DNA of 64,000 nt from an uncultured Rhodopila sp. Lineage in GTDB: Bacteria > Pseudomonadota > Alphaproteobacteria > Acetobacterales > Acetobacteraceae. Location: contig NZ_CAJATU010000167.1 in the NCBI RefSeq assembly GCF_903944925.1, positions 1-64,000 on the forward strand. Direction: 5' to 3'. Made by a program: the position numbers and the translations under genes. Below, piece after piece: positions 1 to 64,000 of this stretch. The notes beneath the pieces are model-generated. The model searched no databases. It was not told where the DNA came from and was given only the letters and a program-made list of their open reading frames with translations. How positions within the stretch are numbered: position 1 is the stretch's first letter; each line of letters opens with the position of its first letter.

Positions 1-213
1 ATACTCGCGCCAGTAGGCGCTATGGTCATCGGCCCGGGCCCGTTGCGCACGGACCTGATTGGCGTGGTAGTCGGGGTCGGCCTCGAGCTTCCTTTGTTGC
101 CAGCGTCGCCGGCGCTCACGCTGGCAGGCTGCCAGGCCGCAATAACGCTGCTGTGGAACCTGCGCACGCGGCCGGAAGGCCTGGCCGCAGGCCGCGCACC
201 GCCGACACTCCAT
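1..213 (-). CDS. Small Cys/Arg-rich zinc-finger-like protein, 3' end outside the window
   Basis: The reverse strand reads 71 codons from an ATG at 213 to the window edge with no stop, so the C-terminus is missing. The N-terminus carries a CxxC pair (CAAC preceded by CRR) and then a second pair of cysteines about 20 and 25 residues later (YCGLAAC). A very basic QRERRRRWQQRK stretch follows, then an acidic-aromatic tail containing YWREY. This suggests a small zinc ribbon. I recognise the type as one often found in accessory DNA near recombinases or IS-like genes in proteobacteria, but I cannot assign a function. Its position at the edge and the decayed gene that follows suggest mobile-element debris. 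Confidence 0.55.
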   Translation of the reverse strand, partial: MECRRCAACGQAFRPRAQVPQQRYCGLAACQRERRRRWQQRKLEADPDYHANQVRAQRARADDHSAYWREY

Positions 214-330
214 GGATGGGTCTCCGCACACAAAAAGCGCGGAGCGTGGGCAACGCGGTCAGTCGGTGACAACCGTGCCGAGGTTCACCGAGACCCAACC
301 GGCAGGAAAGAAATCAGTGGGTCAACTTTC

Positions 331-714
331 ATGAGCACATCCGGGTCCGTTCCCGAGAGCGCTGAGGACTGGGCGGTGCATTGCTTTCCGGGGGCGCGCT
401 TCGCCCGCGACATCTGGGGACGGGTGGTATCGCAACCGGCTACCGAGGATCCGTCCTCGCTTCCAGCTTATCAGGCCGCTCAGACTGCCGGCCTTGATCC
501 CTGCGGCGTTCTAAGACTAGCAAGCCGAACGGTGGGGGTTCCTTTCGTCGGGATCACCGCCGCGGCAATGGTCATCGGCGAGTTGCTTCGCCGTATCCAT
601 GGCGGGCAATCGTTCGATGCGCTCGCAGCAACGATGACCTCGCTGGACGACCTGGAATGTGTCCCGGCTCTGGTTAGCCGACCCTGGATGCATGGCTGCG
701 CGATTGCGCGATGA
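331..714 (+). pseudogene. Probable remnant of the C-terminal part of a ThiF/E1-like adenylyltransferase family protein
   Basis: The frame from an ATG at 331 encodes about 127 residues. It contains FPGARFARDIW, then DPSSLPAYQAA, GLDPCGVLRLASRTVGVPF and VGITAAAMVIGELLRRIHGG. This matches my memory of the distal third of ThiF-family proteins in rhizobia and relatives, where a conserved Cys and a small-residue-rich helix precede a chain end. The nucleotide-binding N-terminal half (GxGxxG and the Cys/Asp catalytic region) is absent upstream. The same frame stays open to position 22, but that part resembles nothing. There is no good ribosome-binding site before 331. I read it as a 5'-truncated gene, though an intact small gene is not excluded. 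Confidence 0.35.
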
Positions 715-1185
715 CGGCCCATGAATGGCGGCCTCTGGGCACCGTTGATCCCGCGACCGGGGACTCGAGTGGACGTAGGGGACAGCTTGGCCGACAGGTC
801 CCCGTTAGTTCCGGCCGTCTATGCGTTCCAAACGTCCCTCGGAAGGCACCCGGGCGTCCTGGAGATCGGGAACCGAATCTCGAAACGAAACTGGTTGCCG
901 GATTAGTGAAAAGTCGTCTGAGAACCAGTCTCGACGGCCAATTTGAAATCAAGCTTGGCGCGCCGAAGCATATCTGCACGGGCCGAAACGCCGCCAAGAT
1001 GTAAAAATAGGATTGGTTTTATACGGTATACCCAGTAGTATCGTAAAACAAGACAGAATCCCGAAAATGGTATGACTTTTGCGCCGCCTAAACTTCCGGC
1101 GCCGCTTTTATAGCTGGCGGCGCCGGATCGTTTCGTAGCAGCTTATGAAAAAATATCGCAGGTTATGAGGAATCCTACACAGCCC
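715..1185. other. Gene-free stretch beside gyrB
   Basis: Nothing convincing is encoded here on either strand. Short open frames at 711-1004 and 721-906 on the plus strand have no family resemblance. The part from about 1005 to 1180 is clearly AT-richer than the rest of the window and includes a near-palindromic TATACGGTATA at about 1020. A GC-rich hairpin at 1095-1127 is listed separately. Together with the damaged genes at 1-714 this looks like the edge of an old insertion beside gyrB. Confidence 0.4.
1095..1127 (-). terminator. Perfect hairpin downstream of gyrB
   Basis: Arms at 1095-1105 and 1117-1127 are perfect 11-base reverse complements around an 11-base loop. The hairpin lies about 60 bp past the gyrB stop. 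A terminator or 3'-end stabiliser for gyrB is plausible from position, but no U-run follows the stem on the minus strand, so intrinsic termination is not certain. Confidence 0.35.
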
Positions 1186-3648
<2,463 letters not shown>

Positions 3649-3671
3649 TCAATACTCTAGATAGATAGCAT

Positions 3672-4853
3672 CTACGGAGCGCCGGATACAGAGGCAACGA
3701 CTGTCCCGGACCGAAGAAATCGGCCATCCGGGTGCAAAGCACCGCCGCCGGTCTCGAATGCCTCGGCCCGCCCGGCCAGCGGCAGGAAGATATCGCTATC
3801 GGTGCCGGTGACAAACGTCTGCGCCTTCAGGCGATCCAGCGCCTCCCATAGCGCGGCGCGCCGTTGCAAGTCCAGATGAACCGCCGGTTCGTCGAGCAAA
3901 AGCAACGGCGCGAATCCTCGGGCGGCGGCGATCAGCCCGGCATGCGCCAGGATCACGCCGATAAGCAGCGCCTTCTGCTGCCCGGTACTGGCCAGCGCGG
4001 CGGGCGTGCCGGTTTCGGCGTCGGCCAGCGTCATGTCGGTGCGATGCGCGCCCAGCGCCGTGCTGCCCGCCGCGGCGTCGCGCAGCCGGTTGGCCTCCAG
4101 CCCGGCGCGCAGCCAGTCCTCCACCGCCAGCGCCGGCTCGGTTTGCAGCTTCTCGGCGATCGGGCAGGACAGGCCGATGCAGGCGGCCGGGAAGTCGCCG
4201 ATAATCCCCGCTTCGGCCTCCGCGTTCAGCCGGGACACCAGCGCCAGCCGCGCGGCCGAGGCGGCGACGGCGTGGCGGGCGATGGCGTCCTCCAGTCCGG
4301 CCAGCCAGGAACGGTCCTGCCGCCCCTCGGCCAGCAGCCGGTTGCGGCTGCCGACGGCGGTGTCGTGCGCCGCCATCTCCCGCGCATGGCCCGGCTCGAG
4401 CGCCCAGACCAGGCGGTCGAGGAAGCGGCGGCGGCCGGACAACCCCTCCATGAACAGGCGATCCATCTGCGGCGTCAGCCAGACCGCGGCGACAACGCGG
4501 GAAATATCCGCCTGGCTGCGCGGCGCCGCCCCATCCAGCCGGAACACCCGCCCATCGGCGCGGCCGTCGGGGCGAGAGCCGGTGCCGATATCGGTTTCGC
4601 CCTCGGCGGTGTGGAAGCGGCCAGCTACCGCCCAGGCGCCGGAACCGCCCTGGCGCGGCAGGTCGCCCGTGCGGGCGCCGCGCAGGCCGCGGCCGGGCAT
4701 CAGCAGCGACAGCGCCTCCAACAGGTTTGTCTTGCCGCTCCCATTAGGTCCGTACAGCACGGTGATGCGCGACGCCGGACGCCAGACCAGCGCCGTATAG
4801 TTGCGAAAATCCGTCAAAATGAGGCGATTGAGGCGGAGCACGATCCGGAACAT
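3672..4853 (-). CDS. recF: DNA replication and repair protein RecF
   Basis: SMC-like ATPase that loads RecA at ssDNA gaps together with RecO and RecR. The 393-residue product begins with the usual L-x-L-x-DFRNY strand (LILTDFRNYTAL). Walker A is GPNGSGKT near residue 34, and the Walker B/D-loop LLLLDEPAVHLD lies near 316. The frame is open for about 100 further codons upstream, but that part is antisense to the divergent monooxygenase and unlike RecF. I place the start at the ATG at 4853; a GTG six codons in is an alternative, and neither has a strong Shine-Dalgarno. The common order dnaA-dnaN-recF-gyrB is broken here, because dnaN is not upstream. Confidence 0.93.
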   Translation of the reverse strand: MFRIVLRLNRLILTDFRNYTALVWRPASRITVLYGPNGSGKTNLLEALSLLMPGRGLRGARTGDLPRQGGSGAWAVAGRFHTAEGETDIGTGSRPDGRADGRVFRLDGAAPRSQADISRVVAAVWLTPQMDRLFMEGLSGRRRFLDRLVWALEPGHAREMAAHDTAVGSRNRLLAEGRQDRSWLAGLEDAIARHAVAASAARLALVSRLNAEAEAGIIGDFPAACIGLSCPIAEKLQTEPALAVEDWLRAGLEANRLRDAAAGSTALGAHRTDMTLADAETGTPAALASTGQQKALLIGVILAHAGLIAAARGFAPLLLLDEPAVHLDLQRRAALWEALDRLKAQTFVTGTDSDIFLPLAGRAEAFETGGGALHPDGRFLRSGTVVASVSGAP

Positions 4854-4890
4854 GGCGTTAACGCCGCTTGCGGGGAAGGGAGGATTGCTC

Positions 4891-6063
4891 ATGTCGCTGC
4901 CATCCGAAACGGACGTGCTGATCGTCGGCGCCGGCCCGGCGGGTCTCGCCGCCGCGGTCACCCTCGCGGGACACGGCGTCCCGTTCGTCCTGATCGATCG
5001 CCTCACGTCCCCGGAGACCGCGTCGCGCGCCGCGGCGGTGCACGCCAGGACGTTGGAAGTGCTGGAAAAGCTCGGTGTGGCTGAGACAATGGTCAAGGCC
5101 GGGTGGAGGGTTCCGGCGGTGGTCCTGCGCGACCGCGACACGCCGCTGTTGCGCATCGACTTCAGCGGCATCGGCTCGCGCTACCGGTTCATCCTGACGT
5201 TGCCGCAGAACGAAACCGAGGCGATCCTGACCGCGCGGCTGGCGGCGCTGGGCGGCCGAATCGAGCGTGGACAGGAGGCCGTGGCGGTGACCCCGCAGGA
5301 CGGCGCGGTCAGCGTGACCGTGCGCGATGCGGCGGGCGCGGAGGGTGCGGTGCGCGCGCGCTATGTCATCGGCGCGGACGGCTATCATAGCCTGGTGCGG
5401 GAGGCGTCGGGCATCGGCTTCGCACCCGGGACCTATGCGCAGACCTTCGTCCTGGCCGATGTGCATATGGACTGGCCGCTGTCGCCGAATGAGATGCAGG
5501 GCTTGCTGGCCCGCGAGGGCATCGCTCTGGTGGTGCCGTTTTCCGCGCAGCGTTTCCGCATCGTCGCGACGGTGGCCCATGCGCCGGACACGCCCGGGAT
5601 GGAGGACGTGCAGACGATCCTCGACCAGCGCGGACCGCTATCGGCGCCGGCGCGGGTGCGCGACATGGTATGGTCGTCGCGCTTCCGCATCCACCATGGC
5701 ATTGCCGCGCGGTATCGCGCCGGGCGGGCGTTTCTGGCCGGCGACGCGGCGCATGTGCACAGCCCGGCGGGCGGGCAGGGAATGAATATCGGCATCCAGG
5801 ACGCCGTCGCGCTGGGTGACCGTCTCGCAGAGGTCCTCGCCGGGCGGCAGCCGGATGCCTGGCTGGACGGGTATGAGAAGAATCGCCGGCCGGTGGCGGA
5901 ACAGGTCGTCGCGCTGACCGACCGGATGACCCGCGTGGGGACGATGACCAGCCCGGCGGCGCAGTTCGTGCGCAACCTGATGCTGCGCGCGGTCGATCAT
6001 GTGCCCGCAGCGCGGGCGAGGATCGCCGCGCAAATGGCCGAACTGGGGCCGGTGGCGGGGTGA
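4891..6063 (+). CDS. FAD-dependent monooxygenase (PHBH/UbiH-like aromatic hydroxylase family)
   Basis: A 390-residue group A flavoprotein monooxygenase, expected to use NAD(P)H and O2 to hydroxylate an aromatic or polycyclic substrate. It shows the Rossmann GAGPAGLAAA near residue 14, the DG motif GADGYHSLVRE near 160, and the second FAD motif AGDAAHVHSPAGGQGMN near 283-298. The start at 4891 is fixed by GGAAGGGAGG seven bases upstream. The long C-terminal thioredoxin-like domain of phenol hydroxylases is absent. It is transcribed divergently from recF across only 37 bp and stands alone, so the substrate cannot be inferred from neighbours. Confidence 0.85.
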   Translation: MSLPSETDVLIVGAGPAGLAAAVTLAGHGVPFVLIDRLTSPETASRAAAVHARTLEVLEKLGVAETMVKAGWRVPAVVLRDRDTPLLRIDFSGIGSRYRFILTLPQNETEAILTARLAALGGRIERGQEAVAVTPQDGAVSVTVRDAAGAEGAVRARYVIGADGYHSLVREASGIGFAPGTYAQTFVLADVHMDWPLSPNEMQGLLAREGIALVVPFSAQRFRIVATVAHAPDTPGMEDVQTILDQRGPLSAPARVRDMVWSSRFRIHHGIAARYRAGRAFLAGDAAHVHSPAGGQGMNIGIQDAVALGDRLAEVLAGRQPDAWLDGYEKNRRPVAEQVVALTDRMTRVGTMTSPAAQFVRNLMLRAVDHVPAARARIAAQMAELGPVAG

Positions 6064-6156
6064 TCGGCCGCCTATAAGGCCGCGCGGAGCGGCTGTAGCG
6101 TCCGCGTGTTTGTGTCATGGCCGGCCTCGTGCCGGGCCCGTTCCGCGGCCCCCGAA

Positions 6157-6297
6157 TCAAGCCTCGGGCTTCGGTTTGGTTATCCACCCCACCACCACCA
6201 GCGAAACGCCGAGTTCAACCACCGGCTCGGCCGACTTCGCAAAGCCGATGACCGTGATGACGACCCCGGCGAAAATGAACCAGGCCCCCTGGCTCAT
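6157..6297 (-). CDS. Small two-helix membrane protein, unknown function
   Basis: A 46-residue protein made almost entirely of two hydrophobic stretches (FIFAGVVITVIGFA and ELGVSLVVVGWIT), ending in a short charged tail KPKPEA. A perfect AGGAGG lies six bases before the ATG at 6297, which makes translation credible despite the small size. It lies directly downstream of, and in the same direction as, the solute-binding protein gene (65 bp gap). I do not recognise the family. Confidence 0.6.
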   Translation of the reverse strand: MSQGAWFIFAGVVITVIGFAKSAEPVVELGVSLVVVGWITKPKPEA

Positions 6298-6362
6298 CGC
6301 GGCCTCCTTTGGCAGCGCAAACGCAACCCCATTGCGACCCATCCCTTGTTTCGGAGGATAAC

Positions 6363-7562
6363 CTACTTCCGAACCAGCGGGCATTTGCTCTCGGCGAGCG
6401 GCCGGAACGCCTGCTCGCCGGGCGTCGTCCCGAGGATCGCGTAGACGTCGTCCGCCGAACGCGACGCCGCGGGCATTTTCACTTCCATCAGGTACAGTTT
6501 CGACAGCACCCGGCCGTCCTCGCGCACCCGCACATCCTGGTTGAACATGTCGTTGACCGGCAGGGCGCGCATCGCCGCCGCCGCCGCCTTCGCATCACGC
6601 CCACCCGCCTGCACCGCGCGGACGTAGTGGCGCACGGCGGCATAGACGCCGGCCTGGTTCATGCTCGGCAACCGGTCCTTCTGCGCGCGGAACCGCTTCG
6701 TCCAGGCGCGGGTCGCGTCGTTCAGGTCCCAGTAGAACGAGTTGGCGAGGACCAGCCCCTGCGCGCTCGGCAAGCCGATGGCCAGCACGTCGGTGACGAA
6801 CAGCAGCAACGCGGTCAGGCGCTGGCCGCCGCGGCTAAGGCCGAATTCGGCGGCCTGCTTGATGGCGTTCTGCGCATCGGCGCCGGCGTTGCAGAACGCC
6901 ACCACCTTCGCGCCGGAGGCCTGCGCGGCGATGAGGTAGCTGGAGAAATCCGCCGTCCCCAGCGGGTGGGTGACGCTGCCCAGCACCTTGCCGCCGCTCT
7001 CGGTGACGAACCGGCTCGCATCACGCTCCAGCGCGTGGCCGAACGCGTAGTCGACGGTGATGAAGAACCAGCTATCGCCGCCGGTCCGGGTCAGCGCCTG
7101 GCCGGCGGTATGCGCCAGTGCGTACGTGTCGCAATTGAAATTGAAACCGAACGGCGAGCAGAACTTGCCCGTGATGTCGGAACTGCCGGCCACGGTGATC
7201 AGCAGGATGCGTTCCTTCTCCCGCATCAGCGCCTGCAGCGCGAGGGCGGAGCCGGACGTCGAGCACTCCACCACCGCATCGACGCCCTGCGTGTCGATCC
7301 AGCCGCGCGCGATCGAAACCGCGATGTCCGGCTTGTTCTGATGGTCCGCCGAGAGGATTTCCACTGCGGTGCCGCCGCCGAATTCCTCGGCGGCGAGGCG
7401 TCCGGCGACGGCCGCGCCCTGGCCGGAAAAATCCGCATACGGCCCGTTCATGTCCGCCAGCACGCCGATGCGTATCGGCTTGCCGCCCTGGGCCTTGGCG
7501 AGCCGGGGCAGCACGGCCGAACCGGCCGCGCCGGCGAGCAGGTTTCTTCGCGAGACTGTCAC
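6363..7562 (-). CDS. Periplasmic solute-binding protein of a branched-chain amino acid/amide-type ABC transporter
   Basis: A 399-residue type I periplasmic-binding-fold protein of the LivJ/UrtA group. The N-terminus carries a Tat-type signal (SRRNLLAGAAGSAVLPRL, then AKAQ). The mature part starts PIRIGVLADMNGPYADFSGQG, the hallmark opening of this family, and includes GDSWFFITVDYAFGHALE in mid-chain. I choose the GTG at 7562 because GGAGG lies seven bases upstream; the frame stays open further but without family similarity. No permease or ATPase genes are adjacent, so it is an orphan receptor here. Ligands for this family range from amino acids to urea and aromatic acids. Confidence 0.85.
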   Translation of the reverse strand: MTVSRRNLLAGAAGSAVLPRLAKAQGGKPIRIGVLADMNGPYADFSGQGAAVAGRLAAEEFGGGTAVEILSADHQNKPDIAVSIARGWIDTQGVDAVVECSTSGSALALQALMREKERILLITVAGSSDITGKFCSPFGFNFNCDTYALAHTAGQALTRTGGDSWFFITVDYAFGHALERDASRFVTESGGKVLGSVTHPLGTADFSSYLIAAQASGAKVVAFCNAGADAQNAIKQAAEFGLSRGGQRLTALLLFVTDVLAIGLPSAQGLVLANSFYWDLNDATRAWTKRFRAQKDRLPSMNQAGVYAAVRHYVRAVQAGGRDAKAAAAAMRALPVNDMFNQDVRVREDGRVLSKLYLMEVKMPAASRSADDVYAILGTTPGEQAFRPLAESKCPLVRK

Positions 7563-7693
7563 CGCCGAACCTCCGATTGCCAGGCCAACGATGTCAGCAT
7601 TTCGCGAGCGGAGGCAAGCGATGGCGCGGATTCGACGGAATTCGAGGCGACCCGCGGTTGCGGTCATGGCGCCGTCACGGACAATTTTATTCC

Positions 7694-7699
7694 TATAAT
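7694..7699 (+). promoter_or_regulatory. Perfect TATAAT -10 element upstream of the 102-residue protein
   Basis: An exact TATAAT sits 61 bp before the start codon at 7760 in a locally AT-rich stretch. No good -35 hexamer lies 16-18 bp upstream, so it may be an activator-dependent promoter or coincidence. Confidence 0.35.
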
Positions 7700-7759
7700 C
7701 TACTTAATGCTACAAGAACACTATACCGGATGATTGGAACAACCACCTGACCGAGGGCG

Positions 7760-8068
7760 ATGACCATGCAGGCAATGCCGTTAGAACGGACCTTTCCGCG
7801 CCGACTCTCCAGGGACGTGCTCGGCACGACCGTGGTCGTGCGCCGCGTCTGGCGCGGCGCGACACCGTTCCGGTGGGAGATTTTCAAGGCCGAGATGGCT
7901 GAGCCGGTGCACGTCTCGGCCACCGGTTTCCGCAGCATGGAGGCGGCTTACACCGCCGGCCGGGCGATGATGACGCAGATGCTGCTGGCGCAATGCGCCG
8001 CGCCGCGGATGCCGGAGCCGGACGATTGGCATGGCTGCCAGATCGACGGCGTCGCAACGGCCCTGTAA
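7760..8068 (+). CDS. Conserved-looking hypothetical protein, 102 residues
   Basis: The product is soluble, with mixed charge and no signal peptide or membrane segment. It contains TTVVVRRVWRGATPFRWEIF and a C-terminal PEPDDWHGC. The pattern is that of a small alpha/beta protein; I do not recognise a named family. GAGGG lies just upstream of the ATG at 7760; an ATG two codons in (7766) has a better spacing. The gene ends at a strong bidirectional hairpin shared with the convergent phasin gene, and a perfect -10 lies 61 bp upstream, which together support a real transcription unit. Confidence 0.55.
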   Translation: MTMQAMPLERTFPRRLSRDVLGTTVVVRRVWRGATPFRWEIFKAEMAEPVHVSATGFRSMEAAYTAGRAMMTQMLLAQCAAPRMPEPDDWHGCQIDGVATAL

Positions 8069-8095
8069 CTATCGCCGTTGCGGCCGGCGCAAACA

Positions 8096-8128
8096 GAAAG
8101 CGCCCGGACCAAGGGTCCGGGCGCTTTC
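8096..8128. terminator. Bidirectional terminator hairpin between convergent genes
   Basis: Arms 8096-8110 and 8114-8128 are perfect 15-base reverse complements with a three-base loop. The outer end of the stem is GAAAG/CTTTC, so a short T-run is present on both strands. It sits 28 bp after the plus-strand gene ending at 8068 and 69 bp after the minus-strand phasin stop at 8197, as expected for a shared terminator. Confidence 0.8.
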
Positions 8129-8196
8129 GTCACACGATCCGCGCCACACTGAGCTGGGGAGGCATCTCCGGGCTGCAGGATCGCGTGAATGGCGGA

Positions 8197-8550
8197 TCAG
8201 GCGGCCTTGGAGAGGCTTTCCACCGCAACGGCCAGACGGGCGGTCAGCGGCGCCATCGCCTGCTCGGTCAGCTTCACCGACGCGTCGGTCAGGCTCTTGG
8301 AGGTGGCCATCGCGTTGGCGAAAGCGGCCTTGCCGTAGGAACCCTGGATGGCGATCGCTTCATTGACCGACTTCACCGCGGTGAGGGCCTTGAAGGTGGC
8401 GACGGAATGCTCGAACGAGGACTTGGCAGACCCGGCGGCCTGATTGGTCAGGTCGGTCACGCCGGCGGCCCAGATCTTGCCGGCCGCGGTGACGGCTTCG
8501 AGGTTGGCTGTACCGAACGCGGCGAAATCAGTGATGTACTTGTTGTTCAT
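8197..8550 (-). CDS. Phasin family protein (polyhydroxyalkanoate granule-associated)
   Basis: A 117-residue, almost wholly helical, Ala-rich protein of the phasin_2 type. It contains the repeating amphipathic pattern seen in granule surface proteins (FAAFGTANLEAVTAAGKIW, then TLAFEHS-like SSFEHSVATFKALTAV). Phasins coat PHA granules and stop them coalescing. The ATG at 8550 follows AGGAGAAAAACC, a good ribosome-binding site; the upstream in-frame codons lie in the leader. A sigma70-like promoter flanked by two near-identical 15-bp sites lies about 100 bp upstream, consistent with regulation by a PHA-responsive repressor. No PHA synthase gene is present in this window. Confidence 0.85.
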   Translation of the reverse strand: MNNKYITDFAAFGTANLEAVTAAGKIWAAGVTDLTNQAAGSAKSSFEHSVATFKALTAVKSVNEAIAIQGSYGKAAFANAMATSKSLTDASVKLTEQAMAPLTARLAVAVESLSKAA

Positions 8551-8624
8551 GGTTTTTCTCCTGTCAGAGGCAACGGCCCGTTTGCGGCACCGCACCTTGC
8601 TTTGGAAGTCTCAGCCAGCCCGAT

Positions 8625-8696
8625 TGCTGCACTGCACAAGAAGGAACATAGGCGGCAGCCGCCAGCGGTTCAAGCAAAAAATGCTGCGGTGCACAA
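8625..8696 (-). promoter_or_regulatory. Phasin promoter with two flanking 15-bp direct repeats
   Basis: On the minus strand, TTGAAC (8673-8668) and TATGTT (8650-8645) are separated by 17 bp, a fair sigma70 pair. Two copies of TGCTGC-NN-TGCACAA (read on the plus strand) lie at 8625-8639 and 8682-8696. They are identical at 13 of 15 positions and 57 bp apart. One copy sits just upstream of the -35, the other just downstream of the expected start point. PHA regulators of the PhaR/AniA type are known to bind TGC-rich sites at phasin promoters; assigning these sites to such a regulator is inference. Confidence 0.5.
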
Positions 8697-8899
8697 TTTT
8701 CTTCCTGGCGCGCGGTTTATCAATCTCCTGAGTGGGTTATCGCCAGAACCTGCGACACTGAACGAGGGACACGCCCGGCCATCACGATGAGAGAACGCGT
8801 CGGGCGCGGCCGGACTGCACTGGCCCATACGCAATCCCTGTGGCAGCGTTCCCGGCAACAGCGTTCAAAACAACGGACTTCCTCGTCCACGGAGGCGCC

Positions 8900-10129
8900 A
8901 TGACCGGTCCCGTCGCCAGCGTGCATTTTCTCTCCGGCGTGAAGATCGTCGACCTGACCCAGTTCGAGGCCGGGCCATCCTGCACCGAAGCGCTCGCCTG
9001 GCTCGGCGCCGACGTGGTGAAGATCGAGAACCCGAAAATGGGCGATCCCGGCCGGCGGCTGCGGCCGGGCCAGCCGGACGACGATCCGTACTATTTCCAC
9101 ATGTTCAATGCCAACAAGCGCTCAATTACCGCGGACCTGAAGGCGGCCGCCGGTCTCGCCCTGGTCAGCGACCTGCTGCGGCAGGCCGATGTCTGCGTCG
9201 AAAACTTCGCCCCCGGCGCGATCGAGCGGCTCGGCCTCGGCTACGATGCGGTGCGCGAGTTGAACCCCGGCATCATCTATGCCCAGATCAAAGGCTTCGG
9301 CGAGGGCAGCCCGTACGAGAAGAACCTCGCCTTCGACATGATTGCCCAGGCCTGCGGCGGCACCTTCAGCGTAACCGGGGAGCCGGACGGGCCGCCGACG
9401 CGGCCGGGGATGTCGCTCGGCGATACCGGCACCGGGATGACGATGGCGATCACCATCCTGGGCGCGCTATACAAGCGACGGGAAACCGGGCAGGGCTGCC
9501 GGCTGCAGGTGGCGATGCAGGACGCCATCCTGCACTACATGCGGATCAACTTCGCGACCCAGGGCCGCACCGGCCGGGCGGCGGAGCGCGGCGGCAGCAA
9601 GCTGCCGGGCATCCGCAACGCGCCGATGGGCCTGTATCCCTGCGCTCCCGGCGGACCCAACGACTACGTCTACATCATGACCAGCCGCGCCAACCCCGAT
9701 CACTGGGTCCGGCTGCTGGCGCTGATCGGGCGGGAGGACCTCGCCGCCGATGCCCGCTATGCGACCCCCGCCGCGCGGCTGGAGCACGAGCCGGAGGTGG
9801 ACGCGATCATCGCCGCCTGGACCCGCCGCCACACCAAGCACGAAGCGATGCGCGTTATCGGCGGCGCCGGCATTCCGGCCGGCGCGGTGCTCGACACGAT
9901 GGAACTCCAGAGCGACCCGAGCTTCGAGGAACGCGGGATCATGCAGGTGATGCGGCATCCGCTGCACCCGCCGTTCAAGATGCCGGGCTGGCCGGTGCGC
10001 ATCGACGGCAAGCCGCCCGCTTTGACTGCGTCCCCGGTGCTTGGGGAACATACCGGGGCGGTGCTGGGCGAGTGGCTGGGCCTGAACGCCCGGGCCGTGG
10101 CGGCGCTGCGGGCGGAGGGGGTGATTTAG
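8900..10129 (+). CDS. CaiB/BaiF (family III) CoA-transferase
   Basis: Family III CoA-transferases move CoA between carboxylic acids through an aspartyl-CoA thioester. The 409-residue product has the conserved N-terminal V-x-DLTQFEAGPSCTEALAWLGADVVKIE and the NKRSITADLK strand. The catalytic aspartate lies in GDTGTG near residue 174. The frame is open further upstream, but GGAGG four bases before the ATG at 8900 and the family's typical start favour this codon. It is preceded by a 349-bp gap that holds the phasin promoter in the opposite direction. There is no adjacent acyl-CoA dehydrogenase or hydratase, so the substrate is unknown. Confidence 0.9.
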   Translation: MTGPVASVHFLSGVKIVDLTQFEAGPSCTEALAWLGADVVKIENPKMGDPGRRLRPGQPDDDPYYFHMFNANKRSITADLKAAAGLALVSDLLRQADVCVENFAPGAIERLGLGYDAVRELNPGIIYAQIKGFGEGSPYEKNLAFDMIAQACGGTFSVTGEPDGPPTRPGMSLGDTGTGMTMAITILGALYKRRETGQGCRLQVAMQDAILHYMRINFATQGRTGRAAERGGSKLPGIRNAPMGLYPCAPGGPNDYVYIMTSRANPDHWVRLLALIGREDLAADARYATPAARLEHEPEVDAIIAAWTRRHTKHEAMRVIGGAGIPAGAVLDTMELQSDPSFEERGIMQVMRHPLHPPFKMPGWPVRIDGKPPALTASPVLGEHTGAVLGEWLGLNARAVAALRAEGVI

Positions 10130-10157
10130 ACGGCCGACGGTGGCCATTCGCCGTGAC

Positions 10158-10200
10158 CGTCATGGTCCGCGCAGGCGGACGATCCACGCCTTGCGGCGCC
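10158..10200. repeat. Intergenic palindromic repeat, single-hairpin copy
   Basis: This copy begins CGTCATGG and ends in a GATCCACGCCTTGCGG tail. The tail is shared, apart from a T/C difference, with the left half of the copy at 61396-61430. The hairpin arms between have changed on both sides in a compensating way (GTCCGC pairing with GCGGAC instead of GCGGGC pairing with GCCCGC). It lies between convergent genes. Confidence 0.6.
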
Positions 10201-10244
10201 CGTCGTCGGCGAAGGCGCGGTCAGCCAGCCAAACACCGTCTCGC

Positions 10245-11609
10245 TCAGCCCGCATCTTTTGGCCGCGGCGACCCCAGCGGCACCGGCAGCCAGATGCTCA
10301 CCGTGGTGCCCTGGCCGACTTCGCTCTCGATCAGCAACTGGCCTCTGTGGCGGTTGACGATGTGCTTGACGATCGCCAGCCCCAGCCCGGTGCCGCCGAC
10401 AGCGCGGGAGCGTCCCTTGTCCACCCGGTAGAACCGCTCCGTCAGCCGCGGCAGGTGCTCGCGCGGTATTCCCGCGCCCTGGTCCGTCACGGCGATCACC
10501 ACCCCCCGCCGCGCCGGCCAGCGGTCCCCCGGCGGCGCGATCCCGGCCGCCACCGTCAGAACCCCGCCGTCGCGACCGTATTTCACCGCGTTATCCAGCA
10601 AATTCTGCAGCACCTGCGCCATCTGGTCGCTGTCTCCCGCGACCTCCGGCAGATCGGCCTCGATTTGCAGCGCCAGTTGCAGGTTGCGCTCGGTCAGCCG
10701 CGGCTCGAAACCCGCCACCATTCGCGACACCAGCTTCCCCACGTCCAGCGGTTGCGCCGGAGTCTGATGCTCGGTCAGCTCGATCCGCGACAGGCTGAGC
10801 AGGTCGTCGATCAGCCGGTTCATCCGCGCGCCCTGCTCGGCCATGATCTCCAGGAAGCGCTGCTGCGCCGGCGGGTCGTCCGCCGCCGGGCCGCGCAAGG
10901 TCTCGATGAAGCCAATCAGCGAGGCGAGCGGGGTGCGCAGCTCATGGCTGACATTGGCGACGAAGTCGGCGCGCATGCGCTCGACCACGCGTTCGCGGGT
11001 GCGGTCCGACAGCACCAGCAGTGCGAGGCCGCCATCCGCCAGCGGCGGGTCCATCGGCACCACGGTCGCATAGACATCGCGCGGCATCGGCACGCGCAGG
11101 CCGATCTCGGCGGTTTGCGCGGTGTGGGTGGTGAGGGCGCGCTCGATGGCGAGGCGCAGCCCGGGGTGGCGCAGAACCGCGGCGATGTCATCGCCGAAGG
11201 CGGTCCTGGCAGCGGCGTTCGCGCGTTGCACACCTCGGTCGCGGCCAAGGACGATCACCGGGTCGGGCAGGCGCTCCAGGATCAGGGTGTCGGCGCGGCG
11301 GTGCTGTTCCAGCAATGCGGTGCGCGCGGCCAGGTGACGGGAGAGCCGCTCGATCTCCCGCCCCAGCGCGTCCATCAGCACGGCGGCCCCGGCCTCGGGC
11401 ACCGCTTCGTCCGACGCCACGCGGCGGACCGAGCCGGTGAGACGATCGAGGTCGCGGGTCCAGACCAGAGCGAAGGCAAAAGCCGCGGCGATGCTGACCA
11501 CGATGCCGGCCAGCGCCGGACCGACGTAGGACCAGCCGGTGGCCGCAAGGACAACGAACGCCATCGTCGGCGCCGCCGCCAGCCACAGGGTGATGACGAA
11601 CCGCCTCAT
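10245..11609 (-). CDS. PhoR-like membrane sensor histidine kinase
   Basis: A 454-residue inner-membrane kinase. Two adjacent hydrophobic segments fill roughly residues 5-50. A HAMP-like linker and a PAS domain follow (ILERLPDPVIVLGRDRGVQ). The H-box is FVANVSHELRTPLASLIGF with the histidine near residue 221, and the HATPase domain has N-box LDNAVKYG, then G1 DQGAGIP and G2 GTGLGLAIVK. The H-box and following RMNRLIDDLLSLSRIE closely match PhoR, the phosphate-limitation sensor. No phoB, pstSCAB or phoU lies next to it, so the assignment stays at family level. The start is uncertain: I use the ATG at 11609, just before the first membrane segment; the frame extends to 11699. Confidence 0.8.
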   Translation of the reverse strand: MRRFVITLWLAAAPTMAFVVLAATGWSYVGPALAGIVVSIAAAFAFALVWTRDLDRLTGSVRRVASDEAVPEAGAAVLMDALGREIERLSRHLAARTALLEQHRRADTLILERLPDPVIVLGRDRGVQRANAAARTAFGDDIAAVLRHPGLRLAIERALTTHTAQTAEIGLRVPMPRDVYATVVPMDPPLADGGLALLVLSDRTRERVVERMRADFVANVSHELRTPLASLIGFIETLRGPAADDPPAQQRFLEIMAEQGARMNRLIDDLLSLSRIELTEHQTPAQPLDVGKLVSRMVAGFEPRLTERNLQLALQIEADLPEVAGDSDQMAQVLQNLLDNAVKYGRDGGVLTVAAGIAPPGDRWPARRGVVIAVTDQGAGIPREHLPRLTERFYRVDKGRSRAVGGTGLGLAIVKHIVNRHRGQLLIESEVGQGTTVSIWLPVPLGSPRPKDAG

Positions 11610-11987
11610 GGGGTTGGAAACCCCCGGCACCCGGGCTGACGACGGGGGGAAAAGGGCCGCGCGTGCATGGGTCCGCCTTGGATCTGGTGGCGCGCTCATA
11701 CCCTGGCCGCCCGGGCGGGGCCATACGCTATTCCATGCTGCCGCGCGCCTTGATCTGCATCAACGACATCATTTCGTTGGCGTTCTTCTCGTGTCTCTCG
11801 CTGCCGTTATTGCATAGCGGGAAACCCGGCAGCCCGGGTATCACGTGCCGTGACGGCAGGATCGGCGGCGTCTGATCGCATTTGCGCGCCGCCGCGGGAG
11901 GGATGTCCGCCCAGGAAAGCCGATCGGCCAAACCCGGCGAGCCGCCGCACTGATACTCCAGGCAATCAGACTGTGAAGGTGATACCG
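11610..11987. other. Gene-free divergent region between the sensor kinase and the 5'-nucleotidase
   Basis: This interval separates two divergent genes and must hold both promoters. I see no good coding frame: a small plus frame at 11663-11875 and the 5' extensions of both neighbours lack family similarity. A search by eye for a Pho-box-like pair of CTGTCAT elements found none. Confidence 0.4.
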
Positions 11988-13955
11988 ATGAATCGTACGC
12001 CCGAATCACCTCCCGCGGCGTTGAACGAAAAGGCCGTCGCGGGCCGGTCTGGCGAAACACTGTCGCGCCGCGATGTGTTGACCGCCGCCGGGGGGGCCGG
12101 TGCCGTCGCGGTCTTGCGTGGACGACCGGCATCGGCGGCAGACGGCAAGCAGACGTTCACGATCCTGCACACTAACGACCTGCACTCGAACTTCATCGGG
12201 CTGGCCCCGGCGCTTGATTACACCCCCGCCACGCTCAATGACGACGCCACCCGGGGCGGGTTCGAGCGTCTTGCCACACTGATCGCACAGCTTCAGGCGG
12301 TGCGGCAGGGCCGCGGGCCGGTGCTGGTGCTCGACAGCGGGGACTATAGTATGGGCACCGCGTTCGCCGCCGCCACCCGCGAAACCGGCGGCGAGCTATT
12401 GCTGATGTCCCGCCTGGGGTACGACGCCACCACCTTGGGCAACCACGATTTCGACCTCGGTCCGGACGGCGCGGCCGAGTCCATCGCGGTGGCCGCCGCC
12501 GCCGGGCGCGTTCCGGCGGTGGTTGCATCGAATTCGGACTTCTCCGCGGATGACCCGGCCCTGGCCGGGCTTCAGCGCCTGTCGAGGGACGGGGTCATCC
12601 GCCGCTATACCATCATCGAGCGCGGTGGCATCCGCTTCGGCATCTTCGGCGTGCTGGGCAAGGAGGCCCAGTTCTACACCGCCGGCGCCGGCGCGGTGAA
12701 ATTCGCCGATCCGGTCGAAACCGCCCGCGAGATGGTGAAGCTGCTGCGCGAGAGGGAGAAGGCCGACGTCATCATCGCGCTCAGCCATGGCGGGCTGGAG
12801 AAGGACAAGGACGGACGCTACACACGGGGCGAGGATGTCAGCCTGCCCGAGGCGGTTCCCGGTATCGACGTGGTCATCGGCGGCCATAGCCACACCGAAC
12901 TGCCGGAGCCGATCATCGTCAACGGCCGGACGCCGGTGGTGCAAAGCGGGAAGTACGGCGAAAACCTCGGCGAACTGGTGATCTCGTTGGATGGCGGCCA
13001 ACTGAGGGTGGACTCCTACCGGCTGTTTCCCATCAACGACACCATTCCCGGCAATCCGCCGATCGCCCGGGATATCGGCCGGCTCAAGACGACGGTCACC
13101 GAGGTGGTGTTCGCGCCGCGCGGCTACGCGATCGACCAGCCGCTTGCGGTGGTGTCCCGAGACATTCCGAACACGTTCACCGACATCGCGGCCGGCACGG
13201 TGCTTGCCAACCTCTGCACGGATGCGTTCCGAAGCGCCACGCGAGCGGATATCGGGTTCACCGCCAACGGCATGTTGCGCGCCGGCTTCACCCGCGGCAA
13301 GTCGGGGGTGCAGACGGTCTACGACGTGTTCGCCCTGGCGCCGCTCGGCGCCGGTGTGGTGGACCCGACGGCCGGCAGTGCCCTGGTGACGGGCTACTTC
13401 ACCGGGCAGGAACTGAAGCATCTGCTGGAGTTCCTGCTGGTCGATAATCCGGCCCATCCCGGCGAGTATTTCCCCCGCGCATCCGGCATGCGGTTCCGCT
13501 ACGACCCGTCGCGTCCGAAGTTCGATGTCGTCACCGCCATCGACATCGGCGACCTCGACCGCGGCTACCGCGCGATTGACATCAGCGGGAACGACCCGCG
13601 GCTGTTCAGCCTGACCTGCCCGCTATATCTGGGCCTGATCCTCGTGGCGATTCCCAAATACACCATGGGCAAGCTGCCGCTCGCGGCCAAGAACAAGGAT
13701 GGCCAGACGCTGACGTCGAAAGTTGAGGCGTTGAACGATCCTCGCGATGACACGCCGTACCTGCTACCCCCGGGCGGCACGCTGGACGCGGCCAGTCTCG
13801 ACACCGAGACGAAGAAGGGCGCGGTCCGGGAAATCAAGGAGTGGCAGGCGATCATGGATCACCTGCGCAGCCTGCCGGCCGCCGGGCCAGGCGAACTGCC
13901 GGTGATACCGGTGGATGAGCGCGCCGCGGAAGTCCGCGCGATCAAGCTCGGCTGA
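11988..13955 (+). CDS. Exported bifunctional metallophosphatase/5'-nucleotidase
   Basis: A 655-residue Tat-exported enzyme (signal SRRDVLTAAGGAGAVAVL, then AASAAD-like cleavage) expected to hydrolyse nucleotides or cyclic nucleotides in the periplasm. The metallophosphatase domain shows ILHTNDLHS near residue 60, DSGDYSMGT near 112, GNHDFD near 150, SHGG near 266 and GGHSHTE near 298. A C-terminal 5'-nucleotidase substrate domain follows from about 380 (GFTANGMLRAGF, DVFALAPLGAGV). GAAGGTGA eight bases before the ATG at 11988 supports the start. An arylsulfatase follows after 95 bp in the same direction, suggesting a small periplasmic phosphate/sulfate-ester scavenging unit. Confidence 0.9.
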   Translation: MNRTPESPPAALNEKAVAGRSGETLSRRDVLTAAGGAGAVAVLRGRPASAADGKQTFTILHTNDLHSNFIGLAPALDYTPATLNDDATRGGFERLATLIAQLQAVRQGRGPVLVLDSGDYSMGTAFAAATRETGGELLLMSRLGYDATTLGNHDFDLGPDGAAESIAVAAAAGRVPAVVASNSDFSADDPALAGLQRLSRDGVIRRYTIIERGGIRFGIFGVLGKEAQFYTAGAGAVKFADPVETAREMVKLLREREKADVIIALSHGGLEKDKDGRYTRGEDVSLPEAVPGIDVVIGGHSHTELPEPIIVNGRTPVVQSGKYGENLGELVISLDGGQLRVDSYRLFPINDTIPGNPPIARDIGRLKTTVTEVVFAPRGYAIDQPLAVVSRDIPNTFTDIAAGTVLANLCTDAFRSATRADIGFTANGMLRAGFTRGKSGVQTVYDVFALAPLGAGVVDPTAGSALVTGYFTGQELKHLLEFLLVDNPAHPGEYFPRASGMRFRYDPSRPKFDVVTAIDIGDLDRGYRAIDISGNDPRLFSLTCPLYLGLILVAIPKYTMGKLPLAAKNKDGQTLTSKVEALNDPRDDTPYLLPPGGTLDAASLDTETKKGAVREIKEWQAIMDHLRSLPAAGPGELPVIPVDERAAEVRAIKLG

Positions 13956-14050
13956 CGAATGCTTCGGCCGGCGGCCACCCGCTACCGGCCGTGGTGCGAC
14001 CTCGCGACAGCGAGCCCTGAAACGACCCGTTTACGGAGCACGGTCAACAC

Positions 14051-15676
14051 ATGACAAACCGACGATCGCGAAATGCGACCCGCTTCCTGCTGCTCGGCCT
14101 GATGCTGACAGCAGGCTTATTATTCGGCCGCACAGCCTTGGCCCAGGGGGCATCCGGCAGCAAGCCCAACATCGTCATCATCTGGGGCGATGATATCGGC
14201 ATCACCGACATCAGCGCCTACTCGCACGGGCTGATGGGCTTCCAGACCCCGAACATCGACCGCGTCGCCAAAGAGGGCGTGCTGTTCACCGATTACTACG
14301 GCGAACAGAGCTGCACCGCCGGTCGCGCCGCCTTCCTCACCGGCCAAAGCGTCTTCCGCACCGGCAATTCCAAAGTCGGCTTGCCGGGCGCCGATATCGG
14401 GCTGCAAAAGGAAGACCCGACCATCGCCGAGTTGCTGAAGCCGCTCGGCTACGCCACCGGCCAGTTCGGCAAGAACCACCTGGGCGATCTCAACAAGTAC
14501 CTGCCGACAGTGCACGGGTTCGACGAGTTCTACGGCAACCTGTATCACCTGAACGCGGAAGAGGAGCCCGAGGACCGCGACTATCCCAAGGACCCCGCGT
14601 TCCGGGCCAAGTTCGGGCCGCGCGGTGTGATGCACAGCTTCGCCAGCGATGTAGACGACCCGACCGTGGATCCGCGTTTCGGCCGCGTCGGCAGGCAGCG
14701 GATCGAGGACACCGGGCCGCTGACCAGGAAGCGGATGGAGACGATCGACGACGACATCGCCGCTCGCGGCGCCGCGTTCATCGATCAGCAGGTCAAGGCC
14801 GGCAAGCCGGTATTCGCCTGGATCAACTTCACCCACATGCACTTCCGCACGCACCCGAAGCCCGAGAGCGTAGGCCAGTCGGGCCGCTGGCAGAGCGAAT
14901 ACCACGACGTGATGATCGATCACGACAAGAACGTGGGCACGATCCTGGCGAAGCTGGATGAGCTTGGCATCACCGGCAATACGATCGTCATGTACAGCAC
15001 GGATAACGGGCCGCACATGAACTCCTGGCCGGATGCGGCGATGACGCCTTTCCGCAATGAGAAGAACTCCAACTGGGAAGGCGCCTACCGCGTCCCGGCG
15101 CTGGTGCGGTGGCCCGGCAAGATCAAGCCCGGCAGCGTTTCAACGGAGATCATGTCGCATCTCGACTGGCTGCCCACGTTGCTGGCCGCGGCCGGTGCGC
15201 CGGATGTCCCGCAGAAGCTGCTGACCGGCTATACCATCGGCGACATGACCTACAAGGTGCATCCCGACGGCTACAATTTCGTGCCTTACCTGACCGGGCA
15301 GGCGCCGAAGGGTCCTCGCGAGAGCTTCTTCTACTTCTCGGATGAGGGCGACCTGGTCGGGTTGCGCTACGACAACTGGAAGCTGGCCTTCGCGGTGCAG
15401 CCGGCGGAAGGCACGTTGCGCGTGTGGCAGCAGGAGTTCGAGCACCCGCGGGTGCCGTACATCTTCAACCTGCGAACCGATCCGTTCGAGCGGGCGCCGA
15501 TAACGTCGAATACCTACTATGACTGGATGCTCGACCACGCCTATCTGCTGGTGCCGGCGCAGGCCTATGTCGGTCAGTTCCTCGCGACGTTCCAGGAGTA
15601 TCCGCCGCGCCAGAGGGCGGCGAGCTTCTCGATCCGGCAGGTGCTGGAAAAGCTCGGCGAACCGGCCCAGGAGTAA
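14051..15676 (+). CDS. Exported arylsulfatase (formylglycine-dependent sulfatase)
   Basis: A 541-residue sulfatase-fold hydrolase with a Sec-type signal (LLLGLMLTAGLLFGRTALAQ). The N-terminal metal site GDDIG is near residue 46, and the maturation motif CTAGRAAFLTG is near 87. Its Cys must be converted to formylglycine by a separate enzyme that is not in this window. Further landmarks are GKNHLGD and TDNGPHMNSWPD. The chain is the size of bacterial arylsulfatases and resembles the subgroup with a long GYTIGDMTYKVHPDGYNF region. The start codon follows CGGAG at about 12 bases. It probably shares a transcript with the nucleotidase upstream, and a perfect palindrome at 15714-15743 follows it. 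Confidence 0.9.
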   Translation: MTNRRSRNATRFLLLGLMLTAGLLFGRTALAQGASGSKPNIVIIWGDDIGITDISAYSHGLMGFQTPNIDRVAKEGVLFTDYYGEQSCTAGRAAFLTGQSVFRTGNSKVGLPGADIGLQKEDPTIAELLKPLGYATGQFGKNHLGDLNKYLPTVHGFDEFYGNLYHLNAEEEPEDRDYPKDPAFRAKFGPRGVMHSFASDVDDPTVDPRFGRVGRQRIEDTGPLTRKRMETIDDDIAARGAAFIDQQVKAGKPVFAWINFTHMHFRTHPKPESVGQSGRWQSEYHDVMIDHDKNVGTILAKLDELGITGNTIVMYSTDNGPHMNSWPDAAMTPFRNEKNSNWEGAYRVPALVRWPGKIKPGSVSTEIMSHLDWLPTLLAAAGAPDVPQKLLTGYTIGDMTYKVHPDGYNFVPYLTGQAPKGPRESFFYFSDEGDLVGLRYDNWKLAFAVQPAEGTLRVWQQEFEHPRVPYIFNLRTDPFERAPITSNTYYDWMLDHAYLLVPAQAYVGQFLATFQEYPPRQRAASFSIRQVLEKLGEPAQE

Positions 15677-15713
15677 TACCCGTCGGCGTAGACCGGCGCA
15701 CGGTCACTTTCAA

Positions 15714-15743
15714 CGTCATGGCGGGCGGAGGCCCGCCATGACG
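15714..15743. repeat. Intergenic palindromic repeat, perfect hairpin copy
   Basis: Arms 15714-15726 and 15731-15743 are perfect 13-base reverse complements starting CGTCATGGCGGGC around a four-base loop. The arm sequence equals the core of the 61396-61484 copy. It lies between the convergent sulfatase and cheZ genes and could also act as a terminator. Confidence 0.65.
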
Positions 15744-15803
15744 ATGCCGGACCAGTATAACACGGCTGGCCGCGGCGCGGTTTTCCTGATGACCCGCCGC
15801 CCG

Positions 15804-16379
15804 CTACCCGAACATCGAATCGACCGCGTCCTGCAGCAGGTCGGGGTTGTCCTCGCCCGCCGGGGCGGCCGAGGCGGCTGCCTCGCCCTCCGGCACGATG
15901 TCGGTCAGCATCGTCTCCACCTGCTGGAGGTGCTGGATGGCGCGGCGGATGCGCTGGCCGGTGACGTCCTGGAAGGAGCACGCCTCGAAGATCGCGTTGA
16001 CCTTCTCGTTCACCGCCTGCACCGCCGCGGGATCCGCCGAACCGTCGCGCAGCCAGTCGCTGATCGCTTCCGCCGCCTCCATGATCCGGTTGGCCGCGGC
16101 CTCGGTCGCCTGCACCACGGCCTCCAGCTCCAAACCGCTGTTGCGGGTGGCGGCGGCGGGCATGGCGATCAGGCCGGTGATCTGCTCCCTGATGCCCTTG
16201 AGCTGCCCGGACAGGTTGTTCTCGCTGAAATCCATCAGGTCCACGGTGGCATGGATTTCGGCGCTGAGTTCGGCGATGCGGCGATCGACGAAACTTCGCA
16301 AATCGCCCATTTCGGCCCGGATGGCCGTGGTGATGGCCGCGGTGATCGCCTGCTGGATCTGGTCTGCCTGGTTTGCCAC
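15804..16379 (-). CDS. cheZ: CheY-P phosphatase CheZ
   Basis: CheZ removes phosphate from CheY-P and so terminates the chemotactic signal. The 191-residue helical protein carries the active-site segment ACSFQDVTGQRIRRAIQHL near residues 133-150, with the Asp and Gln expected from the QDxTGQ signature. It ends in an acidic tail LLQDAVDSMFG of the kind that binds CheY. The start is a GTG at 16379 with only a weak upstream purine run. No other che or flagellar gene is adjacent: its neighbours are a sulfatase and a copper ATPase. The only other chemotaxis gene in the window is the receptor at 54445-56730. Confidence 0.85.
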   Translation of the reverse strand: MANQADQIQQAITAAITTAIRAEMGDLRSFVDRRIAELSAEIHATVDLMDFSENNLSGQLKGIREQITGLIAMPAAATRNSGLELEAVVQATEAAANRIMEAAEAISDWLRDGSADPAAVQAVNEKVNAIFEACSFQDVTGQRIRRAIQHLQQVETMLTDIVPEGEAAASAAPAGEDNPDLLQDAVDSMFG

Positions 16380-16431
16380 GTGCCTGTCACCCCGTCGGAG
16401 AGGCGGCCATCAGACCATGCAACGGTTAATA

Positions 16432-18573
16432 TCAGGTTAAAGGCCGCCACCGTCGCAGCAGCAGCGCATTGCAGACCACGCTGACCGAGGACAGCGCCAT
16501 CGCGGCACCCGCCACCATCGGGCTGAGATAGCCCAACGCCGCCATCGGGATCCCCAGCGCGTTGTAGGCGAAGGCCCAGAACAGCCCCTGCCGGATTTTT
16601 CGCACCGTAAGCCGCGACACCTCGATGGCGTCGGCGACCAGCGACAGGTCGCCGCGCATCAGGGTGATCCCCGCGGTTTCCATCGCGACGTCGGTGCCGC
16701 CCCCCATGGCGATGCCGACATCGGCGGCGGCGAGGGCAGGGGCGTCGTTGATGCCGTCGCCGACCATGGCAACCGGGTGGAGGGCGGCTACGGCTTCGGC
16801 CTTGCCCTGCGGCAGGATGCCGGCGTGGACCTCGTCGATGCCGAGCTGCGCCGCGACCGCGCGGGCGGCGCCCTCGGCGTCGCCCGTCAGCATGACGGTG
16901 CGCAGGCCCATGCGGTGAAGCTGGTCGATCGCCTGCCTGGCCCCCGGCTTGACCGTGTCGGAGAACCCCAGCACGGCTGTTGCGCGGCGGTCAGGCGCGG
17001 TCTCGGCGAGGTAGGAGACGGTGTGGCCGGCCTCGGCCATCGCCGCCGCATCGGCTGCCAGCGGGGCGAGGTCGATGCCGTTATCCGCCATCAGCCGGGC
17101 GTTGCCGAGGATCAGGTGCCGGTTGCCTATGGTTGCCGCGACGCCGAGGCCGGGCATGGCGCGGAAGGTTTCAGCGCGCGGTTTTTCGATGGCCTTTGCG
17201 GCGGTGCGGACAGCCGCGGCCAGCGGGTGCTCGCTGCCGGCCTGTAGCGCAGCGGCGTCGGCCAGCGCCTCAGCCGGGACGATGCGGGCCAGCGAGGGTT
17301 TCCCCAAGGTCAGCGTGCCGGTCTTGTCGAAGGCGACTGTTCGCACCGCGTGGGCGCGCTCCAGCGCCTGGGCATCGCGGATCAGGATGCCGCGGCGGGC
17401 GGCCATGCCGGTGCCGACCATGATGGCGGTGGGGGTGGCGAGGCCGAGGGCGCAGGGGCAGGCGATGACCAGCACGGATACCGCGTTCAGGATCGCCGTT
17501 GCCGGGGCGGCCCCGGCGATCAGCCAGACGGCGAGGGTCGCCAGCGCGATCCCGATAACGACCGGCACGAACACTGCGCTCGTTCTATCCGCCAGCCGTT
17601 GGATCGGCGCTTTCGTGGCCTGGGCGTCCTGCACCAGGCGGACAATGCGCGATAGCATGGTTTCGGCGCCGATGGCGGTGGTCTCGATGACCAGGTGGCC
17701 GTCGGTGTTGATGGCGCCGGCCGCGACGCTGTCGCCGACGGTGTGGTCTGCCGGCAGGCTCTCGCCGGTGAGCATGGAGGCGTCGATCGCGCCGCTGCCC
17801 TGGACGATGCGGCCGTCGACGGGGATGCGTTCGCCCGGGCGGCAGACGATCAGGTCGCCGTGGCGGATGGCGGCGATCGGGGTTTCGGTCTCGGTGTTGT
17901 TTTTCAGCAGGCGGGCGGTGGTGGGACGGAGTTTCGTCAGTGCGGCGAGGGCGGTGAGGGTGCTGCGCTTGGCCTTCGCCTCCAGCCATTTGCCGAACAG
18001 GACGAAGGTGATCAGCAACGCGGCGGACTCGAAATAGAGGCCGTGCGCGTGGCCGGTGCCGAGCCAGATCCAGGTGGACAGACCCCAGGCGGCGGTGGTG
18101 CCGAGGGCGACGAGCAGGTCCATGTTGCCGGACAGCGCGCGGGCGGCGGCCCAGCCGGCTTTGTAGAAGCGGGCGCCGAGCCAGAACTGGATGATCGTGG
18201 CGAGGGCGAATTGCGCGGGTGCAGGCAGCATCAGGGCGGGGATCGCCATGCCGAGCAGCAGCGGGGCGCTGAGCACGGCGGCGGCGATCAGGTGGATGAG
18301 GTCGGTTCGGTCTTGGGGATGGGTATCGGCGGCGGGCGGGGCCTCGGGGCGGATTTCGGCGGCGGTGAAGCCGGCTTTGTGCACGGCGTTGATGAGCGCC
18401 TGGAGGTCGGGGTGGTTGGCGGTGACGCGGGCCCGCTCGGTGGCGAGGTTGACGGCGGCGGCTTCGACGCCGGGGACGCGGGCGAGGACTTTCTCCACGC
18501 GGCTGACGCAGGAGGCACAGGTCATGCCGGTGATGGCGAGGTCGATGGTTTGGGTTTCGGTGTCGGCTGGCAT
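16432..18573 (-). CDS. copA: Copper-translocating P1B-type ATPase
   Basis: An inner-membrane pump expected to export Cu(I). The 713-residue chain has one N-terminal heavy-metal-binding domain with GMTCASC near residue 16 and eight membrane helices. The metal-transport CPC is in CPCALGLATP near 372, the phosphorylation site is DKTGTLT near 414, the SEHP motif follows, and GDGINDAPALAAADVG is near 606. One metal-binding domain and a CPC motif place it in the Cu+ group, though silver or Cu2+ is not excluded. The ATG at 18573 has no clear Shine-Dalgarno. No copper-responsive regulator or chaperone gene is next to it, and I see no obvious CueR-type promoter in the 115 bp upstream. Confidence 0.92.
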   Translation of the reverse strand: MPADTETQTIDLAITGMTCASCVSRVEKVLARVPGVEAAAVNLATERARVTANHPDLQALINAVHKAGFTAAEIRPEAPPAADTHPQDRTDLIHLIAAAVLSAPLLLGMAIPALMLPAPAQFALATIIQFWLGARFYKAGWAAARALSGNMDLLVALGTTAAWGLSTWIWLGTGHAHGLYFESAALLITFVLFGKWLEAKAKRSTLTALAALTKLRPTTARLLKNNTETETPIAAIRHGDLIVCRPGERIPVDGRIVQGSGAIDASMLTGESLPADHTVGDSVAAGAINTDGHLVIETTAIGAETMLSRIVRLVQDAQATKAPIQRLADRTSAVFVPVVIGIALATLAVWLIAGAAPATAILNAVSVLVIACPCALGLATPTAIMVGTGMAARRGILIRDAQALERAHAVRTVAFDKTGTLTLGKPSLARIVPAEALADAAALQAGSEHPLAAAVRTAAKAIEKPRAETFRAMPGLGVAATIGNRHLILGNARLMADNGIDLAPLAADAAAMAEAGHTVSYLAETAPDRRATAVLGFSDTVKPGARQAIDQLHRMGLRTVMLTGDAEGAARAVAAQLGIDEVHAGILPQGKAEAVAALHPVAMVGDGINDAPALAAADVGIAMGGGTDVAMETAGITLMRGDLSLVADAIEVSRLTVRKIRQGLFWAFAYNALGIPMAALGYLSPMVAGAAMALSSVSVVCNALLLRRWRPLT

Positions 18574-18688
18574 GGGGGTGATTAGGGTGGTGGGGTGGGT
18601 GGGGGCAAGGTGCGAGGCTGCTTCGGTCCTTGGGAAGGATGCGACAAATCCGCAATGATGCGGCTAGCCGGAGCCTCAGCAGGACAAT

Positions 18689-20671
18689 TCAGGATGCATG
18701 CGGGCGAGCCGTTTCACGCACCGCAGCGGCAACCCGCTCGGGCGTGATGCCGAAATGCGCGAACAACGCATCCTCCGCGCCCGATGCGCCGAAGCCGCTC
18801 ATGCCGACAAAGCCGCCATCCGCGCCGATATACCGGTCCCAGCCCTGCCGCACGGCCGCCTCGACCGCGACACGGACCGTGCCTTTGCCAAGCACCGCGT
18901 GCCGATACAAACCGTCCTGCTCCTCGAACAACTCCCAGCACGGCATCGAAACGACAGCGGTCGGCACCCCCTCGGCCTGCAGCAGGTCCCGAGCCGCCAG
19001 CGCAACAGCAACCTCCGACCCGGTGGCAAGAATGCTGGCCCGGCGGTCACCGCCCTCCGCCTCCGCAACCACGTAGCCGCCGCGGCGCGACAAATTCTCG
19101 CGGACATCGCCACCGCGCACCGGCGGCAGCTTCTGCCGCGCAAAAATCAGGCAGCACGGGCCGCTGCGGTGCGCCAGGGCGATCTCCCAACACTCCGCCG
19201 CCTCCGCCGCGTCGGCCGGACGCAGCACCAGCATGTTGGGAATCGCCCGCAGCGCCGCCAGAAACTCCACCGGCTGGTGGGTTGGACCGTTCCTGCCGAT
19301 GCCGATGGAATCATGACTGAAGACAAACGACACCGGCAGCCCCATCATCGCCGCCAGCCGCAGCGTCGGCCGCATATAGTCCGAGAACACCAGATACGTC
19401 ACGCCGATGGGAACGACTCCCCCATGCGCCGCCATGCCGTTGAGCATCGCCCCCATCGCGTGCTCGCGGATGCCGTAATGGATGTAGCGCCCGCCATGGT
19501 CCTCCGCGGTGAACGGCGCCAGCCGCCGCTTGTGCTGCGTCGCCCCCTCCAGATCCGGCGCCCCCGGCAGCAGCTCGGGAATGGCATCGGACAGCGCCGC
19601 GACTATATCGGCTGAAAGCTTGATGCCGTATTCCGCGGTCCCGGCCGCGCGCTGCTTGAAACCGTGCAGCACGCTTTCCCAACCCTCAGGCAGCCGACCT
19701 TCGCGCAGGCGGTCGAGTTCGCGGCGTTTCGCCGCGGGCAACGCGGCCACGCGCGCCTGCCACGCCTCATGGTCCGGCAGGCTGCGGCGGCCCGCGTCGC
19801 GCCAGGCGCCCAGCACGTCCGCGGGGATTTCAAACGGCGGATACGGCCATTCCAGGTAAGCGCGGGCCGCGTCGGTCTGCGCCTTGTCCAAGGTCGCGCT
19901 GTGCGCCGCCCGGGTTCCCTCCACCCGAGGCAGGCCGCGGCCGATGATGGTGCGGCAGGCGATCATCGAGGGCCGCGGATCCTGCTTGGCGAGCCGGATC
20001 GCCACGTCCACCGCATCCACGTCATGGCCATCGACTTCCTGCACATGCCAGTTGCTCAGCCGGAACCGCGCCGGCATGTCATCCGACAGCGCCAGGCCGA
20101 TGGGACCGTCATCGGTCATGCGGTTGTCGTCCCAAAGAAACACCAGCTTGCCCAGGCGAAGGTGCCCGGCCAGCGAAATCACCTCCTGCCCGACGCCTTC
20201 CTGCAGGCAGCCGTCCCCCACCAGGGCATAGGTGTAATGATCCACCAGGTCCGCGCCCAGCCACCGGTTCAGGAACGCCTCGGCCAGCGCCATCCCCGCA
20301 GCATTGGCAATGCCCTGGCCCAGCGGCCCGGTCGTTACTTCGATGCCGCGGTCGGGGTGGTATTCCGGGTGCCCTTCGCACGCCGAACCAAGCTGGCGGA
20401 AACTGCGGATATCATCCAGCGTGATCTTCTCGTACCCGGTCAGGTGCAGCAGCGCATACAGCAGCATCGAGCCGTGGCCATTCGACTCGACGAAGCGGTC
20501 GCGATCGAACCAGAGCGGGTCCGCGGGATTGAACCGCAGGTGGCGGGTGAACAGCGCGGTCGCGATGTCTGCGGCGCCGAGCGGCGTTCCGGGGTGACCC
20601 TCCCCGGCATGCTTGATCGCATCCATGGACAGGAAACGGATAGCGTTGGCCATCAGGCGTGCATCAACCAT
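18689..20671 (-). CDS. Full-length transketolase with altered donor-site loop, last gene of a catabolic operon
   Basis: A 660-residue thiamine-diphosphate enzyme that transfers two-carbon ketol units. It has the opening RFLSMDAIKHAGEGHPGTPLGAADI, the ThDP motif GDGCLQEGVGQ...WDDN near 152-180, and the catalytic Glu in IREHAMGAM near 404. The donor loop reads HDSIGIGRNGPTHQP from His453, whereas standard transketolases read GEDGPTHQP. The residues aligned to yeast Glu476/Asp477 are thus Arg460 and Asn461, and Asp477 is known to contact the donor hydroxyl. It is only 12 bp downstream of the TRAP permease, with AGGAG before the ATG at 20671. The operon therefore carries this enzyme as well as a separate split transketolase; I infer a specialised substrate rather than pentose-phosphate housekeeping. 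Confidence 0.88.
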   Translation of the reverse strand: MVDARLMANAIRFLSMDAIKHAGEGHPGTPLGAADIATALFTRHLRFNPADPLWFDRDRFVESNGHGSMLLYALLHLTGYEKITLDDIRSFRQLGSACEGHPEYHPDRGIEVTTGPLGQGIANAAGMALAEAFLNRWLGADLVDHYTYALVGDGCLQEGVGQEVISLAGHLRLGKLVFLWDDNRMTDDGPIGLALSDDMPARFRLSNWHVQEVDGHDVDAVDVAIRLAKQDPRPSMIACRTIIGRGLPRVEGTRAAHSATLDKAQTDAARAYLEWPYPPFEIPADVLGAWRDAGRRSLPDHEAWQARVAALPAAKRRELDRLREGRLPEGWESVLHGFKQRAAGTAEYGIKLSADIVAALSDAIPELLPGAPDLEGATQHKRRLAPFTAEDHGGRYIHYGIREHAMGAMLNGMAAHGGVVPIGVTYLVFSDYMRPTLRLAAMMGLPVSFVFSHDSIGIGRNGPTHQPVEFLAALRAIPNMLVLRPADAAEAAECWEIALAHRSGPCCLIFARQKLPPVRGGDVRENLSRRGGYVVAEAEGGDRRASILATGSEVAVALAARDLLQAEGVPTAVVSMPCWELFEEQDGLYRHAVLGKGTVRVAVEAAVRQGWDRYIGADGGFVGMSGFGASGAEDALFAHFGITPERVAAAVRETARPHAS

Positions 20672-20683
20672 GACGAAAGCTCC

Positions 20684-22567
20684 TTACTTCGGCAGGAAAC
20701 CGGTGGAGATCCACGGCACCGCGGCGATCAGCAGCAGGCCCAGCACCAGCACCCCGAGATACGGCCAGATGCGCAGCAGGGCGGCGTCGGGATTGACCCG
20801 TCCGATGGTGCAGGCGGCGTAGTAGCCCAGCCCGAACGGTGGCGCGAACAGGCCCACGCCCATCGCCAGGATGACCACCATCGCGTAGTGCACCTCGTTC
20901 ACCCCAAGCTGCCGGGCGATCGGGAACAGCAGCGGACCGAACAGTACCATCGCCGGGATACCCTCCAGCACGCTGCCCAGCACGATGAAGGCCAGGATGG
21001 AGATGCCGAGGAAGCCCCACGAACCGCCCGGCACCGCCGCCATCGTCGCGGCCAGGTTGTGCGAGAAGCCCGACTGCGTCAGCGCCCAGGCCATGCAGTT
21101 GGCGGCGCCGATGATGAACAGGATCGCGCCGGACAAAGACGCCGTCTCGACCAGCATCGGATAGATCCGCCGCCAGTCGAACCGCCGATAGATCAGCAGT
21201 CCGGCGAGCACGGTATAGGCGATGCCGATGGTGGACACTTCGGTCGCGGTGGCGATGCCGTTGATGACAGCGAACCGGATCAGCGCGGGCAGCAAAAGGG
21301 CGGGCAGCGCGATCAGCAGGGTCCACCCCACAGTGCGGGCGGAGGCGCGCTTGACGCCGCGCAAATCCTCGGCCCCGGTGCGCTGCCGCGCCAGGATCGC
21401 CAGGCCGATGGCCAGCACAACGCCCGGCAGCAGGCCGCCGGTAAACAGCGCGGCGATCGACACGCCGGTAACCGACCCGATGGCGATCAGCACCAGCGAC
21501 GGCGGGATCGTCTCCGCCATCGCCCCGGCGCCGGCCAGCAGGGAAACCATCTCGCCATCGGCCAGCCCGCGCTTCCTCATCTCGGGGAACAGCACCGGAG
21601 CCACCGCGGCCATGTCGGCGGTTTTCGAGCCGGAGATGCCGGAAACCAGCAGCATCGCGCCGAGCAGCACGTATTGCAGGCCGCCGCGGACATGGCCGAT
21701 GAGCGAGGCGAGGAACGCCACCATCGCCTTGGCCATGCCTGTCATCTCGACCAGGGCACCGAGCAGCACGAACAGCGGCACGGCCAGCAGAATCAGCGAA
21801 CTCATGCCCTCGTCCATGCGGCCGGGCAGAACCTGCAACGGGGTGTGGGTCGTGCACAGCAGATAGGCCACGGTCGCAAGCCCGAACGCGAAGGCTATCG
21901 GCACGCCGATGAGCACGCCGGCGCCCAGCAGCAGCACGAAGAACACCAGCAGATTCCAGTTGCCCAGATGGGCGAGCGTCGGAGCTCCCATCCACAGGAC
22001 AAGCGCCAGCACCCCCAGCACCGCCGCGACACCGGCGACATCGCGCAGCCGGTGCTGCGCCAGACGCAGCACCGAAATCGCCATCATCAACCCAAAGCCG
22101 ATCGGCATGGCGCCGGCACGCACGGCGTCGGACCAGCCCAGGGCGGGCGTTTCGATGAAGGACTGGTCCGTCATGTAGTCCAGCGCGGGGCTGATCAGGA
22201 ACGCCAGCAGCAACAACGGCGTCAGCACCGCCAGGCATTCGGCCGGGGCGCGCCACCGCGGCGGCAGGCGCCAGGCGATCGTGGACAGCCGCATATGCTC
22301 GCCCTTCGACAGCGCCAGCACCGAACCCAGCATGGCGAGCCAGAGAAAGACGATCGAGGCGAGTTCGTCACTCCACACCAACGGACTGTTCAGCCCGAAC
22401 CGGGCGACGACGCCGGTGAGCAGGATGCCGACCTCCGTCAGCACCGCCGCTGCGGCGATCGCGCCGACGATGCGGACCAGCCAGCGCTCGACCTGCGCCA
22501 GGAAGCGGCGCGAGGCCGTCATGTCGCTATCGGCTGTGGCTCCGGACGCGGCGAAGGTCCCGGTCAT
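20684..22567 (-). CDS. Fused TRAP transporter permease (DctQ-DctM)
   Basis: Inner-membrane part of a tripartite ATP-independent periplasmic transporter, which imports carboxylates, sugar acids and similar solutes using the sodium gradient. The 627-residue chain joins a four-helix DctQ-type small subunit (roughly residues 20-185, including VVARFGLNSPLVWSDELA) to a twelve-helix DctM-type large subunit. DctM landmarks include GVPIAFAFGLATV, SGISGSKTADMAAV and PPSLVLIAIGSVTG. Its ATG overlaps the stop of the binding-protein gene by four bases (ATGA), so the two are translationally coupled. The transketolase follows 12 bp downstream. Confidence 0.9.
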   Translation of the reverse strand: MTGTFAASGATADSDMTASRRFLAQVERWLVRIVGAIAAAAVLTEVGILLTGVVARFGLNSPLVWSDELASIVFLWLAMLGSVLALSKGEHMRLSTIAWRLPPRWRAPAECLAVLTPLLLLAFLISPALDYMTDQSFIETPALGWSDAVRAGAMPIGFGLMMAISVLRLAQHRLRDVAGVAAVLGVLALVLWMGAPTLAHLGNWNLLVFFVLLLGAGVLIGVPIAFAFGLATVAYLLCTTHTPLQVLPGRMDEGMSSLILLAVPLFVLLGALVEMTGMAKAMVAFLASLIGHVRGGLQYVLLGAMLLVSGISGSKTADMAAVAPVLFPEMRKRGLADGEMVSLLAGAGAMAETIPPSLVLIAIGSVTGVSIAALFTGGLLPGVVLAIGLAILARQRTGAEDLRGVKRASARTVGWTLLIALPALLLPALIRFAVINGIATATEVSTIGIAYTVLAGLLIYRRFDWRRIYPMLVETASLSGAILFIIGAANCMAWALTQSGFSHNLAATMAAVPGGSWGFLGISILAFIVLGSVLEGIPAMVLFGPLLFPIARQLGVNEVHYAMVVILAMGVGLFAPPFGLGYYAACTIGRVNPDAALLRIWPYLGVLVLGLLLIAAVPWISTGFLPK

Positions 22568-23580
22568 GTCAGCGTTCCCGCCGATGCCTCCAGCAACGAC
22601 CAGGCCTGATCGCCGAACTTGGCACGCCAGTCCTTGTAGAAGCTGGTTTTGCGCAGGGCATCGCGGAAGCTGGTGCGGTCGACATCGTTGAATTGCAGCC
22701 CCTTGGCGGCCAGGCCCTGGCGCAAGCTCTCGCTGAGCTTCGCGATGTCCGCGCGCTGGTCCATGGCGGATCTATCGAACTCCTGCGCGGCAATCGTGCG
22801 CAGATCCTCGGGCAGGCTCTGCCATGCCCGCCGATTGCCAAGCAGCCAGTATCCATCCCAGACATGGCCGGTCATGCTGCAGTATTTCTGCACTTCGTAA
22901 AGCCGCGTGGTAGCAATGATGGCGAGCGGATTCTCCTGGCCCTCGACAATATGCGTTTGCAGCGCAGAATAAAGCTCATTGAAATTGATCGGCGTCGGTC
23001 CCGCGCCGATGGAGGTGAACAGCGAGGTCAATATCGGCGCAGGTGGGACACGAATCTTGAAACCCTTCAGGTCATCAGGCGTCGCGATCGGCCGTGTTGA
23101 TGTCGTAATGTTGCGGAAGCCGTTGTCCTGCACCTTGCAGACAGTGATGATACCGCTCTTGGCGATCTGCGCCCGGACATACTCGCCCAGGCCGCCGTCC
23201 ATCGCCTTCCACACCGCGTCGTAATCGGTAAAGGCGAAGCCGACATTGGGAATGCTGGCGGCCGGCACCAGCGTCGCCAGGATGGAGGTCGAGAGATTGA
23301 AGAACTCGACGCCGCCGCTGCGCACCTGGCCCAGCAGATCGGTGTCGGAACCAAGCTGGTTGGCGGGAAACAGCGCAATCTCCAGCCGCCCCTTGCTAGC
23401 TTCGCGAATGCGGTCGATCGCCTCTTGCGCCCGAGTATTGATCGGATGCGTCGGATCCTGTCCGGTCGCCATCTTGTAGTTGTAGTCGGCCGCGAAGGCG
23501 GGTCGGCGCAGAATGCCGACCAGGGGCAGGGCGGCTGCGGCTGTAACGATGCCGCGCCGTGTGAAGCTTTTGCTTGTCAT
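22564..23580 (-). CDS. TRAP transporter periplasmic substrate-binding protein (DctP family)
   Basis: A 338-residue exported receptor that delivers ligand to the fused permease downstream. It begins with a Tat-like signal (FTRRGIVTAAAALPLVGIL ending at AFAAD). Family landmarks are the GRLEIALFPANQLGSD strand, DDLKGFKIRVPP (whose Arg normally clamps a ligand carboxylate) and VEGQENPLAII. The presence of that Arg suggests an anionic ligand such as a sugar acid. GGGAGAG precedes the ATG at 23580. It lies 24 bp after the dehydrogenase gene. Confidence 0.9.
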   Translation of the reverse strand: MTSKSFTRRGIVTAAAALPLVGILRRPAFAADYNYKMATGQDPTHPINTRAQEAIDRIREASKGRLEIALFPANQLGSDTDLLGQVRSGGVEFFNLSTSILATLVPAASIPNVGFAFTDYDAVWKAMDGGLGEYVRAQIAKSGIITVCKVQDNGFRNITTSTRPIATPDDLKGFKIRVPPAPILTSLFTSIGAGPTPINFNELYSALQTHIVEGQENPLAIIATTRLYEVQKYCSMTGHVWDGYWLLGNRRAWQSLPEDLRTIAAQEFDRSAMDQRADIAKLSESLRQGLAAKGLQFNDVDRTSFRDALRKTSFYKDWRAKFGDQAWSLLEASAGTLT

Positions 23581-23604
23581 TGTTTCTCTCCCTAAATATG
23601 GTCG

Positions 23605-24489
23605 TTACGTCAGCGGTTGGCCGTTCAGTGCGAAGTAGCTGCGAATAACCTGGCTGTCGTCCGCCGCGCCGTCACCGCGGCCGGAGGTGGCGAGGAAAAG
23701 CTGGTGCGCCAACGCGGCGAACGGCAGCGCCGCCTTGGTCTCGCGTCCGGCCTCCAGCACGATGCCAAGGTCCTTGACGAAGATATCCACCGCGCTGGTG
23801 ACCTCCGGTTCCGCCTGCAGCATGCGCGGGCCGCGGTCGTTCAGCATCCAACTGGATGCGGAAGAGCCGCCGAGGATCTTCAGCATCACGTTCAGGTCCA
23901 CGCCGACGCGGGCGGCGAGCGAGAACGCCTCGGCGACGACGGCGATATGCACGCCGCACAGCAACTGGTTGACGGTCTTGACCGCCGCGCCCTGTCCGGG
24001 ATGCTCGCCGACATGGAAAATCTTGTCGCCAAGCGCCTCCAACACCGGCTTCGCGGCGGCGAAGGTGGCGGCCGGGGCCGCCGCCATGATCGTCAGCCCG
24101 GCGCTCTTGGCCCCCGCCACGCCGCCGGAAACCGGCGAGTCGAGAAAGCGCCGGCCGCTCGCCAACACCCTTTCGGAGAGCTTTTCCACCGAGCCCGGCG
24201 GGCAGGTGGCCATCAGGGCGACGATGCCACCCTGTGGCAACGCTTCCAAGGCTCCGTCGGCGAACAGCACCTGCTCCGCCTGCGCGGCATTCACCACCAT
24301 CAGCACCAGCAGCCCGGCGCCGCTGGCCGTCTCACGGGCGGAGGAAGCAGCCGCGCCGCCCGCTGCAACCAACGCCACGATCGCCTCCCGGCGCATGTCG
24401 AAGCCGCGGACCCGAAAGCCGCGCGTGACGAGGTTGCGCGCCATTGGCAAGCCCATCGCACCGAGGCCGATGAAGCCGACGGTCGTCAT
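23605..24489 (-). CDS. Beta-hydroxyacid dehydrogenase (3-hydroxyisobutyrate/L-threonate dehydrogenase-like)
   Basis: A 294-residue NAD(P)-dependent dehydrogenase of the 6-phosphogluconate/3-hydroxyisobutyrate family. It has the Rossmann GLGAMGLPMARNL at residue 8, the substrate loop DSPVSGGVAGAK, and the catalytic lysine in VKTVNQLLCGVHIAVVAEA near 168. The NQLLxGVHIA segment is what I associate with L-threonate dehydrogenase (LtnD), although the usual partners of that route (OtnK kinase, OtnC aldolase) are absent. It should oxidise a 2- or 3-hydroxy acid or reduce a tartronate-type semialdehyde. The ATG at 24489 overlaps the preceding stop (ATGA). Confidence 0.85.
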   Translation of the reverse strand: MTTVGFIGLGAMGLPMARNLVTRGFRVRGFDMRREAIVALVAAGGAAASSARETASGAGLLVLMVVNAAQAEQVLFADGALEALPQGGIVALMATCPPGSVEKLSERVLASGRRFLDSPVSGGVAGAKSAGLTIMAAAPAATFAAAKPVLEALGDKIFHVGEHPGQGAAVKTVNQLLCGVHIAVVAEAFSLAARVGVDLNVMLKILGGSSASSWMLNDRGPRMLQAEPEVTSAVDIFVKDLGIVLEAGRETKAALPFAALAHQLFLATSGRGDGAADDSQVIRSYFALNGQPLT

Positions 24490-25535
24490 GCCGACAGCCA
24501 CCGCTTGATGCTTTTCGTCATCGCCGCCGTGGAAATCCCGTAGCGATCGTGCAATGTCGGCAGCGCGCCGGCATCCAGGAACTCGTCGGGCAGGCCGATC
24601 TGGCGGAAGGCGGGTGTAACGCCGGCGCGCAGCAGGACTCCGGCGACGGCTTCGCCGAGGCCGCCGATAACGGTGTGGTTCTCCGCGACGATGACCATGC
24701 GCCCGGTTTTGGAAGCCTCGCGGATGATCGTTGCTTCGTCGAGCGGCTTGATCGTCGGCACATGCAGCACGCCGACGTCGACCCGTTGCGCCTTCAGGCC
24801 CTCGACAGCCTCCAGCGCGCGCATGGTCATGAAGCCGGACGAAATGATCAGCGCATCCGTGCCATCGCGCAACAACTTCGCCTTCCCAAGTTCAAACTTG
24901 TAGTCATACTCATCAAGCACGATCGGCACGTTGCCGCGCAGCAGGCGCATGTAGACCGGTCCGTGGTGCGCGGCGATGGCCGGCACCGCCTGCTCGATAT
25001 CGAGTGCGTCGCAGGGATCGATGATCGTCAGGTTCGGCATGCCGCGGAAGATCGCAATGTCCTCGGTGGCCTGGTGGCTCGGGCCGTAGCCGGTCGTCAG
25101 GCCGGGCAGCGCGCAGACGACCTTGACGTTCAGGTTCTCCTCGGCGATCGCCAGACAAATGAAGTCATAGGCGCGCCGGGCGGCGAACACCGCATAGGTG
25201 GTGGCGAACGGCAGGAACCCCTCGCGCGCCATGCCCGCGGCGGTGCACATCAGAAGCTGTTCCGACATGCCCATCTGGTAGAACCGGTCGGGATGCGCCT
25301 TGGCGAATATGTGCAGGTCGGTGTACTTGCCCAGATCCGCGGTCAGGCCAACCAGGTCGGGCCGTGTTTCCGCGAGCGCAACCAGTGCCTGGCCGAACGG
25401 CGCCGGCTTCGTGCGCTGTCCCGGCGCGGCGAGAGAGGCTATCATTGCCGATGTGGTCAGGCGCGAGGCGCCGCCCTGGCCGCCTTCCCCCTGCTCCTTC
25501 AGCCGAACCGGGCGAATATATTTCGAGCGCATCAT
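24486..25535 (-). CDS. Transketolase C-terminal subunit (pyrimidine-binding half) of a split transketolase
   Basis: A 349-residue subunit that carries the Pyr and C-terminal domains. The catalytic glutamate that activates the thiamine aminopyrimidine lies in GMSEQLLMCTAAGMA near residue 91. The donor loop reads GLTTGYGPSHQATEDIA around Tyr150, where full-length transketolases have GEDGPTHQ; in an ungapped alignment the donor-contact Asp is Tyr and the upstream His is missing. It pairs with the N-subunit encoded just upstream: its ATG at 25535 overlaps that gene's stop, and GGGGAGG lies just before it. A second in-frame ATG follows immediately. Confidence 0.88.
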   Translation of the reverse strand: MMRSKYIRPVRLKEQGEGGQGGASRLTTSAMIASLAAPGQRTKPAPFGQALVALAETRPDLVGLTADLGKYTDLHIFAKAHPDRFYQMGMSEQLLMCTAAGMAREGFLPFATTYAVFAARRAYDFICLAIAEENLNVKVVCALPGLTTGYGPSHQATEDIAIFRGMPNLTIIDPCDALDIEQAVPAIAAHHGPVYMRLLRGNVPIVLDEYDYKFELGKAKLLRDGTDALIISSGFMTMRALEAVEGLKAQRVDVGVLHVPTIKPLDEATIIREASKTGRMVIVAENHTVIGGLGEAVAGVLLRAGVTPAFRQIGLPDEFLDAGALPTLHDRYGISTAAMTKSIKRWLSA

Positions 25536-26383
25536 GCGGTCCTCCCCGAGTCCAGAACAGTGAGCGCCTGCTGCCATTCATCCGCCTCGACGCGCAGGAA
25601 GTGATTGCTTTCCCGCTGCTCGAGGAACGGCACGCCCTTGGCCATCTTGGTGTCGCAGATGATGACGCGCGGCATAGGCTCGCGCAGCGACCGCGCCGCG
25701 TCAAAAGCACTGACCAGCGCACCGATGTCGTTGCCGTTGACCCGCTGCGCATACCAGCCGAAGGCGGTGAATCGATCGGCCAGATGCTCCAGACCTCCGG
25801 TGACCTCGGACGACGGACCATCCGCCTGCTGGTTGTTGACGTCGACAATGCCAATCAGGTTGTCCAGCTTCCAGTGGCCGGCACCGGATGCGCCTTCCCA
25901 GACCGCGCCCTCACCGCATTCGCCGTCGGAGAACAGGCAATAGACGAACGCATCCGACTTCTTTCGCTTCAGCCCGAGGGCGTAGCCGACGCCGATGGCC
26001 AACCCCTGGCCGAGCGAGCCGCCGCTGATCTCCATGCCCGGCGTGTAGCTGGCCATGCCCGACATCGGCAGCCGGCTGTCATCCGATCCGTAGGTTTCGA
26101 GCTCGTCCTCCGGGATGATGCCGGCCTCGATCATCGCCGAATATGCTGCGATAGCGTAATGGCCGATCGATAGCAGGAAGCGGTCGCGGCCTTCCCATTC
26201 CGGATCGTCCGGATGGTAGCGCATGGCGTGAAAGTAGGCGACGGCGAGCACGTCCGCGACACCAAGTGCCTGGGCGATGTAGCCCTGGCCCTGCACCTCG
26301 CCCATGCGCAATGCATTGCGCCTGATACGATAGGCGCGCTCGGCCAGGCTCGGCGCATTGGCGCGCGACGTTGGCGTTTCCAT
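25532..26383 (-). CDS. Transketolase N-terminal subunit (ThDP-binding half) of a split transketolase
   Basis: A 283-residue subunit with the diphosphate-binding domain. The ThDP/Mg motif is SDGECGEGAVWEGA followed by GIVDVNNQQADG (about residues 152-180), with SIGHYAIAAYSAM and GGSLGQGLAIGVGYA as further family landmarks. It must combine with the C-subunit downstream to form a transketolase. Known two-subunit enzymes of this kind act on unusual ketoses, for example apulose-4-phosphate (AptAB) and sulfofructose (SqwGH); which substrate applies here is open. GGGAG precedes the ATG at 26383, 41 bp after the SDR gene. Confidence 0.88.
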   Translation of the reverse strand: METPTSRANAPSLAERAYRIRRNALRMGEVQGQGYIAQALGVADVLAVAYFHAMRYHPDDPEWEGRDRFLLSIGHYAIAAYSAMIEAGIIPEDELETYGSDDSRLPMSGMASYTPGMEISGGSLGQGLAIGVGYALGLKRKKSDAFVYCLFSDGECGEGAVWEGASGAGHWKLDNLIGIVDVNNQQADGPSSEVTGGLEHLADRFTAFGWYAQRVNGNDIGALVSAFDAARSLREPMPRVIICDTKMAKGVPFLEQRESNHFLRVEADEWQQALTVLDSGRTA

Positions 26384-26424
26384 CCGTAATCTCCCGATGT
26401 TTTACTTACTTATCCGGCGGCTGA

Positions 26425-27174
26425 TCAGTGGATCAGCATGCCGCCGTTGACGTCGATGACCGCGCCGGTGATGTACGACGACAAATCCGACGCCAGGAAC
26501 AGGTAGGCGCCCGCGACATCCTCGGCATTGCCAAGCCGATTGAGCGGGATGCCCTTGGTGATGTCCGCCCGCAATTCGTCGGTCAGCTTGCCGCCGGTGA
26601 TGTCGGTCTGGATCATGCCCGGGGTGACGCAGTTGACGCGGACATTGTCAGGGCCGAGTTCGCGCGCCATCGCCTTGGCGAGGCCGAGCACTCCGGCTTT
26701 GGCCGCCGAATAATGCGGCCCGCCGAAGATGCCGCCGCCGCGCTGGGCGGAGACCGACGACATGCAGACGATCGAGCCCTGCTTGCGCTCCCGCATGTGC
26801 GGCACAAACGCCTGGCTGAGATAGAAAACGCCGCCGAGGTTGACGTCCAGCACGCGGTGCCAGTTCTCCGGCGAGATGTCCATGAACTTCAGCGGTTGGG
26901 TGATGCCGGCATTGGCCAGCAGGATATCGGCCTTGCCGAAAGCCTCCAGCACCGCCCGCGCCGCAGCCTGACAACTTGCCGGATCAGCGACGTTGCAAAC
27001 GAAACCACGATGCTGCGGGCCGAGTTCCGCGGCGGCTCGTTGCGCGCCCGCTTCGTCAAGATCAAGAATGGCGACTGTTGCCCCGTGTTGCGCAAAGAGC
27101 TTCGCAGTCGCGAGACCAATGCCGCGGGGACTGGCGGCCCCGGAAATGACGGCGACTTTGTCTTTGAGCAGCAT
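26425..27174 (-). CDS. Short-chain dehydrogenase/reductase, first gene of the catabolic operon
   Basis: A 249-residue classical SDR expected to oxidise a secondary alcohol of the operon's substrate with NAD(P). It shows the cofactor motif SGAASPRGIG at residues 11-20, NAGI near 89, the catalytic Ser in SSVSAQRGG near 140, the YxxxK motif HYSAAKAG near 152, and the C-terminal GAVIDVNGG. An Asp follows the second beta strand (LDLDEA), which usually indicates NAD preference. AGGAGG lies nine bases before the ATG at 27174. It heads a run of seven same-strand genes with gaps of at most 41 bp and three ATGA overlaps. Confidence 0.9.
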   Translation of the reverse strand: MLLKDKVAVISGAASPRGIGLATAKLFAQHGATVAILDLDEAGAQRAAAELGPQHRGFVCNVADPASCQAAARAVLEAFGKADILLANAGITQPLKFMDISPENWHRVLDVNLGGVFYLSQAFVPHMRERKQGSIVCMSSVSAQRGGGIFGGPHYSAAKAGVLGLAKAMARELGPDNVRVNCVTPGMIQTDITGGKLTDELRADITKGIPLNRLGNAEDVAGAYLFLASDLSSYITGAVIDVNGGMLIH

Positions 27175-27280
27175 CTTGTTTTCCTCCTGTTTGTCTGTTG
27201 CGATCGGGTTTGCCGCAGCCGCCGGTTGCCGACAAGCGAGAAATTTGCACCCATCGGTGAATTGGGCTCATCATTCGCCG
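27175..27280. promoter_or_regulatory. Divergent control region between the catabolic operon and its LysR regulator
   Basis: This 106-bp gap separates divergent genes and must contain the operon promoter and the regulator's own. An imperfect dyad TGCACCCATCGGTGAA (CACC at 27248-27251, GGTG at 27256-27259, with flanking T27246 and A27261) is a possible LysR site. It is short, so I treat it only as a candidate. Confidence 0.35.
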
Positions 27281-28222
27281 ATGGTCCGCTACTTGCCGCT
27301 TACCGCGCTGCGCGCCTTTGAAGCTGTGACGCGCACCGGCTCGTTTCGGGCCGCCGCCGCGGATCTGAGCCTGACGCCGAGTGCGGTCAGCCACGCTATC
27401 CGCGGGTTGGAGCGCACGCTGGGCACGGCGCTGTTCGTGCGCGACGGGCGCTCGATCCGGCTGACCGGGGAGGGCGAAACCCTGATGCATCATGTCGAGC
27501 GCGGCTTCGGCGAACTGCAACTCGGTATCGGCAACATCTCGGCGCGCGGGCCGCGGTTGTTGCGCCTGCATTGTGCACCGAGCTTCGCTGCGCAGTGGCT
27601 GGTGCCGCGCCTGCGCAAGCTTCTGGTCGAGACCGATCGGCTGGAGGTGCGGATCGTCGCGGATACCGGCTACACCCGCTTCGTCGATGACGAATTCGAT
27701 GCGGACATCGTGTACGGCGCCTCGCCGTCGTATCTTTATGGCACCTCGGGACAACAGGGCGTGGTGGTATTGCCGCTTGGGGAGGAAGTGATGACCCCGC
27801 TCTGTGCGCCGGAACTCGCGGTGCGCATCCAGACCGCGCAAAGTCTGCTGAATGAGACGCTGATTGTCAGCGAGATGAAGAAGGTGCGTTGGCCGGCCTG
27901 GTTCACGGCGAACGGCCTGGTCGCGCCTGAGCCGCACGGCCCCCGGTTCGACCGCAGTTTTCTGTCATTGAGCGCGGCGGCGGACGGACTTGGTGTCGCA
28001 CTGGAGTCGCTGCTGCTGGCTGAGCGCGAACTGGCATCGGGACGGCTCGTGCGGCCGTTGCAGGGGATATGCGCGGATATCACCTATACCGGCCACTGGC
28101 TCGTGTTCCCGCGGGCGAAGCGATACTCGAAGTCGATCATTGTCTTCGTCGATTGGCTGGCGAAAGAACTCAAGATGAATATTGATTATGCCCAGCTCGA
28201 TGTCGGGGGCGGCGCCCAATAA
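27281..28222 (+). CDS. LysR-family transcriptional regulator (GcvA-like)
   Basis: A 313-residue regulator with an N-terminal winged helix-turn-helix (LTALRAFEAVTRTGSFRAAA, then LSLTPSAVSHAIRGLE) and a C-terminal periplasmic-binding-fold effector domain from about residue 90. The sequence PLTALRAFEAV with SAVSHAI is typical of the GcvA/AmpR branch. The ATG at 27281 is chosen because the HTH begins directly after it; upstream in-frame codons lie over the operon leader. It is divergent from the seven-gene operon, so it most likely senses the substrate or an intermediate of that pathway. Confidence 0.9.
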   Translation: MVRYLPLTALRAFEAVTRTGSFRAAAADLSLTPSAVSHAIRGLERTLGTALFVRDGRSIRLTGEGETLMHHVERGFGELQLGIGNISARGPRLLRLHCAPSFAAQWLVPRLRKLLVETDRLEVRIVADTGYTRFVDDEFDADIVYGASPSYLYGTSGQQGVVVLPLGEEVMTPLCAPELAVRIQTAQSLLNETLIVSEMKKVRWPAWFTANGLVAPEPHGPRFDRSFLSLSAAADGLGVALESLLLAERELASGRLVRPLQGICADITYTGHWLVFPRAKRYSKSIIVFVDWLAKELKMNIDYAQLDVGGGAQ

Positions 28223-28525
28223 GAGTGGCATCGGCCTGTCATCCCGTCTGTGATTCGGCTTCCGCTTTATGCGCAGAGGGCGTTGAGAAAGATTGAGATC
28301 GCAGAGAAAAATTCGCGCGCTTTCCACCGTGCCTGAAATCGTCGATGCTCGCGCTGATTGACAACAGTGCAACGGCGACGCCGAAAAGCTTCTCTGCGAT
28401 CTTAAAATCTCAGCGGTCACTGCGCAAAAATCCGGCGGATCAACCAGCGCCTGCAATACCCTGCGACCCCGTTCCCGGGTCGCAGGCAATTTTAACGCCT
28501 ATGGGATGCCGATCCCCGGCCGCGC
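28223..28525. other. Gene-free stretch with a long-spaced inverted repeat
   Basis: No coding frame here is credible. A perfect 13-base inverted repeat AGATCGCAGAGAA occurs at 28296-28308 and in reverse at 28390-28402, separated by 81 bp. A terminator-like hairpin follows at 28460-28486. The interval could hold a structured transcript or the remains of a small mobile element. Confidence 0.35.
28460..28493 (+). terminator. Probable intrinsic terminator after the LysR gene
   Basis: Arms 28460-28469 and 28477-28486 (CCTGCGACCC and its complement) form a perfect 10-bp stem with a seven-base loop. On the plus strand this is followed by CAATTTT. The convergent MFS gene ends at 28526, so the hairpin may serve both directions, though only the plus strand has the U-run. 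Confidence 0.6.
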
Positions 28526-29914
28526 CTACGTCGCCGCCAGCCGGCTGAAACTGACGCAGGACGCCACCACCGCCATCCCGGCCGCGACCGACAGCGCCAC
28601 CGTCGGCCCGTGGCCCCCGGGAAACGCGGTAAACACCAGCGCTACCAGCGCCGCCCCCATCGACTGCCCCAACAGCCGAGCCGTCGCCTGCATGCCGCTC
28701 GCCCCGCCGGTCCGCGCGGCGGGCGCCGACATGATGATCGCGCGGTTGTTGGGCGTATTGAAAAACCCGAACCCCAGTCCGCACAAGGTCATCCGCCAGA
28801 CGATATCCAGCGTCGCCGGATGCTCCGGCAGCAGGCTCATGCCCGCCAGCCCGGCCGCCATCACCGCCATGCCGCAGCCGCCCAGCAGCCCGGCCGGATA
28901 CTTGTCCGCCAGGCGCCCGGCGAACGGCGCGACCACCGCCACCACCAGCGGCTGCGGCGTCATCATCAGCCCGGTCATGACCTGATCCATTCCCAGTCCG
29001 TGCTGGAACAGGAACGGTGTAGAAACAAGACTGATCGACTGGGCGATGAACGAGCTGACCGAACTGGCGACCGACAGGGCGAACAGCGGTATCCGGAACA
29101 AATCCACCGGCAGCATCGGCGCGGTCAGGCCGAGCTGCCGCACCACCAGCACGAACCCGGTCAGCGTTGCGACAACCAGTTCTACAGCGACATGAACCCA
29201 CGACTCGCCGTGCCCTAGCTCGGACACGCCGAACAGCAGCGTGCCGAAGGAAACCGCTTGCAGTGCCGCGCTGGTCAGGTCGAAATGCACCCCCGACAGC
29301 GGTGTATCCGGCAGCGCCCGCAGCGCGATGAACGCCCCCAGCAGCCCCAGCGGCACGTTCACCGCGAACAGCCACGGCCACGGCGCCACCGACAGGATAC
29401 CGGCCGCCACCGTCGGCCCCAGCGCCGATGCGATCGAACCCACCGTCGCGTTCAGCCCCACCCCCCGGCCGATCCAGCGGCGCGGATAGATGAAGCGTAT
29501 CAAGGCACTGTTGACGCTCATGATGCCCGCCGCGCCGAGGCCCTGGAGCATCCGCGCCAGGATCAGCGTGGTCAGCGACGACGACATCGCGCAGGCCAAG
29601 GAGGCGACGGTGAACAGCGCCAGGCCCGCCTGGTAGATACGCTTGTAGCCATAGATCTCGCCGAGCGACGACAGCGGCAGCAGCGAAATCGTTACTGCAA
29701 GCTGATAAGCGTTCACCACCCAGATCGAATTGGCCGGCGAGGTATGCACCTCCCCGGCGATCGTCGGCAGCGCGACATTGGCGATGCCGCCGTCCAGCAC
29801 CGCCAGGGTCAGCCCCAGCGCGATGGTCAGGATCGCCCATACCCGCTGCGGCATCGGCACGCCGTCGGTGACGGGCGCCAGCGCCGGATTGCCGGGAAGG
29901 ACGATGTCCGGCAT
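28526..29914 (-). CDS. MFS multidrug efflux transporter (DHA2, 14-helix family)
   Basis: A 462-residue inner-membrane drug:proton antiporter of the EmrB/QacA type. The first helix carries LDGGIANVALPTIA, matching the DHA2 motif (LDxTIVNVALP) with the usual Thr-Ile-Val replaced by Gly-Gly-Ile-Ala. The loop 2-3 motif is SLGEIYGYKRIYQAGL, and motif C appears as GPTVAAGILSVAPWPWLFAVN. Its ATG overlaps the stop of the glycosyltransferase gene by one base, with GGAGG just upstream. No periplasmic adaptor gene is adjacent. Confidence 0.85.
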   Translation of the reverse strand: MPDIVLPGNPALAPVTDGVPMPQRVWAILTIALGLTLAVLDGGIANVALPTIAGEVHTSPANSIWVVNAYQLAVTISLLPLSSLGEIYGYKRIYQAGLALFTVASLACAMSSSLTTLILARMLQGLGAAGIMSVNSALIRFIYPRRWIGRGVGLNATVGSIASALGPTVAAGILSVAPWPWLFAVNVPLGLLGAFIALRALPDTPLSGVHFDLTSAALQAVSFGTLLFGVSELGHGESWVHVAVELVVATLTGFVLVVRQLGLTAPMLPVDLFRIPLFALSVASSVSSFIAQSISLVSTPFLFQHGLGMDQVMTGLMMTPQPLVVAVVAPFAGRLADKYPAGLLGGCGMAVMAAGLAGMSLLPEHPATLDIVWRMTLCGLGFGFFNTPNNRAIIMSAPAARTGGASGMQATARLLGQSMGAALVALVFTAFPGGHGPTVALSVAAGMAVVASCVSFSRLAAT

Positions 29915-30837
29915 CAGGCCTCCACCGGTTCCGGCAGGGTCTCCAGCACCGTCTCCACCGTCAGGTCAGCCAGGTCCGGGCGCCGCAGCTCTCGCGTCCA
30001 GCGTCCCACCGGTGCGCAGTGGGACGGATCGGAATCCCGCGAAAACAGGGTGATCGAGGGGCACCCGGCGGTGGCGATCAGATGCATCGGCCCGGTGTCG
30101 TTGCCGATGGCAAAGCGTGCCGCGCGCGCCAGTTCGGCCACGTCGCCGAACCCGGTCCGCCCGATCAGGTCGATCGCGCCGGGAATCTCCGCCGCGAGGC
30201 CGGCCTCCGCCTTTGCCCCCAGGATGACAGGCGCGATCCCCCGCTGCGCCAGCCGCTGGGCCAGCATCCGGTAACGGTCGGTTGGCCAGCGCTTGACCAG
30301 GCGGTCGGGGGAACTTCCCGGCACCAGCAGCGCGAAATCGCGCGGCAGCCCGAACCGCGCAATATCGCCCCGCATCCAGGACAAATCGGCTGGTGGAAAT
30401 GCCGTGATGCCGGCCTGCCGCAACTGTCCCTGCTGGCGCACCGCGTCATGCAGGATGTTGCGCCGCGGGTCCCGGTCCGGCAGGGAGCAGCCGAACGCGA
30501 TGCCCGACCACTCGGGCCGGCGCTTGGCCGGGAACAGCGCAAAATACCAGGATGACCGCTTCGAGGTCTGCAGGTCGTAGACCCGATCGAACTCGCCCTT
30601 TGCCAGCGTGCGCCCGAGGCGCCGTGCCGCCGCGAGGTCCCACCAGGCGGGATGCGGATCGACCAGCACCTCGTCGAAATACGGGAAGCTGCGCAGCCAG
30701 TCGGCGTAGGCGGCGCCGGTCAGCACGCTGATCCGCGCCCCCGCATGGTGCTCGCGGATGGCGCGAAACGCGGCCATCGAGAGGACGATGTTGCCGAACG
30801 CCCCCAGCTTGACGATCAGGATGTTCCGCCGAACCAT
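29914..30837 (-). CDS. Glycosyltransferase family 9 (heptosyltransferase-like)
   Basis: A 307-residue GT-B protein of the ADP-heptose:LPS heptosyltransferase family. It begins ILIVKLGAFGNIVLSMAAFRAIREHH, the standard GT9 opening. The nucleotide-sugar-binding half has LLVPGSSPDRLVKRWP, IDLIGRTGFGDVAELARAARFAIGNDTGPMHLIATAG and a C-terminal LFS. It probably adds a sugar to LPS core or another surface glycan on the cytoplasmic face. GGAG precedes the ATG at 30837. It is followed by the MFS pump with a one-base overlap and lies in a surface-polysaccharide neighbourhood. Confidence 0.88.
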   Translation of the reverse strand: MVRRNILIVKLGAFGNIVLSMAAFRAIREHHAGARISVLTGAAYADWLRSFPYFDEVLVDPHPAWWDLAAARRLGRTLAKGEFDRVYDLQTSKRSSWYFALFPAKRRPEWSGIAFGCSLPDRDPRRNILHDAVRQQGQLRQAGITAFPPADLSWMRGDIARFGLPRDFALLVPGSSPDRLVKRWPTDRYRMLAQRLAQRGIAPVILGAKAEAGLAAEIPGAIDLIGRTGFGDVAELARAARFAIGNDTGPMHLIATAGCPSITLFSRDSDPSHCAPVGRWTRELRRPDLADLTVETVLETLPEPVEA

Positions 30838-30937
30838 GAATCTCCGTATCAGCGTGAGGCCGGGCGGGCAACGGGGCCGCGCGGGGCCACGACACGGGGC
30901 AAGGTCAGGCGCGGCAACGACGCGATGACCGAGCCGC

Positions 30938-31696
30938 TCACCCCGGCCGGGTCGCCACGTACAGCCACTCCATCGGCAGCAGGCTGAACCGCACCTCCTG
31001 GTCCTGCGGCAACCGGAAAGTCTCCGTCCGGAACCCCGCCTCCCCGAGCCGTTGGGCGAAGTCCAAACCGTAGTAGCGGCGGTGATCGGGGGCGTTGAAA
31101 TGCGCCGCCCGCGCGACCGGATCGGTTATCGCGGGGTTTTCATACGTCTCCTGCCTTGTCGGGTTTATCGGCGCGGTCAGCAGCGCGATCCCGCCCGGCT
31201 TCAGCACCCGGAACAGCTCCCGCATCGCCAGCCGATCGGCGTCGATGTGCTCGAGGACGTGGTTGGCTATGACGACGTCGTAAGTCTCGGATGCCATCGG
31301 CAGCCTGGTGATATCGACTTGGTGCGTGACCCCGCGCTGGAGCAAATCAGCCGTCTCATACCCCGGATTGCCCCGCAACGCGCGGCGCAGCGCTTTTTCC
31401 GGCGCGAAGTGCAGGATACGCTTGCCAGCCAGCCGGTTTCCGCCGCCTTCGGTCACCCACAGCCACAACAGGCGATGCCGTTCGCGGCTGCCGCATTGGG
31501 CGCAACGCGCATCCCACCGGGGCGGGTGCCCGACGCCGATCATGATGCCGATATGGCCGCAGATGGGGCATTCGCGCGGGAGTTTGCCGTCGGCGAACTG
31601 CGCACGGTCATGCAGCCAAGCCGTGGCGATGCGGCGCCGGACGGTCCACCCGGTCCCACGCTTCCGATCACCGCGCGCGGTTTCCGGTGAAATCAC
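30938..31696 (-). CDS. Class I SAM-dependent methyltransferase with an N-terminal zinc ribbon
   Basis: A 252-residue protein. A four-cysteine zinc ribbon (CPICG and CAQCGSRERHR) precedes a Rossmann methyltransferase domain with the degenerate SAM motif ILHFAPEKAL, then VDITRLPMASETYDVVIANHVLEHI and VLKPGGIALLT. Proteins with this layout occur in cell-surface glycan clusters, so it may methylate a sugar. The start is uncertain: the GTG at 31696 has GGAAGG at a good distance, whereas the longest frame begins with TTG at 31780. It follows the O-antigen-ligase-like gene in the same direction. Confidence 0.75.
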   Translation of the reverse strand: MISPETARGDRKRGTGWTVRRRIATAWLHDRAQFADGKLPRECPICGHIGIMIGVGHPPRWDARCAQCGSRERHRLLWLWVTEGGGNRLAGKRILHFAPEKALRRALRGNPGYETADLLQRGVTHQVDITRLPMASETYDVVIANHVLEHIDADRLAMRELFRVLKPGGIALLTAPINPTRQETYENPAITDPVARAAHFNAPDHRRYYGLDFAQRLGEAGFRTETFRLPQDQEVRFSLLPMEWLYVATRPG

Positions 31697-31783
31697 TTGC
31701 CGCCCGCCTTCCACCGTCACTCCTGCCGATACCGCGTCCCGACCAGCGGTCAACCTAGGCCCAACCGAAACGACGCGCAATAT

Positions 31784-33064
31784 TCACCCGGTGACGGTCG
31801 CGCGACGCGCCTCGGCGAGGCCCCAGCCGACGATCAGGAAGAACCATCCGGCATTCGGCACCGTGAACAGCGATGTCGTGGAGGCTATCGGCCACATCGC
31901 CACGAACACGATGACCAGCAGCGCCGCCTGGCGGTCGTTCGTCAGATAGCCCGCTCCGCCGCGGATATAGCGCAGCCAGGTCACCACCAGAGCGCCGAAC
32001 AGCAGCGTCCCCGGCAGCCCGCAACTCGTCGCGACCTGCAGCCAGTAGTTATGCGGGTGGATCGTGCAGCCCTCGGCATTCGCGGGATCGGCAACGGGCA
32101 GCCAGGATACGCCGTTAAGGTAGTCCGGCTGCATGCAGAAGTTGCGATACCCGTCCCAGCCCAGGCCGAACCAGGGATGCGCCTGGATCATCGTCACCGC
32201 CCGGCCGAAGATCAGGCCATAGGGCGACGCCCAGAAATGCTCCATCTGGTAGGTGAAGAAGACCACCAGCTTGACCGATGTCGGCGGCGAAACAACCGGC
32301 AGCAGCGCCAGCAGGCCGATGCCGGCGCCGATGGTCAGCAGCACCGGCACGCGAACCTGGCGAAACAGCAGGCCGCTGACGCACAGGCCGAGCGTCATCA
32401 GCACGGCCGGCATCCGCTGGCCAATCAGGATCATCGTCAATGCCGCGAACACCAGCACTGCCACGCCGCACAGCCGGCCCAGCCGATCGGCTCGCCTCAG
32501 CAAAATGAAGCAGAGGGGCAGGAATGCCGGAAAGAACAGCCACAGAAACGTCGGCCCGGCGACCGGCCCGCGGAACGGTCCGGTCAAGGCGCCATCGATC
32601 CAACGTGGATAGCCGAAGACGTTCAGGCCCAGGATGTATTGCTGCCAACACTGCAGCAGGATCCATAGTGCGGTCGCCAGGATGACATACCACAGCCATT
32701 GGCGAGTCCGGGGGTTCTGCAGCACCCAACTCTCCAGAGCCGGCACCAGCAGGAAGAACCGGATCGAGGCCAGCGCCTGCTCCATTGGCTGCACGCTTCC
32801 CGCCAGCAGCGTGCAGAACAGCATCCAGCCCCAGAACAGCAGCGCCAGCCGGGTCCACGGCGTGCGCAGCCAGGTCCAGTCCCGGCACGCCACGCGGTTG
32901 GCGAGGAACAGCACGACGATCACGCACAGCACCGCGTCGCCGATGGCGCGGGCATAGAGCAGCGCGAGGGGCAGCAGCAGCGTGGCACAGGTTGCCGCCG
33001 CCGCGAGCCATGCCGGTTCGCCCATCGGCGCCAGGGAGGTACGATCTCGTGTCGAAGCCGGCAT
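31784..33064 (-). CDS. O-antigen ligase/polymerase family membrane protein
   Basis: A 426-residue polytopic protein with about ten to twelve hydrophobic segments and a large periplasmic loop. In that loop lies AEGCTIHPHNYWLQVATSCGLPG, the HPHNxxLQ-x-x-x-E/C-G signature of the Wzy_C (WaaL/Wzy) superfamily. Such proteins join O-antigen to lipid A-core or polymerise O-units in the periplasm; sequence alone does not tell these roles apart. GGAG lies about ten bases before the ATG at 33064. The methyltransferase and GT9 genes downstream fit a surface-glycan unit. Confidence 0.85.
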   Translation of the reverse strand: MPASTRDRTSLAPMGEPAWLAAAATCATLLLPLALLYARAIGDAVLCVIVVLFLANRVACRDWTWLRTPWTRLALLFWGWMLFCTLLAGSVQPMEQALASIRFFLLVPALESWVLQNPRTRQWLWYVILATALWILLQCWQQYILGLNVFGYPRWIDGALTGPFRGPVAGPTFLWLFFPAFLPLCFILLRRADRLGRLCGVAVLVFAALTMILIGQRMPAVLMTLGLCVSGLLFRQVRVPVLLTIGAGIGLLALLPVVSPPTSVKLVVFFTYQMEHFWASPYGLIFGRAVTMIQAHPWFGLGWDGYRNFCMQPDYLNGVSWLPVADPANAEGCTIHPHNYWLQVATSCGLPGTLLFGALVVTWLRYIRGGAGYLTNDRQAALLVIVFVAMWPIASTTSLFTVPNAGWFFLIVGWGLAEARRATVTG

Positions 33065-33402
33065 CGGGTGGCAATCTCCAGGTATCTTGGCCCCGGCCGG
33101 ACGACAGGCGCTGACCGCGGCGGGCGGGGTGATAAACCGCCTTCGCGGCGTTCACCAGCGGTGGGGGGGCGTGCCGGCCGGTCACGACCGATCCCACCGG
33201 CTAACGGCCTGCGGCCTGCGGAATGACGGCTTCTGCCTCACCGTCATGGTCGGGCCTGTCCCGGCCAGCTATGCCTCGACGATGGTGCGAAGATGGCCGG
33301 GACGAGCCCGGCCATGACGAGGGGCGCAGGCGGTCCGACGCGGCCGGACGCGCCCGGCGACGGTGTGGCGGTGGTTGGGCGCTCATCCCGCCAGCTAAGG
33401 GG
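33065..33402. other. Gene-free stretch holding a palindromic repeat pair
   Basis: No credible coding frame was found in either strand. The centre is taken up by the repeat pair at 33242-33319. The rest is GC-rich and carries the 5' leader of the minus-strand ligase-like gene. Confidence 0.45.
33242..33319. repeat. Intergenic palindromic repeat, paired copy
   Basis: Arms 33242-33267 and 33294-33319 are 26-base inverted repeats with about three mismatches. Each arm is itself a hairpin (CGGGCCTGTCCCGG-like core). The spacer contains GATGGTGCGAAGATGGCC, and its GGTGCGAAGATGGCC part recurs exactly in the copy at 44192-44281. This defines a subfamily distinct from the 61396-61484 copy. Confidence 0.7.
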
Positions 33403-35994
33403 CTAAACCTGCCCCAACGCGCGGCTGAGCAGCATCTCCTGCAGGCGGTTTTCCACATCGGTGATCTGGAATGGCTTCTTCAGGACAAAAACATCTGCGA
33501 GGTCTTCCGGCAGATCCGCTGCGCTGCCGTATCCGGTGCTGAAAGAGAACGGGATCCCGCGTTTGCGCAGCTCCCGGGCAACGTCCCAGGACATCTCGCC
33601 GTCGAGGTTGATGTCCAGCAGCGCCGCGTCGATCCGTTCGCTGGCCGCCAGCGCCAGCGCCGCCGGCACGCGCGCGGCCGGACCGACAACCTCCCAGTTC
33701 TGGTCTTCGAGAACCTGTTCGAGAAGGATGGAGATCAGATAAGCGTCCTCGACGATCAATATCCGCGGCCGGCGCGACTTCGAAACGTCCGGCGATACGT
33801 CCAGGGCGGCGACCAGCGGCGCTTGCGGAACAGCGCCGACGACCGATACCGCGGGCAGAACGATATCGCAGCGGACCCCGCTATCCGGGAAATGAATCGC
33901 CGAACGGCCGCCGGTTTCCATCGCCAGCGCCTGTTCGATCAGCCGCGAGCCGAACCCGCGCTGCTGCGGCGCGGTCACCGCCGGTCCGCCGGATTCGGCC
34001 CACACCAACTCGACCTCGCCGTTTTCCGCCACCTGCCAATCCAGGCTGACCCGGCCGTTCGCCGTCGACAAGGCGCCATACTTTGCGGCGTTGGTGGCGA
34101 GTTCATGGATCGCCAGCGACAGCGCCATCGCCGATTTCGGCGTCAGCACCAGGCTCGGCCCGGTCAGCGTGACCGGGCCATCCTCCTGCCCGTACTGGTC
34201 GAGTTCCTCACGCAGCAGCGCCTCGATCTCGACGCCGTTCCAATGACTGCGAGTCAGCAGGCTGTGCGACTGCGCCATCGAGCGAATACGCTGCTCCAGC
34301 CCCTTCACGAAGCCCCCCATCGACGTCGCCGATCGGCTGGTCTGCACGACCAGGGACTGGATGACGCCAAGCGTGTTCTTCACCCGGTGGTCGAGCTCGG
34401 CGATCAGCAGCCGTTCGTGCGCGCGCACACGCTGCCGCTCGGCCGCCGCGGCCTCGATACGCCGCAGCACGACTTCCAGCAGCGCGACGCGCAGATCCAG
34501 CGCCGCCTCACGCTCGGATGCCGTCCAGGGCGCCGATTGGCCGCGCACCGTCTGTTTCCAGGCCTCGAACGATGCCCGCGGACCCAGCCGATGGGCGTTT
34601 GGCCCGGGGTTGACAGGCTTGGCGGGGTCGCCGCCCCAGGTGACGGTGTGGATGATCTCCGGCCGGAACCACAGGATGAACCGCCGCGGCTCCCGCGATA
34701 CCAGGATCGCCAGCAGGCCGGATGCCGCTTCGCAGTATGACCGGGCGGGCGGCCACACTTCGCCCAGACGATCTGTGGCGAAAACCGCGTCTTCGCCGCC
34801 CATCGTCCGGCTCAGCCAGTCGATCAAGGCCGCCAGATCTTGCGGCGGAGGGGTGCGGCCGAAACAAACCTGGCCGCCCGGGTCATCGAACAGGCACAGC
34901 CCATCGGCCTGAACATAATCCAGCAGTTCCGCAGACCGTTTGGCGATCCCGGTCGCATAGTCGTCCTCAGCGGCGAGGTGCACCATCATCCGCTGCAGGA
35001 TATCCCGGCTTTTCAGCCGCTCGCCGAACTGCTCGCGGCGTTCCTGTATGTCGAGCTGGAGGGAGAGCATGGAGCCGAACAGCTCGCACACCGCTCGCAG
35101 GTGACGCGGCAGCCGGAGCGGGCTGCCATGATGGCAGGCGATCAGGCCCCACAGCCTGTTGTTCTGAACAATCGAAACCGACATCGACGCATCGACGCCC
35201 ATGTTGCGCAAATACTCGCGGTGTATCGGCGAGACGTCGCGCAGCGTGGCGAAGCTCATGTCGAGCGGCTCGCCGGTCAGCGGGTTTTCCGCCGGAACCA
35301 GCCGCGCAGGCTCATAATCGACCCGGGTGATCAGCCGGAGCGGGGTTTTCACGTACAGCGCCCGGGCCTGCCGCGGGATGTCCGATTCCGGATAGTGCAG
35401 GTCGAGAAAAGCGGTCAGATCCTCCCGCTTGCTTTCGGCGATGACCCGGCCGGACTCATCGTCCAGGAAGCGATACACCATCACCCGGTCGTAGCCGGTG
35501 ATCCGCCGCACCCGTTCCGCCGCGGCCTGGCAGATCGCGGCTATCGACGGCTCTCGATCCAGTCCTTCCAGCATGCCATGCACGGCCAGCAACGGGTCGG
35601 TTGTGAAACGATCGGCCGGACTCGCCGCCTCGAACTCCAGCACCAGCAGCCCGCCGGACCGGTAAACACTCGCATCCACCGGCCGATCGGCGGCGAACCG
35701 CAGGGCGGGGTCGAGCAGGTAGCGCGGCCGGACCAGGCCGGGCTCGGCGGCAAGCGCGTGCAGCAACGCGACCTGGCCGGGGTTGAGCAGGGTGTTTATG
35801 CCGCGGCCGAGCAAGCCGGCGAGCGGCTGGTTCAGCAAAGCTTCGGTGTCTCCGGCGGCCTGGAGCACGGCCAGCGTGTCAGCGTGCAGCACCAGCATCG
35901 CCCCGTGCGGCAGGATCGCGCCGGGAAGATGGATCGGCTCGCGTTCGCAGTTGGTGAGATCGACCCGAAACTGGCTCATGTCAGCGTTCGGCAT
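33403..35994 (-). CDS. bphP: Bacteriophytochrome: PAS-GAF-PHY photosensor, HWE histidine kinase, receiver domain
   Basis: A red/far-red photoreceptor kinase of 863 residues. The biliverdin-binding Cys is residue 16 (TNCEREPIHLPGAILPHG), ahead of the PAS domain. The GAF domain carries PESDIPRQARALY near 202, and PHY follows to about 480. The kinase is HWE type: H-box ELDHRVKNTLGVIQSL near 533, HELATNAAKYGAL near 630 and LVWAE near 660. A C-terminal receiver domain has its phospho-Asp in LLDINLDG near 793. The gene starts inside the end of the heme oxygenase gene (ATG at 35994; another at 35979), so chromophore synthesis and apoprotein are coupled. An attached receiver on an HWE kinase suggests internal phosphotransfer or attenuation. 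Confidence 0.93.
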   Translation of the reverse strand: MPNADMSQFRVDLTNCEREPIHLPGAILPHGAMLVLHADTLAVLQAAGDTEALLNQPLAGLLGRGINTLLNPGQVALLHALAAEPGLVRPRYLLDPALRFAADRPVDASVYRSGGLLVLEFEAASPADRFTTDPLLAVHGMLEGLDREPSIAAICQAAAERVRRITGYDRVMVYRFLDDESGRVIAESKREDLTAFLDLHYPESDIPRQARALYVKTPLRLITRVDYEPARLVPAENPLTGEPLDMSFATLRDVSPIHREYLRNMGVDASMSVSIVQNNRLWGLIACHHGSPLRLPRHLRAVCELFGSMLSLQLDIQERREQFGERLKSRDILQRMMVHLAAEDDYATGIAKRSAELLDYVQADGLCLFDDPGGQVCFGRTPPPQDLAALIDWLSRTMGGEDAVFATDRLGEVWPPARSYCEAASGLLAILVSREPRRFILWFRPEIIHTVTWGGDPAKPVNPGPNAHRLGPRASFEAWKQTVRGQSAPWTASEREAALDLRVALLEVVLRRIEAAAAERQRVRAHERLLIAELDHRVKNTLGVIQSLVVQTSRSATSMGGFVKGLEQRIRSMAQSHSLLTRSHWNGVEIEALLREELDQYGQEDGPVTLTGPSLVLTPKSAMALSLAIHELATNAAKYGALSTANGRVSLDWQVAENGEVELVWAESGGPAVTAPQQRGFGSRLIEQALAMETGGRSAIHFPDSGVRCDIVLPAVSVVGAVPQAPLVAALDVSPDVSKSRRPRILIVEDAYLISILLEQVLEDQNWEVVGPAARVPAALALAASERIDAALLDINLDGEMSWDVARELRKRGIPFSFSTGYGSAADLPEDLADVFVLKKPFQITDVENRLQEMLLSRALGQV

Positions 35995-36610
35995 GCGTCC
36001 CGGCAGCCTTCCAGTCCAGCCAGGTCTCGAACGCGGCAAAAGTCTCAACGGCCGCGGCGATCATCTCCGCACACGCCGCCGGATCCTCCCCCGCGGCATC
36101 CAGCCCATCGGCAAAGGTCCGCCAGGCCTTGCCGGTATCCGCATCGCGGCCGCTGAAGAAGCAGCGGCCTGCCCGCACGTCCGGGCCGAACAGGTGATCG
36201 AGGCGCTTGGACAGCTCGCGGCCACCCAGCGTCGAGCCCTCGACGACATACTGTGCGCCCAATCTGCGGTGCGGCGTATCGAGCCGGGGCAGGGACGCGC
36301 ACAGCGGCAGCGCCGCGATCGCCGCGTTGGTCAGACCGAGCGTCCGCATGTCGTCCGCCAGCCATTCGCTGCGTTCGGGGGCGATGCCGGCCGCGGCTTC
36401 GAACGGCACGTGGAAGCCATAGAGGCGGCCGAGCAGCACACGATAGGATGCAAGCTCGATCGTCCCGGCCTGCACGGTGCCGAGAACCGGATGCACGTGC
36501 AGCCGTGCGTGGACAGCCCGGGTGGCTTCCCGCAGCGCAAACCGAGCGCTGCGCGGCGCCGCGGCCGGGGTGGCCGTGCGGTCAAGGGCGGCTGGTCCAG
36601 CGGTGGTCAT
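35981..36610 (-). CDS. bphO: Biliverdin-producing heme oxygenase
   Basis: A 209-residue heme oxygenase that opens heme to biliverdin, the chromophore of the phytochrome encoded next. The proximal histidine lies in the LREATRAVHARLHVHP helix near residue 34, and the distal-helix region shows QYVVEGSTLGGRELSKRL, the conserved stretch of bacterial BphO/HemO. The stop codon lies 11 bases inside the phytochrome frame, so the two genes overlap. The frame starts at the ATG at 36610 without a clear Shine-Dalgarno. Confidence 0.9.
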   Translation of the reverse strand: MTTAGPAALDRTATPAAAPRSARFALREATRAVHARLHVHPVLGTVQAGTIELASYRVLLGRLYGFHVPFEAAAGIAPERSEWLADDMRTLGLTNAAIAALPLCASLPRLDTPHRRLGAQYVVEGSTLGGRELSKRLDHLFGPDVRAGRCFFSGRDADTGKAWRTFADGLDAAGEDPAACAEMIAAAVETFAAFETWLDWKAAGTHAER

Positions 36611-36814
36611 CAGGAGGCGTGTCCCGTGCGGTTCGATTCATGTCGGCCGGCTCGCGGCTGGTGGTGCAGCTTACAGGACTTCAAAGCCGCTGTCTCATCC
36701 CTGCAATGCAACCTCCGCGGGTGACTATCAGAAACCGCCAGAGTCCGATATGCGTTTGGCGAGTGAGTGGCGGCGGGTTATGCATGGCGAGCATCGTCGG
36801 CGTAAAATAACGGC

Positions 36815-39499
36815 ATGCCCCGATTCGGATTGCGCCTCACCCCCCATGGACACCTGGCCGCCGACAGTCAGGATGACGCCCCAGACATCGAGGCCGCGGT
36901 CGCCGCCCGCCTGACCGAGGCTTTTGCCCGCGGCACCGGCCAAGGGCTGGTACGGCTGGGTGCCGGCGAAGTCGGGCAGGCCCTGCCGCCCCTCCTGGTA
37001 TGGTGGCGCGGCTTCGCGGCGCGATATATCGGCTCACTCTGCCTGCATGCGTCCGGCGCGGAGGACGACGGCGCGGCCCCGCTGCCCGAAGTGCCGCCGC
37101 CAACCGGGGCCGAGCGCGCTTCGCTCGTGCTCACCGCGCCGCTCATGGCTGGCGCGGAGTATCTCACCCCGGACCTGCTGCTGGACCTGTGGGCTGAGAT
37201 GGCGCGGGCCTTCGCGGCCGCCCTGGCCGAATCCGGCAGCGGCCTGCAGAGCTTCCTGACGTCGCTCAACCCCGCCTGGAACCTGGTCGGACGGGTACAT
37301 TTCAACCTGGCGGAAAACCGCCGCGACGCCGAACAGCCGTTCGCTTTCATGGCGACCTACACGACCCGGCTCTCAGCGCAGGCGAGGGCGCAGCACGTTC
37401 CGCTCGGCCAGGCGCTGCGCGAATACGCCGGGGAAAACGACAGGCTGCTGTCGCTGCTGCTACCGGTGCAGCGCGCGGCGGAGCACTGCGACTGGCTGCG
37501 GACGATGATCGACGCCGGCGAGATTTTCCACCCGTTGCGCTGGGGGGCCGCCGAGGCGTCGCGCTTCCTGCGCAGCCTCCCCGAACTGGAAAGCGCCGGC
37601 GTGGTCGTCCGCATGCCGGCCGCGTGGCGCGCCAACCGGCCGCCACGGCCGCAGGTCACCGGCACCATCGGCGCCCGTCCGCCATCGGAGGTCGGCCTGG
37701 ACGCGCTGCTGGACTTCCGCATGGGTGTCTCGCTGGACGGCGAACCGCTGACCGAGGACGAGATCGCCGGCCTGCTCGCCGGCACCGAGGATCTAGTACT
37801 GCTGCGCGGCCAATGGGTGGAAATCGACCGGGATCGCTTCGAACGCACTATGGAGCAGTTCCGTGCCGCCGAGGCGCTGGCCGCCAGAGACGGCATGAGC
37901 TTCGCCGAGGCGATGCGGATGCTGGCGGGCGCCCCCGTCACCGGCGACGAGCCGGCCGCGCGCGACACCGACTGGTCGTCCGTGACGGCGGGTCCCTGGC
38001 TGGAACAGACCCTGGCCGCGCTACGGGGCGCGGACGGCGATGGCGGCGATCCCGGCGCGGCGCTGCACGGGACGTTGCGGCCCTATCAGCGCGCCGGCAC
38101 GCGGTGGCTGCATCTGCTGTCGGGCCTCGGCCTGGGCGCCTGCCTCGCAGACGACATGGGTCTCGGCAAGACCATCCAGGTGCTGTCGCTGCTGCTGGTG
38201 GACAAGGCGCGCAATCCCGGAGGCCGGCCGAACCTGCTGGTGGCGCCGGCCTCGCTGCTCGGCAACTGGGCGGCGGAGATCGAGAAATTCGCCCCCGGCC
38301 TGAATGCCGCGATCGTGCACCCGTCGGCGATGACCGCTGATGCGATCAAGCAGTTCGCGCCTGAGCAATACGACCTCGCCATCACCAGCTACGGCTCGTT
38401 GCTGCGCATCCCGGCCTTTGCCGAGACGGCATGGCGCTTCGTCATCCTGGATGAGGCGCAGGCGATCAAGAACCCGAACGCGCGGCAGACCAAGGCGGCG
38501 AAGGCACTGCGCGGTTCGGCGCGCATCGCACTGACCGGCACGCCGGTGGAGAACAGCCTCGGCGACCTGTGGTCGATCTTCGATTTCATCAATCCCGGCC
38601 TGCTGGGCAGCGCCAGGCAGTTTTCCCGCTACGCCAAGGGCCTGGCCGAGCGGACCGACAATCCATACGGGCCGCTGCGGGAGCTTGTGCGGCCGTACAT
38701 TCTGCGCCGGATGAAGACAGACCGGTCGATCATCGCCGATTTGCCCGACAAGACGGAGATCAAGGCGTATTGCGGGCTGAGCAAGCGGCAGGCGGCGCTG
38801 TATGAGCAGGCGGTGCAAGACCTGGCAGAAAGCCTGGAGGAATCGGAGGGCATCCAGCGCAAGGGCGTCGTGCTGGCGATGCTGATGCGGTTGAAGCAGA
38901 TCTGTAACCATCCTTCGCAGTGGCTGAACGACCAGGCCTGGGCGGAGGAGGACAGCGGCAAATGGGCCCGCCTGCGGGAGATCGCCGAGGTCGTCGCCGC
39001 GCGGCAGGAGAAGATGCTGGTGTTCACCCAGTTCCGCGAGATGACCGGACCGCTGGCGGCTTTCCTCGGCCAGGTATTCGGGCGCTCCGGCCTGGTGCTG
39101 CATGGCGAGACGGCGGTGAAGCACCGCAAGGCGCTGGTGCAACGGTTCCAGGAGGACGAGGCGGTGCCGTTCTTCGTGCTGTCGCTGAAGGCGGGCGGCT
39201 CCGGGCTGACCCTGACCGCGGCGTCGCATGTCGTGCATGTCGATCGCTGGTGGAACCCGGCGGTGGAGAATCAGGCGACCGACCGGGCGTTCCGCATCGG
39301 CCAGAAGAAAAACGTCGTGGTGCACAAGTTCATCTGCCGCGGCACGGTCGAGGAGAAAATCGACCGCTTGATCGAATCGAAGCGCGGGTTGTCAGATGAG
39401 CTGCTGGCGGGCGGCGGGGAGATCAACCTCACCGAAATGAGAAACGACGAGCTGTTGCGGCTGGTGGCCCTGGACCTCCATACCGCAATGAAGGAGTAA
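36815..39499 (+). CDS. SNF2-family DEAD/DEAH helicase (bacterial HepA-like)
   Basis: An 894-residue Swi2/Snf2-type ATPase. The N-terminal 400 residues form the bacterial SNF2-associated region. The motor has Walker A DDMGLGKTIQVL near 449, the DEAQ box ILDEAQAIKN near 546, GTPVENSLGDLWSIFDF, and motif VI QATDRAFRIGQKK near 821. Such proteins move along duplex DNA and remodel protein-DNA complexes; a role in transcription recycling or repair is family-level inference. The stop is five bases before the SWIM gene, whose Shine-Dalgarno lies across it, so the two are co-transcribed. This pairing is common in bacteria. Confidence 0.92.
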   Translation: MPRFGLRLTPHGHLAADSQDDAPDIEAAVAARLTEAFARGTGQGLVRLGAGEVGQALPPLLVWWRGFAARYIGSLCLHASGAEDDGAAPLPEVPPPTGAERASLVLTAPLMAGAEYLTPDLLLDLWAEMARAFAAALAESGSGLQSFLTSLNPAWNLVGRVHFNLAENRRDAEQPFAFMATYTTRLSAQARAQHVPLGQALREYAGENDRLLSLLLPVQRAAEHCDWLRTMIDAGEIFHPLRWGAAEASRFLRSLPELESAGVVVRMPAAWRANRPPRPQVTGTIGARPPSEVGLDALLDFRMGVSLDGEPLTEDEIAGLLAGTEDLVLLRGQWVEIDRDRFERTMEQFRAAEALAARDGMSFAEAMRMLAGAPVTGDEPAARDTDWSSVTAGPWLEQTLAALRGADGDGGDPGAALHGTLRPYQRAGTRWLHLLSGLGLGACLADDMGLGKTIQVLSLLLVDKARNPGGRPNLLVAPASLLGNWAAEIEKFAPGLNAAIVHPSAMTADAIKQFAPEQYDLAITSYGSLLRIPAFAETAWRFVILDEAQAIKNPNARQTKAAKALRGSARIALTGTPVENSLGDLWSIFDFINPGLLGSARQFSRYAKGLAERTDNPYGPLRELVRPYILRRMKTDRSIIADLPDKTEIKAYCGLSKRQAALYEQAVQDLAESLEESEGIQRKGVVLAMLMRLKQICNHPSQWLNDQAWAEEDSGKWARLREIAEVVAARQEKMLVFTQFREMTGPLAAFLGQVFGRSGLVLHGETAVKHRKALVQRFQEDEAVPFFVLSLKAGGSGLTLTAASHVVHVDRWWNPAVENQATDRAFRIGQKKNVVVHKFICRGTVEEKIDRLIESKRGLSDELLAGGGEINLTEMRNDELLRLVALDLHTAMKE

Positions 39500-39504
39500 G
39501 GGGT

Positions 39505-40596
39505 ATGTCGCGCTACTACGGGGGATGGGCGCCTTATGTGCCGGTGGCGGAACGCCGCCGCAAGGCTGCCCTGGCGATGCAGAAGCTGACTAAGAAGGGC
39601 ACGGTGGTTTCTCCGGTCACGCTGGAAGGCAAGAAGATCGCCGCGACGTTCTGGGGCAAGGCCTGGTGCGACAACCTGGAAAGCTATCGCGATTACGACA
39701 ACCGGCTGCCGCGCGGCCGCACCTATGTGCGCAACGGCTCGGTCGTCGATCTCCAGATCAGGCCGAACGAGGTGACGGCGATGGTCAGCGGATCGGAGAT
39801 CTACAGGGTCAGGATCAGCATCGGCGAAGTGGTCAAGGCGCACTGGAAATCGATTTGCGCCGATTGCGCGGGCGGGATCGACTCGCTGGTGGAACTGCTG
39901 CAGGGGCGGCTGTCCAAGGGGGTGATGGAGCGGATCTGCCGCCAGGGCACCGGCCTGTTCCCGAAACCGTCGGAAATCCGCTTTTCGTGCAGTTGCCCTG
40001 ACTCCGCATCGATGTGCAAGCATGTCGCGGCCACGCTGTACGGCGTCGGGTCGCGCCTCGATCTGAAGCCGGAACTGCTGTTTCTGCTGCGCTCGGTCAA
40101 CGAGAAGGATCTGGTGGCCGATATCGGCGCGGCCCTGCCGCTGTCGAAAGGCGGGCCGGCTGCCGGCAAGGTGCTGGAAACCGACGACATGGCGGCGCTG
40201 TTCGGCCTGGATATGGGCGGCGATGACGCGCCTGAAGCGGTTGACGGCGGCGCGGCCAAGGCGGTGCCCGCGCAGCAACGGCGAGACGTCGCGCGAAAAC
40301 CTGAGCCATCGGCGGAGGCGGTGCGGAAGTCGCGCGCACGTAAGGCGGGAAGTTCATCCGGTCCGGTGGCGCGGGCCAAGACTGCCGCGGTATCGGCGCG
40401 GGAAACCGCTGCCCCCGTTACCCGGGTCGAAGCGGTCGTTCGGCAACCGGCCGGACGGCGCCCGAAGACGGCGGTAGCCGTTCATGTGTTGCAAAATTCC
40501 GCCGCAAAGACCGCTTCGCCGCGAAAGAAAGCCCGCTTCCGGGAACAGGAACCGGTTCAATGGTGGATTGAGGGTGGGGGCGGGCGAGCGTCTTAA
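39505..40596 (+). CDS. SWIM zinc-finger protein
   Basis: A 363-residue protein whose SWIM finger CSCPDSASMCKH (CxCx6CxH-type, about residues 161-173) is predicted to bind zinc and DNA or protein. The N-terminal part (FWGKAWCDNLESYRDYDNRLPRGRTYVR) is the conserved region that accompanies this finger in bacteria. From about residue 245 the chain turns into a low-complexity, Lys/Arg/Ala-rich tail that may bind nucleic acid. Translation starts at ATG 39505 after AAGGAGTAAGGGG. It follows the SNF2 helicase and probably works with it. Confidence 0.88.
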   Translation: MSRYYGGWAPYVPVAERRRKAALAMQKLTKKGTVVSPVTLEGKKIAATFWGKAWCDNLESYRDYDNRLPRGRTYVRNGSVVDLQIRPNEVTAMVSGSEIYRVRISIGEVVKAHWKSICADCAGGIDSLVELLQGRLSKGVMERICRQGTGLFPKPSEIRFSCSCPDSASMCKHVAATLYGVGSRLDLKPELLFLLRSVNEKDLVADIGAALPLSKGGPAAGKVLETDDMAALFGLDMGGDDAPEAVDGGAAKAVPAQQRRDVARKPEPSAEAVRKSRARKAGSSSGPVARAKTAAVSARETAAPVTRVEAVVRQPAGRRPKTAVAVHVLQNSAAKTASPRKKARFREQEPVQWWIEGGGGRAS

Positions 40597-40648
40597 ACGA
40601 AAGGTGAAGATGGCCGAGCCTCGGGCGGAGCAAGGGCTTCTTCCTCAC

Positions 40649-40680
40649 CGTCTTGGCCGGGACTACGCCCGGCCAAGACG
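40649..40680. repeat. Intergenic palindromic repeat, single-hairpin copy
   Basis: Arms 40649-40661 and 40668-40680 are perfect 13-base reverse complements starting CGTCTTGGCCGGG. The preceding CCTCAC is shared with the copies at 33242 and 44192. It lies between the convergent SWIM and glutathionyl-hydroquinone reductase genes, and may double as a terminator. Confidence 0.6.
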
Positions 40681-40696
40681 ATCGACGAGCTGATGC

Positions 40697-41692
40697 TCAG
40701 AACACGATCAGCGTATCGACCCCGCGCTCCCGATCCGGCGTTGCACTGAAATCGATCGCCGGTCCCGCCGGCACGATCCCGGTCGGATTGATCCGCCGGT
40801 GGCTCATGTAATAGTGCCGCTTGATGTGCCCCAGATCGACAGTCGCGGCGACACCGGGAAGCTGGAAGATGTCGCGGGTATAGGCCCACAGATGCCGGTA
40901 ATCGACGATCCGCCGGACGTTGCACTTGAAGTGCCCATGATAGACGGCATCGAACCGCACCAGCGTGGTGAACAGCCTGATATCCGCCTCCGTCAGCCGA
41001 TCGGCGCAGAGAAAGCGTGACTGCGACAGGCGATCCTCCAGCCAGTCCAGCGTCTCGAACAGCGGCGCCACCGCCGCTTCATACGCCGCCTGGGTGGTGG
41101 CGAAGCCGCATTTGTAGACCCCGTTGTTCAGCGTGTCGTAGACCCGCTGGTTGACGGCATCGATCTCCTGCCGCAACGCCGCCGGATAGAAATCGCCCGG
41201 CCTGGCGCCAACCTGGTCGAAGGCGGTGCCGAGCATCCGGATGATGTCGCCGCTTTCGTTGTTGACGATCGCCTGCGTATGCTTGTCCCACAGAATCGGC
41301 ACGGTCGCGCGGCCGCTGTACTGCTCATCGGCACGGCTGTATAGTTCGTGCAGGTAGCGGCTGCTGCAGACCGTGTCCGGGATCACGCCCTCCCCGGACT
41401 TGAAGGTCCAGCCCTGTTCGGCCATCAGCCAGTGGGTCACCGAGATCGGAATGATCTCCTCCAGCCCCTTCAGCGCCCGCATGATCAAAGTGCGGTGGGC
41501 CCAGGGGCAGGCGAGCGACACATACAGGTGGTAGCGCCCCGGCACGGCCCGGAAGCCGTCCTGTCCGGTAGGACCCGGCCGACCGTCCGGCGTGACCCAA
41601 TCGCGGAAGGCGCTGTCCTTGCGCTCGAAATGACCGTCCTTGCTGGGTTCCGGTTCCTGCTCCTGCCACTCGCCGTTGATCAGCAATCCCAT
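40697..41692 (-). CDS. Glutathionyl-hydroquinone reductase (GST Xi class, YqjG/Ecm4-like)
   Basis: A 331-residue glutathione transferase-fold enzyme that removes glutathione from glutathionyl-hydroquinones. The catalytic cysteine lies in SLACPWAHRTLIMRALKGLE near residue 62, where the CPWAHR motif is diagnostic of this class. Other landmarks are VPILWDKHTQAIVNNESGDIIRML and a C-terminal helical domain with RFDAVYHGHFKCNVR and HYYMSHRRINPTGIVP. GGGAAG lies before the ATG at 41692. It stands alone between an SWIM gene and a VWA protein gene. Confidence 0.92.
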   Translation of the reverse strand: MGLLINGEWQEQEPEPSKDGHFERKDSAFRDWVTPDGRPGPTGQDGFRAVPGRYHLYVSLACPWAHRTLIMRALKGLEEIIPISVTHWLMAEQGWTFKSGEGVIPDTVCSSRYLHELYSRADEQYSGRATVPILWDKHTQAIVNNESGDIIRMLGTAFDQVGARPGDFYPAALRQEIDAVNQRVYDTLNNGVYKCGFATTQAAYEAAVAPLFETLDWLEDRLSQSRFLCADRLTEADIRLFTTLVRFDAVYHGHFKCNVRRIVDYRHLWAYTRDIFQLPGVAATVDLGHIKRHYYMSHRRINPTGIVPAGPAIDFSATPDRERGVDTLIVF

Positions 41693-41708
41693 CGATGCGC
41701 TTCCCGGG

Positions 41709-42452
41709 TTATGGTTTGGCGGCGAAACTCGCCGCCGCCGGGCCGGAGGCGATCTCGTCCACCAGCTTGCGAGTCATCGCCTCGCCGAAACTGGGGAAGT
41801 CATGCACCTCCAGCACGAAGCTGCCGGGGCCGCCCGTGACGTTCTCCCGGTAGTAGTTGGCCAGGCCCCCCGGCGGCTGCACATGCGCGAAGGTCCACGA
41901 CACCGGATGCTCGTTGATGATCGCCAGCCCGTTAATGGTGATGCCGGCCTTGACCGCGTCGTCGCGCGCCTCGGCCACCTCGCGCCCCGCATTGTTGGTG
42001 CCGTCGCCGCACACGTCGATGACCCGCCGCGCCGCGTTCAGCCCGGTTTCGGCGAGAAGCTGCACGCCCTGGTCGATGCCGGCGCTGATCGCCGTGCGGC
42101 CCCAGAACGAGCGCGATTCGGCGTTCAGCCGCTGGATGAAGGCATCGGCCGAGGCGCGGTCGCGGATCACCATCCAGTCGAGCACGGTGCGGACCTCGAA
42201 ACCGCTGGCAAATTCGACATAGGAAACCGCGATCTGGCCGGCCGGCCCGCCCTTGATCGCCTCCAGCACTTTCGGGTTGCTGAACGCGCTGGCGTAGCCG
42301 TCTTTTTCCAGCTTGAACTCGCCGTCGTCGATACTGCGCGATACGTCGGTGACGAGCACCAGCGCGACATCCACGTCCTCCGCCAGCGCGGGGGTATTAG
42401 CCAGCAACGGCAGCACGCAGGCAAGCAGCGGGACGAGCACGAAGCGGCGCAT
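41709..42452 (-). CDS. Exported DUF1194 protein with a von Willebrand factor A-like fold
   Basis: A 247-residue secreted or periplasmic protein. A Sec signal (FVLVPLLACVLPLLANTPALAED) precedes a VWA-type domain with a MIDAS-like TDVSRSID just after the first beta strand (VDVALVLVTDVS). It continues with VIDVCGDGTNNAGR and INGLAIIN, the DUF1194 pattern. Function is unknown; a metal-dependent adhesion role is family-level guesswork. I choose the ATG at 42452 since GGAGG lies 10 bases upstream; a GTG at 42461 is the alternative. It lies between the hydroquinone reductase gene and the S24 repressor gene, all on the minus strand. Confidence 0.82.
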   Translation of the reverse strand: MRRFVLVPLLACVLPLLANTPALAEDVDVALVLVTDVSRSIDDGEFKLEKDGYASAFSNPKVLEAIKGGPAGQIAVSYVEFASGFEVRTVLDWMVIRDRASADAFIQRLNAESRSFWGRTAISAGIDQGVQLLAETGLNAARRVIDVCGDGTNNAGREVAEARDDAVKAGITINGLAIINEHPVSWTFAHVQPPGGLANYYRENVTGGPGSFVLEVHDFPSFGEAMTRKLVDEIASGPAAASFAAKP

Positions 42453-42530
42453 CGGCGACACCCTCCAGTGTGCGATCTGACGCCCCGGAACGTCATCTCG
42501 TCAAAGGAAATCGCGGGCGCTGCCGGCGAT

Positions 42531-43181
42531 CTATTGACTGGCCCAGACGATGCGGTGGATCCAGGCCACATCGGTCAAATCGAAGCTGTAGTCTCGATGC
42601 TCGGGGTTCAAGCTTTTCAGGTCCACACGACGCGCGGAGCGGCGGGCCAGCTCCTTGGCCATGACCTCCCCGGCCACGGTGCGCACCACGACGCGGTCGC
42701 CGCGGCGTATCGGCGCGGTTGGCGAGACGATCACCTGGTCGCCGTCGCGGAATACCGGCTCCATCGAATCGCCGCTGATCTCCAGCGCATAGGCATTGGG
42801 ATCGGCGATTTCCGGCAGGCTGACCTCATCCCAGCCGCCGCCGACGGGGTAGCCGCCATCGTCGAAAAACCCCTCGCCGCCGGCCTGCGCCAAACCAATC
42901 AGCGGGATGCGGCGGGCGATGCCGCGGCTGCCGGCGGCGCTGGCCAGGGCGCGCGCGCCCGACACCAGGGCGGTAAAGCTTTCCAATGAGGCGCCGGTCG
43001 CGTCGAGCACCTTGGCCACGCTTTCGGTGCTCGGCCAGCGGTTGCGGCCGTCCGGCATCCGCCGCTTGGACGGATTGAACGTGGTGGCGTCGAGGCCGGA
43101 CCGCTTCGCCAGGCCCGAGGCGGACAGCCCGTTTTCAGCGGCCAGCGTGTCGATTGCGCGCCAGACATCTTCGTGTTTCAT
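42531..43181 (-). CDS. LexA/CI-like S24 transcriptional repressor
   Basis: A 216-residue regulator. The N-terminal helix-turn-helix (LSASGLAKRSGLDATTFNPSKR) is linked to a C-terminal S24 autoprotease domain. The catalytic Ser lies in ISGDSMEP near residue 138 and the Lys in EVMAKELARR near 174. Such proteins either cleave themselves in response to RecA filaments or use the domain only to dimerise. Two short perfect dyads lie upstream (43238-43304) as candidate operators. The neighbours are small lineage-restricted genes rather than phage structural genes, so this is a free-standing regulator or a prophage leftover. Confidence 0.85.
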   Translation of the reverse strand: MKHEDVWRAIDTLAAENGLSASGLAKRSGLDATTFNPSKRRMPDGRNRWPSTESVAKVLDATGASLESFTALVSGARALASAAGSRGIARRIPLIGLAQAGGEGFFDDGGYPVGGGWDEVSLPEIADPNAYALEISGDSMEPVFRDGDQVIVSPTAPIRRGDRVVVRTVAGEVMAKELARRSARRVDLKSLNPEHRDYSFDLTDVAWIHRIVWASQ

Positions 43182-43237
43182 CGAGCGGCTCCGGTGGTTC
43201 GCCGGCGCGTCGGCGGCCGGCGAATCGCTGATAGATC

Positions 43238-43304
43238 ATTCCTTTAGGAATTGCTACCGGAGGCGCTAGGAAAATCAACCATTTTTTCTTGCATTTGTAT
43301 GCAA
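43238..43304. promoter_or_regulatory. Two dyads in the divergent region of the S24 repressor
   Basis: ATTCCT-TT-AGGAAT at 43238-43251 and TTGCAT-TTGT-ATGCAA at 43289-43304 are both perfect inverted repeats. They lie between the repressor start (43181) and the divergent 127-residue gene (43363). The second overlaps a possible plus-strand -35 (TTGCAT) with TTTCAT 17 bp further on. They are natural candidates for repressor binding, but they differ in sequence, so at most one is likely to be the S24 site. Confidence 0.4.
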
Positions 43305-43362
43305 CCTGTGGTTTCATCCGGCCATGCGCCACCCCGTGAATTAACATTTTTGGGAAAACCTC

Positions 43363-43746
43363 ATGCCGCTTGCCCTTCGCCACGCCGCCGTCGCCATGTC
43401 CGCGCAGACCTGCGCCCCGCCGCAGTGCCGTCCGTTCGCCAGTGCGGAGGACGCTTGGCTATGGACGATGGCCGCCCTGACTGCTCGCCGCGACGGCGCG
43501 CGCCATAGCACGAACAAGGGTCGGCTGCCGCGGCCGTGTGAGCCGGACGATGTCGTCCGCTGCCTCGACAGCCTGTATCGCCAGCGGCGGATCGACCTCG
43601 TGCACGCCCGCATCCTGCGCATCTGGGGAGAGCGGCAGATCGCCCCGAGTTCCGCGGTCGCCGCCGAGCGTCACGATCACCGGTTGTGGGTTGAAGCACT
43701 CGAACGGCTGGAATGGCCCCTGCGCGTCAAGGGCATCGTCGCCTGA
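43363..43746 (+). CDS. Conserved hypothetical protein, 127 residues
   Basis: The product is soluble and basic, with no signal peptide. The core FASAEDAWLWTMAALTARRDG, then RPCEPDDVVRCLDSLYRQRRIDL and HARILRIWGERQ, reads as a compact helical domain. I recognise this core as a small family that recurs in Acetobacteraceae genomes but has no assigned function. The ATG at 43363 follows GGGAAAA at a modest distance; an ATG at 43396 is possible. It is divergent from the S24 repressor across two dyads and may be its target. A probable small transcript and a strong terminator follow it. Confidence 0.65.
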   Translation: MPLALRHAAVAMSAQTCAPPQCRPFASAEDAWLWTMAALTARRDGARHSTNKGRLPRPCEPDDVVRCLDSLYRQRRIDLVHARILRIWGERQIAPSSAVAAERHDHRLWVEALERLEWPLRVKGIVA

Positions 43747-43772
43747 TGAGATCGTTATTAGGAAAAAAATCA

Positions 43773-43800
43773 TTGACTTTAATGTACCGTTCCCTCTAAA
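43773..43800 (+). promoter_or_regulatory. Sigma70-like promoter for a short transcript
   Basis: TTGACT at 43773-43778 and TCTAAA at 43795-43800 are separated by 16 bp, with an A-rich block (GGAAAAAAAT) just upstream that resembles an UP element. It lies 27 bp past the stop of the 127-residue gene and points toward the hairpin pair at 43814-43886. Confidence 0.5.
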
Positions 43801-43806
43801 ACCGCT

Positions 43807-43892
43807 TCCGTCAGCGGGCGAATTGCGCCCGCCGGCGATTGTCTCCTCAGCAACGTATTCGGCCGCTGCCCGATCGGGCAGCGGCCTTTTTT
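43807..43892 (+). ncRNA. Putative small RNA or leader with two hairpins
   Basis: From the predicted start near 43807 the transcript would be about 85 nt. It forms a first hairpin (arms 43814-43820 and 43826-43832, perfect 7 bp), a single-stranded linker of 28 nt, and the strong terminator hairpin at 43861-43886 followed by six Ts. The terminator ends 18 bp before the ATG at 43911. The unit is therefore either a free small RNA or an attenuating leader for that small gene. The 5' end is inferred, not observed. Confidence 0.45.
43861..43892 (+). terminator. Strong intrinsic terminator
   Basis: Arms 43861-43872 and 43875-43886 (GGCCGCTGCCCG and its complement) are perfect 12-base reverse complements, followed by TTTTTT. 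With only two unpaired bases shown, the inner one or two pairs would open to form the loop. This is a textbook rho-independent terminator on the plus strand. Confidence 0.85.
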
Positions 43893-43910
43893 ATATGGAA
43901 GGACGCCACC

Positions 43911-44147
43911 ATGGCCTTCGCCATCCGCAATCTCTCGGTTCTGGCCTACGCGAACGGTTTTACCCTCTGGCACTACAAGTCCGGCAAGGATCGTCTCGAT
44001 GCCGTCGGCAGCGGCAACTACCTGGCGGATGCCAGCGACATGCTGACCGCCGGCGACCTGATCATGGTCACGGCCGCGGACGGCGCGCGGATCCTGTGCG
44101 TGACCCTGGCCGACGTGCAGACGGTGATCACCGCACCGCTGTCCTAA
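43911..44147 (+). CDS. Small conserved-looking hypothetical protein, 78 residues
   Basis: A 78-residue protein beginning MAFAIRNLSVLAYANGFTLW and containing YKSGKDRLDAVG and MLTAGDLIMVTAADGARI. Predicted to be mostly beta strands, with no membrane segment. I associate it with small beta-rich proteins found repeatedly in Acetobacteraceae and in phage-like contexts, without a known role. GGAAGG lies nine bases before the ATG at 43911. A strong terminator ends 18 bp upstream, so expression must come from read-through of that terminator or from a promoter I cannot see; this makes transcription attenuation worth testing. Confidence 0.65.
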   Translation: MAFAIRNLSVLAYANGFTLWHYKSGKDRLDAVGSGNYLADASDMLTAGDLIMVTAADGARILCVTLADVQTVITAPLS

Positions 44148-44191
44148 GCAACCGCGAGGGCGACGAGTCCCGGAGATCGGGTGGCCTCCGC

Positions 44192-44281
44192 CCTCACCGT
44201 CACACCCGGGCCTGTCCCGGCCATCTGCGCTGCAACGGCGGTGCGAAGATGGCCAGGACAGGTCCGGCCATGACGGTGAGG
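44192..44281. repeat. Intergenic palindromic repeat, paired copy
   Basis: Outer arms CCTCACCGTCA (44192-44202) and TGACGGTGAGG (44271-44281) are perfect complements. Inside them lie two hairpin-forming halves, left to 44223 and right from 44250. The stretch GGTGCGAAGATGGCC is identical to that in the copy at 33242-33319, which places the two in one subfamily. Confidence 0.7.
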
Positions 44282-44291
44282 CAGAAGATCC

Positions 44292-44532
44292 CTACCGCTG
44301 CCCCCGTGGCAATGCCGCGGGCCTTGAGTTCAGGATCTCCTCCGCATGCCGCAGCGTGCCCTCCGGGGTGATCCCGAATCGCCCGTCCGGCCGGCGGTGG
44401 CAGATCCCCATGTTCGTCAGCCGGATCAGGCACGGATCATCCGCCAGGCCCGCGGGCCGTCCCGCCTCGCCGCACAGATGCAGACGATGCAAGGCGGCGC
44501 GACAGCATGTCTCAAGGTACGGTTGATCCCAC
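44292..44532 (-). CDS. Small hypothetical protein, about 79 residues
   Basis: The product contains CRAALHRLHLCGEAGRPAGL, DDPCLIRLTNMGICHRRPDG and FGITPEGTLRHAEEIL. It is helical with four or five cysteines and a C-terminal stretch that looks like a winged-helix wing (ICHRRPDGRFGITPEG). I recognise it as a lineage-restricted small protein of unknown function, possibly DNA-binding. The start is uncertain: a GTG at 44532 or a TTG at 44552. It is convergent with the 78-residue gene, across a palindromic repeat. Confidence 0.55.
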
Positions 44533-44638
44533 ACGGCCTGAACTTCGGCCAAACGGCGAGGCCGGGCAAGGCCGCGGCTTCGCGGTTAGTCCCGCGAGAT
44601 TTGCAACAAATTCTGATTGAAGGAAAGTTACCTACAGC

Positions 44639-45412
44639 ATGTTTAAATTGCTGGCCATGTTCCAGGGTTTTTTGGCCTTGTTCGTCGAATTGGGGCGAAC
44701 CTCGGCACGAAAGATTATTCCGCCAGTGGTCCTGGCGGCCTGCGTGACCTGCGCTTACGCCTTGTTCCAGGTCAACCGGGAAGGCAGTTTCCCGGCCGGC
44801 CTGAGGGCGGCGTTCCTGGACAATAACACCGACCGGGCCGAACGTCACCGCATAGAGGTTCAAGCCCTTATGCAAGCGGAATTGCGCCAGTTCGCCGCTG
44901 CCAACAAGCTGATCGACCAACTGCTGCAAACCATGCTCGACCGCGCGCCCGGCGCGTCGCGGGTACGGCTTGCGGTGATCCATAACGGAGTGACCGGGCT
45001 GACCGGCACGGGATTGTTGCGCTACGATATCACCAATACCGCAACCGTCGCCGGGCGACTGCCCGGTCAGGCCGCCGTCAATCAGCCGTTGTCGGAATGG
45101 AGCGACTTTCTGCCGGTATTGCTGTCCGGGCAGTGTTCGTTCCATCGCGTGGCGGATCTGCATGCCCTGGCGCTGCGTGCGCGGTTCGAGACCTACGGCT
45201 CGACCAGCGTCCTTGTCTGCCCCACTGCGGATGTCCAGGGAAAGACCGTCGGTGCCGTCTTCATCACGTGGGACGGGGCTGACCAGGTGCCGGCGAACGC
45301 CGATCTCCGGACGGCAATGGCGGGGGAGCTGCATCTGGGCGCCCAGGTTGCCGCGGTTCTGGATCTGCAAGGGCCGCCGCCTGAGCCCCCCGGCATAGCC
45401 GCCATGGAGTAA
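44639..45412 (+). CDS. Membrane-anchored hypothetical protein with a GAF-like domain
   Basis: A 257-residue protein with one hydrophobic segment (IIPPVVLAACVTCAYALF, about residues 26-43). A helical linker follows (ERHRIEVQALMQAELRQFAAANKLIDQLLQTM). From about residue 105 there is an alpha/beta domain with SRVRLAVIHNG, ARFETYGSTSVLVCPT and VQGKTVGAVFITWDG. The strand order resembles GAF-type sensor domains, but no ligand residues can be named. The product would face the cytoplasm or periplasm from a single anchor. AAGGAAAG precedes the ATG at 44639. It is the last of a run of small, poorly known genes that begins at 43363. Confidence 0.55.
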   Translation: MFKLLAMFQGFLALFVELGRTSARKIIPPVVLAACVTCAYALFQVNREGSFPAGLRAAFLDNNTDRAERHRIEVQALMQAELRQFAAANKLIDQLLQTMLDRAPGASRVRLAVIHNGVTGLTGTGLLRYDITNTATVAGRLPGQAAVNQPLSEWSDFLPVLLSGQCSFHRVADLHALALRARFETYGSTSVLVCPTADVQGKTVGAVFITWDGADQVPANADLRTAMAGELHLGAQVAAVLDLQGPPPEPPGIAAME

Positions 45413-45430
45413 CCCGCCCGCGGCCGTTCC

Positions 45431-45913
45431 TCACCACGCGAACAGGTTCACCCCCAGGCTTCCCGCAACGGCGCCGGCGACGGTCAGCAGGCTGAGCGCC
45501 AGCAGCCCCCGGTGCAGCCATTCCACCAGACGGTAGGTTGCCTCCGGCGCGGACGCGGCCCGGCGGGCGAGGATGCGGTCCAGGAACAGCGGTTCGGCCA
45601 CGAACAGCATCAGTGTGAACACCAGCCACGTCAGCACCATGGCGTGCATCCACCAGAACCCGGCGGACTGGAAGCGGTCCCACGCATCCAGCCGCCAAAC
45701 CATGTAGAAGCCACTGGCGCCGGCCAGCGCCGTCGTATAGCGCGACTGGCTGGCGAAGCGTTGCTCCAGGTCATGGAATACGCCGAATCGCTCCGGGGCG
45801 GGATGCGATCGCCGGATCGCCGGCAGCAGCACCGTCGTGACCATCCCGACGCCGCCGATCCAGAGGACGACGGCGAGGACGTGCAGGACGCGGGCGATGA
45901 TGAAATCGGGCAT
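45431..45913 (-). CDS. Four-helix membrane protein (CopD-like/DUF2269-like)
   Basis: A 160-residue inner-membrane protein with four hydrophobic segments (ARVLHVLAVVLWIGGVGMV near the N-terminus, then a short helix, WWMHAMVLTWLVFTLMLFVA and LLALSLLTVAGAVAGSLG). The H-x-x-A-V-V-L-W-I-G-G pattern and later WWMH resemble heme- or metal-associated small membrane proteins of the CopD/DUF2269 type, which is a weak family match. The ATG at 45913 is used; a GTG two codons upstream is possible. It is divergent from the phosphatase-like gene. Confidence 0.65.
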   Translation of the reverse strand: MPDFIIARVLHVLAVVLWIGGVGMVTTVLLPAIRRSHPAPERFGVFHDLEQRFASQSRYTTALAGASGFYMVWRLDAWDRFQSAGFWWMHAMVLTWLVFTLMLFVAEPLFLDRILARRAASAPEATYRLVEWLHRGLLALSLLTVAGAVAGSLGVNLFAW

Positions 45914-45962
45914 GCGCACCGTTCTACAGCATCCATTGATTGCCGCACCCCGCCATGTCCAT

Positions 45963-46667
45963 ATGCGGTCGCGTTACAAAGGCCCGTCCGACCGCATGGA
46001 TTCCATCTTCAACGGCGATCTCAGCACCGCCAAGGGCCGCTTCACGGCCTGGATCGACTCGCTTTTCATCGACCATGCGGTGTTCCGCCTGGTCTGGAGC
46101 AACCTTGCGCCGGTGATTCCCGGCAAGGTGTATCGCTGCAACCACCCGACACCCGCCCGCCTGCGCCGGATGACGCGCCGGTTGGGTTTGCGGACTCTGA
46201 TCAACCTGCGCGGCAAGACCCAAAGCGGCTCCGACGCGCTCTCGCGAGAGGCGGCGGGCCGTCTCGGGCTGGCCTTCCACGACATGGCGTTCGAAAGTCG
46301 CGGCGCGCCGCAGCGGGACCGTATCCTGCGGCTGCACGGCATTTACGCGTCGATGCAGACCCCGGCGGTGATGCACTGCAAGTCGGGTGCCGACAGGGCC
46401 GGGCTGGCCGCCGGGCTGATCGTGATGTTCGCCGGCGGCAGCGCGGCCGAGGCGCTGCGCCAGCTTTCACCGCGCTTCGGCCATATCCGGCAGGCCCGCA
46501 CCGGCATCCTCGACGCCTTCTTCCTGCATTTCCAGCGCGAGGCGGAGGGGCGCAAGCCGTTCCTCGACTGGGTGCGGGACGATTATGATGAGGTTGCGCT
46601 GCGGCGGGATTTCCGTGCCAACGGTCTCGCAAGCTTCATCAACGATTGGGTGCTGGCGCACGAATAA
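45963..46667 (+). CDS. Protein tyrosine phosphatase-like (dual-specificity fold) protein
   Basis: A 234-residue protein with the phosphatase P-loop VMHCKSGADRAGLAAGL near residue 138 (HCx5R), carrying the nucleophilic Cys and phosphate-binding Arg. An upstream TLINLRGKTQSGSDAL stretch resembles the general-acid loop region of SIW14/DSP-like enzymes. It could act on phosphotyrosine, phosphoinositides or a small molecule. The start is ambiguous between ATG 45963 and ATG 45996; the second has AAAGG about 13 bases upstream. recG converges on it 33 bp downstream. Confidence 0.8.
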   Translation: MRSRYKGPSDRMDSIFNGDLSTAKGRFTAWIDSLFIDHAVFRLVWSNLAPVIPGKVYRCNHPTPARLRRMTRRLGLRTLINLRGKTQSGSDALSREAAGRLGLAFHDMAFESRGAPQRDRILRLHGIYASMQTPAVMHCKSGADRAGLAAGLIVMFAGGSAAEALRQLSPRFGHIRQARTGILDAFFLHFQREAEGRKPFLDWVRDDYDEVALRRDFRANGLASFINDWVLAHE

Positions 46668-46700
46668 GCTGCATCGGGGTCCGCCACCGCTGGCGCACCA

Positions 46701-48782
46701 TTACCCCGCCGCCAGCGTCCGCATCGCCGGCGTGCGCTCGAACAGCCGCAGCAGGACCCGGATCGCCTGGCCGCGCTCCGTCTCCAGCTTCGGGTCCCGC
46801 GACAGCAGCACCGCGGCGTCGCGGTTCGCCATGTGCAACAGCGGCTCGTGCTCCACCGGATCGGCCAGCTTGTATCCCGGCAACCCGGCCTGCCGGGTCC
46901 CCAGGGCGTCCCCGCCGCCGCGCAGGCGGAAATCTTCATCCGCGATCGCAAACCCATCGTCGGTATCGCGCAGCAGGGTCAGCCGCCGCCGCGCCGTCTC
47001 GTTCACCCAATCCTCGTGCAGCAGCAGGCAGAAGCTGGCATCCGCGCCGCGCCCCACCCGCCCGCGCAACTGATGCAACTGCGCCAGGCCGAAGCGTTCC
47101 GCGTGCTCGATCACCATGATCGAGGCTTCCGGCACGTCCACGCCCACCTCCACCACCGTCGTCGCCACCAGCAGCCGGATCTCGCCGCGGGCGAAGGCGG
47201 CCAGCGCCGCATCCCGCACCTCTGCCGTCTGCTGCCCGTGCGCCAGCCCGACCCGGTCGCCGAAGCGCAGCTTCAGATCGACAAATCGCTCGGTTGCGGC
47301 TGCGACGTCCAGCGCCTCGCTTTCATCGACCAGCGGACACACCCAGTAGACCTGGGCACCCTCGTCCAGCTTGCGCGCGATGCCCTCCAGCACCGTCGGC
47401 ATCGTGCCCAGCGAGTGCAGCGTCGTCTTTATCGGCAGCCGTCCGGCGGGTTTTTCGGTCAGCCGGCTGACATCCATCTCCCCCCACTGAGTCAGCAGCA
47501 AGGTCCGCGGTATCGGCGTCGCGGTCATGATCAGCACGTCGGTCCGCTCGCCCTTGGCGCCGAGGGTCAGCCGCTGGGTCACCCCGAACCGGTGCTGCTC
47601 ATCAATCACCGCCACCGCCAGGTCGCGATACTCCACCGCATCCTGAAACAGCGCGTGGGTGCCGCAGACCATCTGGATCGTCCCGTCCTTGATCCCGCGC
47701 AGGAGACGGGCGCGCTCCTTGCCTTTGACGGACCCGGTCAGCAGCGCCACCGGCACCGGGCACAGTGACGACAGAGTCCGGTGATGCTGCTTTGCCAGCA
47801 CCTCGGTCGGCGCCATGATGGCCGCCTGTTTGCCGGCCTCCACCGCCCGCAGCATCGCCAGCAACGCGACCAGCGTTTTCCCCGACCCGACATCCCCCTG
47901 CAGCAGCCGCAGCATCCGCCGCGGCGAGGCCAGATCGGCATCGATCTCCCGCAGCGCCTTCTCCTGAGACACCGTCGGCGGGAAGCCGAACCGCTTCAGA
48001 GCCACATCGCGCAGGCGGGAATCGCCGATCAACGGCTGGCCGGCGCGGGCGCGGACCCGGCCGCGGATCAGAGCCGTGGCGACCTGCCCGGCGAGCAGTT
48101 CGTCATACGCCAGCCGTCCCCGCATCCGCCGATCGGGTTCGCCGGTGGCGGGACACTGAACGGTGCGGATGGCCTCGCGGAATGGCGGCCATTTCTCCCG
48201 CTTCAGCAGCGCCGGGTCATGCCACTCGGGAAACTCCGGGACCAGTTCCAGCGCCGCAGCGAGGCCGGAGGCGACCTGGCGCGGCCACAACCCGGCGGTC
48301 AGCGGCCAGACCGGCTCGATCGCCGGAATCCGGTCCGCCTGCTCGATCGGCACGAGGTGGTCCGGGTGCGGCATCGTCAGGCGGTTGTTGAACATGTCGA
48401 GCTTGCCGGACACCAGCAGCTTCGTCCCCGGCGGCGTTTGGGTTTCCCGCGTGAACCTGAAGAATACCAATTCGGCGGTGCCGGTATCGTCCTTGACGAT
48501 GATCCGCCACGGTTGCCGGGAGGTCGCCGGACGTTCGTGCCGGACCACCTCCACCGCCAGGGTCGCCACCGTCCCCGGCTGAGCGGCGCGGATCGTCGGG
48601 CGGGCGGTGCGGTCCAGGTAGGATTCCGGCATGTGGAACAGCAGGTCGATCACCCGCTCCCCGCCCGCCGCGCGCGCGATCAACGCCGCGACGGCAGGAC
48701 CAATGCCGCGCAGACTCGTCAGGGGGGCGAAAAGTGGAGCAAGCGAGTCGGGGTTCACAGGGCTGACAGCTAGCAGACTCAT
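46701..48782 (-). CDS. recG: ATP-dependent DNA helicase RecG
   Basis: Branch-migration helicase that remodels stalled forks and recombination intermediates. The 693-residue chain has the N-terminal wedge/OB domain (about residues 50-200), Walker A LLQGDVGSGKTLVALLAML near 296, motif II VIDEQHRFGV near 390 and the C-terminal TRG region (QLRGRVGRGADASFCLLL). The frame is open for 150 further codons upstream, but that part runs over the divergent sdhE gene and is not RecG-like, so I start at ATG 48782. recG, sdhE and mfd lie together, a conserved arrangement in alphaproteobacteria. Confidence 0.95.
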   Translation of the reverse strand: MSLLAVSPVNPDSLAPLFAPLTSLRGIGPAVAALIARAAGGERVIDLLFHMPESYLDRTARPTIRAAQPGTVATLAVEVVRHERPATSRQPWRIIVKDDTGTAELVFFRFTRETQTPPGTKLLVSGKLDMFNNRLTMPHPDHLVPIEQADRIPAIEPVWPLTAGLWPRQVASGLAAALELVPEFPEWHDPALLKREKWPPFREAIRTVQCPATGEPDRRMRGRLAYDELLAGQVATALIRGRVRARAGQPLIGDSRLRDVALKRFGFPPTVSQEKALREIDADLASPRRMLRLLQGDVGSGKTLVALLAMLRAVEAGKQAAIMAPTEVLAKQHHRTLSSLCPVPVALLTGSVKGKERARLLRGIKDGTIQMVCGTHALFQDAVEYRDLAVAVIDEQHRFGVTQRLTLGAKGERTDVLIMTATPIPRTLLLTQWGEMDVSRLTEKPAGRLPIKTTLHSLGTMPTVLEGIARKLDEGAQVYWVCPLVDESEALDVAAATERFVDLKLRFGDRVGLAHGQQTAEVRDAALAAFARGEIRLLVATTVVEVGVDVPEASIMVIEHAERFGLAQLHQLRGRVGRGADASFCLLLHEDWVNETARRRLTLLRDTDDGFAIADEDFRLRGGGDALGTRQAGLPGYKLADPVEHEPLLHMANRDAAVLLSRDPKLETERGQAIRVLLRLFERTPAMRTLAAG

Positions 48783-48802
48783 CGCTATATGACAGCGCAT
48801 CG

Positions 48803-49072
48803 ATGAGTGAACCAGACAACACGGTGGCCTTCCGGCGCCGGAGGCTTTTATTCCGCGCAACCCACCGCGGAACGGCCGAGAACGACCTGATGATCGGCGG
48901 CTTCGTCTCCGCGCACCTTTCGTCCTTGACAGAGGACGATCTGAACGCGTTGGAAACCCTGATGGAGATACCAGACACCGTGCTGGCCGATTGGCTGACC
49001 GGACGGGTGCCGGTTCCGCCTGAGCAGGAGACAGCAATGCTCCGCCGCATGCGAGATTACCTGAAGCGATGA
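48803..49072 (+). CDS. sdhE: FAD assembly factor SdhE (succinate dehydrogenase assembly factor 2)
   Basis: An 89-residue helical protein that attaches FAD covalently to succinate dehydrogenase SdhA. The signature RRLLFRATHRGTAENDLMIG holds the RGxxE motif near residue 22, and the five-helix bundle ends in LRRMRDYLKR. It starts at ATG 48803 with 20 bp between it and the divergent recG. Its stop overlaps the mfd start (ATGA), coupling the two genes. Length and motif are standard for the family. Confidence 0.93.
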   Translation: MSEPDNTVAFRRRRLLFRATHRGTAENDLMIGGFVSAHLSSLTEDDLNALETLMEIPDTVLADWLTGRVPVPPEQETAMLRRMRDYLKR

Positions 49073-52000
49073 ACGAGCCGATCAAGGTTTGGGGCGCGCC
49101 CGAAGGCTGGGACGCCTTCCTGCTGGCTAAACGCCGCCGCGAACACGGCGGCGCGGTCCTGCACGTCGCGCGCGACGACTCCCGCATGGCCCGCCTGGCC
49201 GAGGCGCTGGCCTTCGCCATGCCCGAGGCCGACATCCTGCGCTTCCCCGCCTGGGACTGTTTGCCCTACGACCGCGTCTCGCCGAACGCCGAGATCGTGT
49301 CGGAGCGCATCGCCACCCTGGCCCGGCTGATGGAAAAGCCCGCCGGTCCGCGCATCGTGCTGACCACCGTCAATGCGCTGGTGCAGCGCGTGCCGCCGCG
49401 CGCCGCCTTTGCCGGGGCCAGCATGACACTGACGGTCAACGGCACCGTGAAGCCGGAAAAGCTGGCCGCGTTCCTGGAAGCCAACGGCTACGGCCGGGCC
49501 GGGACGGTGATGGAGCCGGGCGAATACGCCATGCGCGGCGGCATCATCGACATCTTCGCCGCCGGGGAGCCTGACCCGGTCCGGCTCGACCTGTTCGGCG
49601 ACACGATCGAATCCATCCGCGCCTTCGATCCGTCGTCGCAGCGCAGCGCCGCCAAGCGAAACTCCCTGTCGCTGCGGCCGGTGTCCGAGGTGCCGCTCGG
49701 GAAAGAGTCGATCGCGCGGTTTCGCACCGGCTGGCGCGACCTGTTCGGGCAAGAGGCGGCGGCAGATCCAATCTATCTGTCGATCTCCGACGGGCGGCGC
49801 CATCCGGGGATGGAGCACTGGGTGCCGCTGTTCCATCCGACGATGGAAAACCTGCTGGACTATCTCCCGGATGCGGCGGTCAGCCTCGATCACCAATGCG
49901 ACGAGGTGCTCGAAGCGCGGATGGAGATGATCGCGGACCATGCCCAGGCGCGGAAGGCGCCGCCGCGGGATGGCGAAGTGCCGTATCGGCCGTTGCCGCC
50001 GTCGAGGCTCTACTTGGATCGCGCGGAATGGGACGAGATGCTGTCCTTCGGCCCGGTGCTGGCGTTCACTCCATTCGGCATGCCCGACGGCGCCACCGGG
50101 ATCGATGGCGGCGGGCGGCCGGGGCCGATCTTTGCGCAGTCGGGCGGCGGGCCGGGCGTGACGGTGTTCGACCAGTTGCGCGGGCAGGCGGAGCGGTGGA
50201 ATGCGGAGGGGCGGCGGATCGTCGTTGCCGCCTGGACTCGCGGCTCGCGTGAGCGGCTGACCAATCTGCTGCGCGAACACGGCTTTAAGGACGCCGCACA
50301 AGAGCCTGATTTTGCATCTGTTCGGCGCAAGCCCGCCGGGTCGGTTTCGCTGGTGGTGCTGGGCCTCGAACGCGGCTTCGTGGCCGAACGCATGGCGGTG
50401 GTGGGCGAGCAGGACCTGCTGGGCGAGCGTATCTCGCGCCCGCCGCGCCGCCGCAAGCGCGCCGATCAGTTCATCGCCGAGGCGACGGAAATCGCCGAGG
50501 GCGATCTGGTGGTGCACCAGGAATATGGCATCGGCCGCTACGACGGTCTGGCGACGCTCAGCGTCACCGGCGCGCCGCATGACTGCCTGCGGCTGATCTA
50601 CGACGGGGACGAGAAGCTGTTCCTGCCGGTCGAGAACATCGAGATGCTGTCGCGCTACGGCAGCGAGCACCAGGGCGTGGCGCTGGACAAGCTCGGCGGG
50701 GCAGGGTGGCAAACCCGCAAAGCCAAGATGAAGCAGCGCATCCGCGACATGGCGGGTGAACTGATCCGCATCGCCGCGGCGCGCAAGATCCGCGACGCCG
50801 AGACAATGGCTCCCCCCGAAGGCGCCTTTGACGAGTTCTGCGCCCGCTTCCAGTTTGTCGAGACGGAAGATCAGGCGCGCGCCATCGCCGATGTGCTGGA
50901 GGATCTGGCGGCCGGCAAGCCGATGGACCGCCTGATCTGCGGCGATGTCGGCTTCGGCAAGACCGAGGTCGCCTTGCGCGCCGCGTTCGTCGCGGCGATG
51001 GCGGGGTCCCAGGTCGCGGTCGTGGTGCCCACGACCTTGCTGGCGCGGCAGCATTATCGCGTGTTTTCAGCGCGTTTCGCCGGTTTGCCGATCAAGGTGG
51101 CTCAGTTGTCGCGCATGGTGACGGCGAAGGAGGCGACCGAGGTCCGCAAAGGCATCGCCAACGGCGACATCAATATCGTTGTCGGCACGCATGCTTTACT
51201 GGCGAAATCCGTGGAGTTCTCCGATCTTGGGTTGCTGATCGTTGATGAGGAGCAGCATTTCGGTGTGGCTCACAAGGAACGCCTGAAAGCGATGAAGGCG
51301 GATGTGCATGTGCTGACGCTGACCGCCACGCCGATACCGCGCACGCTGCAGTTGGCGTTAACCGGCGTGCGGGAGATGTCGGTCATCGCCACGCCACCGG
51401 TCGATCGCCTGGCAGTGCGCACCTTCATCATGCCCTTCGATTCCGTGGTGATCCGGGAGGCTCTACAACGTGAGCGGTTCCGCGGCGGCCAGGTATTCTG
51501 CGTCGTGCCCCGGATCGAGGACCTGCAGCGCATGTCCGACCGGTTGCGCGAAATCGTGCCCGAGGCGCGCACCGTGCAGGCGCACGGGCGGCTGGCGCCG
51601 ACGGAGCTGGAACGGGTGATGACCGAGTTCGGCGACGGCAAATACGACATCCTGCTGTCCACCAATATCGTCGAAAGCGGCCTGGACATGCCGGCGGTGA
51701 ACACCTTGTTGATCCACCGCGCCGACATGTTCGGCCTCGGGCAGTTGTATCAGCTCCGCGGCCGGGTCGGGCGTGGCAAGCAGCGCGGCTACGCCTATCT
51801 GACCTGGCCGCCGAACCATCGCCTGTCCGTCGCGGCGGAGAAGCGGCTGACGGTGATGCAGACGCTGGACGCGCTGGGTGCCGGGTTCACCCTGGCCTCG
51901 CACGACCTCGATATCCGCGGCGCCGGCAATCTGCTGGGCGACGAGCAGTCGGGGCACATCAAGGAAGTCGGCATCGAGCTGTACCAGCAGATGCTGGAGG

Positions 52001-52515
52001 ACGCGGTCGCCGATATCCGCGCCGGCGAGGGCAAGCGGGCCGGGCAGGAGCGGGACTGGACCCCGAACATCTCGCTCGGCCTGCCGGTGCTGATCCCGGA
52101 GGACTACGTGCGCGACCTGCCGGTGCGGCTGGGGCTCTACCGGCGCATCGGCGGACTGGCGTCCGACGCGGAAAGCGACGCGATGGCGGCGGAACTGGTC
52201 GACCGCTTCGGCAAGCTGCCGGAGGAGGTGGACAACCTGCTCGGCGTCGTCGCGCTGAAACGCGCCTGCCGCGAGGCGGGGGTGGAGAAGCTGGAGGCCG
52301 GGCCGAAGGGCATGGTGCTGTCGTTCCGCGGCAATGCGTTCTCCAACCCGGCCGGGCTGGTGCAGTGGCTGTCGAGAAAGGGCGGGATGGTGAAGCTGCG
52401 ACCGGACCACAAGCTGGCGATCGTGCGCGACATGGACGTGGCGACGCGGCTGAAGTTTGCCCGCGACACGCTGAAGTCGCTGGATCAGATCGTCAGGCAG
52501 GCGAGGGCGGCATGA
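49069..52515 (+). CDS. mfd: Transcription-repair coupling factor Mfd
   Basis: Removes RNA polymerase stalled at DNA lesions and recruits UvrA. The 1148-residue chain has the UvrB-like N-terminal module (YDRVSPNAEIVSERI and EYAMRGGIIDIF) and the RNA-polymerase-interacting domain near 480-550 (VVHQEYGIGRYDGL). The RecG-like motor follows (Walker A ICGDVGFGKTEVALRAAF near 625, DEEQHFGV near 727) and the C-terminal TRCF domain closes the chain. The ATG at 49069 overlaps the sdhE stop, and its own stop overlaps the start of the SGNH hydrolase, so three genes are coupled. Confidence 0.97.
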   Translation: MNEPIKVWGAPEGWDAFLLAKRRREHGGAVLHVARDDSRMARLAEALAFAMPEADILRFPAWDCLPYDRVSPNAEIVSERIATLARLMEKPAGPRIVLTTVNALVQRVPPRAAFAGASMTLTVNGTVKPEKLAAFLEANGYGRAGTVMEPGEYAMRGGIIDIFAAGEPDPVRLDLFGDTIESIRAFDPSSQRSAAKRNSLSLRPVSEVPLGKESIARFRTGWRDLFGQEAAADPIYLSISDGRRHPGMEHWVPLFHPTMENLLDYLPDAAVSLDHQCDEVLEARMEMIADHAQARKAPPRDGEVPYRPLPPSRLYLDRAEWDEMLSFGPVLAFTPFGMPDGATGIDGGGRPGPIFAQSGGGPGVTVFDQLRGQAERWNAEGRRIVVAAWTRGSRERLTNLLREHGFKDAAQEPDFASVRRKPAGSVSLVVLGLERGFVAERMAVVGEQDLLGERISRPPRRRKRADQFIAEATEIAEGDLVVHQEYGIGRYDGLATLSVTGAPHDCLRLIYDGDEKLFLPVENIEMLSRYGSEHQGVALDKLGGAGWQTRKAKMKQRIRDMAGELIRIAAARKIRDAETMAPPEGAFDEFCARFQFVETEDQARAIADVLEDLAAGKPMDRLICGDVGFGKTEVALRAAFVAAMAGSQVAVVVPTTLLARQHYRVFSARFAGLPIKVAQLSRMVTAKEATEVRKGIANGDINIVVGTHALLAKSVEFSDLGLLIVDEEQHFGVAHKERLKAMKADVHVLTLTATPIPRTLQLALTGVREMSVIATPPVDRLAVRTFIMPFDSVVIREALQRERFRGGQVFCVVPRIEDLQRMSDRLREIVPEARTVQAHGRLAPTELERVMTEFGDGKYDILLSTNIVESGLDMPAVNTLLIHRADMFGLGQLYQLRGRVGRGKQRGYAYLTWPPNHRLSVAAEKRLTVMQTLDALGAGFTLASHDLDIRGAGNLLGDEQSGHIKEVGIELYQQMLEDAVADIRAGEGKRAGQERDWTPNISLGLPVLIPEDYVRDLPVRLGLYRRIGGLASDAESDAMAAELVDRFGKLPEEVDNLLGVVALKRACREAGVEKLEAGPKGMVLSFRGNAFSNPAGLVQWLSRKGGMVKLRPDHKLAIVRDMDVATRLKFARDTLKSLDQIVRQARAA

Positions 52516-53207
52516 TCGGGCGGATGGCCGTCGCCGCGGTGCTGCTGTGCGCGGGGGCACAGATGGGCGCGGCGGCCGAGAAAGGGTGTTCTTCGGCCGC
52601 CTGCATCAACATGGTGTTCGACGGCGACAGCATCTCCGCCGGTGTCGGCGCCACCCGGGACAATACCCCGGATCGTCTCGTGGCGCGGGCGCTGGGGCAT
52701 GTGCGGGTGTATAACGTGGCGGTCAGCGGCCGGCCCGTCGGCGAATGCGTGCGGTTGTTTCCGGATCTGGTGGCGCGCCTGTTCGTGCCGGGCGGGGAGC
52801 CGAACGTGATCGTCTTCCATGCGGGTGATAATGACATCGCGCTCGGGAATACTGCCGCCGGGACCTATGCCGCGTTCACGTCCTATGTCGCGGCGGCGCA
52901 TGCGCAGGGCTGGAAGGTCGTTGCTTCAACGGAACTGCGGCGCTTCGACTTTCCGGCGGCGAAAGAAGCGCAGCTTGAGGCTTACAATGACCGCCTGCGC
53001 GAGAACAAGGCGCACGCCGATGCGGTTGTCGATCTTGACGCCGAACCGAAGTTTACGGACGTGGTCTACCGGGGCGACCCTGCGGTGTTCAGCAAGGACC
53101 GCATCCACCTGAGCGACGGCGGCTATGCTGTTTTGGCGGAGTTGCTGACCCCGGCGGTGAAGCGGGTGGCGGGGCGGGAGCCGATCGCTACGCAGACAGC
53201 GCGTTGA
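52512..53207 (+). CDS. Exported SGNH/GDSL hydrolase
   Basis: A 231-residue lipase/esterase-fold enzyme. A signal peptide (MAVAAVLLCAGAQMGAAAE) precedes the four SGNH blocks: VFDGDSISAG with the catalytic Ser near residue 38, SGRPVGE, HAGDNDIA with the Asn, and DRIHLS with the Asp-His pair near 196. A pair of cysteines just after the signal (CSSAAC) may form a disulfide. The natural substrate is unknown and could be a cell-wall or polysaccharide acetyl group. Its start overlaps the mfd stop and its last 20 bp overlap the convergent serine hydrolase gene. Confidence 0.85.
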   Translation: MIGRMAVAAVLLCAGAQMGAAAEKGCSSAACINMVFDGDSISAGVGATRDNTPDRLVARALGHVRVYNVAVSGRPVGECVRLFPDLVARLFVPGGEPNVIVFHAGDNDIALGNTAAGTYAAFTSYVAAAHAQGWKVVASTELRRFDFPAAKEAQLEAYNDRLRENKAHADAVVDLDAEPKFTDVVYRGDPAVFSKDRIHLSDGGYAVLAELLTPAVKRVAGREPIATQTAR

Positions 53208-54183
53208 AGACGAGAGTCATGGCCTGGCTGGTGGCGCTGACGAAGGCCGCCGCCGTATCGGGATCGGTTTCCGCAGCGGCGTACCAGTTGATGGTAAAGG
53301 CGAAATAGACCCAGCGATTGTTGAAGAACAGTCCGCCGGGCACGCACAGGCAATGGAAACCCGGGACATCGATGCTGCCACCCTTGGCGAATGCGCTGGC
53401 GCCGATCGGCAATGGCACCAGGAAGATCGCATCGCCCAGGCTGAGGATGCGGCGGAACTCGTTCAGGGTTTCGGGGTTCTTGAAGAACTGCCCATGCAAT
53501 GCGCGCGAATAGTAGTAAACGAGATCGTCGGCCGAGGATGCCAGCGTTTCGACACCGTTTAGCGGCGAATTGACGATCGGCAGCGGCCCCGATGCCTCGA
53601 GCTCAGCCCAGGTGAAGGTCTTGTAGTCGGACGCGCCCAGCAGGTAGCCGAAGAAGCTGCGTGTGCTGTCCGGAATCGCGGTCTTTTTCAGGCCGGCGGC
53701 GGCGATGAAGCTGCGGACGTTGTCGGGTCCGGCGTATTTCAGCATCATGTCGGTGCCAGTATTATCGCTGTGCATAATCATCGCTTCCATGGCGGTTCGT
53801 TCCGAGACGGTGCCGCTCAGGTTGGGTGGGTTGAACGTTGCGCTGTCAACCGACCAGACGCTGGCATCGAGCGTAAGCTGCGCCGAGGTGATGGTTTTCA
53901 CCACATCCGGCGTGTCCGCCTGGATCAGCGCCTCCGCCAGAACGAAGGTTTTGAATGCGCTGCCAACGAATAGTTGCGGCGAAGCGTTCGATGAAATGAG
54001 CAGTTGCGGCTTGTTGTCGGTCGCAGGCGCCCAGATCTTGATTGATTTGTCGCCCGGCAGACTGTCGAACAACGAGAGAACCTGGCCGGGGTTCAGGACT
54101 GTGGCATTCGCTCTGGAGGCGAGCACGAGCGGACTGATGGAAAGCGCCGCAGCCGACCCCATGAACAAGCGACGTGATGGCAT
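53188..54183 (-). CDS. Exported serine hydrolase with class A beta-lactamase fold, probably not a beta-lactamase
   Basis: A 331-residue protein with a Tat-type signal (PSRRLFMGSAAALSISPLVL). The class A motifs are present: SAFK near residue 76 (SxxK), SDN near 138, and KGG near 267 in place of KTG. The omega-loop ExxLN that carries the deacylating Glu166 of true beta-lactamases is not visible in the expected interval after SDN (the sequence there is IPDSTRSFFG). This favours an esterase- or peptidase-like role or a penicillin-interactive protein without turnover. GGGGGAGC precedes the ATG at 54183. It overlaps the SGNH gene at its 3' end by 20 bp. Confidence 0.8.
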   Translation of the reverse strand: MPSRRLFMGSAAALSISPLVLASRANATVLNPGQVLSLFDSLPGDKSIKIWAPATDNKPQLLISSNASPQLFVGSAFKTFVLAEALIQADTPDVVKTITSAQLTLDASVWSVDSATFNPPNLSGTVSERTAMEAMIMHSDNTGTDMMLKYAGPDNVRSFIAAAGLKKTAIPDSTRSFFGYLLGASDYKTFTWAELEASGPLPIVNSPLNGVETLASSADDLVYYYSRALHGQFFKNPETLNEFRRILSLGDAIFLVPLPIGASAFAKGGSIDVPGFHCLCVPGGLFFNNRWVYFAFTINWYAAAETDPDTAAAFVSATSQAMTLVFNALSA

Positions 54184-54357
54184 TTTGATTGCTCCCCCGG
54201 ATGGAGGCGCAGTATAGAGCATCTTTAAGGCGCTGAAACGGGATCTATTGAATGAAGATATAGTGTTTGCGTGATCCACGCCCGGGATCAGGTGTCGCCC
54301 GCGGGCTTGTATTCAATCGCTTTGTCGCAGCGAAATATTCTGCGCCGTCCGCAACCA

Positions 54358-54391
54358 AAGGCGTGGATGGTGCGCCTGCGCGCACCATGAC
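54358..54391. repeat. Intergenic palindromic repeat, single-hairpin copy
   Basis: AAGGCGTGGATGG followed by a 9-bp perfect hairpin (arms 54367-54375 and 54380-54388) and ending CATGAC. It is the right-half orientation of the 61396-61484 copy, with the stem changed on both sides (GGTGCGC pairing with GCGCACC). It lies between the divergent serine hydrolase and the end of the chemoreceptor gene. Confidence 0.65.
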
Positions 54392-54444
54392 AGCGAGAAG
54401 CATAGCCGCCGGGTCGTTCGTTGACTCCGGGTGGCGCGGCGGGT

Positions 54445-56730
54445 TCAGGCGGCGCGCGCCATCGACGTGATGCGATTCACCAGCGCGGAAACACGCGCCC
54501 GGGTCGCGGTATCGGCAGCGAACGTTGCGCCCACGCCATCCGCCTGGCGCCGGTTCAGGGCAATCTCGAATGTTTCGCCGTCGATCGTCAGCCGGGCCGC
54601 GGAGCGGGCTTGCACCGGCGGACAATCCAGCAGCATCGCCCCGCCGGGCGAAATGTTGCTAAGTCGCACGGGTGTCGCCGGCCGCCCCGGCAGCGCCAAC
54701 TGTCCGCCCAGGTTGACGCCGATGCGCGCATGCGCCCTGCGATCCACTTCCTCGGTTGAGGTGCGAACCACATGAACCACCGTGTGGCGCAGGTCCTGGA
54801 CCGCTTTCTCCAGGGCACCGGCCGATTGCAGCACGTCGTTGGCTTGCGCGTCGGTTTGCCTGGCCGCGCCGCGCACGTTGTCGGTGCGCTCGGACACCAC
54901 CCGCGCGGCATCCGCGGTTTCCGCGACGCTGCGGGCGATTTCCGCCGTGGCGGCGCCTTGCTGCTCCACCGCCGAGGCAACCGACGTGCTGATCCCCTCG
55001 ATCTCGCCGATGGTCGAGATGATGTGCGACACTGCCTCGGTCGCGGCTGCGGTAGCGGCGCGCACGCCATTGATCTGCCGGCTGATCTCCTCGGTGGAGC
55101 GTGCTGTCTGGGTGGCGAGCTGCTTGACCTCGCCGGCGACGACGGCGAAGCCCTTGCCGGCTTCGCCAGCCCGTGCCGCCTCGATCGTGGCGTTCAGCGC
55201 CAGCAGGTTGGTGCGCCCGGCGATGTCGGCGATCATCTGCGCGACCTGGCCGATATCGGCCGCCTGGCGTGACAGCGCGTCGATGCTGGCCCGGGCGCCG
55301 GCTCCGGCAGTGACCGCCCCCTGCGCGACGCCGGCCGATCGGCTGACCTGCCGGGTGATTTCGGCGATGGATGCGGAGAGCTGTTCGGCGGCGCTGGCTA
55401 CGGTCTGGGCGGTTGCCAGGGTCTGGCTGGCGGCGGTGGCGGCCTCGGCGGCGTTCCGGCCGGTGGACACGGCGGTGTCGGCCATGGCCTCGGCGGTGGC
55501 AGACATATGGCCGGTCAGCCCGCTGACCCGGGCAACCGCCTGGCCGGCTTCCCGCTCGATGGTTTCGGCCATTGTCTCCAGCGCCTCGCGCTTGGCTTGC
55601 TGTGCGGCCTCGCGTTCGGTCTGCTGTTCGGCGACCAGCCGCAGGTTGTCCCGGGCCTGGTCGCGGAACGTCTCGAGCGCCCGCGCCATTCCGCCGATTT
55701 CGTCGCCGCGGCCGCGGCCGGGGATGGCGACGCCGAGAATGCCATCGGCGATCGCGCGCATCGCCTGCGCCAGGCCGATCAGCGGCCGCGTGACCGCGCG
55801 GCCCATGATGGCGGCACCCCCGGCGGCGGCGGCAATGATCAGCGCGATCGAGATCAGCATGATCCGGTCGGCCCTGGCTTTGCCGGCGGCGACCTCCACC
55901 GTCGCCTCCGCAGCCTGCTGTTCACTGGTGTCGCGCAGCGTGATCAGGTCGGGTTCGAGGCCGGCATAGACGCGGGACAATTCGGCAATCTGATCAGTCA
56001 ACTGTAGCCGGGCGCTGACCAGGGCCAGAAAGTCGCGCCGGTAGGCCGCCATCTTATCGGTTATCGCCGCGCGGTCGGACGCGGGAATGTCGCTTTCCGC
56101 GAGCGCCTTGCCGAAGTTCGCGAAGCTTGTCTCGAACTGATCGCGATAGCTGGCGGCGACGCGGGCGAGGAAATCCTTCTCATGCCGGCGCAGCATGAGC
56201 ATTTCGATCTTTGGCGCCAGGGCGTTGTGCCTGTCGATCATCGCCTCCGCGTCGTGCACCGAGGCGCGCAGCGCCCCGAGCAAGCCGGCGGTTTCGTTCA
56301 GTCCGACCTTGCGCCATTGGTTGACGACGGTGGCGAAGGCGGTCTCATAGCGGTTGATTCCGGCGTTCAGGGTGTTAGCGGCATTGCTCAATCCATCACC
56401 GGTGCGGCCGGGGGCGGCGAGTGCAGCGGTGATCCGGGCCAACTCGCCGCGGGCGTCGCGCAGCGCCGCGGCATTCTTCTCGACCTCGGTTTCAAGGCCG
56501 CGAAGCTGGAAATCCTTCTCGGAGCGCCGGGCCTGGAGCATGGCGCGGTCCAGCCGGGAGACCTGGCTGTTCAGCGCCTGCGCGGCGTCGCCGCGCGCTT
56601 GGACCCGCGCCTCGGTGGCGGCGCCGGCAAAGTGGATCGAGACCAGGACCAGCATACCGGCGATACCGACGGCGGCCAGCATGGCGATCTGCCAGCGGAG
56701 GGAAACGCGCGAGAGGACCTGCAGCTTCAT
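54445..56730 (-). CDS. Methyl-accepting chemoreceptor with HBM sensor domain and C-terminal PilZ domain
   Basis: A 761-residue chemoreceptor. After the first membrane helix ([22 protein letters not shown]) comes a long helical periplasmic region with two R/K-x-EKDF-type elements ([11 protein letters not shown] and [11 protein letters not shown]), the mark of the HBM ligand-binding domain. A second membrane helix, HAMP and the MCP signalling hairpin ([21 protein letters not shown]) follow. The last 100 residues form a PilZ domain, with RRAHAR and [13 protein letters not shown] supplying the RxxxR-like and D/NxSxxG motifs that bind cyclic di-GMP. The fusion would let c-di-GMP tune chemotactic output. 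GGAG precedes the ATG at 56730. Confidence 0.88.
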
Positions 56731-57047
56731 TCACGGCTCCGGATTGATTGATTCCGGGTGCCGGTTTAGCAGCGAGTGGTTAAGCAACCGTTAACGCGGG
56801 GCCGAAATTTCCCGTTTCGGCTGCAAAACCTGGATGGCTCGACCCGGACCAGCCATCCATCCGATCGTCGAAGCCGAACAATCGACCGGGGGTAGTCCAG
56901 AACGGTTTCCGCCGGTGCGCAGCCGGCCTGCCGGCTCGCACGGTGATGGAGACCAGCACAACGAAGACCCCGAGCGCGGAGGCGGGTGTTGAAATGCTGG
57001 AATACTTTGTGGGGCGGCCGTCAGCCGCCCGGCACGCAAGGCGTTGC
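56731..57047. other. Gene-free stretch with two hairpins upstream of the chemoreceptor
   Basis: Nothing here reads as a gene. Two inverted repeats are present: GCCGAAA (56801-56807) with its complement at 56815-56821, and TGGATGGCT (56831-56839) with its complement at 56851-56859. The second contains a GACCCGGACC loop and may be a degenerate member of the palindromic repeat family. Confidence 0.4.
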
Positions 57048-57491
57048 TCAGGGCTGCGGCTCGCTGATCAGCTTCCGGGCGATCCCGATGACCCGGTGCG
57101 CCTCCGACCACAAGCCGTATGGCTCCAGCGCATCCATCGGCGCCCACACCGCCGAGGTCACGTCGGTCGCCGCCACCGGCTCCCCGGACACCCAGCGCGC
57201 GCAGAAATCGAGGATCGTGTAGTGAAACTGCACACGGCCTTCCGCATCCCGCCGGATCGTATCGACATGCGCGCAGAAATACAGCGGGCCGACCGCCAGG
57301 CCGCATTCTTCCATGAGTTCGCGGCGAGCCGCTTGCTCGCAGGTCTCGCCGACATCCTGCGCGCCGCCGGGCAGGGTCCAGGCACCCACGTTGGGCGGCT
57401 TGCCGCGCTGACACAGCAGCACGCTGTCGCCCTTGATCACCGCGATCCCGATGCCGATGATCGGCCTGGCGGGATACTCGCGGTCGGTCAT
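57048..57491 (-). CDS. Nudix hydrolase
   Basis: A 147-residue pyrophosphohydrolase whose Nudix box GGAQDVGETCEQAARREL, then MEECGL, holds the metal-binding RExxEE core (about residues 42-62). The rest (GIGIAVIKGDSVLLCQRG upstream, HYTILDFCARW downstream) fits ADP-ribose or nucleotide-sugar members, but the substrate cannot be read from sequence. Its ATG overlaps the stop of the DUF4340 gene (ATGA), so it is translated with the Gld-like ABC operon. A housecleaning role attached to an export operon is unexpected. Confidence 0.9.
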   Translation of the reverse strand: MTDREYPARPIIGIGIAVIKGDSVLLCQRGKPPNVGAWTLPGGAQDVGETCEQAARRELMEECGLAVGPLYFCAHVDTIRRDAEGRVQFHYTILDFCARWVSGEPVAATDVTSAVWAPMDALEPYGLWSEAHRVIGIARKLISEPQP

Positions 57492-58726
57492 TTCTTGTCC
57501 GTCTCGGGCGCGGCGGGCTCGGGCGCCGCGGCTGCGGGCGGCGGCGACGCCGGCGCAGCAGGCTCGGCGGATGCCGCAGCAGGGGGCGCGGCATCGGGCG
57601 GGGCCGCAGCAGGGGCCGCGGTGTCGGGTGAAGCCGCAGCAGGCGCAGCGGCATCGGGCGGGACCGCAGCAGGCGGGGCTGCCTCCGGCTCCGGCGCCGG
57701 ATGCGTCGCGGCGGGCGCCGGTGGAGGCTCCGCCGCCTTCAGGTCATCGATCGCCGGCACCAGCGACTTCTCCTTCCAGGACGGCACCTGGTAGCTCCAG
57801 CCGGCGAGCCGCGCGGACAGGCGGTCCGCTTCGGCCTTGGCCTTGTCGGGGCCGGAGACCGCGAACCGCGCCCAGACATCCTTGTCAGCGTGCAGCAGCG
57901 TCACCTTCACCGCCAGCCCATCAAGCGTGGTGAACACCGCCTGGCCGGCCGGTTCGCCGATCGCGTCGGCGTCCGCCTTCACCGACTGCAAGGTCAGCAT
58001 CTCCAGCGCGCGGGCGACGTTATCGACCTTGTAGTCCTCCAGCTTGGCGTGCTCCGCCGGTTTGGTCAGCGTGAACTTGCCATCCACCCGGCCGAACACC
58101 AGCGCGTCGTCGCCGACGACCACGGAGGCGATCTTGTCCTGCCCGATATTCAGGATGTCCCGGTCCAGCCACGCCGACGCATCGGCGTCCGCCTGCAGGC
58201 TGCCCTCGGCCAGCCAGGACTGAGTCTCGTCCGGGCGGCGCACATAGACCTCGTCCGGCACGTGCCCCTGGCTGCGCACCCGCCGGTGCCCGACGATCAC
58301 CGCCACGATCGGCTGGCCGCCGGCATCCACCAGCCGCAGCAGATCGCCCGAGGCGGCCGCGGCGTTCGGATCCTCCACGCCGAGGCGGGCGAACTCGGCC
58401 GGGTTGCCGGTGCGCGGCTCCAGCAGCCGCAACTCCGTCAGTCCGGTCAGCACGCCGCGCAGCTTGACGTCCTGGATCGGGTAATCGTGCATCGAGGCGA
58501 CGCCCCAGCCGCCATCGGGGCGCTTCTCGATCACCGTCTGCTTGCCCTGATGAGTGATCTCCAGCTTCGCCGCATCGTGCAGCTTCGCGGCCAGGCCGGG
58601 GAACATCAGGCCGCCGCCGGAGATCGCGGTCTGCTCGCGCGGCACGGTCGCAGTGCCGTAGTACCAGCCGCCCGCTACCGCCGCGCCACCCGCGACGACC
58701 AGCGCAATCAGGGTGAGGGCCCTCAT
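57488..58726 (-). CDS. DUF4340 membrane-anchored protein with a Pro/Ala repeat tail
   Basis: A 412-residue protein with an N-terminal membrane anchor (LTLIALVVAGGAAVAGGWYYG). An extracytoplasmic DUF4340 region follows (KLEITHQGKQTVIEKR, YPIQDVKLRGVLTGLTELRLLEPRT and VKLTLLHADKDVWARF-like strands). From about residue 345 the chain is a Pro/Ala/Asp low-complexity tail with three and a half 10-residue repeats encoded by exact 30-bp units. DUF4340 genes typically follow GldG-like genes, as here, and may handle an exported substrate. It is coupled to GldG upstream and to the Nudix gene downstream by ATGA overlaps. Confidence 0.85.
   Translation of the reverse strand: MRALTLIALVVAGGAAVAGGWYYGTATVPREQTAISGGGLMFPGLAAKLHDAAKLEITHQGKQTVIEKRPDGGWGVASMHDYPIQDVKLRGVLTGLTELRLLEPRTGNPAEFARLGVEDPNAAAASGDLLRLVDAGGQPIVAVIVGHRRVRSQGHVPDEVYVRRPDETQSWLAEGSLQADADASAWLDRDILNIGQDKIASVVVGDDALVFGRVDGKFTLTKPAEHAKLEDYKVDNVARALEMLTLQSVKADADAIGEPAGQAVFTTLDGLAVKVTLLHADKDVWARFAVSGPDKAKAEADRLSARLAGWSYQVPSWKEKSLVPAIDDLKAAEPPPAPAATHPAPEPEAAPPAAVPPDAAAPAAASPDTAAPAAAPPDAAPPAAASAEPAAPASPPPAAAAPEPAAPETDKK
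57573..57662. repeat. Three tandem 30-bp units inside the DUF4340 gene
   Basis: Units at 57573-57602, 57603-57632 and 57633-57662 each begin GCCGCAGCAG and differ at a few positions; a partial fourth follows. They encode the 10-residue Pro/Ala repeat of the protein tail, and copy number may vary between strains. Confidence 0.75.
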
Positions 58727-60621
58727 CGGCGTGCCCTCGCGCGGCGGCGTCGTTGCAGGATGCCCATGGTGACCGCCACCACGGTCAGCAGCAACGGCAC
58801 AACGACGATGGTGAAGACCCGCATCTCGGTCTCGAGCCGGGAAATGTCACGGTTCAGCTCCAACTGCACCGCGCGCAGCTTGCCGCGGGTTTGCAGGATG
58901 TCCTGCCGGGCGGTGTCGATTGCCTCGCGCTGCTCGGGCGTGATGACCGCCTCGGCCTTGCCGTTCTCGCCGCCCGATCGCAACGTGCGCAATTGCTTCT
59001 CGACGTCATCGAGGTGGGTCTGCAAGGCTTGCTGGGTCTGGCGGTATTGCGCCTCCGCATCGCTCTGCATCGCCGCGACCAGGGTGAACGGGCGGTTGGT
59101 GTCGCCGCGGGAGCGTAGGCCGATAAGCGCGTCGCTGCCGGACAGGGTGCCAATGAGGTTGGCGACGAACGGCCCGTTGTCGGCGAACGGGGTGGCGGTC
59201 TGCTGGCCGAAGAAGTCGGCGACGTGCACCCAGAAGCGGTCCGCCAGGATGTCGGAGTCGGCAGCGACGATCAGGTTGGCGGGGCCGTCGGTCTGAGCCT
59301 TGTACTCGGGGAAATTGTCCGGCCGCTTCTGGTCTCCGGTCAGCGGCGGCGGGCCGGAGAAAGCGGATTTCAGCACGCCGTGCACACGCGCGGCGATCAC
59401 CCGGGGGCCGCCCTCCGGCTTGAAGCCCGCCAGCAGCTTGGCAGGATCGGGCATCTTCACGTCGTCGACCGGGAGCAGTTCGCTGCGGTCGCTGCTGCTC
59501 AGCAGCGGGGTGAAATCGATGGTGGCGTTCGGCGCCTTCGACAGCGAGCCTGCGGACGCCACCGTCACCTGCTGCAAGTCCGCGGTTGCCGGGTCGTCGT
59601 GATTGATGCCGTCGCGGATGTTGAACCAGGCGACGTAGCTCACCGCTTGCACTTCATCATCGCCGCCGGCCCGCACCCGCCAGGCGCCGGTCAGGTCGCC
59701 GACGACCTTGGTCGGGTCGAACTGGATGCCCCAGGCGTCGAACAGAGTCTTCAAATCGGAATGCGTATCCGTGGGCGGCATGCCGGTCTGCGACGGGGTG
59801 GAGGCAAGCGCCTCGCTCCAAGGATCGACCATCGCCATCAGCTTGCCGCCGCGCATGACGAACTGGTCGATCGCATACAGCGTCGCGGGCGAGAGGTCGC
59901 GGGCCTCGGCCACCAGCAACACCTGGATGTCGGGATCGATGACCTGCGCATCCAGCGGCACCGTCTTGACCGTGTTGGTCTGCCGCAGCAGCACGGTGGA
60001 GGCGTAGGGCTGGCCGGCCGCGCCGCGGCCGCGCGACATCATCATCGCCTGCGGATCGCCGTCCAGCGGCAGGGAGGACATCACGCCGACGACCGGACGC
60101 GCCGGGTTGGACAGGTCGTAGACCAGTTTCGTCAGGTCATATTCCAGGAAGCGCTCGCGTTCGGCCTGAAAGAACGGGATGGTTTTTTCGTCGTCCTCCA
60201 GGTTGGTTCCGGCGAGGCCGAAATAGACCTGCGAACCGTTCTGGTCGAGCGGCACGGGCTGCAGGCCGTAGGCCATGGCGCGGTCCTCGGTGTCGCTGAA
60301 CGGTTCGGGGTCGTAAAATTCGAGCTTCACCTTGCCGTTCGACACCGACGCATAGTCTTCCAGCATCTCCCGTACATGATCGGCGTACGTGCCGTAGGCG
60401 GGAACGGAGCTGCCGAGCTGCTTCGAGTAGAACAGCCGCAAGGTCACCGGTTCCTTCAATGCGCCCAGGATCTGCCGCGTGCCGGGTGCCAGGGTGTAGA
60501 TGTGCCCCTGCGTCAGATCGAGCTGGACATTGGCGAGCCGGGCATCGGCGAACATGTTGATGCCGATGGCGATCGCGGCGGCGGCGATGATGCCGATAAG
60601 GGAGAAGATCAGGCGGCGCAT
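58723..60621 (-). CDS. GldG-family ABC transporter auxiliary component
   Basis: A 632-residue protein with an N-terminal membrane helix (LIFSLIGIIAAAAIAIGINMF) and a C-terminal helix (IVVVPLLLTVVAVTMGILQ). Between them is the large extracytoplasmic DUF4350/GldG region (LDLTQGHIYTLAPGTRQILG, then VGVMSSLPLDG and VMRGGKLMAMVDPW). A coiled coil lies near 540-590. In gliding bacteroidetes GldG works with GldA and GldF; here the same trio occurs without gliding genes, so the cargo is unknown. ATG 60621 starts four bases after the permease stop. Confidence 0.88.
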   Translation of the reverse strand: MRRLIFSLIGIIAAAAIAIGINMFADARLANVQLDLTQGHIYTLAPGTRQILGALKEPVTLRLFYSKQLGSSVPAYGTYADHVREMLEDYASVSNGKVKLEFYDPEPFSDTEDRAMAYGLQPVPLDQNGSQVYFGLAGTNLEDDEKTIPFFQAERERFLEYDLTKLVYDLSNPARPVVGVMSSLPLDGDPQAMMMSRGRGAAGQPYASTVLLRQTNTVKTVPLDAQVIDPDIQVLLVAEARDLSPATLYAIDQFVMRGGKLMAMVDPWSEALASTPSQTGMPPTDTHSDLKTLFDAWGIQFDPTKVVGDLTGAWRVRAGGDDEVQAVSYVAWFNIRDGINHDDPATADLQQVTVASAGSLSKAPNATIDFTPLLSSSDRSELLPVDDVKMPDPAKLLAGFKPEGGPRVIAARVHGVLKSAFSGPPPLTGDQKRPDNFPEYKAQTDGPANLIVAADSDILADRFWVHVADFFGQQTATPFADNGPFVANLIGTLSGSDALIGLRSRGDTNRPFTLVAAMQSDAEAQYRQTQQALQTHLDDVEKQLRTLRSGGENGKAEAVITPEQREAIDTARQDILQTRGKLRAVQLELNRDISRLETEMRVFTIVVVPLLLTVVAVTMGILQRRRRARARR

Positions 60622-60625
60622 CGGA

Positions 60626-61357
60626 TCAATCCGCTTTCCGTTGATCGACAAGAACGGTATTCAGGAACAGGAAGAAGCCGATGAAAGTAACGAAATAGAT
60701 CACGTCGCGCAGCGAGATCAGCCCGCGGGTGAAATCGGCGAACCGGTCGGTGATCGCCAGCCGGCGGGTGAACTCCCCCAGCGCCGGGGCGGTGTGCGAC
60801 AGGAAATCATTGACGATCGGGTTGGAGGCGACGGCGAAGATGAAACACACCGCCACCGCCAGGACGAACGCGATGACCTGGTTGCGGGTCAGCGCCGACA
60901 TCGCCGCGCCGACGGACAGGAACGCCCCCGCAATCAGCAGGCTGCCGAGATAGCCGGAGGCGATGACGCCGTTGTCCGGATTGCCGAGGATGTTGACCGC
61001 GATGACGAACGGGAAGGTCAGCAGCAGTGCGATGGCGCAGAATGCCCAGGCGGCGAGGAATTTTCCCAGCACCGCCTGGGTCTGGGTTATCGGCAGCGTA
61101 AGCAGCAGCTCGATAGTGCCGAGGCGGCGTTCCTCGGCCCACAGGCGCATGGTGATGGCCGGGATCAGCAGCAGGAACACCCACGGGATGAACGTGAAGA
61201 ACGGGTTCAGATCGGCGATCCCGCGGTCGAAGAACTGGCCGAGGTTGACGGTCAGGGCGCCCTGCAGGACCAGGAAGATGACGATGAACACGGTGGCGAC
61301 CGGGGTGGCGAAGTAGGCGCGCAGTTCCCGGCCGGCAATGGTAAGCATGGCGTTCAT
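60626..61357 (-). CDS. ABC transporter permease (GldF-like)
   Basis: A 243-residue inner-membrane subunit with six hydrophobic segments and the opening TIAGRELRAYFATPVATVFI typical of the ABC2/GldF family. Other landmarks are FFTFIPWVFLLLIPAITMRLWAEERR and LGTIELLLTLPITQ. The frame extends far upstream into the palindromic repeat region, so I use the ATG at 61357, which has AGGA at about 11 bases and starts the conserved segment. It follows the ATPase gene at a 169-bp distance that holds the repeat pair. Confidence 0.9.
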   Translation of the reverse strand: MNAMLTIAGRELRAYFATPVATVFIVIFLVLQGALTVNLGQFFDRGIADLNPFFTFIPWVFLLLIPAITMRLWAEERRLGTIELLLTLPITQTQAVLGKFLAAWAFCAIALLLTFPFVIAVNILGNPDNGVIASGYLGSLLIAGAFLSVGAAMSALTRNQVIAFVLAVAVCFIFAVASNPIVNDFLSHTAPALGEFTRRLAITDRFADFTRGLISLRDVIYFVTFIGFFLFLNTVLVDQRKAD

Positions 61358-61395
61358 GCCGAAGCGGTCCTGATAGTGGCGGCCACCGATCCCGG

Positions 61396-61484
61396 CGTCA
61401 TGGCGGGCGCAGGCCCGCCATCCACGCCTTGCGGTGCCGGGTGAAGGGAAAGGCGTGGATGGCGGGCCTGCGGCCGCCATGACG
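61396..61484. repeat. Intergenic palindromic repeat, best paired copy
   Basis: Arms 61396-61430 and 61450-61484 are 35-base inverted repeats with a single mismatch, separated by 19 bases. Each arm is itself a hairpin built on GCGGGC and GCCCGC, so the pair can fold either as two small hairpins or one long stem. It lies within the ATPase-permease operon and could reduce expression of the genes downstream. Confidence 0.8.
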
Positions 61485-61526
61485 ATGGAGCGGGTGCGCG
61501 CGCCGATGCGGACGGACAAAGAACCA

Positions 61527-62282
61527 TCAAACCGCCCCCTCCATCGTCAGCGCCCGGAACACGTCCTCCAGCTTGCCCGACGCGTGCCGTTCCGACAGCG
61601 CCCGCGGCGTTTCATCCGCGACGATCCGGCCGCCGGCGATGATGATCGCGCGGGTGCACACCGCATCGACTTCCTCGAGAATATGCGTCGAGATGACGAT
61701 CGCCTTGTTTGGCGCCATCTGCGCGATCAGTCCCCGCACCTCGTGCTTCTGGTTCGGGTCCAGGCCGTCCGTCGGTTCGTCCAGCACCAGCACGGGCGGA
61801 TCGTGCAGCAGCGCCTGCGCCAGGCCGACCCGGCGTTTAAAGCCTTTGGACAGCGTCTCGACCGGCTGCAGCCGCACGCCGCGCAGCGTGGTCAGGCCGA
61901 GCGCGTGGTCAACCCGGTCCGCCAGTTCCGAGCCGGTATAGCCGCGCACCCGGGCGCAGAAGCGCAGGAAGCCCTCCACCGACATTTCGGGGTAGGTTGG
62001 CGCACCCTCCGGCAGGAAGCCCAGCACCCGGCGGGCGGCGACGCTGTCGGTCTGCACGTCGTGGTCCAGAATGCGGGCGGTGCCGGCGGAGGGGATCATG
62101 AAGGCCGCCAGCATCCGCATGGTGGTGGATTTGCCGGCGCCGTTGGGGCCGAGGAAGCCGAGCACCTCGCCCCGCCGCACCTGGAACGTCACGTCATCGA
62201 CGGCGGTGAAGCTGCCGAAGCGCTTGGTCAGGCCCTCGATATCGATCAGAGGTCCGGCCGGATCTGCCGCGCGAGTCGCCAC
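61527..62282 (-). CDS. ABC transporter ATP-binding protein (GldA-like)
   Basis: A 251-residue ATPase that powers the GldF/GldG-like complex. It shows Walker A GFLGPNGAGKSTTMRML near residue 45, the Q-loop LGFLPEGAPTYPEM, signature LSKGFKRRVGLAQALL, Walker B LVLDEPTDGLDPNQ and the switch His in ISTHILEE. I choose the GTG at 62282 because GAGGG lies eight bases before it; an ATG at 62318 and a longer frame to 62336 exist without a Shine-Dalgarno. This is the first gene of the operon ending at 57048. Confidence 0.92.
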   Translation of the reverse strand: MATRAADPAGPLIDIEGLTKRFGSFTAVDDVTFQVRRGEVLGFLGPNGAGKSTTMRMLAAFMIPSAGTARILDHDVQTDSVAARRVLGFLPEGAPTYPEMSVEGFLRFCARVRGYTGSELADRVDHALGLTTLRGVRLQPVETLSKGFKRRVGLAQALLHDPPVLVLDEPTDGLDPNQKHEVRGLIAQMAPNKAIVISTHILEEVDAVCTRAIIIAGGRIVADETPRALSERHASGKLEDVFRALTMEGAV

Positions 62283-62404
62283 GTTGGGTTCCCTCAGTCT
62301 ACGCTGGGCGGCGGACATACAAGAATCGCTGATCAATGCAACCCGTGCGGCGAGGATAACCGTAAGTTAACGCAACGGAAGGACTGGAGCATTGGCCGGT
62401 CTGC

Positions 62405-62587
62405 CTACCGACCCCCGGCAAGCGGCGCGCAATCCCGCCGCCCGGATGCCACGCAATCCTGGATCGCCGCCGCGTGCCGCAACTGCTGCATCACGAACAG
62501 CACCCCGACGATCAGCACCGCGATCAGCCCCAGCCCAACCACCGCACGCCATGGCGACCCGCCGCCGCCCCGCTCATCCTCGGCCAT
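62405..62587 (-). CDS. Small single-span membrane protein
   Basis: A 60-residue protein with a short Gly-rich N-terminus (AEDERGGGGSPW), one hydrophobic segment (AVVGLGLIAVLIVGVLFVM) and a cytoplasmic or periplasmic tail bearing two cysteines (DCVASGRRDC). The ATG at 62587 lies 14 bases inside the end of the peptide-transporter ATPase gene, with GAGGAAG at proper spacing, so it is translated with that gene. The family is not one I recognise. Confidence 0.65.
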   Translation of the reverse strand: MAEDERGGGGSPWRAVVGLGLIAVLIVGVLFVMQQLRHAAAIQDCVASGRRDCAPLAGGR

Positions 62588-63572
62588 CGCGCCCTTCCTC
62601 GATCGCATGGCAGGCGACCGAGACGTCGCCCACCTGCACATGTGCCGGCTTTTCCACCCGGCACCGTTCCCGCACAAGCGGACACCGCGGATGGAACGCA
62701 CACCCAGCGGGAGGCGCAATCGGACTCGGTAACTCCCCCCCGACGGGGGTCCGCCACCGGCCGATAGACTCCAGGTCCGGGATCGCGTCGAGCAGCAGCC
62801 GCGTGTACGGATGCAGCGGCGTCCGGAACACCGCCTCGGCGGGACCCTGCTCGACGATACGCCCCAGGTACATCACGCCCAGCCGGTCCGCCATGTGGCG
62901 CACGACCGCCAGGTTGTGCGAAATGAACAGATAGGTCAGCCCGAGCCGCTGTTGCAGGTCACGCATCAAATTCAGAATCTGCGCCTGCACCGAAACGTCC
63001 AGCGCGCTCGTCGGCTCGTCGCAGACGAGAAAATCCGGCTCGCTCGCCAGCGCCCGGGCGATCGAAATCCGCTGCCGCTGGCCGCCGGAGAACTCGTGCG
63101 GATAGCGCTCGCCGTCCCGCACCGTCAGCCGCACCGAGGCCAGCAGCGATCCCACCCGCGCCCGCACCGCCTGAGCGTCCCGTGCCAGGCTGAATGCCCG
63201 AATTGGTTCGGCCACGATATCCGCCACCCGCCAGCGCGGGTTCAGCGACGCATACGGGTCCTGGAAGATCATCGTCGTCCGCCGCCGCATCGCCGGGTCC
63301 GCCCGCGCCACCGACAGTTCCCGCCCCTCGAACCGCAAGACCCCGTTACTTGGCCGGTACAGGCCCACCGCCAGGCGGGCGATGGTGGATTTTCCGCAGC
63401 CGGATTCGCCAACCAACGCGAAGGTGGTGCCGCGCGGGATGGCGAACGATACGTCATCGACCGCCCGCAACAACCGCCGCCCTTCGCGGGAGAACGCGCG
63501 CTGCACCGCCGGGCGCGAGACATCGAAGACATGCGAGACGCCGATGGCCTCCAGCACCGGCGGCTCAGCCAT
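62574..63572 (-). CDS. Dipeptide/oligopeptide ABC transporter ATP-binding protein (DppF/OppF-like)
   Basis: A 332-residue ATPase of a peptide or nickel-type importer. Walker A is VGESGCGKSTIARL, the Q-loop is MIFQDPYASLNPRW, the signature is EFSGGQRQRISIARAL, and Walker B is LVCDEPTSALDVSVQ. The C-terminal oligo_HPY region has HPYTRLLLDAIPDL and a CAFHPRCPLVRERC cysteine cluster that holds an iron-sulfur or metal site in this family. The DPYASLNPR form points to DppF rather than DppD. Its ATG at 63572 overlaps the stop of the DppD-like gene by eight bases. Confidence 0.93.
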   Translation of the reverse strand: MAEPPVLEAIGVSHVFDVSRPAVQRAFSREGRRLLRAVDDVSFAIPRGTTFALVGESGCGKSTIARLAVGLYRPSNGVLRFEGRELSVARADPAMRRRTTMIFQDPYASLNPRWRVADIVAEPIRAFSLARDAQAVRARVGSLLASVRLTVRDGERYPHEFSGGQRQRISIARALASEPDFLVCDEPTSALDVSVQAQILNLMRDLQQRLGLTYLFISHNLAVVRHMADRLGVMYLGRIVEQGPAEAVFRTPLHPYTRLLLDAIPDLESIGRWRTPVGGELPSPIAPPAGCAFHPRCPLVRERCRVEKPAHVQVGDVSVACHAIEEGRDGRG

Positions 63573-64000
63573 GGGCGTGCAGCCAGCAGGCGGCGCTGGT
63601 TGCCCCGGCTGCCAGCAAATCCGGCTGCTCATTCGCACAGCGCGCAAATGCCCGCGGACAGCGCGGATGGAAGCGGCAGCCGGAGGGAACCGCATCGAGC
63701 CGGGGCATCGACCCGTCGATCTGCCGCAAACGCTCCACCCGATGCTCCAGCGACGGAATGCTCGCCATCAGCCCCTCGGTATAGGGATGCGCCGCGTGGC
63801 GGATCACATCCGCCACCGGGCCGATCTCCGCCACCCGCCCGGCATACATCACCGCCACCCTGTCGGCTGTCTCCGCGATCACCCCCATGTCGTGCGTGAT
63901 CAGCATGACGGCGGTGCCATGGTCCCGGGTCAGTTCCTTCAGCAGAGTAATGATCTGCGCCTGGATGGAAACGTCCAGCGCCGTTGTCGGCTCGTCGGCG
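63565..64000 (-). CDS. Dipeptide/oligopeptide ABC transporter ATP-binding protein (DppD/OppD-like), N-terminus outside the window
   Basis: The last 145 codons of the partner ATPase. The visible part begins within Walker B (ADEPTTALDVSIQAQI), and continues with the switch region LITHDMGVIAETADRVAVMY. It ends in the oligo_HPY segment (HPYTEGLMASIP) and the CRFHPRCPRAFARC cluster. Permease and binding-protein genes would be expected upstream, beyond position 64000. Confidence 0.92.
   Translation of the reverse strand, partial: ADEPTTALDVSIQAQIITLLKELTRDHGTAVMLITHDMGVIAETADRVAVMYAGRVAEIGPVADVIRHAAHPYTEGLMASIPSLEHRVERLRQIDGSMPRLDAVPSGCRFHPRCPRAFARCANEQPDLLAAGATSAACWLHAHG

What the first reader, a model, noticed from the sequence alone, without database searches (positions are those of the whole stretch)
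18689..28222. Uncharacterised catabolic operon with two different transketolases and a dedicated TRAP importer
Seven minus-strand genes are packed with gaps of at most 41 bp and three ATGA overlaps: SDR, split transketolase N and C subunits, beta-hydroxyacid dehydrogenase (LtnD-like), DctP, fused DctQM, full-length transketolase, with a divergent LysR gene. There is no kinase, isomerase or aldolase. Known split transketolases serve unusual ketoses (apulose-4-phosphate, sulfofructose), but the partner genes of those routes are missing. I infer uptake of an anionic sugar derivative, oxidation by the SDR and/or the LtnD-like enzyme, and carbon-carbon cleavage by one or both transketolases.
Basis: partly seen in the sequence, partly recalled or inferred. 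Interest (0 to 1): 0.72.

Follow-up and report, generated by a model that had tools for sequence, protein, structure and literature searches.

The report
Kinase-free sugar-acid operon with two transketolases
A widespread but unstudied bacterial gene set appears to import a small sugar acid, oxidise it and cut it apart with two unusual transketolases instead of first adding phosphate, which would be a new way to break down such compounds if bench tests confirm it.

Summary
Seven minus-strand genes (18689-27174) are packed with gaps of 41, -4, -4, 24, -4 and 12 bp beside a divergent LysR gene. Synteny is strongly conserved: in 62 of 62 close relatives with long flanks, DctP stands with the same SDR and split transketolase (TKN+TKC). 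LtnD-like (29/62) and full-length TK (23/62) are optional, and other importers occur, so SDR+TKN+TKC is the core. Neither transketolase is ordinary. The split enzyme has Tyr and Ser for E. coli TktA His26 and His100 in 88/88 members; 6/6 other split TKs keep both. The full-length one has lost Arg358, Ser385 and Asp469 (27/27) but keeps its catalytic residues. Two Azospirillum strains carry SDR, full-length TK, D-2-hydroxyacid dehydrogenase and glycerate kinase as one unit, so the route probably ends at D-glycerate. Best reading: a kinase-free route in which the SDR makes a keto acid from a small (probably C5) sugar acid, a TK removes two carbons, and the remainder becomes glycerate. Substrate and activities are unproven. 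A structure deposited as 3-oxoacyl-ACP reductase (7krk) is 97% identical to an Acinetobacter SDR of this gene set.

The parts
27281..28222 (+). divergent LysR-type regulator gene (GcvA-like by family score)
   Evidence: NCBIfam GcvA 219 bits, below its 288-bit cut-off (run on 27278-28222); ATG at 27281; a LysR homologue (33% identity or more) in 60 of 62 loci
27231..27251 (-). 21-bp motif GGTGCAAATTTCTCGCTTGTC between LysR and SDR, identical in the two nearest relatives L009 and L010; possible operator (inferred, weak)
26425..27174 (-). core SDR: predicted NAD(P)-dependent dehydrogenase of the imported acid
   Evidence: NCBIfam/Pfam SDR; 160/249 identical to PDB 7krk; present in 62 of 62 loci
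25532..26383 (-). core split transketolase, N subunit (TKN), with TktA H26->Y and H100->S
   Evidence: Pfam PF00456; site counts 88/88
24486..25535 (-). core split transketolase, C subunit (TKC), with TktA H461->L and D469->Y; E411, H473, R520 kept
   Evidence: Pfam PF02779, PF02780; site counts 89/89; ATGA start overlap
23605..24489 (-). optional LtnD-like beta-hydroxyacid dehydrogenase
   Evidence: NCBIfam ThreonDh 300 bits, below its 350-bit cut-off; in 29 of 62 loci
22564..23580 (-). DctP, TRAP solute-binding protein
   Evidence: NCBIfam TIGR00787 over cut-off; closest PDB 4oan
20684..22567 (-). fused DctQM TRAP membrane protein
   Evidence: Pfam PF04290 + PF06808
18689..20671 (-). optional full-length transketolase of a remodelled clade (R358I, S385A, E468R, D469N; catalytic His kept)
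   Evidence: TIGR00232 696 bits against a 682-bit cut-off; site counts

Best explanation
The operon encodes a kinase-free route for a small non-phosphorylated sugar acid, most likely C5 (a pentonate or its branched, apionate-type isomer). Step 1: TRAP uptake (shown by family only). Step 2: the SDR oxidises the hydroxyl next to the terminal carbon, giving a keto-aldonate that is a ketol donor (inferred). Step 3: the split TK, in other strains the full-length TK, cleaves beside the new carbonyl and passes the two-carbon unit to an acceptor, probably glyceraldehyde 3-phosphate to give xylulose 5-phosphate (inferred by analogy with sulfofructose transketolase). Step 4: the C3 remainder, tartronate semialdehyde or hydroxypyruvate, is reduced to D-glycerate by the LtnD-like enzyme or, in relatives, the D-2-hydroxyacid dehydrogenase, and phosphorylated by a glycerate kinase encoded in the operon or elsewhere (supported by gene linkage only). 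The LysR protein presumably senses the acid or an intermediate.
For: Core SDR-TKN-TKC constant in 62/62 loci while the importer varies: several TRAP types, or in Pantoea, Acinetobacter, Paraburkholderia and Caballeronia an MFS, the Pantoea one nearest to the D-galactonate transporter model though below its cut-off (341 against 395 bits). A lactonase-like amidohydrolase and a CUT2 sugar ABC importer follow in Rhizobium etli, an Agrobacterium strain and Paraburkholderia FT54. A. ramasamyi and A. lipoferum 4B carry LysR // SDR - TKfull - D-2-hydroxyacid dehydrogenase - glycerate kinase, the SDR being 70-72% identical to the window's. The D-2-hydroxyacid dehydrogenase gene occurs in 11 of 23 loci with TKfull and 0 of 39 without. 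ThDP and catalytic residues are intact in both TKs while the phosphate contact R358 is lost in both and S385 in TKfull, as expected for unphosphorylated acids. Sulfo-TK is a characterised kinase-free precedent (PMC9594981, passages).
Against: No activity, ligand or growth phenotype is known. 29 of 62 loci have neither LtnD-like, TKfull nor the D-2-hydroxyacid dehydrogenase gene, so the glycerate exit is not seen in those core operons. Glycerate kinase was found in 2 of the 80 DctP loci, besides the two Azospirillum plasmids. The LtnD-like protein scores closer to L-threonate dehydrogenase than to tartronate semialdehyde reductase, which favours a C4 acid. In the split TK the changes at S385, H461 and D469 are not telling: six other split TKs lack S385 and D469 too (6/6) and mostly H461 (5/6). 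Loss of H100 in the split TK could mean a donor without a terminal hydroxyl. The D469N/E468R change in TKfull fits a carboxylate at C4 of the donor better than one at C5. Glyceraldehyde 3-phosphate as acceptor is assumed although phosphate contacts are lost.
Confidence: 0.45

Rival explanations
1. The substrate is a C4 tetronate (L-threonate or D-erythronate). SDR (or LtnD-like plus an isomerase) makes 3-oxo-tetronate, and a TK splits it into glyoxylate plus a two-carbon unit; the D-2-hydroxyacid dehydrogenase is a glyoxylate reductase.
For: LtnD-like protein is nearest to the L-threonate dehydrogenase model. D469N with E468 to Arg/Lys in TKfull would suit a carboxylate at C4. TIM-barrel proteins occur in S. 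meliloti Ak57, Shinella and Sphaerotilus operons.
Against: Does not explain the glycerate kinase beside the D-2-hydroxyacid dehydrogenase. LtnD-like scores are below the model's cut-off. The TIM-barrel proteins match no NCBIfam model at 1e-8.
Confidence: 0.2
2. A special case of the main reading: the substrate is a branched acid of the apionate/isoapionate type. The SDR gives 3-oxo-isoapionate and a TK releases hydroxypyruvate directly, which the D-2-hydroxyacid dehydrogenase and glycerate kinase take to 2-phosphoglycerate.
For: Explains the SDR-TKfull-hydroxyacid dehydrogenase-glycerate kinase unit without an extra isomerase. AptAB (recalled) and DesAB (hypothesised there; PMC5408610, passages) are split TKs whose remainder would be a ketone. 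The DctP family member 4oan is recalled to bind 2-acetolactate, a deoxy analogue.
Against: 4oan-type proteins lie in other gene contexts without TK: beside an acyl-CoA synthetase in L122 and L125, near aldehyde dehydrogenase and enoyl-CoA hydratase genes in L126 and L127, so the ligand does not transfer.
Confidence: 0.15
3. The split TK works like DXS or pyruvate dehydrogenase E1: it makes an acetyl-type (hydroxyethyl) unit from an acid with a methyl ketone end, such as a deoxy-sugar acid.
For: H100, recalled to contact the C1 hydroxyl of the donor, is lost in 88/88 and is also absent in an own-genome protein that I take for DXS by its motifs (own3; not family-typed). TKN has an E1_dh match (37 bits) and TKC scores next best with DXS. 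The linked lactonase is nearest to L-fuconolactonase, far below cut-off.
Against: TKfull keeps H100 and stands without the split TK behind the same SDR family in two Azospirillum strains, which argues for a hydroxylated two-carbon unit.
Confidence: 0.1
4. Hexonate route in two rounds, as in sulfoglycolysis by transketolase: 5-keto-hexonate to tartaric semialdehyde, isomerisation, then 3-oxo-tetronate to glyoxylate, each TK doing one round.
For: Two TKs in one operon; TIM-barrel protein in some. The two-round logic is described for SqwGH.
Against: 39 of 62 loci have only the split TK; glycerate kinase unexplained.
Confidence: 0.1

Closest known systems
Sulfofructose transketolase SqwGH (sulfo-TK pathway)
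   Same: ThDP-dependent transketolase (two subunits, recalled) acting on an anionic, non-phosphorylated ketose; no kinase step described before it; C2 unit goes to glyceraldehyde 3-phosphate (PMC9594981, passages)
   Different: Sulfonate, not a carboxylic acid; isomerases rather than an SDR make the ketose. SqwGH sequence was not held, so no alignment was made
Apulose-4-phosphate transketolase AptAB (recalled, Carter et al. 2018)
   Same: Split transketolase in a dedicated catabolic operon
   Different: Acts after a sugar kinase; here there is none. The kinase-linked split TKs I held (L103, L104, L105) are a different group that keeps H26 and H100
Steroid-17,20-desmolase DesAB
   Same: Split transketolase pair with lysR and, in some, an SDR-family gene nearby; proposed cleavage next to a ketol (PMC5408610, passages)
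   Different: Steroid substrate; anaerobic gut clostridia and others; sequence not held
L-threonate/D-erythronate pathway (LtnD, OtnI, OtnK, OtnC; recalled)
   Same: LtnD-like dehydrogenase of an acid sugar
   Different: No OtnK or OtnC among the seven genes; LtnD-like score below cut-off
PDB 7krk/7krm, labelled 3-oxoacyl-[acyl-carrier-protein] reductase
   Same: 241/249 identical to the SDR of an Acinetobacter LysR-SDR-MFS-TKN-TKC operon; 160/249 to the window's SDR
   Different: The deposited label is a fatty-acid enzyme; the operon context argues for a dehydrogenase of an imported acid

Membership tests
Canonical bacterial transketolase (TIGR00232) | full-length score over the curated cut-off | tested here: met
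   18689-20671: 696.3 against 682.25 bits
Canonical bacterial transketolase (TIGR00232) | sugar-phosphate site R358, S385, D469 (TktA numbering checked on the K-12 sequence; roles recalled) | tested here: not met
   Window has I, A, N; 0 of 27 operon copies have R358, S385 or D469, against 29 of 30 other TKs each; the one exception, L168, falls in the clade of the operon copies
Split transketolases with H26 and H100 | H26 and H100 present | tested here: not met
   Y and S in 88 of 88; 6 of 6 other split TKs keep both
ThDP-dependent transketolase chemistry | E411, D155, N185, H66, H261, H473 (roles recalled) | tested here: met
   E411 and H473 in 89/89 TKC; D155, N185, H66, H261 in 88/88 TKN; all six in 26/26 TKfull
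Sulfofructose transketolase SqwGH / apulose-4-P transketolase AptAB / DesAB | sequence clade and substrate | not testable with these tools
   Reference sequences not held; no enzyme assay possible
AptAB-type operon (recalled) | dedicated sugar kinase | tested here: not met
   None among the seven genes
L-threonate dehydrogenase LtnD (NF043037) | score over the equivalog cut-off | tested here: not met
   300 against 350 bits
Tartronate semialdehyde reductase (TIGR01505) | score over the equivalog cut-off | tested here: not met
   210 against 341 bits
FabG | score over a FabG equivalog cut-off | tested here: not met
   241 against 296 bits for the best equivalog; but over two broad subfamily models, FabG-named NF009466 (235 against 222) and glucose 1-dehydrogenase NF005559 (237 against 215)
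DctP TRAP solute-binding protein | TIGR00787 over cut-off | tested here: met
   218 against 175 bits

The most novel reading that the evidence does not exclude
A new, widespread catabolic strategy in Proteobacteria: unphosphorylated keto-aldonates are dismantled by two purpose-evolved transketolase clades (a split H26Y/H100S form and a full-length D469N form) that serve one SDR family, giving central sugar phosphates plus glycerate. The clades would be the first dedicated keto-sugar-acid transketolases.
Probability: 0.5. Interest if true: 0.72.

Novelty: new variant of a known kind. Interest (0 to 1): 0.6.

Why it matters
If right, it adds a kinase-free, transketolase-based route to the known ways of using sugar acids. 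It sits in many soil, plant-associated and nodule bacteria (Bradyrhizobium and Methylobacterium; Sinorhizobium, Rhizobium, Azospirillum, Pantoea, Paraburkholderia), in 187 plasmid records among others. It suggests a function for a structure deposited as a fatty-acid reductase. It also defines two transketolase clades whose natural residue changes fall at active-site positions (H26, H100, D469, R358, S385) of the kind that protein engineers alter to change substrate range (recalled).

Tried and rejected
(1) Reading the ligand off 4oan: rejected, because the closest orthologue found of that protein (L122, 84%) sits beside an acyl-CoA synthetase with no TK, and the own-genome copy at C70 (L123, 65%) also has no TK near. 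The 2-acetolactate ligand is my recollection; the tool titles were cut off, a review lists 2-acetolactate as a TRAP ligand (PMC5812351, passages), and the primary paper is not held.

(2) RuBisCO-like protein beside the operon in L009: its best model is 3-oxo-isoapionate-4-phosphate decarboxylase, but at 219 against a 700-bit cut-off. In the own genome a RuBisCO-like gene lies on another contig beside radical SAM, DUF3237 and beta-hydroxyacid dehydrogenase genes. Judged coincidental.

(3) AlphaFold model of DctP: mean pLDDT 60, used only to reach PDB titles.

(4) 7krk is not the protein AbSDR (6NRP) of PMC8007833, which I first suspected (passages).

(5) Tree of full-length TKs (careful search unfinished): discarded, since several rows were wrong-frame ORFs; redone with tblastn-derived rows.

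(6) Neighbour clustering contains spurious antisense ORFs; only genes confirmed by family models or tblastn were used.

(7) Literature: searches for TRAP ligand terms, split transketolase, apiose/apionate, apulose, TRAP with transketolase, aldonate terms and Acinetobacter terms listed no paper on this operon (titles and abstract starts seen, plus passages of the papers named here). Rhizobium leguminosarum RL2718-19 transketolases (PMC3333776, passages) lie with a CUT2 solute-binding protein and in a cluster induced with arabinogalactan; by that context I take them for a different split-TK type.

(8) G247, a genome with a relative of the full-length TK but no split TK found: contig too short upstream to inform.
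Full report
OBSERVATION. Family models give SDR, transketolase N, transketolase C, a beta-hydroxyacid dehydrogenase nearest to L-threonate dehydrogenase (300 bits, below its 350-bit cut-off), DctP, fused DctQM and a full-length transketolase (696 against a 682-bit cut-off). Gaps are 41, -4, -4, 24, -4 and 12 bp. LysR starts at the ATG at 27281. A 21-bp motif at 27231-27251, identical in the two nearest relatives, lies between LysR and SDR.

SYNTENY. A scan of species genomes with a DctP alignment matched 279 relatives and kept the best 80 loci, DctP 68-96% identical. Of these, 62 have at least 5.9 kb on both sides of DctP. SDR, TKN and TKC (55% identity or more) are present in 62 of 62, DctQM in 61, a LysR homologue in 60 (divergent in 40, co-directional in 20), LtnD-like in 29 and the full-length TK in 23. 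In these 62 the best-segment identities to the window go down to about 61% for SDR and 68% for TKN. Control: DctP relatives at 47-58% identity (10 places in a sample of 385 genomes) have no split TK near; 9 were read over 11-18 kb and 1 over 3.9 kb. In the plasmid collection 458 records match TKN, 187 at 60-80% identity and 271 below 60%.

WHAT IS CORE. The importer changes while SDR-TKN-TKC stays. It is TRAP of several kinds in most regions read, and an MFS in Pantoea, Acinetobacter, Paraburkholderia and Caballeronia; the Pantoea one is nearest to the D-galactonate transporter model, below its cut-off (341 against 395 bits). R. etli, an Agrobacterium strain and Paraburkholderia FT54 add a CUT2 sugar ABC importer and an amidohydrolase; the R. 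etli one is nearest to L-fuconolactonase, far below its cut-off (112 against 400). S. meliloti Ak57, Shinella and Sphaerotilus add a xylose-isomerase-like TIM-barrel protein. PntAB transhydrogenase genes follow in FT54, and a PntA gene follows in one Microvirga locus.

THE GLYCERATE END. In Azospirillum locus L053 the operon runs on through the full-length TK into a D-2-hydroxyacid dehydrogenase and a glycerate 2-kinase; among the 80 loci only L053 and L054 have this kinase. In A. ramasamyi and A. lipoferum 4B the unit LysR // SDR - full-length TK - D-2-hydroxyacid dehydrogenase - glycerate kinase stands by itself, without split TK or importer in the stretch. Its SDR is 70-72% identical to the window's, and A. 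ramasamyi keeps SDR-TKN-TKC-TRAP-LtnD on another plasmid. Among the 62 loci the D-2-hydroxyacid dehydrogenase occurs in 11 of 23 with full-length TK and 0 of 39 without; 29 have none of LtnD-like, full-length TK or this dehydrogenase. So both TK branches share one SDR family, and one of them visibly ends at glycerate. Two carbons removed plus a three-carbon remainder suggests a C5 acid; this is inference.

THE TWO TRANSKETOLASES. Sites were mapped on E. coli TktA (roles of residues recalled). In the split enzyme H26 is Tyr and H100 is Ser in 88 of 88 (75 of the 80 loci that passed a coverage filter, 12 annotated records and the window), while E411, H66, H261, H473, D155, N185 and R520 are kept. 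H461 is Leu and D469 is Tyr in 89 of 89 (the second depends on a one-residue gap), R358 is lost in 89 of 89 and S385 falls in a gap. Six other split TKs keep H26 and H100 in 6 of 6 and R358 in 4 of 6, but also lack S385 and D469 (6 of 6) and mostly H461 (5 of 6), so only H26 and H100 set this family apart cleanly. The full-length TK has R358 changed (I 25, W 1, N 1), S385 changed (P 24, A 3), E468 to Arg/Lys and D469 to Asn in 27 of 27, with H26, H66, H100, H261, H461, H473 and R520 kept. Of 30 other TKs, 29 keep R358, S385 and D469; the exception (L168) falls in the clade of the operon copies. Five further copies on plasmids agree for R358, S385 and D469, but one (L184) has Thr at 468 and two (L180, L182) have Lys at 520. 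In the sample of 385 genomes, scored on at most three candidates each, the only other listed copy above 60% identity was in G355, which also carries the operon. The changes remove phosphate contacts and the acid next to the acceptor, as would suit unphosphorylated carboxylated substrates. This is inference from position, not an assay.

THE SDR. Its closest solved structure is 7krk, labelled 3-oxoacyl-[acyl-carrier-protein] reductase. An Acinetobacter contig carries LysR-SDR-MFS-TKN-TKC, and that SDR is 241/249 identical to 7krk; the window's SDR is 160/249 identical. So a structure of this family exists under a fatty-acid label.

THE LIGAND QUESTION. DctP is 54-60% identical to 4oan, by method. 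I recall 2-acetolactate as its ligand. The 4oan-type genes stand in other contexts without TK (acyl-CoA synthetase in L122 and L125), so I do not transfer the ligand.

CONCLUSION. The set is real, conserved and coherent, and I found no paper on it in the eight searches named under Tried and rejected. The closest working analogue is the sulfo-TK pathway (PMC9594981, passages). I favour oxidation to a keto-aldonate followed by transketolase cleavage to a C3 acid and glycerate, at about even odds, with a tetronate, a deoxy acid or a hexonate as rivals and a branched acid as a special case.

Noticed in passing
PDB 7krk/7krm versus L132:5969-6718: Structure labelled 3-oxoacyl-ACP reductase is 97% identical to an SDR encoded between LysR and MFS/split-TK genes in Acinetobacter; label probably wrong.
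   Followed up: yes
L132 (CAKLQH020000010.1): A 115-kb record filed as 'Acinetobacter phage MD-2021a' carries metH, pitA, galM and this operon in the 19 kb read, so it looks like bacterial chromosome.
   Followed up: no
L104, L105: A second split-TK type in Sinorhizobium with CUT2 sugar ABC importer, FGGY kinase, tpiA and SDRs; it keeps H26 and H100 and looks like a phosphorylated-sugar route.
   Followed up: partly
L101:7010-14816: Split TK genes followed by an acyltransferase, AMP-binding and acyl-CoA reductase genes in Rhizobium beringeri; looks biosynthetic.
   Followed up: no
L102:1746-11853: Split TK genes between radical SAM/cobalamin-binding, kinase and methyltransferase genes in Azospirillum argentinense.
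   Followed up: no
L123, L124 (own genome, C70 and C131): Two further DctP paralogues of the same family without transketolase genes near; C70 is of the 4oan type.
   Followed up: partly
L009:13092-15005 and own genome C105 (L185:7773-9644): RuBisCO-like protein, weakly OiaX-like in L009; next to the operon in that MAG, on another contig in the own genome.
   Followed up: partly
L177 (G247:C120): Relative of the operon's full-length TK with the same changes at R358, S385 and D469 in a genome where no split TK of this family was found; context truncated.
   Followed up: partly
window 14051-15676 and 16432-18573: A sulfatase-like gene (by eye, not family-typed) and a CopA-type P-type ATPase lie downstream of the operon; no sign that they belong to it.
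   Followed up: no
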